From Arthrobacter sp. (GTDB lineage Bacteria > Actinomycetota > Actinomycetes > Actinomycetales > Micrococcaceae), in assembly GCA_029257465.1 (NCBI GenBank), contig JARIBG010000163.1, positions 1-37,377 on the forward strand: a stretch of DNA of 37,377 bases. Direction: 5' to 3'. Made by a program: the position numbers and the translations under genes. The notes under the pieces were generated by a model. The model worked only from the letters and a program-made list of their open reading frames with translations, did no database searches and was not told the origin of the DNA. Positions 1 through 37,377 of this stretch are shown piece by piece. Positions within the stretch are counted from its first letter, which is position 1; every line of letters begins with the position of its first letter.

Positions 1-875
1 TCTTCGCCGATGAGGAAGCCGGCGGTGCCTATGGCGCGTCCTGGCTCGTGGACAACAAGCCCGAGGTCTTCGAGGGCGCCACGGAGGCCATCTCGGAGGT
101 CGGCGGGTTCTCCGCAACCATCGGCGGGCAGCGTACGTACCTGCTGCAGACAGCCGAGAAAGGCATCTCCTGGCTGCGACTGGTGGCCCATGGCCGCGCG
201 GGGCACGGCTCGCAGATCAACACCGACAACGCCGTCACGGCCCTTGCCCGCGCAGTGACCCGCATCGGCGAGTACTCCTGGCCCATCGAACTCACCCCCA
301 CCACACGCCAGTTCCTGGACGGCGTCACGGAGCTCACAGGTGTGGAGTTCGACGCCGACAATCCCGAGATCCTGCTGCGCGAGCTCGGGACGGTGGCCCG
401 CTTCGTGGGTGCGACCCTGCAGAACACGGCGAACCCGACCGTCCTCAAGGGCGGCTACAAGCACAACGTGATTCCCGGCACGGCTGAGGCACTGATCGAC
501 GTGCGCACCCTGCCGGGCCAGCAGGACCAGGTCCTCGAGATCATCCGCGGACTCGCCGGGGAGGGCGTGGACGTGAGCTACGAGCACAAGGACACCTCGC
601 TCGAGGTGCCGTTCGCCGGCAATCTCGTCGACTCGATGATCGACGCCCTGCACGCCGAGGACCCGGGCGCCAGGGTGCTGCCCTACACGCTCTCCGGTGG
701 GACGGACAACAAGTCACTGAGCCGCCTCGGGATCACGGGCTACGGCTTCGCGCCCCTGCAGTTGCCGGACGAGCTCGACTTCACGGGTATGTTCCACGGT
801 GTCGACGAGCGGGTTCCCGCGGATTCCCTGCGGTTCGGCGCGAAGGTCCTCGCCCGGCTGCTGACCACCTACTGA
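1..875 (+). CDS. M20-family metallopeptidase/deacylase, 5' end outside window
   Basis: The reading frame is open from the first bases (codons in phase with position 3) and ends at TGA 873-875, so the N-terminal part of the gene lies upstream of the window. The first visible residues, FADEEAGG, match the metal-binding and catalytic D-E-E segment of M20 di-zinc peptidases. The segment GRAGHGSQIN, about 60 residues on, fits the dimerisation/lid domain start. About 290 residues are visible, roughly two thirds of a normal 430-residue member. M20 proteins are cytoplasmic hydrolases of dipeptides or N-acyl amino acids (carboxypeptidase, ArgE/DapE-like); the substrate cannot be told from this part. 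The acyl-CoA dehydrogenase gene follows after 27 bp on the same strand and may be co-transcribed. Family assignment is firm; exact function is not. Confidence 0.88.
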   Translation, partial: FADEEAGGAYGASWLVDNKPEVFEGATEAISEVGGFSATIGGQRTYLLQTAEKGISWLRLVAHGRAGHGSQINTDNAVTALARAVTRIGEYSWPIELTPTTRQFLDGVTELTGVEFDADNPEILLRELGTVARFVGATLQNTANPTVLKGGYKHNVIPGTAEALIDVRTLPGQQDQVLEIIRGLAGEGVDVSYEHKDTSLEVPFAGNLVDSMIDALHAEDPGARVLPYTLSGGTDNKSLSRLGITGYGFAPLQLPDELDFTGMFHGVDERVPADSLRFGAKVLARLLTTY

Positions 876-902
876 GCACCGCTCGAAGACAGGATCCCGG
901 AC

Positions 903-2084
903 ATGACGACGTACACCCCCGACGCTGCCGCTACCTCCGACCAACTCCTGCCCGATGAGCTGCTCCAGCGCTTCAGGGGACGGGCCGCGGGCTACGACGC
1001 CGAGAACTCCTTCTTCACCGAGGACTTCGCCGACCTCCAGGACACGGGGTATCTGCGCATGCTGGCGCACACCAGACCCGGAGCCTCAGGAGGGATGCAG
1101 CATGCAGCGTCCGCCCAGCGCCGACTGGCCGCGGCCGCTCCCGCGACGGCCCTGGGTGTGAACATGCACCTGATCTGGACCGCGGTGGCAGGGATACTGG
1201 CCGACCGCGGCGACGATTCCCTCCTCTTCGTCCTCGAGGAGGCCCTGCAGGGCGAGATCTTCGCCTTCGGCGTCTCAGAGCCCGGGAACGACGCCGTCCT
1301 CTTCGACTCGCTGACCCGCGTGGAACCGCTCGACGGCGGCGCGTACAGCTACACCGGGACCAAGGTCTTCACGAGCCTGTCCCCGGTCTGGACGCGGCTG
1401 GGAATCTTCGGAAAGCTCGCCGGTCATGACGGGGGCGACGACGCGATCCTCCACGCCTTCGTGCCCAGGGGCACCCCTGGTGTGGAGATCCTGCAGGACT
1501 GGAATCCCCTCGGCATGCGGGCCACGCAGTCGAACACCACGCGGCTCGCCGACGTCCGTGTGCCCGCCGACGCCGTCTTCCGCCGCGTGCCGGTCGGTCC
1601 GAACAGGGAACCGCTGATCTTCGCGATTTTCTCGGCCTTCGAGACCCTCATCGCCTCGGTCTATCTGGGCATCGCCGACCGGGCACTCGAGCTCGCGGCC
1701 CAGGCTCTGACCGGACGCAGCAGCCACGTGGCGGGGCGGCCACTCTCCGACGACCCGGTGCTGCGTAATCTTCTCGCGGGAGCCGCGATGCGACGCACCG
1801 GGGCGGAGGCCGAGCTCAGGGGAGTGGTCCACGATCTGGACAACAGAACCGACGCCGGACCTGACTGGTTCCCTCGCCTGGTGACGCTGAAGACCCACGC
1901 CGTCCAGGCTGCCGGTGAAGCCACAGCCGCCGCCCTGCACGTGGGCGGCGGCTCGGGCTTCTCCGCGACCTCGGAGGTGGTCAGACTTCACCGTGACGCG
2001 CTCGCCGGGCAGTTCCACCCGTCCACCGAGGAGTCTGCCCGGTCCACCGTGGCAACTGGGCTGCTCGGGCCGCCGTCGAGCTAG
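903..2084 (+). CDS. Acyl-CoA dehydrogenase-family flavoprotein
   Basis: This 393-residue protein has the acyl-CoA dehydrogenase layout: an N-terminal helical domain, a middle beta domain and a C-terminal helical domain. Diagnostic segments are FGVSEPGND near residue 123, YTGTKVFTSLSP near 150, and LGMRATQSNTTRLADVRVP near 205, which is the conserved strand before the helical domain. It probably binds FAD. The family includes true acyl-CoA dehydrogenases and DszC/HpaA-like flavin-dependent monooxygenases. The end of the helical domain (GGGSGF, then RDALAGQFHPSTEE) resembles the less-characterised branch, so a beta-oxidation role should not be assumed. The ATG at 903 lies 27 bp after the M20 stop with a weak AGGA-like site upstream. 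Nothing suggests truncation. Confidence 0.87.
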   Translation: MTTYTPDAAATSDQLLPDELLQRFRGRAAGYDAENSFFTEDFADLQDTGYLRMLAHTRPGASGGMQHAASAQRRLAAAAPATALGVNMHLIWTAVAGILADRGDDSLLFVLEEALQGEIFAFGVSEPGNDAVLFDSLTRVEPLDGGAYSYTGTKVFTSLSPVWTRLGIFGKLAGHDGGDDAILHAFVPRGTPGVEILQDWNPLGMRATQSNTTRLADVRVPADAVFRRVPVGPNREPLIFAIFSAFETLIASVYLGIADRALELAAQALTGRSSHVAGRPLSDDPVLRNLLAGAAMRRTGAEAELRGVVHDLDNRTDAGPDWFPRLVTLKTHAVQAAGEATAAALHVGGGSGFSATSEVVRLHRDALAGQFHPSTEESARSTVATGLLGPPSS

Positions 2085-2208
2085 TGGACCGGCTCAGCCA
2101 GCGGAACTACCGAGTCCATCAAGCGGTTGTGCGGGCGGACCGATCGACCTGGTGTACCCGCCGAGCCCGTGAACCCGGCCTGCTGAACGGCGGCCGCTCT
2201 TCAACCGG

Positions 2209-2442
2209 TCATGCCGTGCGTTCCACCCGCAGCACCTTCCGTCGCAGCCAGTAGCGCCGTCCACCGCCGAGGTAGATGCAGCTGCGCTCCAGTTCCCATT
2301 TACCGTACTCGGCGTGCTCGGTGACGAGGCTCCGCGCCGCGGGTAGGGACTCGTTGGCCTGGACCGTCAGGACCAGGTACTCGTACTGGCGACCGTAGTC
2401 GCGCTTCCGGACGGCTGTCGCATTCTGGAATTGTTCTCGCAT
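2209..2442 (-). CDS. DUF5703-family small conserved protein
   Basis: This 77-residue basic protein matches the actinobacterial DUF5703 pattern: YEYLVLTV, then LVTEHAEYGKWELERS, then RRYWLRRKVLR. The family is small, cytoplasmic and of unknown function. The ATG is preceded on the minus strand by GGAGGG only about two bases upstream, which is closer than usual for a ribosome-binding site. The gene is transcribed away from the acidic protein at 2484, with a 41-bp shared intergenic region. It converges with the acyl-CoA dehydrogenase across 124 bp in which I see no strong terminator. Confidence 0.8.
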   Translation of the reverse strand: MREQFQNATAVRKRDYGRQYEYLVLTVQANESLPAARSLVTEHAEYGKWELERSCIYLGGGRRYWLRRKVLRVERTA

Positions 2443-2470
2443 AACCCTCCAATTGTGCTCTCATTACCGC

Positions 2471-2476
2471 TAACGT
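2471..2476 (+). promoter_or_regulatory. -10 element (TAACGT) for leaderless gene at 2484
   Basis: TAACGT ends exactly 7 bases before ATG 2484, so transcription would start at or next to the A of the start codon. No convincing -35 hexamer is visible. This is one of a set of similarly placed elements in the window. Confidence 0.5.
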
Positions 2477-2483
2477 CTAGGCC

Positions 2484-2837
2484 ATGAGCTTAGATCCACG
2501 TGTCGCGCTCGAGTCCCTCGTGACGGCGCTCGAAGAGCATCTTGCGTCTTCGGCGTCCCGGCGACAGGACGACGACCCGGCGGTGGAAGCAGCGTATCGC
2601 AGCATTGCGGCTGCCTTCGAGGTCTACGAGGAAGCCCTGTACGACGCGCACGGGGAAGTCACCCCGCTCGAGATCTATGAGGAATCCGACGACGACGAGG
2701 ATGATCCTGACAGTGACTCAGTCGAGCGTGACGAGGACGACGAGCGTGACGAGGACGACGGGCGTGACGAGGACGACGACGAGTCCGGCTACGTCGCGGA
2801 ACTGATCGACGCGGAGGTAGAGCCGGAGGAGAAGTAG
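2484..2837 (+). CDS. Small acidic protein with ERDEDD tandem repeats
   Basis: This 117-residue protein has a helical N-terminal half (ALESLVTALEEHLAS; EVYEEALYDAHGEVTPLEIYEE) and a very acidic C-terminal tail. The tail holds three consecutive six-residue units (ERDEDD, ERDEDD, GRDEDD). Close relatives occur in Arthrobacter-like genomes, where they are sometimes labelled primosomal or hypothetical; I know of no demonstrated function. The tail is probably disordered. The start fits the leaderless pattern (TAACGT, 7 bases, ATG), and no Shine-Dalgarno site is needed. The conserved part is the N-terminal 65 or so residues; the acidic tail is expected to vary in length between strains because it is built on a DNA tandem repeat. 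Confidence 0.75.
   Translation: MSLDPRVALESLVTALEEHLASSASRRQDDDPAVEAAYRSIAAAFEVYEEALYDAHGEVTPLEIYEESDDDEDDPDSDSVERDEDDERDEDDGRDEDDDESGYVAELIDAEVEPEEK
2724..2777 (+). repeat. 18-bp tandem repeat, 3 copies, in frame
   Basis: Three consecutive 18-base units at 2724-2741, 2742-2759 and 2760-2777 differ only at one base of the first codon of the last copy. They encode (E/G)RDEDD three times in the tail of the acidic protein. The period is a multiple of three, so copy changes keep the frame. Confidence 0.9.
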
Positions 2838-2867
2838 CCCCGCCCGACGAGCAGGCACACGGCGCGC

Positions 2868-3803
2868 TCAGTCGCCCAGCGCCGACACCTCGTCGAGGAC
2901 TGCGGCGATCGGCCCCGCCACGGGCGCCTCGCCCGCCCGGAGGATCTCCTCGAGCTGCTGCGGTGTCCTGGCACCGATGATCGCGGAGGCCACGTGCGGG
3001 CGGTGCAGCAGCCAGCGCAGGGCGAGTTCGTGCGGCCGGAGGTCCAGACCGCGTGCGGCCGTGCACAGTGCCTCGGTGATGCGCTGCGGCTTCCCGGATA
3101 GATACGGCTCCACGTAGGGTGCCCAGGTGTCCGAGGCGCCGCGCGAGCCCGAGGGGGTCCTGCCCCGGTACTTGCCCGTCAGGACGCCGCGGCCCAGCGG
3201 GGCCCAGGCCAGGACGGCCGCTCCGAAGGCCGCGGTCGCCGGCAGGACATCGCGTTCGGCTGCGCGGTTCACGAGGGAGTACTCGACGTCGTCCACCAGT
3301 ACCGGGAACGACGCCGCGGCGGCAGCGCGGGCGAATTCCCAGCCCGAGTAGTTGGACAGGCCGATGTAGCGTGCACGACCGCTGATGTGGGCGGTCTCGA
3401 GCGCACTGAGGATCTCCTGCACCGGGACGGCAGGATCCGGTGAGGGCGCGAGCCAGAGGTCCACGTGGTCGGTGCCGAGCAGGGACAGCGACCTGTCGAG
3501 CGAATCCAGGAGGCCTCTCCGGGAGCTGTCGAGCCGCCTGCTGCCGGAGCGTGTGGTTCCACCCTGGACCACGAGGACCAGGTCCGAGCGGGCGACGGTG
3601 TCACCGATCAAGCCGCCGAGCACGGCCTCCGCCTGACCCTCGCCGTAGCGGGCCGCGGTTTCGACGAGGGTGCCGCCGGCGTCGGCGAAGAGGCGGAGCT
3701 GCTCACGCGCGGCTTCCTCCGTGACCGCCTGGCCCCAGTCCATGGTGCCGAGTCCCAGGGCCGACACGGACAGGCCGCTCGCTCCCACATGTCGGTGTTG
3801 CAT
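2868..3803 (-). CDS. Aldo/keto reductase
   Basis: This 311-residue protein has the aldo/keto reductase (AKR) barrel pattern. The N-terminus is [12 protein letters not shown], the tyrosine segment is [29 protein letters not shown] follows at the middle strand, and [12 protein letters not shown] lies near residue 155. The C-terminal nucleotide-binding segment reads [15 protein letters not shown]. It is expected to be an NADPH-dependent oxidoreductase; the substrate is unknown. An in-frame GTG exists nine bases further upstream. I chose ATG 3803 because a TAGGGT element ends exactly 7 bases before it, matching the leaderless pattern seen at neighbouring genes. The gene is divergent from uppP across 66 bp. 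Confidence 0.87.
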
Positions 3804-3810
3804 ACCACCC

Positions 3811-3816
3811 ACCCTA
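3811..3816 (-). promoter_or_regulatory. -10 element (TAGGGT) for leaderless aldo/keto reductase
   Basis: On the minus strand TAGGGT is followed by 7 bases and then ATG at 3803. The predicted -35 position (17-bp spacer) falls at 3834-3839, exactly the position predicted for the divergent uppP promoter. Confidence 0.55.
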
Positions 3817-3856
3817 GATGTATCGACCTGAGAGGCCGGGGCCGAGGGCGATGGTC

Positions 3857-3862
3857 TAGGGT
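3857..3862 (+). promoter_or_regulatory. -10 element (TAGGGT) for leaderless uppP
   Basis: TAGGGT is followed by 7 bases and then GTG 3870. There is no Shine-Dalgarno sequence between them. No canonical -35 is visible at 3834-3839 (GGCCGG). Confidence 0.55.
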
Positions 3863-3869
3863 CGGAAGC

Positions 3870-4694
3870 GTGAACTGGATAGAAGCGATCATCCTGGGGT
3901 TCGTCCAGGGCCTCACCGAATTCCTACCCATTTCATCGAGCGCCCACCTGCGCGTGGTCGGGGAACTGCTGCCGAATGCGCAGGATCCCGGAGCGGCGTT
4001 CACGGCGATCACGCAGCTGGGCACCGAGACGGCTGTCATCGTGTTCTTCTGGCGGGACATCGTGCGCATCGTGAAGGCCTGGTTCGGTGCCCTGCGGGGC
4101 ACGGTGCCGCGTGATGATCCGGACGCCCGCATGGGCTGGCTGGTGATCATCGGCAGTCTGCCCATCGTGGTGCTCGGGCTCCTCTTCCAGGATCAGATCG
4201 AGAGCACGTTCCGGAGCATGTGGATCGTCGCCACGATGCTGATCGTCTTCGGTCTGATCCTCGCCGTCGCCGACCGCGTGGGACGTCAGCGGCGCGACCT
4301 GACTCAGCTCACGTACCGACACGGCATCCTGTTCGGCCTCGCCCAGGCGCTGGCCCTCGTCCCGGGCGTCTCTCGCTCCGGCGGCACCATCACAGCGGGT
4401 CTGCTCATGGGCTACACCCGGGAGGCGGCCGCCCGGTACTCCTTCCTCCTGGCGATCCCGGCGGTGTTCGGCAGCGGGGTGTTCCAGCTCGTCAAGAGCT
4501 GGGACGAGACCGGCCCGTACGCGCTGCCCGAGACCGCCGTGGCCACCGTGGTCGCCTTCGGTGTGGGCTTCGCCATCATCGGCTGGTTCCTGAGATTCGT
4601 CAGTACGCGCGGATACGGCCTCTTCGTCTGGTACCGGGTTCTGCTCGGCGTGACGCTCTATGCGCTCCTGGGTGCTGGAGTCATCAGCGCCTGA
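3870..4694 (+). CDS. uppP: Undecaprenyl-diphosphate phosphatase UppP/BacA
   Basis: This integral membrane enzyme dephosphorylates undecaprenyl diphosphate to recycle the lipid carrier for peptidoglycan and other envelope polymers; raised dosage gives bacitracin tolerance. The 274-residue length is normal. Two family signatures are present: [16 protein letters not shown] near residue 12, and [18 protein letters not shown] with the following [15 protein letters not shown] near residue 165. Several hydrophobic helices follow. The open frame extends far upstream, but that stretch is antisense to the aldo/keto reductase. GTG 3870 starts the conserved [16 protein letters not shown] segment and sits 7 bases after a TAGGGT element, so a leaderless start is likely. 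mshC follows after 23 bp with its own -10. Confidence 0.94.
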
Positions 4695-4704
4695 CACCTG
4701 CCCG

Positions 4705-4710
4705 TAAGGT
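4705..4710 (+). promoter_or_regulatory. -10 element (TAAGGT) for leaderless mshC
   Basis: TAAGGT is followed by GGAAGGT (7 bases) and then GTG 4718. GGAAGG could also act as a ribosome-binding site on a longer transcript from uppP, but its distance to the GTG is only one base, which favours the leaderless reading. Confidence 0.5.
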
Positions 4711-4717
4711 GGAAGGT

Positions 4718-6019
4718 GTGATTGCGTGGAATTCGACTCCTGTCCCAGAACTCGACGGCGGCCAAGCGGACCTCGAGCTGTTCGACACGGGCCGGCAGGA
4801 GAGCGTCCTCCTGCCGACGCGCGAAGAGCGCAGCCTGTACGTCTGCGGCATCACGCCGTATGACGCGACCCATCTGGGGCACGCCTCGACCTACGTCGCC
4901 TTCGATCTGCTGAACCGGCTCTGGCGCGACGCCGGATCGAGCGTCTCCTACGTCCAGAACGTGACCGACGTCGACGATCCGCTGCTCGCGCGGGCGGACG
5001 CGACGGGCGTTGCGTGGCAGGATCTGGCCGCCGAGCAGATCGAGCTGTTCCGCGAGGACATGGCAGCCCTCAACGTCCTGCCGCCGGATCACTACATCGG
5101 TGCGGTCGAGTCGATCGCCTGGATCGTCCCCGTGGTCGAGGACCTGGTGGACCGCGGTCTTGCCTACGCCGTCCCGGGAGGGGCAGGGGAGCCCGACGGC
5201 GACATCTACTTCTCCCTCGACGCCGTCGCCTCGCTGCAGGAGGACGACGACGCACGCTGGTTCCTCGGCCAGGTCTCACACCTGGACGCGGACGCGATGC
5301 TCGAGCTCTCCGCCGAGCGCGGCGGGGACCCGACCCGCCCGAACAAGCACAACGCACTCGATCCGCTGCTGTGGCGGGCCGCACGAGTCGGAGAACCCTC
5401 GTGGGAGGGCGGTCGGCTCGGGGAGGGCCGGCCCGGATGGCACATCGAGTGTGCGGTGATCGCCCACCGCTTCCTGCCGGCACCATTCACCGTGCAGGGC
5501 GGCGGGTCCGACCTGATCTTCCCGCACCACGAGATGAGCGCTGCCCACGCGTGGGCCTCGGGGGGCACACCGCTCGCGGAGCACTATGCGCATACCGGCA
5601 TGGTGGGCTACGACGGCGAGAAGATGAGCAAGTCACGCGGCAATCTGGTGCTCGTGTCGACGCTGCGCCGGTCGGGGACCGATCCTGCAGCCATCCGCCT
5701 CGCCATCCTTGCCCACCACTACCGCTCCGACTGGTCCTGGACGGCCGAGGTGCTGCCGGAGGCGCTCGCGCGGCTCGCGGCCTGGCGTGAGGCGGCGGAA
5801 CTCGCGACGTCGGCCGACGTCGGCCTGGTCCGCGATCGGATCCGCGAGCATCTCTCACATGATCTCGATGCGCCCTCCGCCCTCGCTGCGGTCGACGCCT
5901 GGGCGGACTCGACGCGCGACCGCGCAGCGGCGCCTGCTGCGGACGCAGCGACCGGCGCCGCTGCGCAGCAGCTCAGTGACGTCCTCGACGCCCTGCTCGG
6001 CGTGAAGCTGCGTGCCTGA
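4718..6019 (+). CDS. mshC: Mycothiol synthesis: L-cysteine:GlcN-Ins ligase MshC
   Basis: MshC joins cysteine to glucosaminyl-inositol using ATP, the third step of mycothiol synthesis, in the cytoplasm. It is a shortened relative of cysteinyl-tRNA synthetase. The 433-residue protein shows [18 protein letters not shown] at 41-58, which includes the zinc-ligand Cys43 and the HIGH-type [14 protein letters not shown] follows, then GWHIECA and LIFPHHE in the zinc-site region, and KMSKS at 302-306. It resembles Mycobacterium MshC along its whole length and lacks a tRNA anticodon-binding domain. GTG 4718 is chosen because the homologous N-terminus begins at this point and a -10 lies 7 bases upstream. 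The gene converges with the PAC2 gene and a 9-bp hairpin separates them. Mycothiol marks the host as an actinobacterium. Confidence 0.95.
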
Positions 6020-6042
6020 GCAAACCCCGAGCCCGACGAGCG

Positions 6043-6063
6043 ATCCAGGGGAGGCCCCTGGAT
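6043..6063. terminator. Stem-loop between convergent mshC and PAC2 genes
   Basis: ATCCAGGGG and CCCCTGGAT form a perfect 9-bp stem with a 3-base loop (AGG). No T-run follows on either strand, as is common for actinobacterial terminators. The position between convergent genes supports a bidirectional terminator. A 9-bp unit (GGACACgct-like) repeats three times just after it, 6069-6095. Confidence 0.5.
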
Positions 6064-6124
6064 GCGCGGGACACCCAGGACACGCTGGACACGCTACACA
6101 CTCGAGGAAGCCGTGTGGCGAGAG

Positions 6125-7015
6125 CTACTGCTCCCGACGGCGCTTCTTGAGGTAGCGCTCGAATTCCCGCGCAATCGATTCCCCGCTCGCCTCGGGAAGA
6201 TCCACGGTGTCCTTGGCCTCCTCGAGCTGGCGCACGTACGCGGCGACCTCGGGGTCCTCGACGGCGAGCTCGTCGACGCCGCGCTCCCACGCCTCGGCCT
6301 CCTCGGTCAGCACCTGCGAGTCCATCGTGATCTGCAGGACCTCCTCGAGTTTGTTGAGCACCGCGAGCTGCGCCTTGGGGGAGGGGGACTGTCCCACGTA
6401 GTGCGGAACGGCGGCCCAGAGCGACATGGTGGGGATGTCTGCGAGCAGACCCATCTCCGCCAGGACCCCCACGATCCCGATCGGGCCCTCGTAGGTGGAC
6501 GGTTCCACGTCGAGACTCTTCCTGACCATGGCGTCGTCCGAGGTGACCGTCACCGGGATGGGACGCGAGTGGGGTACATCGGCCAGCAGTGCCCCGACCA
6601 GCACGATGCAGTCGACACCGAGTTCCTTGGCGAGCGCCACGAGTTCGGCCGTGTACGCACGCCACTTGTAGGAGGGCTCGACGCCGTTGACGAGGATCAG
6701 ATCGACATTCGACCCGGGCACCTCGGTCTTGCTGATGCGCGTAGTGGGCCAGGTGATGCGCCGCTGCCCCGAGGAGTTGCGCGACACCATGGGCCGGGTG
6801 AACTGGAAGTCGTAGAACTCGTCGGCATCGAGGGTCGAGATCAGGTCACTGCCGAAGAAGCGCCCCAGATACTTCAGTGCGTCGCTGGCCGCGTCGCCGG
6901 CGTCGTTCCAGCCCTCGAAGGCCGCGAGCATGATCGTGATGCGGCGCTCGGGTGCACCGGCATCCTGGAAAAGATCCTGTACCCCGCCTTGCTGATTCTC
7001 CTCGAAGCTGTCCAC
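6125..7015 (-). CDS. PAC2-family protein
   Basis: This 296-residue protein has the PAC2 fold signatures. AAFEGWNDAGDAASDAL lies near residue 30 and a WPTT segment near 88. VLVGALLADVPHSRP lies near 140, GPIGIVGVLAEMGLL near 170, and SLWAAVPHYV near 190. A charged helical C-terminus ends in RYLKKRRREQ. The family is named for eukaryotic proteasome assembly chaperone 2; in actinobacteria its role is not established. An upstream in-frame GTG exists at 7024. I prefer GTG 7015 because TAGGGT (7023-7028 on the minus strand) ends exactly 7 bases before it. Proximity to the proteasome locus, about 3 kb away, is suggestive only. Confidence 0.85.
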   Translation of the reverse strand: MDSFEENQQGGVQDLFQDAGAPERRITIMLAAFEGWNDAGDAASDALKYLGRFFGSDLISTLDADEFYDFQFTRPMVSRNSSGQRRITWPTTRISKTEVPGSNVDLILVNGVEPSYKWRAYTAELVALAKELGVDCIVLVGALLADVPHSRPIPVTVTSDDAMVRKSLDVEPSTYEGPIGIVGVLAEMGLLADIPTMSLWAAVPHYVGQSPSPKAQLAVLNKLEEVLQITMDSQVLTEEAEAWERGVDELAVEDPEVAAYVRQLEEAKDTVDLPEASGESIAREFERYLKKRRREQ

Positions 7016-7022
7016 GCATCTC

Positions 7023-7028
7023 ACCCTA
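7023..7028 (-). promoter_or_regulatory. -10 element (TAGGGT) for leaderless PAC2 gene
   Basis: TAGGGT on the minus strand is followed by GAGATGC (7 bases) and then GTG 7015. The upstream candidate GTG 7024 overlaps this hexamer and so cannot be the start of a transcript from it. Confidence 0.52.
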
Positions 7029-7108
7029 GTCCCCGGCGAGGAGGCATGTCAGGCCTTCCGCCGCGGCTTCGCGCAGAGCAGACGGACAGCCCGGCCGGGT
7101 GCCCGCCG

Positions 7109-7114
7109 TAGACT
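7109..7114 (+). promoter_or_regulatory. -10 element (TAGACT) for leaderless HAD gene
   Basis: TAGACT is followed by 7 bases and then ATG 7122. No Shine-Dalgarno site precedes the ATG. Confidence 0.55.
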
Positions 7115-7121
7115 TGGACCC

Positions 7122-7907
7122 ATGGCAACCCACTCCACCGCCGGCGTCCAGACCCTGACCCGACCAGATCCTCGCAGCACCGGCGGCAGCATCGGTGGGG
7201 ACACCGGCAGGGCCGAGCTGCAGGGCGTGCTCTGGGACATGGACGGGACCATCGTCGACACCGAGCCCTCCTGGATCCGGGCCGAGAAGGACCTGGTGGA
7301 GGCCCACGGCGGATCCTGGAGTCATGAGCAGGCGCTGGCGCTCGTGGGCCAGGCCCTCGAATTCTCGGCCGCACAGCTCCAGCAGGCCGGCGTCCGCCTC
7401 GACATCCGGACCATCATCGACCACCTCACCGAACGGGTCGCCGCCGATGTCCGGGCCGCCGTACCCTGGCGGCCAGGTGCACGACAGCTCCTGGCGGCGC
7501 TGCGCGAGGAGGGCGTCCCGTGTGCCCTGGTCACCATGTCCGAGCCCCTCCTGGCCGACGCCGTCGCGCACCACCTCCCGGCCGGCACCTTCTCGCATCT
7601 GGTCACCGGCGACCGGGTGGGCTCCGGCAAGCCGGACCCCGAGGCGTACCAGCTCGGCTTCGATCTCCTCGCCGGGGACCATCCCGGATTGCGCAAGGAC
7701 CGCGTGGTCGCCATCGAGGACTCACTGCCCGGGGTCACCTCGGCACTCGCGGCCGGTGTGGTCACGCTCGCCGTACCGCACATCGGCACCCTTCCGCCCG
7801 ATGAGCGGCGGACGGACTGGGACAGCCTCGCCGGGCGCACACCCGCCGACCTGGCGGCACTGCTGCCCGCCTCCGACGCTTCCGACGTCGTGCCCGTGCG
7901 CCCGTGA
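7122..7907 (+). CDS. HAD-superfamily phosphatase (phosphoglycolate phosphatase-like)
   Basis: This 261-residue cytoplasmic hydrolase has all four HAD motifs. Motif I is WDMDGTIVDTEP with nucleophile Asp39 and Asp41. Motif II is VTMSEP. A lysine lies in GSGKPDPEAY, and motif III/IV is AIEDSLPGV. The helical cap between motif I and II puts it in the beta-phosphoglucomutase/phosphoglycolate phosphatase class; the substrate is unknown. About 34 residues precede the HAD fold and look disordered. They are kept because the TAGACT element places the transcript start at this ATG. The stop codon overlaps the GTG of the next gene by four bases (GTGA), so translation is probably coupled. Confidence 0.9.
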   Translation: MATHSTAGVQTLTRPDPRSTGGSIGGDTGRAELQGVLWDMDGTIVDTEPSWIRAEKDLVEAHGGSWSHEQALALVGQALEFSAAQLQQAGVRLDIRTIIDHLTERVAADVRAAVPWRPGARQLLAALREEGVPCALVTMSEPLLADAVAHHLPAGTFSHLVTGDRVGSGKPDPEAYQLGFDLLAGDHPGLRKDRVVAIEDSLPGVTSALAAGVVTLAVPHIGTLPPDERRTDWDSLAGRTPADLAALLPASDASDVVPVRP

Positions 7908-9058
7908 GCACCACGCCGGAACCCGTCCGCACCCGGCCGGCACCGGGACTGTCGCTGGGCCGCATCGCGGGCATCCCGGTGGTCCTGGCCTGGTCCTGGT
8001 TCGTCATCACGGTCTTCATCGCCATCCTCTTCGGACCGCGGGTCGCTGCCGCGTTCCCCGGTCTCGGCGCCGGAGCCTACGCCGTCGCACTCGGGTACGC
8101 GCTCCTGCTCGCCGTGTCCGTCCTCCTGCACGAGCTGGCCCATGCCCTCACGGCACGGGCCTTCGGCTGGCCGACCACGCGCATCGTCCTGAACCTGTGG
8201 GGTGGTCACACCCAGTTCGCCACCTACAACGCCTCGCCCGGACGCTCACTCCTCGTCGCGCTCGCCGGGCCTGCCGCCAACTTCGTCCTCGCTGCGGTCG
8301 GCTGGGGCGCCCTGCAGCTCATGAGCACCGGATCGGTCCCTGCTCTCCTGGCGACCATCCTCGTCTGGGCGAATCTTCTCCTCGCGGTCTTCAACGTGCT
8401 GCCCGGGTTGCCGCTCGACGGCGGCCGTCTGGTCGAGAGCGCGGTGTGGAAGGCGACCGGCAGTCAGGAGAAGGGAACGATCGCCGCCGGCTGGGCGGGG
8501 CGGATCATCGTGATCCTCCTGCTCCTCGCCGTCATCGGGCCGCCCCTGCTCCAGGGAAGATCCCCCGATCTGACGATCATCCTCCTCGTCGTCGTCATGG
8601 GCGCGTTCCTGTGGATGGGCGCCTCGGCCGTGATCGAGGGCGCGCGTGTGCGCCTGCGGCTCCCGGACATCAGCGCCGGGCGCCTCCAGCACCGCGCCGT
8701 GGGGCTCCCTGCGGGCACGACCGTGCTCGCGGCCCGGCGCCTGCTGCGCGAGAACCCGACCACCAGCATCGTGCTGACCGGTCCGGCGGGCGTGCCGGAG
8801 GCGGTGGTCGACCGGAGTGCGCTCCTGGCCGTGCCCGAGGATGCCGCCGCCACGACGCCGGTCTCCTCCGCCGCACGCCGCCTCGGAGCGGGCGCCTACG
8901 TCCCCGAGGACGCCGAGGGCCAGGAGCTCGTGCAGTTCCTGGCACGGCTCGAGGGCAGTGAGTACGCCGTCGTCGATCGCCGGGGGATCGTCACCGGGGT
9001 GCTGCACCAGCGCACCGTGGTGCAGGCCATCACCGGCAGGAGCACCCCCGATCCCTGA
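7904..9058 (+). CDS. Site-2 protease-family (M50) membrane metalloprotease with CBS-like tail
   Basis: This 384-residue multi-pass membrane protein has the zinc-protease motif HELAH at residues 76-80 and the third ligand segment LPGLPLDGGR (Asp172), both inside hydrophobic helices. About six membrane segments cover residues 20-225. The C-terminal 130 residues are cytoplasmic and look like a CBS-domain pair, the layout of the CBS-containing S2P group. Such proteases cut transmembrane regulators such as anti-sigma factors; no partner is encoded nearby. It starts at GTG inside the HAD stop (GTGA overlap), giving a two-gene operon. Confidence 0.9.
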   Translation: MSTTPEPVRTRPAPGLSLGRIAGIPVVLAWSWFVITVFIAILFGPRVAAAFPGLGAGAYAVALGYALLLAVSVLLHELAHALTARAFGWPTTRIVLNLWGGHTQFATYNASPGRSLLVALAGPAANFVLAAVGWGALQLMSTGSVPALLATILVWANLLLAVFNVLPGLPLDGGRLVESAVWKATGSQEKGTIAAGWAGRIIVILLLLAVIGPPLLQGRSPDLTIILLVVVMGAFLWMGASAVIEGARVRLRLPDISAGRLQHRAVGLPAGTTVLAARRLLRENPTTSIVLTGPAGVPEAVVDRSALLAVPEDAAATTPVSSAARRLGAGAYVPEDAEGQELVQFLARLEGSEYAVVDRRGIVTGVLHQRTVVQAITGRSTPDP

Positions 9059-9080
9059 GCCTGCAGGCTCGGATCAGGTA

Positions 9081-9120
9081 GGACCACGCAGGACCCCGCA
9101 GGACCCCGCAGGACCCCGCC
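9081..9120 (+). repeat. 10-bp tandem repeat in the trmI leader
   Basis: The unit GGACCCCGCA occurs in four consecutive copies, the first and last with one change each. It lies between the site-2 protease stop and trmI. Each unit contains a weak AGGA-like core. No function is evident. Confidence 0.8.
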
Positions 9121-9164
9121 TCATTTCCACGCCGGCACGCCCGGCCCCCGCCGAAGGACCACGC

Positions 9165-10277
9165 ATGACAACCAACCCGCTCGACCCCGCAGTATCCGCC
9201 GGTCCGCCCGGAGCCGATCAGCACGTCCCCGGCGGGCCGCACGGGGCTGCGGCCCGCCGGGGACCGTTCCGCGCCGGCGAACGAGTGCAACTGACCGACG
9301 AGAAGGGCCGGATGAACACCATCACCCTCACGCCCGACGGCGCTTTCCATACCCACAAGGGCTTCCTGCAGCACGACGCGATCATCGGCGCCGACGAGGG
9401 CACGATCCTCGAGAGCACCAGCGGCCAGCTGTACCAGACCCTCCGGCCGCTCCTGTCGGACTTCGTCCTGTCCATGCCGCGCGGCGCCGCCGTCGTCTAC
9501 CCGAAGGACGCCGGTCAGATCGTCACCATGGCCGACATCTATCCCGGTGCTCGCGTGGTGGAGGCGGGCGTCGGCTCCGGAGCACTTTCCATCTCGCTCC
9601 TGCGTGCCGTGGGCGACGCCGGGTACCTCCACTCCTTCGAGCGGCGCTCCGAGTTCGCCGACATAGCCCGGGGCAACGTCGAGACGATCTTCGGCGGAGC
9701 CCACCCGGCATGGCGGATCACGCTCGGGGATTTCCAGGACCAGGTCGTGGAGCACGAGGAGCCCGGGTCGGTGGATCGGGTGGTCCTCGACATGCTCGCT
9801 CCCTGGGAATGCCTCGACGCCGTCGCGACCGTCCTGGCTCCCGGAGGAGTGTGGATCAGCTACGTCGCCACGGTCACGCAGCTCTCCCGTACGGCCGAGG
9901 CCATCAGGGCGGACGGCCGGTTCACGGAACCGGAGGGGTGGGAGTCGATGGTGCGCGGGTGGCACCTGGAGGGTCTGGCGGTACGGCCGGACCACCGCAT
10001 GGTGGCACACACCGGCTTCCTGCTCACCGCGCGCAGGCTCGCCGACGGTGCCGTGGGCTTCACCCCGAAGCGCCGCCCGTCCAAGACCGGGTTCAGCGAG
10101 GAGGACCTGAACGCGTGGACGCCCCAGGCCGTCGGTGAGCGTGAGGTGTCCGACAAGCGTCTGCGCCGGGTGGCGCGCGACGCGGCGTCGACCATCCAGC
10201 GCGGTTCACTTCCCCCCGAGGAGGCGCAGGCACGCCGCGACGCCATCGCCGACGACGGCGGGATCGCCCAGGCATGA
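9165..10277 (+). CDS. trmI: tRNA (adenine-N1)-methyltransferase TrmI
   Basis: TrmI methylates A58 (and A57 in some species) in the T-loop of tRNA using S-adenosylmethionine. The 370-residue protein has the family's N-terminal beta domain ([17 protein letters not shown]), the segment [28 protein letters not shown] near 105, and the SAM-binding motif [20 protein letters not shown] near 130. DMLAPWE near 207 is the catalytic-site segment. The protein has a C-terminal extension rich in Arg and Glu beyond the usual 280 residues, as in many actinobacterial members. The open frame continues upstream, but ATG 9165 has GAAGGA 6 bases ahead and begins just before conserved sequence. It lies directly upstream of mpa, a common actinobacterial order. 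Confidence 0.93.
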
Positions 10278-10300
10278 CCGTCAGGGGTCTGCGCTACAGT
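10278..10300 (+). promoter_or_regulatory. Candidate mpa promoter with PafBC-type motif
   Basis: TACAGT (10295-10300) is a good -10. Exactly 8 bases upstream of it lies CCGTCAGGG, which matches 6 of 9 positions of the RecA-NDp element TTGTCRGTG-N8-TANNNT recognised with PafBC. The first two T positions and one other are mismatched, so this is only a candidate. The predicted transcript start is near 10307, about 35 bases before the ATG. Confidence 0.4.
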
Positions 10301-10341
10301 CGAAAGACACCCGACGAACCGATCCAAAGGTGGCGATCCCC

Positions 10342-12096
10342 ATGACGGAGTCCCAGGACAACGTTCCCTCCGAGGAGCAGCGGGGTACTGTCCCGCCCGC
10401 CGAGAACTCGGTGGCGCAGCGCCAGCTGAGCCTGGTGCGCGACAAGCTGCGCAGCATCGACCGCCAGTTGGCGGCAGCCACGCAGAACAACGGGAAGCTC
10501 GTGGGTGCGCTGGAAGCCGCGCGCGCGGAGATCGTCCGGCTCAAGGCGGCCCTCGAGAAGGAGGGAGCAGCACCCTTCAGCTTCGCGACCGTCATGCAGG
10601 TGAACCCCCGGCGGGCCTCGGAGCCGGGCGTGACAACCGATGCGACGGTGCAGGACACCGCGGACATCCTGCAATCCGGCCGGAAACTCCGTGTGAGCGT
10701 GAGCCCCCTCATCAACGTGAGCCGGCTCGCGCCGGGGCAGGAGGTGCTGCTGAACGAGTCACTCACGATCGTCGCGGCGCTCGGTTTCGAACGAGCAGGT
10801 GAACTCGTCACGGTCAAGGAGGTCGTGGGCACGGACCGCGCACTGGTGGTGGGCCGGACCGACGACGAACGGCTCATCAAACTCTCCGGGCCGCTGCAGG
10901 CGGAGAAGATCCGCGTGGGCGACGCCCTGGCCGTCGACGCCCGATCGGGCTACGGGCTGGAGAAGGTGCCGCGTAGTGAGGTGGAGAATCTGGTCCTGGA
11001 GGACGTCCCCGACATCGCCTACGGTGACATCGGCGGACTAGGCCCGCAGATCGAGCAGATCAGGGACGCCGTCGAGCTACCCTTCCTGCACCCCGATCTG
11101 TACCGCGAGCACGGTCTCAAACCGCCCAAGGGGATCCTGCTGTACGGCCCCCCGGGCTGCGGGAAGACCCTGATCGCGAAGGCCGTCGCCAATTCGCTCG
11201 CCGCCCGCGCGGCCGAGCGCGCCGGCGTCGAGCAGATCCGCAGCTACTTCCTCAACATCAAGGGACCCGAGCTGCTCGACAAGTACGTGGGGGAGACCGA
11301 GCGTCACATCAGGCTCATCTTCGCCCGGGCGCGGGAGAAGGCCTCCGACGGCAGCCCCGTCGTCGTGTTCTTCGACGAGATGGACTCGCTGTTCCGCACG
11401 CGTGGTACCGGGGTCTCCTCCGACGTCGAGACCACGATCGTGCCTCAGCTGCTGAGCGAGATCGACGGGGTCGAGAAGCTGGAGAACGTGATCGTCATCG
11501 GTGCCTCGAACCGCGAGGACATGATCGATCCGGCCATCCTGCGCCCCGGTCGCCTCGATGTGAAGATCAAGATCCAGCGGCCCGACGCCGAGGGCGCCGC
11601 AGAGATCTTCGCGAAGTACGTCACGGCGGATCTGCCCCTGCACGCAGATGATCTCGCGGAGAACGGCGACGACCCGCAGACCACCATCTCCGAAATGATC
11701 CGGCGGACCGTCGAGCAGATGTACTCGACGGACAAGTCCAACGAGTACCTCGAGGTGACCTACGCCAACGGCGACACAGAGATGCTCTACTTCAAGGACT
11801 TCAACTCCGGTGCCGTGATCCAGAACGTCGTCGACCGCGCCAAGAAGTACGCCATCAAGGATCTGCTCCTGGACGGCAGCAGGGGACTGCGGATAGAGCA
11901 TCTCATGCGGGCGGTGGTCGACGAGTTCCGCGAGCACGAGGACATGCCGAACACCACCAATCCCGACGACTGGGCGCGCATCTCGGGCAAGAAGGGCGAG
12001 CGCATCACCTACATCCGCACGATCGTGCAGGGCAAGGCGGGGCAGGAGCCCGGCAAGTCGCTCGAGACGACGGCGAACACCGGCCAGTATCTGTGA
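10342..12096 (+). CDS. mpa: Proteasome-activating AAA ATPase Mpa/ARC
   Basis: This hexameric ATPase recognises pupylated proteins through its N-terminal coiled coil and threads them into the 20S core. The 584-residue protein has a coiled-coil segment at about 40-80 ([20 protein letters not shown] onward) and the interdomain OB region at 90-230. The AAA domain follows with Walker A GPPGCGKT at 269-276, Walker B FFDEMD ending at 348, and the sensor/arginine segment [12 protein letters not shown]. The C-terminus ends GQYL, the docking tail that Mycobacterium Mpa inserts into 20S pockets. ATG 10342 has AAAGGTGG about 8 bases upstream. Its stop overlaps an in-frame GTG of the dop frame. Also called ARC outside mycobacteria. 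Confidence 0.96.
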
Positions 12097-12161
12097 TCGA
12101 CTCACCAGGACGATCGACCGGCCCGCGGGGCGGGACACCCGAGGTCGGCGAAGGGATCTCC

Positions 12162-13739
12162 GTGCACCGTGTCATGGGCACGGAGACGGAGTACGGCATC
12201 ATCGCGCCCGAGCTGCCGTCCGCGAATCCGACACTGCTGTCGTCCCAGGTGGTCAATGCCTACGCGGCCACCCTGCGTGAGGGGCTCGGCAATCTTGCCG
12301 GAACCCGGTGGGACTACACCGACGAGACACCGCTGACGGATGCACGAGGTTTCCGGATGGACCGCGCCGAGGCCCACCCGAGTCAGCTCACCGATGAGCC
12401 CCCCGTCCTCGGCGCCGAGCAGATCGCCCTGGAGCGGGACGGCTCACCGGAGACCGCCGTCCTCATGAATCTCGTGCTGAACAACGGCGCCCGGCTCTAC
12501 GTCGACCACGCACATCCCGAGTACTCCTCACCCGAGGTGACCAATCCGCTCGACGCCGTCCTCTGGGACAGGGCCGGGGATCACGTCGCCGTCGCGGCGA
12601 TGGACAGGATCAGGGCCACCCCGGGCTTCTCCCCGGTGATCCTCTACAAGAACAACACGGACAACAAGAGTGTCTCCTACGGCTCGCACGAGAACTACCT
12701 CGTGCCCCGCAGCGTCCCGTTCGTCAAACTCGCCGAGGCGCTGATCCCCTTCTTCGTCTCGCGCCAGGTCATCTGCGGAGCGGGCCGCGTGGGACTCGGG
12801 CCGCTGAATCAGGAGCCGGGTTTCCAGCTCAGTCAGCGCGCCGACTTCTTCGAGAACGAGATCGGCCTCGAGACCACCGTGCGGCGTCCCATCATCAACA
12901 CCCGGGACGAGCCGCACGCCGTCGCAGAGAAATACCGCAGGCTCCACGTCATCATCGGCGATGCGAATCTGAACGAGGTGTCCAACTACCTCAAGACCGG
13001 GTCGACGGCACTCGTCCTGTCCCTCATCGAGCAGTCCCTGGCGCCCGTTCCAACGCTGGAGGATCCGGTGGGGGCCCTCAGGATCATCAGTCACGACCCG
13101 TCCCTGACGGCACGCGTCCGGCTCAGCGACGGCAGGACCCTGACCGGCCTCGACCTCCAGGACCTGTACTGCGACGCGGTGACGCGTGCCCTTCCGGCGG
13201 ACGCGGATCTGCAGACACGCGACGTCGTCGAGCGCTGGCAAACGCTGCTCACCACCCTGCGGCGCGAGCCGCGGGAGGCCTCACGCCAGGTGGACTGGAT
13301 CGCCAAGCTGAAGGTGCTCGAGGCGTACCGGGCCCGGGACGGCATGGCCTGGGATGACCCCCGGCTCGCGCTCGTGGACCTGCAGTACGCCGATCTCCGT
13401 CCGGAGCGGGGAATCTACGGCAGGCTGGCCCGTCGCGGCGACGTCGATACGCTCGTCGATCCCGCGGACGTGGCGCGGGCCGCGGTGGAACCGCCGCGCG
13501 ATACACGCGCGTACTTCCGTGGGCGCTGCATCGCCGAGTACCCCGCAGAGGTGGTCGGGGCGAGCTGGGACTCGCTCATCTTCGAACTCGCCGGTGAGCG
13601 CCGGCTCCAGCGCGTGCAGACACGCGAGCCGCTCAGGGGCACGGCGGAGCTCACCGAGGACCTGTTCGAGCAGGCCACCGATGCCGAGGATTTTCTCGCC
13701 CGGCTGTTGAGCGGACCCGACCGTCGCGTGGCACCATAG
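12162..13739 (+). CDS. dop: Pup deamidase/depupylase Dop
   Basis: Dop converts the C-terminal Gln of Pup to Glu and also removes Pup from substrates; it is a glutamine-synthetase-like enzyme. Conserved segments are MGTETEYGI with Glu8 and Glu10 (metal/ATP site), RLYVDHAHPEYSSPE with the catalytic Asp at about residue 115, [19 protein letters not shown], and [12 protein letters not shown]. The Dop-specific loop absent from PafA (residues 20-60) is present. Two starts are possible: GTG 12093, overlapping the mpa stop (GTGA), or GTG 12162, preceded by GAAGGGA. I chose 12162 (525 residues) because homologous Dop proteins begin only a few residues before GTExEYG. The 23 extra codons look unstructured. 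Confidence 0.93.
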   Translation: MHRVMGTETEYGIIAPELPSANPTLLSSQVVNAYAATLREGLGNLAGTRWDYTDETPLTDARGFRMDRAEAHPSQLTDEPPVLGAEQIALERDGSPETAVLMNLVLNNGARLYVDHAHPEYSSPEVTNPLDAVLWDRAGDHVAVAAMDRIRATPGFSPVILYKNNTDNKSVSYGSHENYLVPRSVPFVKLAEALIPFFVSRQVICGAGRVGLGPLNQEPGFQLSQRADFFENEIGLETTVRRPIINTRDEPHAVAEKYRRLHVIIGDANLNEVSNYLKTGSTALVLSLIEQSLAPVPTLEDPVGALRIISHDPSLTARVRLSDGRTLTGLDLQDLYCDAVTRALPADADLQTRDVVERWQTLLTTLRREPREASRQVDWIAKLKVLEAYRARDGMAWDDPRLALVDLQYADLRPERGIYGRLARRGDVDTLVDPADVARAAVEPPRDTRAYFRGRCIAEYPAEVVGASWDSLIFELAGERRLQRVQTREPLRGTAELTEDLFEQATDAEDFLARLLSGPDRRVAP

Positions 13740-13748
13740 AAGCCTGAG

Positions 13749-13768
13749 CACCTCGGACGGCCGAGGTG
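13749..13768 (+). other. Stem-loop between dop and pup
   Basis: CACCTCGG and CCGAGGTG pair as a perfect 8-bp stem around the loop ACGG. It starts 9 bases after the dop stop and ends 26 bases before the pup ATG. No T-run follows. It could be a partial terminator, an RNA-processing or a stability element that lets pup be expressed at a different level from dop; this is inference. Confidence 0.45.
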
Positions 13769-13794
13769 ATTCCGAGCACGGAAAGGGTGCCCCC

Positions 13795-14010
13795 ATGGCA
13801 GCACAGGACCGTAGCAGCGCATCGTCGTCCTCTTCTTCCTCGTCCTCGGCGGAGGAGGAAGAGATCCCTGAGCCCGTCGGTTCGGCGCCAGCAAGCCAGG
13901 ACTCTGCGCAGACGCAGGGCGTGGATGATCTGCTGGACGAGATCGACGGCGTCCTGGAGTCCAACGCGGAGGAGTTCGTCCGCGGATTCGTCCAGAAGGG
14001 CGGCCAGTAG
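13795..14010 (+). CDS. pup: Prokaryotic ubiquitin-like protein Pup
   Basis: Pup is the small protein tag ligated to lysines of substrates to mark them for the proteasome. The 71-residue sequence ends KGGQ, so it must be deamidated by Dop to GGE before PafA can use it. The C-terminal half (VDDLLDEIDGVLESNAEEFVRGF) is the conserved helix that binds the Mpa coiled coil. The N-terminal third is low-complexity, with nine consecutive serines and then four glutamates; it is longer than in Mycobacterium Pup (64 residues) and presumably disordered. ATG 13795 follows GAAAGGGTG by about 6 bases, one of the strongest ribosome-binding sites here. This fits a protein needed in large amounts. prcB begins 3 bases after the stop. 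Confidence 0.97.
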   Translation: MAAQDRSSASSSSSSSSSAEEEEIPEPVGSAPASQDSAQTQGVDDLLDEIDGVLESNAEEFVRGFVQKGGQ

Positions 14011-14013
14011 CGA

Positions 14014-14835
14014 ATGCTCCCGGATGAAGCAGCATCAGCGATCTCCGGGGCCGCGGCCACGTCCTTCGCCCACTACCTCGGTACCCACCACCCGTCGCTG
14101 CTGCCGCCGCATCCCGCACCCGCACCCGCATTCAACGACGCCGCGCAGCTGGCACCGCACGCGACGACGATCGTCTCGCTCACCTTTCCCGGAGGAGTGC
14201 TCATGGCGGGGGACCGGCGTGCCACGATGGGCAATGTCATCGCGAGCCGTCATATCGAGAAGGTGTTCCCGGCCGATCAGTACTCCGTGCTCGGGATCGC
14301 AGGCAGCGCCGGGATCGGGCTGGATCTCGCCCGGCTGTTCCAGGTGGAGCTGGAGCACTACGAGAAGATCGAGGCCACCATGATGAGCCTGGACGGCAAG
14401 GCGAACCGCCTGGCCGCGATGGTGCGACAGAATCTGTCCCTCGCGATGCAGGGCCTGGCCGTCGTACCCCTGTTCGCCGGATTCGACCTCGACCGTCACG
14501 TGGGTCGGCTGTTCTCCTTCGACGCGACGGGCGGACGCTACGAGGAGCACGAGCATCACTCGGTGGGCTCCGGTTCGGTCTTCGCCCGCGGTGCCCTCAA
14601 GAAGCTCTGGAACCCGCGCCTCGACGAGACCTCGGCGGTGAGGGTGGGCGTCGAGGCCCTCTACGACGCCGCCGACGACGACTCCGCAACGGGAGGACCG
14701 GACGTGGTCCGCGGGCTGTGGCCCGTGGTCTACGTGGTGGACGGCGCAGGTGCGCGCCCTATCCCTGAGCGGGATCTGGAAGCCGTGGCCCACGATCTCA
14801 TCGCGTCGCGCTCCGCTGCCGGCCGGGAGGCATAG
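14014..14835 (+). CDS. prcB: 20S proteasome beta subunit PrcB
   Basis: This is the catalytic subunit of the 20S core. The 273-residue precursor has a propeptide of 50 residues, removed autocatalytically to expose Thr51 ([24 protein letters not shown]). Other active-site and fold segments are [43 protein letters not shown], and [16 protein letters not shown], as in Mycobacterium PrcB. The residue before the nucleophile is Ala rather than the Gly of Mycobacterium and most 20S beta subunits. The gene starts 3 bases after pup, so translation is probably coupled; the only GA-rich site lies in the pup end, about a dozen bases away. prcA starts 3 bases after the stop. Confidence 0.96.
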
Positions 14836-14838
14836 ACC

Positions 14839-15585
14839 ATGACCCAGCAGTTCTACGTGTCTCCTGAACAGCTGACGAGGGACCGTGCGGACTTCGCGCG
14901 GAAGGGTATCAGCCGCGGGCGGTCGGTGGTGGTCATGAGCTGCCGCGACGGGATCGCGCTCGTCGCCGAGAATCCCTCGCCCTCGCTGCACAAGCTCGGC
15001 GAGATCTATGATCGCATCGCGTTCGCCGCGGTCGGGAAGTACAACGAGTTCGAGAGCCTCCGGCAGGCCGGCGTCCGGTACGCGGACATCCGCGGATACT
15101 CCTACGCCCGCGAGGACGTCACGGCACGGGGTCTGGCGAGTGTCTACGCGCAGAGTCTCGGTGCGGTCTTCACCGCGGAGAGCAAGCCGTTCGAGGTGGA
15201 ACTCGTGGTGGCCGAGGTGGGGCACACCCAGCAGTCCGACCACCTGTACCGGCTGATGTTCGACGGCTCCATCGCGGACGAGACCGGTTTCGTCGTCATG
15301 GGCGGCGCCGCCGAGTCGGTGATCGAGGCGCTGCGCGAATCGTGGTCGGCCGAGCTCAGTCTCCGCGCTGCCGTGCAGGCCTCGGCACGCTCCCTGCGGA
15401 AGGCCGCTCCCGCCCCTGCAGCGCACGACGACGACCCCGCCTCCGGCCCGCTGCTGGATCCCTCCGTCCTCGAGGTCGCGTTCCTCGAACGCGACCCGGA
15501 GACCTCCAGGGGCAGTCGCCGGGCCTTCCGCCGGGTCGGCGACCCCGAACTCACGCTGCTGCTGCAGCACGAACAGGACTCCTGA
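14839..15585 (+). CDS. prcA: 20S proteasome alpha subunit PrcA
   Basis: PrcA forms the outer rings and the gate of the 20S core and docks the Mpa tail. The 248-residue protein starts [31 protein letters not shown], the gate helix region. It continues with [41 protein letters not shown] and [26 protein letters not shown], all typical of actinobacterial alpha subunits. The C-terminal 50 residues are variable and rich in Ala, Asp and Arg. ATG 14839 follows GGGAGG with a 9-base spacer. The TGA stop overlaps the ATG of pafA (TGATG), which indicates coupled translation. Confidence 0.96.
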
Positions 15586-16946
15586 TGGATCGGCGCATCT
15601 TCGGGGTGGAGACAGAATTCGGGATCTCCTACTCCGGCCCGAACTCCCGACCCCTCTCACCCGAGGAGGTTGCCCGGTACCTGTTCCGCAGGGTGGTCAG
15701 CTGGGGCAGGTCCTCGAACGTCTTCCTCACCAACGGGTCCCGCCTGTACCTCGACGTCGGCTCGCATCCCGAGTACGCGACGGCGGAGTGCGACGATCTG
15801 GCGCAGCTGATCGCCCACGACCGCGCGGGAGAGCTGATCCTCGAGGATCTCGTCCTGGAAGCGCAGCGCAAGCTCGGTCAGGAGGGCTACGACGGGCGGA
15901 TCTACCTGTTCAAGAACAACACCGACTCCGCGGGCAATTCGTACGGCAGCCACGAGAACTACCTCATTCCGCGCAGGGTCGAGTTCGCCCGCCTCGCCGA
16001 CATCCTCATCCCGTTCCTGGTCACACGGCAGCTGCTGGTCGGTGCCAGCAAGGTGCTGGCAACGCAGACAGGCTCCATCTACGCCTTCTCGCAGCGCGCG
16101 GACCACCTGTGGGAGGGCATCTCCTCGGCCACCACCCGGTCGCGGCCCATCATCAACACCCGCGACGAACCGCACGCCGATGCCGAGCATTATCGGCGCC
16201 TGCACGTGATCGCCGGCGACTCGACCATGTCCGAGACCACCACGCTGCTGAAGATCGGCTCGGTGGATCTGCTCCTGCGGATGGTGGAGGCGGGCGAGCA
16301 GATGCGTGACTTCCGCCTGGAGAACCCGATCCGCAGCATCCGGGAGATCTCCCACGACGGGACGGGCCGGCATCTGCTGAAGCTGGCGAACGGCAGGCAA
16401 CTGACCGCCATCGAGATGCAGCGCGAGTACCTGGCACGTGCTAGCACCTTCGTGGAACGGCACGGCGCTCACAACGAGTACGTACCGCGCATCCTCGATC
16501 TGTGGGACCGGGTTCTGGACGCCGTCGAGACCGGAGACACCACGCGCATCGACACGGAGGTGGACTGGGCGATCAAGAAGAAGCTCATCGATCGCTATCT
16601 CTCCCGATCGGGGGAGACCCTGGAGTCGGCGAGGGCAGCCCAGCTCGATCTGACCTACCACGACATCTCCCGCACACGCGGCCTGTTCTTCCTGCTGCAG
16701 GCGAGGGGGGAAGCCGCGCGCGTCGTGGACGACACCATGATCAAGGAGGCAGTGGACGTTCCTCCGCAGACCACGCGTGCCAGACTGCGCGGTGAGTTCG
16801 TACGGCGGGCCAAGGAGGCGAACCGCGACTACACGGTGGACTGGGTGCACCTGAAGCTCAACGACCGCGCGCAGCAGACCATCCTGTGCAAGGATCCTTT
16901 CGCCGCGGTGGATGCGCGGGTCGATGCGCTGCTGGAGCAGCTGTGA
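15585..16946 (+). CDS. pafA: Pup-protein ligase PafA
   Basis: PafA ligates deamidated Pup to substrate lysines with ATP, through a gamma-glutamyl phosphate; it is a paralogue of Dop. The 453-residue protein shows [10 protein letters not shown] with Glu9 and Glu11, [17 protein letters not shown] with the catalytic Asp57, [40 protein letters not shown], and [16 protein letters not shown] in the C-terminal domain that binds Pup. Length is normal (about 452 in Mycobacterium). The frame is open far upstream in antiphase to prcA, but ATG 15585 overlaps the prcA stop and starts the conserved sequence. It appears to end the operon: a promoter-like element for the next gene lies 70 bp downstream. Confidence 0.96.
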
Positions 16947-17014
16947 CGAGCGGATCAAGCCCCGCTGTGCGGTTCGCCACCCTCGGGCGGAAACAACCGC
17001 TGCCCGCCAGCCGT

Positions 17015-17020
17015 TAGGCT
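17015..17020 (+). promoter_or_regulatory. Candidate -10 (TAGGCT) for the FKBP lipoprotein gene
   Basis: TAGGCT lies 57 bases before GTG 17078, in the 131-bp gap after pafA. This spacing gives an ordinary leader of about 50 bases, unlike the leaderless genes. No clear -35 is seen. Confidence 0.35.
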
Positions 17021-17077
17021 TGGCGGAGTTCCTCGTACGCGGGCCCTGTGGCCGGTCACCAATCTGAAAGTAGTTCT

Positions 17078-18046
17078 GTGCGAAAAGTACCTGCAATCCT
17101 GCTGCCGCTGCTGCTGACCCTGACGGCCTGCGGCGGCATGACCACGGATGATGTGATGAGCGGTTCCGGGAACGCGGCGGGCGCCACCGAGATCCTCGAT
17201 TCGGTCAGCGTGAGTGGAGGCTCGGACGAGGAGCCACCGACCGTGGACTTCGACGAACCCCTCGACATCACCGGGATCGCAGCGAAGGCGGTCGTGGAGG
17301 GCGATGGCGACGAGGTGGAGGCCGGTGACACCATCGAGTACCAGCTGATCTCACTCGATGCCGAGAGCGGGGAGGTGCTCGGCGACACGTACAGCCGTGG
17401 CGCACCCCAGATCCTGCCGGTGGACGACACCCTCGCGGAGCAGGACGCCGAGCTGTACGAGGTCCTGGTCGGGTCGAAGGTCGGGGCGCAGGTCGCCTAC
17501 ACCGGGCCGACGGACGCGCCGGCGGAGGGTCAGCCCGCAGCTCCGGAGCAACTGATCGTGTTCCGGATCATCTCCGCGGAAGAACCCCCGCCTCCCGCCC
17601 CCGAACCCGAGATCCTGTCCCCCGAGGGCGTGCAGGAGCTCGACGACGACGGTCAGCTGCCCACCTTCACCTTCGACGACGACGGCGCTCCCGAGATCAC
17701 CATCCCCGACAACGAGCCCTCCGACGATCTCGTCGTCAAGGTGCTCGAGGAGGGCGACGGCGAGGAGGTCACCGAGGCCGACACCATCACGGCGAACTAC
17801 ACCGGATGGCGCTGGGAGGACGGCGAGTCGTTCGACTCGAGCTATGAGCGCGGCGAACCCAGCGAATTCCCGCTGAGCGGGGTCATCGAGGGGTGGACCA
17901 AGGGTCTGAGCGGTCAGAAGGTCGGCTCCCAGGTCCTGCTGGTCATCCCCGGTGCCATGGGCTACGGCGACACCGCGCAGGACGGCCGACCCTCCGGCAC
18001 CCTCGTCTTCTTCGTCGAGATCACCGGCAAGACCTCCGCGGAGTAG
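17078..18046 (+). CDS. FKBP-type prolyl isomerase, predicted lipoprotein
   Basis: The protein begins with a lipoprotein signal peptide: positive N-terminus, hydrophobic core LLPLLLTL, and lipobox LTAC with Cys18. It is expected to be anchored on the outer face of the membrane. Two FKBP-like domains follow. The first (about 60-165) keeps the fold pattern (VEAGDTIEYQLISLDAESGEVL, then EVLVGSKVGAQVAY) but lacks most active-site aromatics. The second (about 210-320) is complete, with ITANYTGWRWEDGESFDSSYERGEPSEFPLS, VIEGWTKGLSGQKVGSQVLLVIPGAMGYG and GTLVFFVEI. Of 322 residues, many are Asp and Glu. GTG 17078 is preceded by GAAAG; starts further upstream would bury the signal peptide. A cytoplasmic single-domain FKBP gene follows after 52 bp. 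Confidence 0.9.
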   Translation: MRKVPAILLPLLLTLTACGGMTTDDVMSGSGNAAGATEILDSVSVSGGSDEEPPTVDFDEPLDITGIAAKAVVEGDGDEVEAGDTIEYQLISLDAESGEVLGDTYSRGAPQILPVDDTLAEQDAELYEVLVGSKVGAQVAYTGPTDAPAEGQPAAPEQLIVFRIISAEEPPPPAPEPEILSPEGVQELDDDGQLPTFTFDDDGAPEITIPDNEPSDDLVVKVLEEGDGEEVTEADTITANYTGWRWEDGESFDSSYERGEPSEFPLSGVIEGWTKGLSGQKVGSQVLLVIPGAMGYGDTAQDGRPSGTLVFFVEITGKTSAE

Positions 18047-18098
18047 TCCCGCCCGCCCCACCGTACCGAAGCTCACCACCGCATCACGAGGAGTCCCC

Positions 18099-18494
18099 AT
18101 GTCATTCGGACAGCGCACATTCGACCGGCAGAAGCCGGAGATCGATTTCCCCGACCACGGCGCACCCACCGAGCTGGTCGTCGAGGACCTCATCGAGGGC
18201 AACGGCGTCGAGGTGAAGCCCGGCAACACCGTCTCCGCACACTATGTGGGCGTCGCCTTCTCTACCGGCGAAGAGTTCGATGCGTCCTGGAACCGCGGTA
18301 CTCCGCTCGACTTCAAGGTCGGAGCCGGTCAGGTGATCCAGGGGTGGGACCAGGGACTGATCGGGATGAAGGTGGGCGGCAGGCGTCGCCTCGAGATCCC
18401 GTCCCAGCTCGCCTACGGTTCCAGCGGAGCCGGATCCGCCATCGGTGCGAACGAGGCGCTGATCTTCGTCGTCGATCTGATGGGTGTCCGCTAG
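18099..18494 (+). CDS. FKBP-type peptidyl-prolyl cis-trans isomerase, small
   Basis: This 131-residue single-domain FKBP has no signal peptide, so it is likely cytoplasmic. It has the full set of active-site segments: VSAHYVGVAFSTGEEFDASW, then PLDFKVGAGQVIQGWDQGL, then GMKVGGRRRLEIPSQLAYG and ALIFVVDLMGV. It catalyses proline isomerisation during folding. ATG 18099 follows GAGGAG by 5 bases; the open frame upstream is a shadow of the preceding gene. Together with the lipoprotein FKBP it forms a pair that may be one transcript, ending at the hairpin 18540-18581. Confidence 0.93.
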   Translation: MSFGQRTFDRQKPEIDFPDHGAPTELVVEDLIEGNGVEVKPGNTVSAHYVGVAFSTGEEFDASWNRGTPLDFKVGAGQVIQGWDQGLIGMKVGGRRRLEIPSQLAYGSSGAGSAIGANEALIFVVDLMGVR

Positions 18495-18539
18495 CGCCAT
18501 CGATCGGATCCTTCGATCTCCAGCTCCACTGCTTCAGCA

Positions 18540-18581
18540 GGAAGGGACGCACGTCGACCGGCGTCGGCCTGCGTCCCTTCC
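18540..18581 (+). terminator. 12-bp stem-loop after FKBP gene
   Basis: GGAAGGGACGCA (18540-18551) and TGCGTCCCTTCC (18570-18581) are perfect 12-bp arms around an 18-base loop that can itself pair. It lies between the FKBP stop and the pafBC promoter. There is no T-run; a factor-independent terminator without a U-tract is plausible for this phylum. Confidence 0.6.
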
Positions 18582-18597
18582 GCCATGTCCGTGAAGG

Positions 18598-18603
18598 TAG
18601 GGT
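18598..18603 (+). promoter_or_regulatory. -10 element (TAGGGT) for leaderless pafBC
   Basis: TAGGGT is followed by 6 bases and then GTG 18610. There is no Shine-Dalgarno site. It lies 17 bp after the FKBP terminator hairpin. Confidence 0.55.
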
Positions 18604-18609
18604 TTCACC

Positions 18610-20598
18610 GTGTCCGCAAAACGTACCGAGCGCCTTCTCACCCTCGTGATCATGCTCCTGTCGAGCCGCCGGGGGTTCACCAAGGAGGACCTGTTCAGCG
18701 AGATTGATCTCTACCGTGAAGCGACCTCGAGCGCCGCGCGGGAGAAGCTCTTCGACCGGGACAAGGCGGCCCTGCGCGAGCAGGGGATCCCCCTCGAGTC
18801 GTTCAGCGAGGACACCATGTTCGACAACGACAACACGGTGCAGCGCTACCGGATCAACGCGGAGGACTACCGGCTGGGAGGAGTGAGCTTCCTCCCGGAG
18901 GAGTACGCGGTCCTCAATCTCGCCGCCGGCGTATGGGATCAGGGCTCACTCGACTCCGCTGCCTCGCGCGCCCTGAGAAAGCTCAGTTCGCGCAGTACCG
19001 ACGGCGACATCGAACTGACGCCACTCATCCAGCCGCGCATCACCACGGATGCGCCGTACTGGGACATTGTGTGGCAGGCGCTGACCTCGCGCATCCCGCT
19101 CCGCTTCCCGTACCGGGCGGCGAGCACGGGCCGCGAGGAGCTCCGCACCGTTCACCCCTGGGGCATGGGGGCCCGCTTCGGCCACTGGTACCTCGTGGGC
19201 TACGACATCACGCGCGAAGCGGAGCGCTTCTTCCGGCTCTCGCGCATGACGGATGAACCCGTCCTGCTGAGCGGGACCTTCGAGGTACCGGCGTCGTTCG
19301 ACATGAACCGGACGCTGTCCTCGCTCTCGCGTACGGAACCGGACCGGACCGCCGTCGTCTCGGTGCGGCCCGGATCCTGCCAGGTCCTGCGGGTGCGCAA
19401 GGACACCGAGGTGACGCAGACCGGGCAGGAGTGGGACCTGCTGCGTGTGCCGTACGCCGCGTCGAGCCCCATGGCGGCAACCATCGCCGGGCTGGGTACC
19501 AATGCCCGCGTCGAGGAGCCATCGGAACTGGCAGCCGAGGTGGCACGTCTGCTGGAGGCCGCCTACGACGCCGCCGTCGTCGCCCCCCGTGACCTGGAGA
19601 TCACCGCCGGTGCACGCCCGGCGCCCCGGCGGAAATCCTCCTCCCAGGACCATCTGCTGCGACTGCTCGATCTGGTGCCCTACCTCCTGGCGCATCCCGG
19701 AGCAGAGGTCGGAGAGACGGCCCGGAGGTTCGAGGTCAGTGAGAGCCAGCTGACCAAGGACCTCGATCTGTTGTTCGTCAGCGGCCCCCGGCACTACCCG
19801 GACGCCCTCATGGACGTCAACATCGAGGAGGGCGGGATCTATCTCAGCAATGCGCGCGATCTCGCCGAACCGGTGAAGCTGAGCATGGACGAGGCCTGCT
19901 CCCTGATCGTGGGACTGCAGGCGCTGCGCGAACTGCCCGGGATGAGGAACAACGAGGCGATCGTGAGTGCCCAGACGAAACTGACCGCTGCGGCCGGGGA
20001 CGCGGCACGCATCGGAACCGCCGTGGCCACCAAACTCACGGAGGACGATCTCGATCCGACGCTCGAGGTCCTGCAGGCCGCCCTGCAGACGGGCGTCCGC
20101 ATAGCGGTGGACTATTTCGTCCCGACGCGGGACGAGATCACGCAGCGGCTGCTGGAGCCGATCAGGATCTTCCTCCACCAGGACACGTGGTATCTGGAGG
20201 CGTGGAGCACCGAGGCGAACGGTCTGCGCAATTTCCGGCTCGACCGCATCCAGAGCGCCCGACTGACGGAGGAGCCGGCCACCGCAGGCAGGGACGAAGC
20301 GGCTCTGGCCAGGAACCGGCGTGCGTCCCGGCCGTACCGCACGGGGGAGACGGATGAGACCGTCACGCTCGTACTGGAGCCGGCGGCGCGCTGGATAGCG
20401 GCGCAGTACAACGCCGAGGCCGTGCAGGAGCTGGGCGAGGACCGTCTCGCTGCCCGGCTGAGGGTCGCCTCGAGTTCCTGGATCCCCGGGCTGGTGGCCG
20501 GTCTCGGCGGCTCGGCCGTCGTGGTGGCGCCCGACACCGTGCGGGACGAGACGCTGCGCTGGCTGGAGGCGGCCCGCGCCCACCAGACGCTGGCCTAG
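18610..20598 (+). CDS. pafBC: Fused PafB-PafC DNA-damage transcription activator
   Basis: PafB and PafC usually are two WYL-domain proteins that form a heterodimer activating LexA/RecA-independent DNA-damage genes; in Arthrobacter they are one polypeptide. Here the 662 residues contain two tandem copies of the same layout. The PafB half (1-330) has an N-terminal winged helix (RLLTLVIMLLSSRRGFTKEDL) and a WYL motif at 193-195. The PafC half (345-662) has a second helix-turn-helix (DLVPYLLAHPGAEVGETARRFEVSESQLTKDLDLLF) and WYL at 527-529. A linker rich in Ala, Pro, Arg and Ser joins them near 335-345. There is no frameshift. The GTG start fits a leaderless transcript. It is separated from pafA by the FKBP genes. 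The stop codon TAG is also the start of the next gene's -10. Confidence 0.94.
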   Translation: MSAKRTERLLTLVIMLLSSRRGFTKEDLFSEIDLYREATSSAAREKLFDRDKAALREQGIPLESFSEDTMFDNDNTVQRYRINAEDYRLGGVSFLPEEYAVLNLAAGVWDQGSLDSAASRALRKLSSRSTDGDIELTPLIQPRITTDAPYWDIVWQALTSRIPLRFPYRAASTGREELRTVHPWGMGARFGHWYLVGYDITREAERFFRLSRMTDEPVLLSGTFEVPASFDMNRTLSSLSRTEPDRTAVVSVRPGSCQVLRVRKDTEVTQTGQEWDLLRVPYAASSPMAATIAGLGTNARVEEPSELAAEVARLLEAAYDAAVVAPRDLEITAGARPAPRRKSSSQDHLLRLLDLVPYLLAHPGAEVGETARRFEVSESQLTKDLDLLFVSGPRHYPDALMDVNIEEGGIYLSNARDLAEPVKLSMDEACSLIVGLQALRELPGMRNNEAIVSAQTKLTAAAGDAARIGTAVATKLTEDDLDPTLEVLQAALQTGVRIAVDYFVPTRDEITQRLLEPIRIFLHQDTWYLEAWSTEANGLRNFRLDRIQSARLTEEPATAGRDEAALARNRRASRPYRTGETDETVTLVLEPAARWIAAQYNAEAVQELGEDRLAARLRVASSSWIPGLVAGLGGSAVVVAPDTVRDETLRWLEAARAHQTLA

Positions 20599-20601
20599 AC
20601 T
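20596..20601 (+). promoter_or_regulatory. -10 element (TAGACT) overlapping the pafBC stop
   Basis: TAGACT begins with the pafBC stop codon and is followed by 7 bases and ATG 20609. It fits a leaderless transcript for the small membrane protein. Confidence 0.55.
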
Positions 20602-20608
20602 GGGATCC

Positions 20609-20959
20609 ATGCTCTGGTGGATGTGGATCGTTCTGTGGGTGGCCCTCGTGCTCATCGGCGCACTCTTCCTCGCCGTGGTCGGGTTCCGCGTCTTCCGGCG
20701 TGGAGTGCGCACCTTCGCCGACCTGGGTGAGGCGATGGACCGTTTGGCCGTGACACCGCCTGCCGTCGACACCGTTCCTGCAGCGAGCCGGGGAGTACCG
20801 GGCATCGTCGTCCCCGCCGTCTTCTCGGTGCCGGACGAGGTCCGTGCGGCCAGGGAGCACGCTGGTGTACGACGCGCCGACGATCGCCGTAGCCGGCGCG
20901 TCGAGCTGCGCGCGCGGCGCCGGCAGCCGCAGCTGCTGCAGGACATGCCCCACCTGTGA
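20609..20959 (+). CDS. Small single-pass membrane protein, unknown
   Basis: This 116-residue protein starts with one strong hydrophobic helix (residues 3-27, WWMWIVLWVALVLIGALFLA onward), followed by a basic patch FRVFRRGVRTF. A polar tail follows with an Arg-rich segment (RRADDRRSRRVELRARRRQ). The positive charges after the helix suggest the C-terminus is cytoplasmic. I do not recognise a named family; small proteins of this type occur upstream of tatA in related genomes. The start is supported by the leaderless -10. It lies between pafBC and tatA and could be a separate unit, since both it and tatA have their own -10 elements. Confidence 0.72.
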   Translation: MLWWMWIVLWVALVLIGALFLAVVGFRVFRRGVRTFADLGEAMDRLAVTPPAVDTVPAASRGVPGIVVPAVFSVPDEVRAAREHAGVRRADDRRSRRVELRARRRQPQLLQDMPHL

Positions 20960-20961
20960 CC

Positions 20962-20967
20962 TAGACT
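20962..20967 (+). promoter_or_regulatory. -10 element (TAGACT) for tatA
   Basis: TAGACT lies 26 bases before ATG 20994. The first in-frame ATG (20970) is only 2 bases from this hexamer, too close to be within the transcript. The real start is therefore 20994, with a leader of about 20 bases carrying AGAGGAA. Confidence 0.5.
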
Positions 20968-20993
20968 GAATGGACCAACGAGAGGAACTGGAC

Positions 20994-21320
20994 ATGAGGC
21001 TCCAAGGCTGGCACATCGTGATCATGATCGTCATCGTGATCGTCCTGTTCGGTGCCCCCAGATTGCCCGGCCTGGCCCGCAGCGTGGGTCAGTCCCTGCG
21101 GATCTTCAAGTCCGAGGTGAAGCAGATGAAAGACGAGAACAACACGGACGAACCCGGAACGGGTCCGGTCGAGGGCCGCGTGGTCAATAATTCCGCACCG
21201 GAGTCCTACATCCCCACCCATCAGGATCTGGGGCACGGGTCCAGTCAGCGTGCACCGCATCGGGCGGGGGACGACGCGGGCCCACCGCAGCAGGGCGGCT
21301 CGTCACACACGAACCGCTAG
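20994..21320 (+). CDS. tatA: Sec-independent translocase subunit TatA
   Basis: TatA oligomerises to form the passage for folded proteins with twin-arginine signals. The 108-residue protein has a short N-terminal membrane helix (WHIVIMIVIVIVLFGAPRLP), the FGxxxLP hinge, then the amphipathic helix LARSVGQSLRIFKSEVKQMK and a disordered polar tail. I chose ATG 20994: AGAGGAA lies 6 bases upstream, and the longer form would add eight polar residues before the membrane helix and would overlap the promoter. tatC follows after 15 bp, forming a tatAC operon. No tatB is present in the window. Confidence 0.93.
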   Translation: MRLQGWHIVIMIVIVIVLFGAPRLPGLARSVGQSLRIFKSEVKQMKDENNTDEPGTGPVEGRVVNNSAPESYIPTHQDLGHGSSQRAPHRAGDDAGPPQQGGSSHTNR

Positions 21321-21335
21321 GCCGGGAGTTCGTCC

Positions 21336-22175
21336 GTGTCACCAGCGAAAGCCCGGCCTGGGAGCAGGAAGGCCAACCCCGAGGGTCGGATGGCCCTGAA
21401 AGCACACCTCCGCGAGGCGCGGAACCGCCTGTTCGTCGCCGCTATCGCGGTGATCCTCGGGACAGTCGGGGGGTTCTTCCTCTACAACCCGGTGCAGCAG
21501 GCCCTGCAGGCACCGATCAGGGCGATCAACGCCCAGGATGGCCGGACGGCGTCGCTGAACTTCGGGACCGCGGCCGCTCCGTTCGATCTGCTCATCCAGG
21601 TGTCGGTGTTCCTCGGCGTCATCATCTCCTCGCCCATCTGGCTGTATCAGATCTGGGCCTTCATCACACCCGGGCTCAAGACCAAGGAGCGCCGCACGGC
21701 GCTGGCGTTCATCGCCGTCGCCGTGCCCCTGTTCCTCGCCGGAATCGGTCTGGCATGGCTGATCCTGCCCAATGCAGTGCGAGTGCTCACGGAGTTCACC
21801 CCGGAGAACTTCTCGAATCTCATCGACGTCTCGGTGTACTTCACCTTCGTGCTCAGGCTGCTACTGGCCTTCGGCATCGCGTTCCTGCTCCCGGTGGTCC
21901 TCGTCGGGCTGAATCTGGTGGGGCTGATCTCGGGGAAGCAGATCCTCAAGGCCTGGCGCGTCACCGTGTTCCTCGTCTGCCTGTTCGCCGCGATGGCCGC
22001 ACCGGGCGGCGATGCACTGAGCATGTTCTACCTCGCCGTACCCCTGCTGCTCCTGTTCTTCGTCGCCATCGGACTGTGCCTGCTCAATGACAGGCGCCGT
22101 GCCCGCCGTACGGCGAGTCGCGACGCGGCCGTCGAGGCCGGTGCCGATACCGCCTCCGTCCTGGGTGACGCCTAG
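21336..22175 (+). CDS. tatC: Sec-independent translocase subunit TatC
   Basis: TatC is the six-helix receptor for twin-arginine signal peptides. The 279-residue protein has the conserved N-terminal cytoplasmic segment LKAHLREARNRLFVA with the signal-binding Glu. PIWLYQIWAFITPGL lies in the first cytoplasmic loop, and FGIAFLLPVVLVGLNLVGL near helix 4. PGGDALSMFYLAVPLLLLFFV covers the last helices. The GTG start at 21336 has GGGAG about 9 bases upstream and lies 15 bp after tatA, so co-translation is likely. The C-terminal 40 residues are polar. Confidence 0.95.
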   Translation: MSPAKARPGSRKANPEGRMALKAHLREARNRLFVAAIAVILGTVGGFFLYNPVQQALQAPIRAINAQDGRTASLNFGTAAAPFDLLIQVSVFLGVIISSPIWLYQIWAFITPGLKTKERRTALAFIAVAVPLFLAGIGLAWLILPNAVRVLTEFTPENFSNLIDVSVYFTFVLRLLLAFGIAFLLPVVLVGLNLVGLISGKQILKAWRVTVFLVCLFAAMAAPGGDALSMFYLAVPLLLLFFVAIGLCLLNDRRRARRTASRDAAVEAGADTASVLGDA

Positions 22176-22198
22176 GTCCGCAGGCCGGTAGGTCAGCA

Positions 22199-22220
22199 CC
22201 GGGACCGGCCCATGTCCCGG
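22199..22220 (+). terminator. Stem-loop after tatC
   Basis: CCGGGAC (22199-22205) and GTCCCGG (22214-22220) pair as a 7-bp stem with an 8-base loop. It sits 23 bp after the tatC stop and 7 bp before the helY -10. No T-run is present. Confidence 0.4.
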
Positions 22221-22227
22221 AACGCCT

Positions 22228-22233
22228 TAGGGT
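22228..22233 (+). promoter_or_regulatory. -10 element (TAGGGT) for leaderless helicase gene
   Basis: TAGGGT is followed by GGAACC (6 bases) and then ATG 22240, matching the pafBC arrangement. Confidence 0.55.
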
Positions 22234-22239
22234 GGAACC

Positions 22240-25062
22240 ATGAGTTCCCCCGCGGAAAGATACGAAGCAGCCAGGGTCCGCACGGAGCACTCCCGGACGC
22301 AGCTCTCGCGCTTCGAACAGACCCTCGACTTCGATCTCGACCCCTTCCAGCAGGATGCATGTACGGCCCTCGAGGAGGGGCGTGGTGTGCTCGTGGCCGC
22401 TCCCACCGGGGCCGGTAAGACGGTGGTGGGGGAATTCGCGGTGTTCATGGCTCTGCAACAGGGTCTCAAGGCCTTCTACACCACGCCGATCAAGGCACTG
22501 AGCAACCAGAAGTACACCGAACTCGCCGCCGTTCACGGCACCGGGCGGGTAGGGCTGCTGACCGGTGACACCAGCATCAACGCGGATGCCGACGTCATCG
22601 TGATGACCACCGAGGTCCTGCGTAACATGCTGTACGCGAACTCCGACGCGCTGAACTATCTGGGGTACGTGGTGATGGACGAGGTCCACTACCTCGCCGA
22701 TCGTTTCCGCGGCGCCGTCTGGGAGGAAGTGATCATCCACCTCCCCACCGAGGTGAAGGTGGTCTCGCTCAGCGCCACCGTCTCCAACGCCGAGGAATTC
22801 GGGGCCTGGCTGGACACCGTCCGCGGCGACACGGACGTGGTGGTGTCCGAGCACAGACCTGTTCCGCTGTGGCAGCACGTCATGGTCGGCCAGAATTTGA
22901 TCGACCTGTTCGCGGGCGACATTCCCTTCGACGAAGCCGCTCCGGCCGGGGCAGTCACCGGGGCCCGCGACCAGTACGAGGTGAACCCGGAACTGCTGGA
23001 TCTGGCGAGCAACGAGACCCGGATGAATCAGCGTGCCACGTGGGGCGGCAGCGGCCGACGCGGCAAGTCACGCAACGGCCGTGGTGGGGCGCAGCCCACG
23101 ACGATGGTGCGCCGCGCGACGAGACCGCAGGTGATCAGCACCCTCGAACGCGCCGATCTGCTGCCGGCCATCACGTTCATCTTCTCCCGGGCCGGGTGCG
23201 AGGCCGCTGTCACGCAGTGCCTGCACGCCGGGCTGTGGCTCACCACGGAGGACGAACGCGACGAGATCAGCGAGACCGTCGACGCGGCGACCACCGACAT
23301 CCCGCGTGACGACCTCGAGATCCTCGGGTTCTGGACGTGGCGTGAAGGACTGATCCGCGGGTTCACGGCTCACCACGCGGGGATGCTCCCGACCTTCAAG
23401 GAGATCGTGGAGCGGCTCTTCGCCGCCGGGCTGGTGAAGGCGGTCTTTGCCACCGAGACGCTCGCGCTCGGCGTCAACATGCCCGCCCGCACGGTCGTCC
23501 TCGAGAAGCTCGACAAGTTCAACGGCGAAGCGCACGTCGACGTGACAGCGGGGGAGTACACGCAGCTCACGGGACGGGCCGGGCGCAGGGGGATCGACGT
23601 CGAGGGCCACGCCGTCGTCCTCTGGCAGCCGGGCACCGATCCCGGCGCTGTGGCGGGTCTCGCCTCCCGGCGCACCTACCCACTGAATTCCAGTTTCCGC
23701 CCCACCTACAACATGAGTATCAACCTCGTCGCGCAGTTCGGCCAGGTGCGCTCCCGCGAGATCCTCGAGACCTCCTTCGCCCAGTTCCAGGCCGACCGCT
23801 CCGTGGTCGGCCTCGCGAAGCAGGTCCGCAGCCGCGAGGAGTCCCTCAAGGGGTACGAGAAGTCGATGACCTGCCACCTGGGAGACTTCGGGGAGTACTC
23901 GAATCTTCGCCGCGAACTGTCCGATCTGGAGAGCAGAGCATCCCGGGACAGATCGCGCACCTTGCGCTCCGCGGCGGAGTCGTCGCTGGAATCCCTGCGG
24001 CCCGGGGACGTCATCGACGTACCGGGTGGGCGCAGTCAGGGATACGCCGTCGTCCTCGACAGCGATTCCGCGCGGGAACCACGCCCCACGGTCCTGACCC
24101 TCGAGACCCAGATCCGCCGTGTGGGTGCCCAGGATCTCGACGGGCCGGTCGAGGTGCTCTCCCGCATTCGGATCCCCAAGAACTTCAGCGCCCGCAGCCC
24201 GAAGGACCGTCGTGACCTGACGTCGTCCCTGCGCAACGCCCTCCATGACAGGCGTCCGCCCCGACCAGGCGCTGACCGCATCGCGGCCGGCTACTCGGCG
24301 TCGGCGGCCGCGGAGGAGCGGGCCATCACCGAGCTGCGCCGCCGTGTCCGGGCCCACCCCTGTCATGGCTGCAGCGACCGGGAGCAGCACGCGCGCTGGG
24401 CCGAACGCTGGTGGAAGCTGCGCCGCGAGACCGACAGACTCGCCGGGCAGATCAGGGGCCGCACCAACACCATCGCCAAGACCTTCGACCGTGTGTCGGA
24501 GGTGCTCGGACACTACGGGTACCTCGAGACCGGCGACGACGGCGAAGTCGTCAGTGCGGCAGGTCAGAAGCTCCGTCGCATCTATGGGGAGAAGGACCTC
24601 CTGATCGCCCTCAGCATCGAGGACGGTGCCTTCGGCGAACTGGATGCCGCGGAGCTGGCGGCGGTCACCACGGTGCTGGTCTACCAGGCCAAGCGGGAGG
24701 AACGCGGTATGCGCCCGGTGATGCCGAGCATCGCTCTGGAGGGGGCGGTGGAGACGATCATCCGCCAATGGTCGAGGCTCAACGACGTCGAGGAGCAGCA
24801 CAGGCTGCCCGTGACCGGTGAACCCGAGCTCTCGCTCGTCTGGCCGATGTTCAAGTGGGCGCAGGGCCGCTCGCTGCAGGCCGCCCTGAACGGTACCGAC
24901 CTGGCCGCTGGTGATTTCGTGCGCTGGTCGAAGCAGGTGATCGATCTCCTCGACCAACTCGCCAAGGTGCCCGATCTGCCCGGCAATCTGCAGCAGACCT
25001 GCGTACGCGCCATCCGGCTGGTCCGGCGCGGTGTGGTGGCATACTCGAACGTCACCGCGTGA
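22240..25062 (+). CDS. helY: HelY-type DExH helicase (Ski2/Mtr4-like)
   Basis: This 940-residue superfamily 2 helicase resembles mycobacterial HelY and eukaryotic Ski2/Mtr4 RNA helicases. Motif I is APTGAGKT at 54-61, motif II DEVH at 147-150, motif III SLSATVSN near 176, and motif VI QLTGRAGRRG at about 441-450. A long insertion at about 245-300 contains a basic Gly/Arg/Ser-rich stretch. The C-terminal 230 residues include a cysteine-containing segment (HPCHGCSDREQHARW) and the DSHCT-type domain ending RAIRLVRRGVVAYSN. It is expected to unwind RNA or RNA/DNA; its cellular substrate in actinobacteria is not settled. The leaderless -10 supports the start. Confidence 0.92.
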   Translation: MSSPAERYEAARVRTEHSRTQLSRFEQTLDFDLDPFQQDACTALEEGRGVLVAAPTGAGKTVVGEFAVFMALQQGLKAFYTTPIKALSNQKYTELAAVHGTGRVGLLTGDTSINADADVIVMTTEVLRNMLYANSDALNYLGYVVMDEVHYLADRFRGAVWEEVIIHLPTEVKVVSLSATVSNAEEFGAWLDTVRGDTDVVVSEHRPVPLWQHVMVGQNLIDLFAGDIPFDEAAPAGAVTGARDQYEVNPELLDLASNETRMNQRATWGGSGRRGKSRNGRGGAQPTTMVRRATRPQVISTLERADLLPAITFIFSRAGCEAAVTQCLHAGLWLTTEDERDEISETVDAATTDIPRDDLEILGFWTWREGLIRGFTAHHAGMLPTFKEIVERLFAAGLVKAVFATETLALGVNMPARTVVLEKLDKFNGEAHVDVTAGEYTQLTGRAGRRGIDVEGHAVVLWQPGTDPGAVAGLASRRTYPLNSSFRPTYNMSINLVAQFGQVRSREILETSFAQFQADRSVVGLAKQVRSREESLKGYEKSMTCHLGDFGEYSNLRRELSDLESRASRDRSRTLRSAAESSLESLRPGDVIDVPGGRSQGYAVVLDSDSAREPRPTVLTLETQIRRVGAQDLDGPVEVLSRIRIPKNFSARSPKDRRDLTSSLRNALHDRRPPRPGADRIAAGYSASAAAEERAITELRRRVRAHPCHGCSDREQHARWAERWWKLRRETDRLAGQIRGRTNTIAKTFDRVSEVLGHYGYLETGDDGEVVSAAGQKLRRIYGEKDLLIALSIEDGAFGELDAAELAAVTTVLVYQAKREERGMRPVMPSIALEGAVETIIRQWSRLNDVEEQHRLPVTGEPELSLVWPMFKWAQGRSLQAALNGTDLAAGDFVRWSKQVIDLLDQLAKVPDLPGNLQQTCVRAIRLVRRGVVAYSNVTA

Positions 25063-25101
25063 ATCCCCTCCGAAGCCCCACAGGAAGTGTGTCACCCCTC
25101 C

Positions 25102-26742
25102 ATGGCCCAGCACGAGCGCCCGCAGCCGATCCTCTATCGCAACGGATCGGTCTACAGTCCGGCTGATCCCTTCGCCACCGCCATGCTCGTCGACGGCGGC
25201 ACGGTGGCCTGGGTGGGGTCCGAACACGCCGCCGCGAATCTCGCCGGGCCCGGTGTGCTTTCCGTCGATCTGGACGGTGCACTGATCACACCCGGCTTCG
25301 TCGATGCCCACACGCACACCACCGAGACGGGCATTGCCCTCGGTTCCATCGATCTCACGGCCTGCGGCTCGTTGCGTGATCTCCTCGATGCGGTGGCGGC
25401 CGCCGCCGACGCAGGCGCCTCGATGATCCTCGGGTACGGCTGGGACGAGTCGACGTGGCCCGGGAAGCGTGTGCCCACAGCCGCCGAGCTCGATCGCGCA
25501 GGGAAAGGCGCCCTGGTCTACCTCGCACGAGCCGACATCCATTCGGCCGTGGTCTCCGGATCCCTGGCGGCAGGACTGGAGCTGGCGCAGATCGACGGGT
25601 GGAATGACGGGTTCGTCGTCCGTGCCGCGCATGAGGCAGCGCGAAAGGCCACGCGGCAGCTCTCCGCGGACCAGCGACGCAGCTACCAGCAGGCGGCCCT
25701 CACCCACGCCGCCTCCCGCGGCTATGTCGCCGTCACGGAGATGGCGGCCCCGCACATCGCCCCTCGCGAGGATCTCGAGACCCTGCTCACCATCGACGGC
25801 GCCGCCCACGATCTGCCGTTGCCCGAGGTGATTCCGTACTGGGCCCAGCTGACCTCGTCGGCGGGAGAGGTCAGGGAACTGATGCAGGGCTTCGGGGGCA
25901 GGCTGGCCGGTCTTGCCGGGGACCTCAACGTGGACGGTTCCATCGGGTCCCGTACGGCAGCGCTCCGCGAGGACTACAGCGACGCTCCGGGGAACCGGGG
26001 AACGCTCTACCTGGGCGAGGACGACGTCGCCGGTCACCTCCTCGCCGCGACGGCGGAGACCGTCCAGGCCGGCTTCCACGTCATCGGCGACGCCGGGCTC
26101 GACGTCGTCCTGAGCGGACTCGAGGCGACGGCGCGCGAGCTGGGCGTGGAGGAGGTCCGTCGCGCCCGTCATCGCCTGGAGCACGTGGAAATCGCCGACG
26201 ACGCCGCAATAGCGTCACTCGTGCACTTCGGGGTCGCCGTCAGTGGCCAACCGGTCTTCGATGCCCTCTGGGGTCAGGACAACGGGCTGTACGCCCAGCG
26301 CCTGGGTGCTCGGAAGACCGGCATGAACCGCTTCGGCTCACTTCTGGCGCAGGGCACCCTGGTGGCACTGGGTTCCGACAGCCCCGTCACGCCGCTCGAC
26401 CCCTGGGCATCCGTTCGTGCCTGCCTGCAGCACACCACGAGCGCCGAGAGGATCTCCGCGCGGGCCGCGTTCATCGCCCACACCCGCGCCGGCTGGAGAC
26501 TCTCCGGTCGTAGCCCGATGCTGGGCCAGCTGGCACCCGGTACACCTGCGTCGTTCGCCGTCTGGAAGGTCGACGAACTGATGGTGCAGGCCCCCGACAA
26601 CCGGGTGCAGTCCTGGAGCACGGACCCCCGGGCGGGTACTCCGCTCCTGCCGGCCCTCGACACGGAGAACGCCCCGGTATGCCTGGAGACCGTCCACGAG
26701 GGACACCGCCTCTTCGGCGTCGCCGGGTTCGCCGAGCGGTAG
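25102..26742 (+). CDS. Amidohydrolase, YtcJ-like
   Basis: This cytoplasmic metal-dependent hydrolase belongs to the amidohydrolase superfamily, YtcJ-like group. The metal-binding HTHTTE follows PGFVDA near residue 65. A carboxylated-lysine-type centre is not obvious. GDLNVDGSIGSRTAAL near 275, HVIGDAGL near 320, RHRLEHVEI near 355, and LGSDSPVTPLDPW near 425 fit the group. Length (546) is typical. The substrate is unknown. Two starts are possible: GTG 25087, overlapping an AGGAAG sequence, or ATG 25102 with AGGAAG 14 bases away. I prefer ATG because it begins closer to conserved sequence, with moderate certainty. It ends 449 bp before the next protein gene. Confidence 0.87.
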   Translation: MAQHERPQPILYRNGSVYSPADPFATAMLVDGGTVAWVGSEHAAANLAGPGVLSVDLDGALITPGFVDAHTHTTETGIALGSIDLTACGSLRDLLDAVAAAADAGASMILGYGWDESTWPGKRVPTAAELDRAGKGALVYLARADIHSAVVSGSLAAGLELAQIDGWNDGFVVRAAHEAARKATRQLSADQRRSYQQAALTHAASRGYVAVTEMAAPHIAPREDLETLLTIDGAAHDLPLPEVIPYWAQLTSSAGEVRELMQGFGGRLAGLAGDLNVDGSIGSRTAALREDYSDAPGNRGTLYLGEDDVAGHLLAATAETVQAGFHVIGDAGLDVVLSGLEATARELGVEEVRRARHRLEHVEIADDAAIASLVHFGVAVSGQPVFDALWGQDNGLYAQRLGARKTGMNRFGSLLAQGTLVALGSDSPVTPLDPWASVRACLQHTTSAERISARAAFIAHTRAGWRLSGRSPMLGQLAPGTPASFAVWKVDELMVQAPDNRVQSWSTDPRAGTPLLPALDTENAPVCLETVHEGHRLFGVAGFAER

Positions 26743-26831
26743 GATCCGGCAAGATCGGACCGACATCCCGAAGAGCGCTGCTACCCCTGGCTGACCTGCG
26801 TCGATGGACGTGTGCGCAGGTCAGAGGCGCG

Positions 26832-26859
26832 TTGACACGTACTCCACAGCACGTAAACT
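26832..26859 (+). promoter_or_regulatory. Near-consensus promoter TTGACA-16-TAAACT
   Basis: TTGACA (26832-26837), a 16-bp spacer, and TAAACT (26854-26859) form the best -35/-10 pair in the window. The predicted transcript start is about 26866. No credible gene begins downstream for 330 bp, so it most likely drives a non-coding RNA. Confidence 0.65.
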
Positions 26860-26865
26860 TTTGCC

Positions 26866-27076
26866 CTACGGGTTGGCAGACCCCCTGCCGGGGACAACCT
26901 GGGCGAACCCCCCGGGCGCAACGCATCGGCCTCTGCGGAGGGCGCATGGTGTTCGCTGCGTAGGGTCGTCACTCCAAGGGCAGGTCCACTCACCACTAGA
27001 CAACGGTGGCGGCATTCTCGTCGGCACCGGCACGAAGGTGAGGGGGCCTGCCTGAGTGCTGTCAGCAGGGGCGCAC
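26866..27076 (+). ncRNA. Candidate structured small RNA
   Basis: The 449-bp gap 26743-27191 has no credible protein gene. Downstream of a near-consensus promoter the sequence folds into two domains. Domain 1 is closed by CCCTACG (26864-26870) with CGTAGGG (26959-26965). Inside it are a local hairpin, GGTTG (26871-26875) with CAACC (26895-26899) holding GCAG/CTGC, and a second helix GCGAAC (26903-26908) with GTTCGC (26951-26956). Domain 2 is a long hairpin: 26979-26994 with 27037-27052 pairs at 15 of 16 positions, with an inner stem CGGTG (27004-27008) and CACCG (27025-27029). The closing stem begins at the -10-proximal edge, so the true 5' end may be at 26864-26866. The 3' end is uncertain, somewhere between 27053 and 27085. 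I cannot name the family; raiA-motif, Ms1/6S-like RNA or an undescribed class are open possibilities. The next gene has its own promoter, so this is unlikely to be only a leader. Confidence 0.6.
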
Positions 27077-27115
27077 CACCTTCGGAGGACCGGTCGGAAC
27101 CCATAGCGGGTCGCC

Positions 27116-27121
27116 TATACT
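27116..27121 (+). promoter_or_regulatory. -10 element (TATACT) for the mannosyltransferase gene
   Basis: TATACT lies 70 bases before GTG 27192; only a weak -35 candidate (TCGGAA, 27094-27099) is visible. The leader of about 64 bases contains a perfect 6-bp hairpin GCTCCG-CGTC-CGGAGC at 27131-27146 and the ribosome-binding site GGAAGAGG at 27175-27182. Confidence 0.5.
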
Positions 27122-27191
27122 TGCAGACTGGCTCCGCGTCCGGAGCACAGTTCCTGCGCTCAGCGCGCACCGACGGAAGAGGTCCACCCGC

Positions 27192-27926
27192 GTGCGAGTC
27201 GTCACGATCATCCCCACCTACAACGAGATCGAGTCGCTCCCGCGCACCCTCGCACGTCTACGAGCCGCAGTTCCCTCCTGCGACGTACTGATCGTCGACG
27301 ACAGCAGCCCCGACGGCACCGGCGAGCTCGCGGACGAGGCAGCAGCCGCCGATGACCAGGTCCACGTACTGCACCGTCCCGGGAAGGAAGGCCTCGGTGC
27401 CGCGTACATCGCCGGCTTCCGCTGGGCACTGTCGCGGGAGTACGACGTGCTCGTCGAGATGGATGCCGACGGCTCGCACAGGCCAGAACAGCTGCAGGGA
27501 CTGCTCGACGCCGTGGACGGGGCGGATCTGGTGATCGGCAGCCGCTGGGTCAAGGGTGGCAGCGTGGAGAACTGGCCGCTGCATCGCACACTGCTCTCGC
27601 GCGCCGGAAGTCTCTACTCGAGGATCATGCTCGGCCTACCGGTCCGGGATATCACCGCCGGCTTCCGCGTCTTCCGGCGCTCCACGCTCGAGGCACTGGA
27701 TCTGACCGCCGTCGAATCGGTCGGGTACGGCTTCCAGGTCGACATGACCTTCAGGGTGGCGCGACTGGGTCTGCGGATCGTGGAAGTACCGATCACATTC
27801 GTGGAGCGTGAACTCGGAGCCTCGAAGATGAGCGGGAACATCGTCATCGAGGCCATCATCAATGTGACGCGCTGGGGACTGGCCGCCCGATGGGCGAAGC
27901 TCTTTGGTAGTACGGCAGTGTCCTGA
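27192..27926 (+). CDS. ppm1: Polyprenol monophosphomannose synthase (GT2 family)
   Basis: This 244-residue glycosyltransferase family 2 enzyme is the DPM1/Ppm1 type, which transfers mannose from GDP-mannose to polyprenyl phosphate for lipomannan and protein mannosylation. The N-terminus [18 protein letters not shown], the nucleotide-binding [11 protein letters not shown], the catalytic metal site [34 protein letters not shown], and [18 protein letters not shown] are all typical. The end [19 protein letters not shown] is the membrane-facing C-terminus. It lacks the extra acyltransferase (Lnt) domain fused in some mycobacteria. It converges with rbpA, sharing the strong hairpin at 27955-27986. 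Its neighbour order with rbpA is conserved across actinobacteria. Confidence 0.9.
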
Positions 27927-27954
27927 CCGTCCGGAAGGACGAACAGGTCAGACG

Positions 27955-27986
27955 CGAAAGGCACCCGCCTCGGAGGGTGCCTTTCG
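27955..27986. terminator. Bidirectional terminator between ppm1 and rbpA
   Basis: CGAAAGGCACCC (27955-27966) and GGGTGCCTTTCG (27975-27986) are perfect 12-bp arms around an 8-base loop. The AAAG/CTTT ends provide T-rich tracts on both strands, so it can serve both convergent genes. Confidence 0.85.
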
Positions 27987-28000
27987 TGGTTCTCGTACGG

Positions 28001-28348
28001 TCAGGCCGTGCGGCGCTCTCCGCGGCGTTCGCGCAGGATGGTCAACCGGTCCTGGAGGATCTGCTCGAGCTCCTCCATGGAGCGCCGTTCCAGGAGCATG
28101 TCCCAGTGGGTACGGACAGGCTTGTCGTTGGAGGTGTCGGGCTTCTCGCCATCGACGAGCAGCGCCTCCTTGCCGGTCTTCGAGACCCAGGTGGGCGGAA
28201 TGTCCGCCTCTGAGGAGAATGTGACGAAGACGCGCTCCCCATCGGCGCAGCGGTACTCCACGCGCTGACGGGGTGCGGGCTCGACGCCGGACTCGGTCTC
28301 CATCGATTGCGCTCCGAGGCGCATGCCACGCAGGCTGCGATCGCTCAT
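28001..28348 (-). CDS. rbpA: RNA polymerase-binding protein RbpA
   Basis: RbpA binds the sigma factor and RNA polymerase and stabilises open complexes at actinobacterial promoters. The 115-residue protein has the N-terminal tail SLRGMRLGAQSMETE, the core barrel (RVEYRCADGERVFVTFSSEADIPPTWVS), and the sigma-interaction segment PVRTHWDMLLERRSMEELEQIL with the arginine-rich end. Only one cysteine (Cys34) remains in the core, so it cannot form the zinc site seen in Streptomyces RbpA; the Mycobacterium protein also lacks that site. ATG 28348 follows AGGAG by about 7 bases. A -10 (TATACT) about 94 bases upstream gives a leader of about 86 bases. Confidence 0.95.
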   Translation of the reverse strand: MSDRSLRGMRLGAQSMETESGVEPAPRQRVEYRCADGERVFVTFSSEADIPPTWVSKTGKEALLVDGEKPDTSNDKPVRTHWDMLLERRSMEELEQILQDRLTILRERRGERRTA

Positions 28349-28441
28349 GATTGTCTCCTACTCACCGTTCTACGCTTCACCTGCACAACGTCGGATCATC
28401 GGAGCGTATTCCGGTCGACGCCACGCAGGCACAAACAACTA

Positions 28442-28447
28442 AGTATA
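28442..28447 (-). promoter_or_regulatory. -10 element (TATACT) for rbpA
   Basis: TATACT on the minus strand lies about 94 bases before the rbpA ATG. Its -35 region falls inside the SPFH terminator hairpin (28456-28482), so terminator and promoter overlap. Confidence 0.5.
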
Positions 28448-28455
28448 CAGACACC

Positions 28456-28482
28456 GGCCGTCACCGCTCAGCGGTGACGGCC
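28456..28482 (-). terminator. Terminator of the NfeD-SPFH operon
   Basis: GGCCGTCACCGC and GCGGTGACGGCC form a perfect 12-bp stem with a 3-base loop, 12 bp beyond the SPFH stop codon. On the minus strand it is followed by GGTGTCTGTATACTT, which is moderately T-rich and contains the rbpA -10. Confidence 0.75.
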
Positions 28483-28493
28483 TCCAGGCACGG

Positions 28494-29426
28494 CTAACCC
28501 TGTGTGGTGAGCTCCGGACCATCTGCGGGGGAGTCCGGGGTGGTGGTGCCGAGGACATTGCCGATCCCCTTCAGGGCCTCACCGACCTCGCTCGGGATGA
28601 TCCAGAGCTTGTTGGAGGATCCGTCCGCGAGCTTCGGCAGGGTCTGCAGATACTGGTAGGCAAGCAGCTTCTGCGTCGGATTTCCCTTGTGGATGGCATC
28701 GAACACTTTGTGGATCGCCTGGGCCTCGCCGTCGGCGCGCAGGATCGCGGCCTTGGCGTCGCCCTCGGCTGCGAGGATGGCCGCCTGACGCTGGCCCTCG
28801 GCCGTGAGGATCTGCGACTGCTTCGTACCCTCCGCGGTGAGGATTGCCGCTCTGCGGTCGCGCTCGGCGCGCATCTGCTTCTCCATGGAGTCCTGGATGG
28901 ACAGGGGCGGATCGATGGCCTTGAGTTCCACGCGGCCCACCCGGATACCCCAGCGGCCGGTCGCGTCGTCGAGTACGCCGCGCAGTTGGCCGTTGATCTG
29001 GTCGCGGGACGTGAGCGCCTGCTCGAGGTTGAGTCCGCCGACGACGTTCCTCAGAGTGGTGGTGGTCAACTGCTCGACCGCCTGGATGTAGTTGGCGATC
29101 TCGTACGTCGCCGCCCTGGCGTCGGTGACCTGGAAGTAGACCACGGTGTCGATCGACACCACGAGGTTGTCCTCCGTGATGACCGGCTGGGGCGGGAAGG
29201 AGACCACTTGCTCGCGGAGATCGAGGATCGGCAGCAACCGGTCCACGAAAGGGATCAGGATGGTCAGGCCCGGATTGAGCGTGCGCTGGTACTTGCCGAG
29301 CCGCTCGACCACTCCGGCGCGGGCCTGCGGGATGATGCGGACCGATTTCACGAGTACGACGAGAACGAAGATGATGAGGACGACCAGGACCAGGGTGAGG
29401 CCGATCGTTCCGGGTGAGCCGTTCAT
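28494..29426 (-). CDS. SPFH/Band 7 (stomatin-like) membrane protein
   Basis: This 310-residue protein has one N-terminal membrane helix (LTLVLVVLIIFVLVVLV), then the SPFH domain (VRIIPQARAGVVERLGKYQRTLNPGLTILIPFVDRLLP, VVSFPPQPVITEDNLVVSIDTVVYFQVTD). A helical region follows with repeated (I)LTAEG/ILAAEG units at about 200-245 that forms a coiled coil. Members oligomerise and organise membrane microdomains or support membrane proteases. The open frame continues upstream, but ATG 29426 has AAGGGG 6 bases ahead. It follows the NfeD-like gene by 76 bp, the usual NfeD/stomatin pair. It ends at the hairpin 28456-28482. Confidence 0.92.
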   Translation of the reverse strand: MNGSPGTIGLTLVLVVLIIFVLVVLVKSVRIIPQARAGVVERLGKYQRTLNPGLTILIPFVDRLLPILDLREQVVSFPPQPVITEDNLVVSIDTVVYFQVTDARAATYEIANYIQAVEQLTTTTLRNVVGGLNLEQALTSRDQINGQLRGVLDDATGRWGIRVGRVELKAIDPPLSIQDSMEKQMRAERDRRAAILTAEGTKQSQILTAEGQRQAAILAAEGDAKAAILRADGEAQAIHKVFDAIHKGNPTQKLLAYQYLQTLPKLADGSSNKLWIIPSEVGEALKGIGNVLGTTTPDSPADGPELTTQG

Positions 29427-29502
29427 ATATCCCCTTGATTGTGGTGCTGTACCCCTACGGGACGCAGGAGGCGGAGCAGCTGGCTGGAAGCGGGCGTGGT
29501 GC

Positions 29503-29982
29503 CTATCCGGCGGTGGCCGGGGGACGATCGCTCCCCGGAGCGGCGGGCTCGACGACCGCTGTCGCGCCGTCGATCCGTGCCACGGACAAGCGGGCACCCG
29601 CCGGAAGCGGAGCGCCGTCGGCCGACCGGGCCGTCCAGGTGTCGCCACCGATCTTCACCGTCCCGGAAAGGCTCGTCACGGGTTCCAGGGCCAGAGCCAC
29701 GGAACCGACGAGCCGGTCCATGTTGTCCAACTGGTCCGCCGGGCCCTTCTGGAGATGCCGCACCGCTACAGGCCGTACGAGCAGGATCATCAGCAGTGAC
29801 ACAACGGCGAAGACCACAATCTGCAGCGCCACTCCCACTCCGGTGAGGGCCGCGACAAGACCTCCGAGCGCTCCGACCGAGAGCATGATGAAGAACAGAT
29901 CCAGGGTCAGTGTCTCCACCGCTGCGAGCCCGAGGAACAGGACGAGCCAGAGAATCCAACCGTTGTCGAGCAACCAGTCCAT
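29503..29982 (-). CDS. NfeD-like membrane protein
   Basis: This 159-residue protein has about four membrane helices in residues 5-80 (WILWLVLFLGLAAVETLTL; LFFIMLSVGALGGLVAAL; VALQIVVFAVVSLLMILLV) followed by a C-terminal OB-fold domain (LVGSVALALEPVTSLSGTVKIGGDTWTARS). This is the short NfeD1b form without a protease domain. NfeD proteins pair with stomatin/SPFH partners, as here. ATG 29982 follows AAGGGG by about 7 bases, the same site as in the SPFH gene; the longer upstream frame adds residues with no conservation visible. Confidence 0.88.
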   Translation of the reverse strand: MDWLLDNGWILWLVLFLGLAAVETLTLDLFFIMLSVGALGGLVAALTGVGVALQIVVFAVVSLLMILLVRPVAVRHLQKGPADQLDNMDRLVGSVALALEPVTSLSGTVKIGGDTWTARSADGAPLPAGARLSVARIDGATAVVEPAAPGSDRPPATAG

Positions 29983-30084
29983 GGTGCAACCCCTTGATCC
30001 GGCACTGCACGGAGCAATGCCTTGTCCAATCATCGCAAAGGCCTCCGACATTACCTAGGCCATCGGGTGCGGCAGGGCCCGTCG

Positions 30085-30975
30085 TTATGCTTCCGTGCCC
30101 TCCTGCACCAGCGCGTGCCGGCCCTGCTCCATGGGTCGGCCGGCCTCCGTGAGGACCTGGACGGTGAACCGCGCAGCAACATCGAGCGGTGCGCGCGGAC
30201 GGCCCTGATCAAAAGCGCCTGGCTGCTTGTGCCCATGATGGGCAGCGGGACCCATGACCAGTGCCGACCGGGCCAGGTCGCAGGGCAGGGTCATGGTGTA
30301 GTCGAGCTCTTCCCGGTGCACCTCGACGAGCCTGCCCTCGAACGCCGCGACGACGTCGTCGGCTTTCTGCTCCGGCACCGCGAGGAGCGGGCCCACGGAC
30401 TCCAGTCCGGCGAGGTGTCCTGGCCGGGGGGTCACGACGACGACGCAGCCGCCCGGCGCGAGCACCCGGGCGAACTCGGCAGGGTTCCGCGGTGCGAAGA
30501 CATTGAGGAGAACGTCCACCGACCGGGAAGACACCGGCAGGGGCCGCCAGAGATCCCAGACGATACTGATCCCGCCGGGGAGCCTGCGGGCAGCCCGCCG
30601 CAGGGCGATCTTCGAGATGTCCAGGGCCACGGGGAACGCAGCAGGCCAGGACTCGGCGAGGCCCTCGAGGTAGTACCCCGTTCCCGCACCGGCGTCGAGC
30701 ACCACGGCGGGCACGTCCACGTGGGCGCGCGCTGCGGACACGAGGGCGTGGCGGAGCCGGTCGTAGTGGCCGGAACCGAGGAAGTCCTCCCGCGCGCGGA
30801 CCATCTCCACCGTATCGCCCTCGAACGGCGTGCCCTGTCCCGTCAGCAGATTGACGTAGCCCTGTCGGGCGGCGTCGAAACGGTGCCCGGCAGGGCAGGT
30901 GAGCGCCCGATCAGCGCGGGCGAGAGCCTGCTCGCAGACAGGGCAGACCAGGAGGAAGGGAGGAAGAGCGGGCAT
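30085..30975 (-). CDS. RlmA-family 23S rRNA (guanine-N1)-methyltransferase
   Basis: This 296-residue methyltransferase has an N-terminal zinc ribbon (Cys11, Cys14, Cys27, His31 in CPVC and CPAGH), then the linker RQGYVNLL and the SAM-binding motif VVLDAGAGTGYYLEGL near residue 92. NVFAPRNPAEFARVLAPGG is the catalytic region. RlmA-type enzymes methylate G745 or G748 of 23S rRNA in the exit tunnel; the G748 form gives tylosin resistance, so the exact target is open. The long open frame upstream is not used: a TACGCT element ends 6 bases before ATG 30975 (leaderless pattern). It is divergent from the S9 peptidase gene across 114 bp. Confidence 0.88.
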   Translation of the reverse strand: MPALPPFLLVCPVCEQALARADRALTCPAGHRFDAARQGYVNLLTGQGTPFEGDTVEMVRAREDFLGSGHYDRLRHALVSAARAHVDVPAVVLDAGAGTGYYLEGLAESWPAAFPVALDISKIALRRAARRLPGGISIVWDLWRPLPVSSRSVDVLLNVFAPRNPAEFARVLAPGGCVVVVTPRPGHLAGLESVGPLLAVPEQKADDVVAAFEGRLVEVHREELDYTMTLPCDLARSALVMGPAAHHGHKQPGAFDQGRPRAPLDVAARFTVQVLTEAGRPMEQGRHALVQEGTEA

Positions 30976-30981
30976 GGGCCC

Positions 30982-30987
30982 AGCGTA
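30982..30987 (-). promoter_or_regulatory. -10 element (TACGCT) for leaderless rlmA-like gene
   Basis: TACGCT on the minus strand is followed by GGGCCC (6 bases) and ATG 30975. No Shine-Dalgarno is present. Confidence 0.45.
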
Positions 30988-31053
30988 GAGACATCCGGCC
31001 CGGCAGGAATCCACCCCGACGCGAATCGTGCCACACCGATCCTGCCCGCACCG

Positions 31054-31082
31054 TTGACTCAGGCCACTGTTTCCGGTCTGAT
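31054..31082 (+). promoter_or_regulatory. -35/-10 (TTGACT-17-TCTGAT) for leaderless S9 peptidase
   Basis: TTGACT (31054-31059), a 17-bp spacer and TCTGAT (31077-31082) are followed by 7 bases and ATG 31090. AGGAGG touches the ATG directly, with no spacer, so it cannot work as a ribosome-binding site for this codon. This supports a leaderless start. Confidence 0.5.
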
Positions 31083-31089
31083 CAGGAGG

Positions 31090-33222
31090 ATGAAACCAGA
31101 CCAGCTCGATCTCCTGACCACCACCGGCGCACCGGCCCTCCATCCCGACGGGTCCCGGCTCGCCGTCGCAGCGACCCGGGCCGATTTCCGCGCGGATGCC
31201 TATGTCGGTCAACTGTGGGAGATCGGGCTCGACGGCGAGCGGCGCCGCCTGACCCGCGGTTTCCGCGACACCTCACCGAGGTACTCACCCGACGGGTCCG
31301 TGCTCGTGTTCCTCCGCGCAGCTCCCGCCGGGAAGCCGCAGCTGTTCGCGGTACGGGCGGCCGGGGGAGAGGTGGTACAGCTCACGGATCAGCCGCTCGG
31401 CGTCGGGCACTTCGACATCTCCCCGGACTCGACGACGATCGTCTTCTGCGCCCGCGTACCCGAACAGGGCCGCTACGGAACGACGGACGGCATCACCCCG
31501 GGCCTGGAGGACCCGCGGCTCATCACGGGGTACAAGTACCGGATGAACGGCCTGGGCTACACGACGGACAAGCGCTCGCAGGTGTTCACCGTGGGAATCC
31601 CCGACATCGACGCCGAGCCGTACATTGCCGCCGTCGGCAGGGCTGCGGAGGGCCGGCAAAGGGACACCGGCGACACGGGGGACACCGGCGACGCCGAGCA
31701 CAACGGCGACACGGGGGACGCCGGCGACGCCGAGCACGACTGCGACACGGGGGACGCCGGTGAGCATCCCGGCCTCCCGGTCGCCACACAGCTGACCACA
31801 GCCGATGCGGATCACCTGGAGCCGGTATTCTCCGCGGACGGTCAGCGGATCGTCTTCACGGCGTCACTCGGTCCCGACGCGGACACCACGCTCGTCTCCG
31901 ACCTCCACGTCATGGGACTCGACGGCGGTGACACCCGGCAGCTCACGAATCAGGGCGGTGACACCCGGCTCGGGTGCAGTGCGCCGCGGCCCAGCGCGGA
32001 CGGTGCGTGGCTCTTCTTCCTGGCCTCGGATCTGTCACCGACCGGTCTGGACTTCGTGGCCCGGAACACTGCGCTGTACGTCATGCGGACGGACGACCCG
32101 GGATCGGTCACGCGGCTCACCGACCCGGAGACCGTCGACGTCGGCGACGTACAGGAGATCGTGGCAGACGGCCCCGACTCCGCGCTCGTGGTCAACCGCT
32201 CACGCGGTTCGGGAGAATTGCTGCGGGTGACGTCCTCGACACACGCCGAGACCTTGGTGACCGGTCCGGCGGTCGTCACCGGGGCGGCGTCGAACGCGGG
32301 GACCGTCGTCGTGTCCTTCACCGATCCGTCGACCGCGGGCGATGTCGCCGTCGTCGAGGACGGCTCCCTGCGCCGACTCACCGATTTCTCCGCACCACTG
32401 CGGCACGACACGCGAATCGGCGAGCTGCAGGAGCGCACCTACGCGGCTCCCGACGGCAACCCGGTGCACGGCTGGGTGGTGCTGCCCGAGGGGGACGGCC
32501 CGCACCCGGTCCTCCTCGTCATCCACGGTGGCCCGTTCGCCCAGTACGGCTGGGGCTACTTCGACGAGGCGCAGGTCTACGCCGCATCCGGGTACGCGGT
32601 GCTGCTGTGCAATCCCCGCGGAGCGGCCGGCTACGGGCAGGCCCACGGCCGCGTGATCAAGGAGGCCATGGGTACCGTGGACCTCGACGACGTCCTCGCC
32701 TACCTCGAGGGCGCGCTCGCCGAGTTCGGGACCATGGACGCCGAGCGGCTCGGGATCATGGGCGGGTCCTACGGCGGCTACCTGACAGCGTGGACCATCG
32801 CCCACGACCACCGGTTCCAGGCCGCGATCGTCGAACGCGGCTACCTCGATCCGCCGTCGTTCGTGGGCTCGTCGGACATCGGATGGTTCTTCTCCGAGGC
32901 CTACACCGGGAACGATCCGGCGCGGGTCGAGGAGCAGAACCCGTTCGCGAGGATCGGGAACGTCCGGACGCCGGCGTTGGTCATCCACTCCGAGGAGGAC
33001 CTGCGCTGCCCGATCGAGCAGGCCCAGCGGTACTATACGGCCCTGAAGAAGCAGGGCGTCGAGACGGAGCTGCTTGTCTTCCCGGGCGAGACCCACGAGC
33101 TGTCGCGGTCCGGCTCACCCTGGCATCGGCGGCAGCGCTTCGACCATATCCTGCGCTGGTGGGCGAGACACCTGCCGACCACGTCGAATCCTGGGACCGG
33201 GACCATGGCGGCACGGACCTGA
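31090..33222 (+). CDS. S9-family prolyl oligopeptidase-like serine peptidase
   Basis: This 710-residue protein has an N-terminal beta-propeller (repeats such as TSPRYSPDGSVLVFLR and LEPVFSADGQRIVF) and a C-terminal alpha/beta hydrolase domain. The catalytic triad is visible: Ser560 in GGSYGGY, Asp637 in SEEDLRCP and His669 in GETHELSR. It resembles the acylaminoacyl-peptidase/DPP group (S9C), which removes blocked or unblocked N-terminal residues from short peptides. There is no signal peptide. Residues about 192-225 are an insertion of 12-residue acidic repeats built on a 36-bp DNA tandem repeat, and GGDTR occurs twice from a 16-bp direct repeat at 31924 and 31954. The stop overlaps the next ATG (TGATG). 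Confidence 0.93.
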   Translation: MKPDQLDLLTTTGAPALHPDGSRLAVAATRADFRADAYVGQLWEIGLDGERRRLTRGFRDTSPRYSPDGSVLVFLRAAPAGKPQLFAVRAAGGEVVQLTDQPLGVGHFDISPDSTTIVFCARVPEQGRYGTTDGITPGLEDPRLITGYKYRMNGLGYTTDKRSQVFTVGIPDIDAEPYIAAVGRAAEGRQRDTGDTGDTGDAEHNGDTGDAGDAEHDCDTGDAGEHPGLPVATQLTTADADHLEPVFSADGQRIVFTASLGPDADTTLVSDLHVMGLDGGDTRQLTNQGGDTRLGCSAPRPSADGAWLFFLASDLSPTGLDFVARNTALYVMRTDDPGSVTRLTDPETVDVGDVQEIVADGPDSALVVNRSRGSGELLRVTSSTHAETLVTGPAVVTGAASNAGTVVVSFTDPSTAGDVAVVEDGSLRRLTDFSAPLRHDTRIGELQERTYAAPDGNPVHGWVVLPEGDGPHPVLLVIHGGPFAQYGWGYFDEAQVYAASGYAVLLCNPRGAAGYGQAHGRVIKEAMGTVDLDDVLAYLEGALAEFGTMDAERLGIMGGSYGGYLTAWTIAHDHRFQAAIVERGYLDPPSFVGSSDIGWFFSEAYTGNDPARVEEQNPFARIGNVRTPALVIHSEEDLRCPIEQAQRYYTALKKQGVETELLVFPGETHELSRSGSPWHRRQRFDHILRWWARHLPTTSNPGTGTMAART
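31672..31761 (+). repeat. 36-bp tandem repeat inside the S9 peptidase
   Basis: Two full 36-base units (31672-31707, 31708-31743) and about half of a third encode DTGD(T/A)GDAEH(N/D)(G/C) in frame. They lie in a propeller loop. The unit length keeps the frame, so copy number can vary without breaking the gene. Confidence 0.88.
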
Positions 33223-35594
33223 TGACGCGCTCCACGGAGCAGCAGCACAGCGCCGACCTGCACGATCTCATCCGTGTGCGGGGCGCTCGGGAGAACAATC
33301 TCCGGGACATCACCCTCGATCTCCCGAAGCGACGTCTCTCGGTGTTCACCGGCGTCTCCGGATCCGGGAAGAGCTCGCTCGTCTTCGACACCATCGCCGC
33401 CGAGTCGCAGCGCCTGATCAACGAGACCTACAGCGCGTTCCTGCAGGGCTTCATGCCGGCCCTGGCACGGCCGGAGGTGGACGTCCTCGAGGGGCTCACG
33501 ACGGCGATCATCGTCGGCCAGGAGCGCATGGGCGCGAATCCGCGCTCCACCGTCGGCACGGCGACCGACGTGAACGCGATGCTGAGGATCGTGTTCTCGC
33601 GTCTCGGACAGCCTCATATCGGGTCCTCCCAGGCGTACTCGTTCAACGTCGCCTCGATCAGTGGTGCCGGTGCAGTGACCTTCGAGCGCGGCAGCACCAC
33701 CGTCGAGGAACGCCGCAGCTTCACGATCACCGGCGGCATGTGTTCGTGCTGCGAGGGACTGGGATCCGTGACGGACCTCGATCCCACGCAGCTCTACGAC
33801 GACTCGAAATCGCTCAACCAGGGAGCGCTCACCATCCCCGGCTACAGCATGGACGGCTGGTACGGGCGGATCTTCGGCGGGAGCGGCTTCTTCGACGCCG
33901 ACACGCCGATCCGGGACTTCTCCGACCAGGAACTGCAGGATCTGCTCCACCGGGAACCGACCAGGATCAAGGTCGACGGCATCAACGTCACCTACGAGGG
34001 ACTGATCCCCAAGCTGCGGAAGTCGATGCTCGCCAAGGACCGCGAGGCCATGCAGCCGCACATCCGCGCCTTCGTGGACAGGGCCGTCACGTTCACGCCT
34101 TGCCCGGACTGCGACGGCACCCGGTTGAGCGAAGCAGCGCGGTCCTCGACGATCGGCGGGGTGAGTATCGCCGACGCCTGTCGGATGCAGATCAGCGACC
34201 TCAGCATCTGGGTGCGCGACCTCGACGAACCGTCCGTGGGACCACTGCTCACGGCACTGGGGGAGACCCTCGAGTCGTTCGTGGCGATCGGACTGGGCTA
34301 CCTCAGTCTTGATCGGCCCTCCGGCACCCTGTCGGGCGGCGAGTCCCAGCGGACCAGGATGATCCGTCATCTCGGCTCGCCGCTGACGGACATCACCTAT
34401 GTCTTCGACGAACCGACCATCGGTCTGCACCCCCACGACATCGAGCGCATGAACGACCTGCTGCTCCGGTTGCGGGACAAGGGCAATACCGTCCTGGTGG
34501 TCGAGCACAAACCGGAGCTGATCGCGATCGCCGATCACGTCGTCGACCTCGGTCCGGGCGCGGGAAGCGCCGGGGGGACCGTGTGCTTCGAAGGATCGGT
34601 GGAGGCGCTGCGCCGCAGTGGAACGCTCACGGGCCGGCACCTCGACGACCGCGCGGGCCTGAAGCTCTCACTGCGCACGCCACGCGGCGCGCTGGAGATC
34701 AGGGGAGCCAGCTCCCACAACCTGCGGGACGTCGACGTCGATGTTCCGCTCGGGGTGCTCTGCGTGGTCACGGGGGTGGCCGGGTCCGGGAAGAGTTCGC
34801 TGATCCACGGTGCGCTCTCGGGCAGGGACGACGTCGTCTCCGTCGACCAGAGTGCCATCAGGGGCTCGCGCCGCAGCAACCCGGCGACGTACACCGGCAT
34901 GCTCGAACCCATCCGGAAGGCCTTCGCGAGGGCCAACGGCGTGAAGCCCGCGCTGTTCAGCGCCAACTCCGCCGGCGCGTGCCCCACCTGCAACGGCGCC
35001 GGCGTGATCTTCACGGATCTGGCGATGATGGCAGGCGTCGCGACCACGTGCGAGGTCTGCGGTGGCAAACGCTTCATGGCGGAGGTGCTCCGGTACACGT
35101 TCGGGGGACTGGACATCAGCGAGGTGCTCGAGCTGCCCGTCAGGGAGGCAGCCGCATTCTTCGGTGCCGTCGGGACGAAGGTCCCTGCCGCGGTCGCGAT
35201 CCTCGGCAGGATGTCCGACGTCGGTCTGGGCTATCTGAGGCTGGGTCAACCGCTGACCACGCTCTCCGGAGGTGAACGCCAGCGGCTCAAGCTCGCGATC
35301 ACCCTGGGCGACGACGCCGACGTCCTGGTGCTCGACGAACCGACCGCCGGCCTTCACCTCGCCGACGTCGAGACTCTCCTCGCGCTGCTGGACCGCCTGG
35401 TCGAGGGCGGTACATCGGTGATCGTCAACGAGCACCACCAGGCCGTCATGGCCCACGCGGACTGGATCATCGATCTCGGACCCGGCGCCGGGAACGACGG
35501 CGGCACCATCGTGTTCGAGGGAACGCCGGCGGACCTGGTGGCGAGCCGGGCGAGCCTGACGGGACGGCATCTGGCCGAGTACGTCGGGGCGTGA
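33222..35594 (+). CDS. UvrA-like tandem ABC ATPase
   Basis: This 790-residue protein has the UvrA arrangement. The first ABC half has Walker A GVSGSGKSS (44-52) and signature LSGGESQRTRM. The second half has Walker A GVAGSGKSS (518-526), signature LSGGERQRLKLA and Walker B VLVLDEPTAGLH. Cysteine pairs for zinc modules are present (CSCC, CPDC, CPTC, CEVC). It is about 150 residues shorter than true UvrA and seems to lack the UvrB-binding region, so it belongs with the UvrA2/DrrC-like group linked to tolerance of DNA-binding drugs rather than general repair. ATG 33222 overlaps the S9 stop by one base (TGATG), so its translation probably depends on that gene. Confidence 0.9.
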   Translation: MTRSTEQQHSADLHDLIRVRGARENNLRDITLDLPKRRLSVFTGVSGSGKSSLVFDTIAAESQRLINETYSAFLQGFMPALARPEVDVLEGLTTAIIVGQERMGANPRSTVGTATDVNAMLRIVFSRLGQPHIGSSQAYSFNVASISGAGAVTFERGSTTVEERRSFTITGGMCSCCEGLGSVTDLDPTQLYDDSKSLNQGALTIPGYSMDGWYGRIFGGSGFFDADTPIRDFSDQELQDLLHREPTRIKVDGINVTYEGLIPKLRKSMLAKDREAMQPHIRAFVDRAVTFTPCPDCDGTRLSEAARSSTIGGVSIADACRMQISDLSIWVRDLDEPSVGPLLTALGETLESFVAIGLGYLSLDRPSGTLSGGESQRTRMIRHLGSPLTDITYVFDEPTIGLHPHDIERMNDLLLRLRDKGNTVLVVEHKPELIAIADHVVDLGPGAGSAGGTVCFEGSVEALRRSGTLTGRHLDDRAGLKLSLRTPRGALEIRGASSHNLRDVDVDVPLGVLCVVTGVAGSGKSSLIHGALSGRDDVVSVDQSAIRGSRRSNPATYTGMLEPIRKAFARANGVKPALFSANSAGACPTCNGAGVIFTDLAMMAGVATTCEVCGGKRFMAEVLRYTFGGLDISEVLELPVREAAAFFGAVGTKVPAAVAILGRMSDVGLGYLRLGQPLTTLSGGERQRLKLAITLGDDADVLVLDEPTAGLHLADVETLLALLDRLVEGGTSVIVNEHHQAVMAHADWIIDLGPGAGNDGGTIVFEGTPADLVASRASLTGRHLAEYVGA

Positions 35595-35643
35595 TTCCCC
35601 GCCGAAGATCAGCCTGACCGCCGTCGAGGACGATCCGGCCTTC

Positions 35644-36804
35644 TCACACGAGACGTGAGCCGCCCGCCCACACGGCGTCGACGAGGAGGTCATCACCGAG
35701 GAGCACGGCGTCGGCCGCGAAACCCACCTCGAGCTGCCCCAGGTCGCCGGCGCGCCCGATGGCGGCCGCAGGGACCGTGGTCAGCGCCCTGACGGCCTTG
35801 TCGAAGGGGATGCCGCACTCCAGGACCGCCCTGCGGAGCGCCGCGTCCTGTGTGAGGGTGGATCCGGCGATCGAGCCGCCGTCGGCGATGCGTGCGACGC
35901 CGTCCCGCACGAGGACCTCGAGCGTACCGAGCTGGTAGGTGCCGTCCTCCTGGTCGGTCGCCGCCATGGCATCGGTGATCAGCGCGACCCTCCCGGGCGC
36001 CGCCGCGAACGCCGTGGCGACGACGCCCGGATGCACGTGGACCCCGTCGTTGATGATCTCGAGCGTGACATGGTCACTGCGCAGTGCTGCCACCACCGGA
36101 CCCGGCGCGCGGTGGTGGATGCCGCGCATACCGTTGAAGGCGTGGGTCAGGATCGACGCGCCCCGCCCGAACGCCTCCATGGTGGTGGTGAAGTCCGCTC
36201 CGGTATGACCGACTGCCACGGCGACCCCGGCGTCGACGAACCGGTCCGTGGCGGCTGCGGCACCCGGGTGCTCCGGGGCTATCGTGATCTGGCGGAGCGT
36301 CCCGTCGGCCGCTGCCAGGAACCGGTCCACTGTTGCTTCGTCCACCCCTCGCAGCAGCGAGGGATCGTGGGCACCGCGGAACTCGTGATCGAGGAAGGGC
36401 CCTTCGAGGTGCGAGCCGAGGACGAGGGGGTCCGCTGCGGCGACGCGCGCGATCGACCGCAGTTGCTCCACGAGGTCATCCGTCGACGCGCTGACCAGCG
36501 AGAGGACCGCTCGGGTCGTGCCGTGTGCCCGATGCGTCCGGAGCATCGTGCGGATCGCGTGGTCGCCCTCGTCGGCGGACGCGCCTCCTCCACCGTGACC
36601 GTGCAGGTCGATGAACCCGGGTACCAGCGCACGGCCTGCGGCATCGACGACGGCGGCACCGGGCCCGAGCCCTGCCCTCCATCCCTCACCTGTGCCACGT
36701 GCAACGACACGGGCTCCGTCGAACCCTACCCAGGCATCGGTTTGGGTGAGGACGCCCGAGGTCAGGGTGGCCGAATGGATGATCGTGGTCGGGTGAGGAT
36801 GCAC
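35644..36804 (-). CDS. nagA: N-acetylglucosamine-6-phosphate deacetylase
   Basis: NagA converts GlcNAc-6-P to GlcN-6-P in amino-sugar use and wall recycling. The 386-residue protein has the metal-binding LVPGFIDLHGHGG, HLEGPFL near residue 133, GHTGADF and LTHAFNGM near 210, INDGVHVHPGV, ITDAMAATDQ with the catalytic Asp, and GGSIAGSTLTQDAALRRAV. Start: GTG 36834 is also open, but GTG 36804 has GGAGG 4 bases upstream and the extra ten residues are unlike the family. It is a single gene here, with no nagB or transporter in view. It converges with the UvrA-like gene and is divergent from efeU. Confidence 0.92.
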   Translation of the reverse strand: MHPHPTTIIHSATLTSGVLTQTDAWVGFDGARVVARGTGEGWRAGLGPGAAVVDAAGRALVPGFIDLHGHGGGGASADEGDHAIRTMLRTHRAHGTTRAVLSLVSASTDDLVEQLRSIARVAAADPLVLGSHLEGPFLDHEFRGAHDPSLLRGVDEATVDRFLAAADGTLRQITIAPEHPGAAAATDRFVDAGVAVAVGHTGADFTTTMEAFGRGASILTHAFNGMRGIHHRAPGPVVAALRSDHVTLEIINDGVHVHPGVVATAFAAAPGRVALITDAMAATDQEDGTYQLGTLEVLVRDGVARIADGGSIAGSTLTQDAALRRAVLECGIPFDKAVRALTTVPAAAIGRAGDLGQLEVGFAADAVLLGDDLLVDAVWAGGSRLV

Positions 36805-37092
36805 GGAACCTCCGGTAGGCAGGGGCCCTGCCACGCTTCTCGGATCGAAATGCTGCAGGTCTGGATGATTGATTCTGACGGATTGAGCGGCTTACGATCG
36901 AATTGAAGTTTCTTCACCGGTGTGCGGTCTGCCGATAATCTACATTATGTCAACTAAAGTGAGTCTGATCCTCCTCGTCCGGATAACCCGCGCCGGGCTC
37001 GACCCGTCCAGCAGTGGCAACGTCAGCTGGTCATCTGCTCCCGACGCCGTGTAGCTTAGGAGAGGCAACCCTAACCTGACCCTGGAGGGACA
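36805..37092. promoter_or_regulatory. nagA-efeU divergent intergenic region
   Basis: This 288-bp region is richer in A and T than its surroundings near 36900-36960. It holds two inverted repeats: TGAAG-TTT-CTTCA (36904-36916), and the imperfect palindrome ATAATCTACATTAT (36935-36948), followed by TTGACA on the minus strand (36948-36953). These may be operators for nagA. The right end holds the efeU iron box. I could not place a confident -10 for nagA. Confidence 0.45.
37056..37074 (+). promoter_or_regulatory. IdeR/DtxR-like iron box before efeU
   Basis: The 19-base sequence from TTAGG to CCTAA matches 15 of 19 positions of the DtxR/IdeR consensus TTAGGTTAGGCTAACCTAA. It overlaps the candidate -10 TAGCTT (37052-37057) and ends 18 bases before the efeU GTG, a position suited to repression by iron-loaded IdeR. 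Confidence 0.7.
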
Positions 37093-37377
37093 GTGCTCGC
37101 GAACTATCTGATCGGGCTGCGCGAAGGACTGGAAGCAAGTCTGGTGGTGGTGATCCTCATCGCCTACCTCGTGCGTAGCGGTCGCCGCAACCTCCTGCCG
37201 CAGGTCTGGGCCGGTGTGCTCGCGGCGGCCGTTCTGTCCTTGGCTTTCGGAGCAGTACTGACGTGGGGACCTCGTCGGCTCACCTTCCAGGCGCAGGAAG
37301 CCATCGGTGGAATCCTCTCGATCGTCGCCGTCGGCTTCGTGACCTGGATGCTCTTCTGGATGGCCAGGAACGCCGGT
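37093..37377 (+). CDS. efeU: Iron permease EfeU (FTR1 family), 3' end outside window
   Basis: Only the first 95 codons are present. The N-terminus [26 protein letters not shown] carries the REGLE motif (10-14) that defines FTR1/EfeU iron channels. A second helix follows ([19 protein letters not shown]), then [22 protein letters not shown]. EfeU works with the secreted EfeO and the peroxidase EfeB in iron uptake; these would be expected downstream, outside the window. GTG 37093 follows GGAGGG by about 4 bases. The IdeR-like box just upstream suggests induction under iron limitation. Confidence 0.9.

Follow-up and report, generated by a model that had tools for sequence, protein, structure and literature searches.

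The large orphan RNAs raiA, OLE and ROOL are conserved, structured and free-standing, and they were found by comparison before any function was known. 6S RNA is usually present in a single copy and forms a long interrupted hairpin, and Y RNAs, which are bound by Ro (TROVE) proteins, consist of a long stem with a protein-binding internal loop. In actinobacteria, the role of Ms1 is known (PMC9130861 and PMC11077062, both available in part); according to the available text of the former, this RNA is reported for Streptomyces and Arthrobacter and its gene adjoins that of a HAD hydrolase. The accessible part of PMC11077062 reports scr3559 and scr0792 from polymerase RIP-seq of Streptomyces coelicolor.

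The locus presented here lies between an amidohydrolase gene and ppm1 of Arthrobacter sp. (contig JARIBG010000163.1; "the window" designates the whole stretch of 37,377 nucleotides that was analysed). It very probably carries a free-standing functional RNA gene, as judged by comparison between genomes. At the gathering score of Rfam release 15, no family matched the window or the loci of 13 relatives. Below this threshold, positions 26600-27300 of the window, L193:3650-3950 and L070:2400-2850 gave only chance-level matches to any Rfam family, and the 6S family gave none up to E 10 in the first of these regions and up to E 5 in the two others. These results are consistent with an RNA that has not been catalogued. 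Searches of the open literature retrieved no description of it; supplementary tables were outside their scope and could hold an anonymous transcript entry. The accessible parts of five papers on Streptomyces RNAs (PMC3765725, PMC8388888, PMC8780764, PMC6742748 and PMC11678152) do not describe it either. The Streptomyces transcript scr1434 was considered as the same RNA and rejected: as its name indicates, it flanks SCO1434 (excerpts of PMC3765725) and it is probably a different RNA. The ppm1 gene of S. coelicolor is SCO1423, according to the available text of PMC5882110.

The predicted RNA and its locus

The alignment of 20 gaps between the amidohydrolase gene and ppm1 revealed four conserved blocks: (i) an inverted repeat, the dyad IR1, (ii) the promoter P1, (iii) the RNA itself and (iv) a -10 element that precedes ppm1, so that ppm1 does appear to have its own promoter, as had been proposed from the window sequence (Table 1). 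By blastn, the window DNA at 26832-27191 matches 20 of the 38 genomes of the genus, the long matches showing 68-74% identity, and the named proteins closest to ppm1 of the window are from Arthrobacter.

Table 1. Features of the RNA locus in the window and the evidence for each
Feature	Position	Strand	Evidence
Amidohydrolase gene (context, outside the RNA gene)	25087..26742	+	ORF; in many loci, those of Micrococcaceae and Streptomyces included, it adjoins the RNA
Dyad IR1, CTGACCTGC-N16-GCAGGTCAG, centre at about -58, 7 bp 5' of the -35; candidate activator site	26791..26824	.	Found in 94/139 loci
Promoter P1, TTGACA-16-TAAACT (TTGACA 26832-26837, TAAACT 26854-26859)	26832..26859	+	Sequence match, conservation
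Predicted structured RNA, about 190 nt	26866..27055	+	Putative start about 7 nt past the -10; putative end at the last conserved hairpin
5' hairpin H1 (26869-26874/26896-26901; inner 26882-26885/26890-26893)	26869..26901	+	96.6 and 97.5% of cells paired in alignment A3
Helix P2 (26902-26911/26962-26970) enclosing H3 (26918-26924/26946-26952, 26928-26931/26941-26945)	26902..26970	+	Alignment A3
Hairpin P4: outer stem 26979-26994/27037-27052, internal loop 26995-27003/27030-27036, inner stem from C27004-G27029	26979..27052	+	Covariation; match of model R1 at 26980-27052
-10 TATACT of the separate ppm1 promoter	27116..27121	+	Conserved among the 20 aligned gaps
ppm1, polyprenol-phosphate mannose synthase (context, 3' neighbour)	27192..27926	+	ORF; protein relatives

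The near-consensus promoter described in the original prediction is found in the window and is conserved in relatives. It is the sole promoter-like site between 22000 and 29500 on both strands; one site was found for 0.5 expected, and the match alone is thus weak evidence. The heavy base pairing noticed in the same region is partly upheld: the fold of 26866-27076 is better than that of shuffled sequences, although modestly (z = -2.19; 4/200 shuffles equally good), and two of the helices proposed with it are unsupported (see below). For 26866-27191, z is -2.46 and one of 100 shuffles was equally good. Since the promoter match and the folding energy are each too weak alone, the claim is carried by comparison.

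As anticipated, no credible protein gene covers the RNA on the + strand: of 20 Arthrobacter-like sequences, just 8, 3 and 4 keep its three frames open and, in the RNA region, 19 relatives out of 19 differ from the window by an indel whose length is not a multiple of three, which makes such a gene unlikely.

Conserved structure of the RNA

The 3' part of the RNA is a constant hairpin, P4, whose outer stem has 16 positions, 15 of them paired in the window, and whose inner stem is variable. This long hairpin was already recognized from the window alone and displays strong covariation. In A1, a set of 59 sequences that a motif pattern picked in Micrococcaceae, Streptomyces, Oerskovia and Micromonospora, 291 cells are double-changed compared to 111 after shuffling (0/500 shuffles reach this number), and the covariation score is 0.647 compared to 0.240 (0/500), versions of the structure slid along the alignment scoring at most 0.195. 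Double changes affect 18 of the 20 pairs, this count being equalled or exceeded in 38 of 500 shuffles. A score of 0.657 compared to 0.210 (0/500 shuffles) was obtained with 60 model-found loci (L148-L207) that were hand-picked from the matches for family coverage; 59 of them are distinct, since L180 and L204 are contig ends from a single genome that show an identical hairpin. It should be emphasized that A1 was chosen by pattern and that the A2 set and the matches of the R2 model (see below) were found by models of the same structure, so that the choice of sequences favours this structure.

In most relatives, the internal loop of P4 reads UAGAnAAC on its 5' side, opposite GGnnCGAA on its 3' side; in the window, these sides are UAGACAAC and GGCACGAA. 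Across the 59 sequences of A1, eight positions of the loop do not vary, partly because the motif pattern selected these sequences: variants carrying CAGA for UAGA (L002 and L004) or CGAGG for CGAAG (L006) were excluded from A1 and restored in A3, an alignment of 20 sequences. We take the AGUA opposite GAA of this loop to resemble the bulged-G (sarcin-ricin, loop E) motif; the G of AGUA varies. The apical pentaloop C-NNCCR-G is frequent outside Micrococcaceae. Among the 139 loci that passed the motif pattern or the model, its loose pattern is found in 44/45 Streptomyces-like, 37/60 other and 5/34 Micrococcaceae loci, and the strict form ANCCR, located in the folded loop, in 45/45, 27/60 and 4/34 of them, respectively.

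On A3, the whole structure H1-P2/H3-P4 has 95.7% of its cells paired, 21 double-changed pairs compared to 7.1 after shuffling (at most eight in slid versions) and a score of 0.251 compared to 0.177; none of 500 shuffles reaches any of these measures, so that comparative alignment does find covariation for the Arthrobacter structure. The helices P2 and H3 have changes on both sides in eight of their 20 pairs. The local CCCC/GGGG hairpin of the original prediction falls within the conserved hairpin at about 26869-26901. The fate of two other helices proposed there, a closing one (CCCTACG/CGTAGGG) and an internal one (GCGAAC/GTTCGC), is different: both can pair in the window. When they were tested jointly on 20 sequences, only 57.4% of the cells were paired, 94/500 shuffles reached their score and neither helix showed covariation; they were therefore rejected as conserved helices.

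Among other families, 44 loci (two of 46 were left out) show a partner-specific helix that closes the 5' domain, formed by the 5' end and the segment immediately preceding P4, with a mean of -28.6 compared to -24.9 kcal/mol for shuffled partners (sd 0.59; 0/300). No partner-specificity was detected in 28 Micrococcaceae loci (-12.2 compared to -12.3), the five of 33 without recognized promoter being excluded. As judged by this difference, the 5' domain is clade-specific in its details; P4 and the promoter region are common to the window and the other families.

Chance folding of GC-rich intergenic DNA would explain both the modest energy of the fold and the lack of conservation of the two helices mentioned above. 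It would account neither for the covariation nor for the recurrence across the phylum and the constant promoter geometry reported below, and we regard its probability as negligible.

Distribution in Actinomycetota

The covariance model R1, built from P4, matches 37 of the 38 genomes of the genus. In the class, it matches 148 of 296 sampled genomes and 65 of 115 genera, mostly in single copy, a count that is a lower bound due to stricter filters. In a first sample of the phylum, R1 matched 14 of 149 genomes. After retraining on 60 fetched loci, the model (R2) matched 54 of 396 phylum genomes belonging to 32 of 237 genera, with one match each, at least one of them being false. These matches include families outside the class. 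Fifteen of the 16 R2 loci that were inspected, all outside the class, carry the loop motif with CCAA replacing CGAA, and standard pairs occupy 269 of the 298 cells of the model's pairs in these 15 loci, which were fitted to the model. One R2 match, L225, is located inside an apparent ssb gene and looks false.

Eighty named ppm1 loci were fetched and 73 of them were searched, i.e. without L025-L028, L030 and L031 (duplicate Arthrobacter gaps) and without L033 (non-duplicate). The RNA was found in 42 of these 73 loci, whose carriers include Arthrobacter, Glutamicibacter, Paeniglutamicibacter, Zhihengliuella, Streptomyces, Oerskovia, Cellulomonas and Micromonospora, among others. The 31 loci without match in the approximately 3 kb searched on each side include Nesterenkonia, Micrococcus, Corynebacterium, Actinomyces and Agromyces; over the same distance from ppm1, three Arthrobacter-named loci (L036, L039 and L053) gave no match. 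Family f15, which is probably the mycobacterial family, was searched in 37 genomes of 31 genera, and none of them matched R1, an empty search being no proof of absence.

Among mobile replicons and viruses, plasmids gave no match to the window, phages gave no match to a Streptomyces copy, and viral contigs gave no exact match to the one motif pattern searched there. The Streptomyces copy matches one linear replicon of 2.8 Mb filed as a plasmid, whose gene table contains one feature in all, which makes missing annotation there uninformative.

Some copies differ in size or neighbours. In three smaller genomes of another family (L219, L220 and L221), the RNA is located behind a different reading frame, and the inner hairpin is longer in the first two. 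In two genomes, L202:2204-2277 and L203:3698-3770 lie in other gene contexts and consist of a TTGACC promoter followed almost immediately by P4 alone; they look like short second copies of the RNA.

Promoter and upstream elements

The dyad IR1, defined by at least 14 of 18 letters, a spacer N16-17 and a distance of 7-8 bp before the -35, was found in 94 of the 139 loci and in none of the 139 after one shuffle per sequence. It is present in 28/34 Micrococcaceae, 35/45 Streptomyces-like and 31/60 other loci. Thirty loci (17 Micrococcaceae and 13 other) have the exact 18/18 form, which is found in none of the 45 Streptomyces-like loci, where the dyad is degenerate. This exact form occurs only once, at the RNA, in the genome of the window (G000) and in five of seven further genomes, and is absent from the two remaining ones. 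Weaker matches occur about as often as those of a reversed control, except in G003 (12 compared to 5) and G337 (12 compared to 1).

A second upstream element, ACACGCCG, also seen as (GGCGTGTC-N5-7-)GACACGCCG, was detected in 27 of 56 loci, compared to a mean of 1.05 and a maximum of seven for shuffled words. It lies 85-118 bp 5' of the -35 in loci among L149-L207 (for example L185 and L187). The distance from ACACGCCG to the -35 in 23 loci is 85 bp (two loci), 95-97 bp (16), 104-107 bp (four) or 118 bp (one); this tally leaves out L190 (37 bp) and L180, L192 and L198, for which a wrong TTGACA was picked. These distances look like helical steps relative to the promoter, a pattern that was spotted post hoc. 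The dyad GGCGTGTC-N6-GACACGCC has one copy, at the RNA, in four of five genomes and none in the fifth. ACACGCCG was not found in the corresponding place of the window.

The constant spacing of the upstream elements suggests that they are bound by activators rather than being terminators of the preceding gene. Another putative sign of activation, promoter spacers that shun 17 bp, was dropped since 19-nt spacers are a common class in Streptomyces, according to the available part of PMC8780764.

Genomic context: separate gene or leader

The amidohydrolase gene and lnt/ppm1 flank the RNA in most fetched loci. In 43 of the 60 diverse loci, the same strand carries lnt or ppm1 with an aligned start within less than 600 nt 3' of the RNA, and in seven loci this start is farther away. 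In four loci of one family (L172, L173, L205 and L206), the RNA and lnt are on opposite strands and the RNA is convergent with the amidohydrolase gene. In one of these (L173), lnt and ppm1 are apparently fused into one reading frame. Neither lnt nor ppm1 is present on the fetched stretch of the last six loci: L180, L191 and L202 are at a contig end, and L193, L194 and L203 have neither gene within the 7.5 kb fetched. In L163, L194, L202 and L203, the first ORF predicted past P4 converges with the RNA at a distance of about 20-40 nt, such ORFs being predicted by length and third-position GC only.

The RNA could be the 5' leader of the lnt-ppm1 mRNA and act in cis like a riboswitch or an attenuator. 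This position fits the window, where ppm1 is the downstream gene, and the 43 loci mentioned above, and the lnt-ppm1 neighbourhood persists even outside the class (L192, L195 and L196). It fails in the four loci with an inverted RNA and in the four with a convergent ORF. Furthermore, TANNNT is found 4-9 nt before the in-frame start codon of lnt or ppm1, the pattern of leaderless transcripts, in 19 of the 43 loci compared to 3/43 for the two other frames together, and ppm1 carries its own -10 in the window. A cis-acting leader is thus unlikely as a general reading; in the clades of the 43 loci, a cis role is conceivable. As a side observation among L149-L207, the leaderless-type starts that follow P4 are those of lnt, and once of ppm1, 20-82 nt past the RNA. 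Lastly, a terminator-like hairpin is found directly 3' of P4 in L226, L228 and L231, outside the class.

From the inverted, convergent and lnt-less loci, the leaderless lnt/ppm1 starts and the terminator-like hairpins, we conclude that the RNA is a predicted separate transcription unit, often located before lnt-ppm1 for historical or regulatory reasons. Together with the class-wide comparison, its own promoter and the lack of any Rfam match, this agrees with the central proposal of the original prediction, a structured RNA independent of its neighbours.

A free-standing gene with a regulated-looking promoter could also encode a small RNA that regulates mRNAs by base pairing through a single-stranded seed, and C-rich stretches were seen by eye in the 5' domain. 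However, what is best conserved in the RNA is a long helix capped by a short loop, no unpaired seed common to the families was noticed by eye, and P4 seemingly stands alone in the short versions L202 and L203. We consider this function improbable.

An RNA that binds RNA polymerase, in the role of 6S or Ms1, had been envisaged in the original prediction because of the nearness of rbpA. This argument loses its ground elsewhere, since the RNA of other families adjoins lnt-ppm1 or the amidohydrolase gene or, in L193, L194 and L203, has neither lnt nor ppm1 within the 7.5 kb fetched, and since no match to 6S or any other Rfam family was obtained. The mostly single-copy and widespread occurrence, the primary-sigma-type promoter, the long interrupted hairpin and the precedent of Ms1 in actinobacteria (available parts of PMC9130861 and PMC11077062) would fit such a role. 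Against it, P4 has a small bubble of 9 and 7 nt with a conserved sequence, unlike a large mimic of the open complex; Ms1 sits at another locus (PMC9130861, available text); and the RNAs reported by the S. coelicolor RIP-seq are scr3559 and scr0792 (PMC11077062, accessible part). A role in polymerase binding therefore receives little credence here.

Proposed function and comparison with known RNAs

Overall, this stand-alone non-coding RNA probably represents a class that has not been described before and that is present, mostly in single copy, across much of Actinomycetota. The class would be defined by the P4 loop UAGAnAAC/GGnnC(G/C)AA and, within Actinomycetes, by a dedicated dyad for an activator, the exact form of this dyad being found nowhere else in the tested genomes; it would be a general housekeeping or regulatory ribonucleoprotein. 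The more detailed reading that we favour with somewhat less assurance, built on sequence comparison, combines a free-standing RNA gene, an activator-dependent promoter and a trans-acting RNA whose P4 hairpin docks a protein. The RNA would be made from its own sigma-A-type promoter, as conservation suggests, and a conserved activator that binds IR1, 7 bp before the -35, would switch the gene on. The transcript would comprise a clade-variable 5' domain followed by the constant P4, and would be the trans-acting RNA component of a ribonucleoprotein. A conserved protein may dock on the internal loop of P4, which is flanked by two helices and in which UAGAnAAC faces GGnnCGAA or GGnnCCAA; this docking could be tuned, or a second contact supplied, by the 5' domain. 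Docking of a protein on P4 is a tentative mechanism, plausible but falling slightly short of probable. P4, being at the 3' end, probably also assists transcription termination.

If this reading is true, it adds a new general RNA, absent from Rfam and often encoded beside lnt-ppm1, to the actinobacteria, the phylum of Streptomyces. Its wide recurrence and the lack of any catalogued family suggest that a widespread bacterial RNA has been overlooked. Furthermore, the conserved promoter with its genome-unique dyad predicts an equally conserved regulator, and defined baits now bring both this regulator and the putative protein partner of the RNA within reach. Novelty is claimed for the RNA family and not for the mechanism: the family may be categorically new, the mechanism possibly of a known kind.

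The long stem with an internal loop is reminiscent of Y RNAs. Ro/TROVE (PF05731) is encoded by 34 of the 296 class genomes, 29 of which also carry the RNA, and was not found in the genome of the window, which is 84% complete. Ro as a general partner, and with it a Y RNA identity, was rejected since 119 of the 148 RNA-carrying genomes, including that of the window, are without Ro.

The RNA is like 6S RNA (RF00013), a structured RNA usually in single copy with a long interrupted hairpin. It differs from it by a two-part predicted fold (5' domain and P4) and by a small, sequence-conserved 9/7-nt loop instead of a bubble like the open complex. Like Ms1 (scr3559, MTS2823), it is a free-standing RNA of actinobacteria at large that is weakly conserved in sequence (PMC9130861, available part). 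However, the synteny of Ms1 with a HAD-IB hydrolase gene is missing, the direct neighbours of the RNA being the amidohydrolase gene and ppm1, and the RNA was not found in the 37 genomes of the probable mycobacterial family. The Lnt motif of Chlorobi (RF01711), according to the available text of PMC2864571, is named for lnt, upstream of which the RNA is located in many actinobacteria. However, this motif belongs to a different phylum, the RNA has no Rfam match, and its orientation and promoters speak against a leader. Lastly, apart from the lack of an Rfam match, the RNA resembles raiA, OLE and ROOL in being a conserved, structured and free-standing RNA known by comparison.
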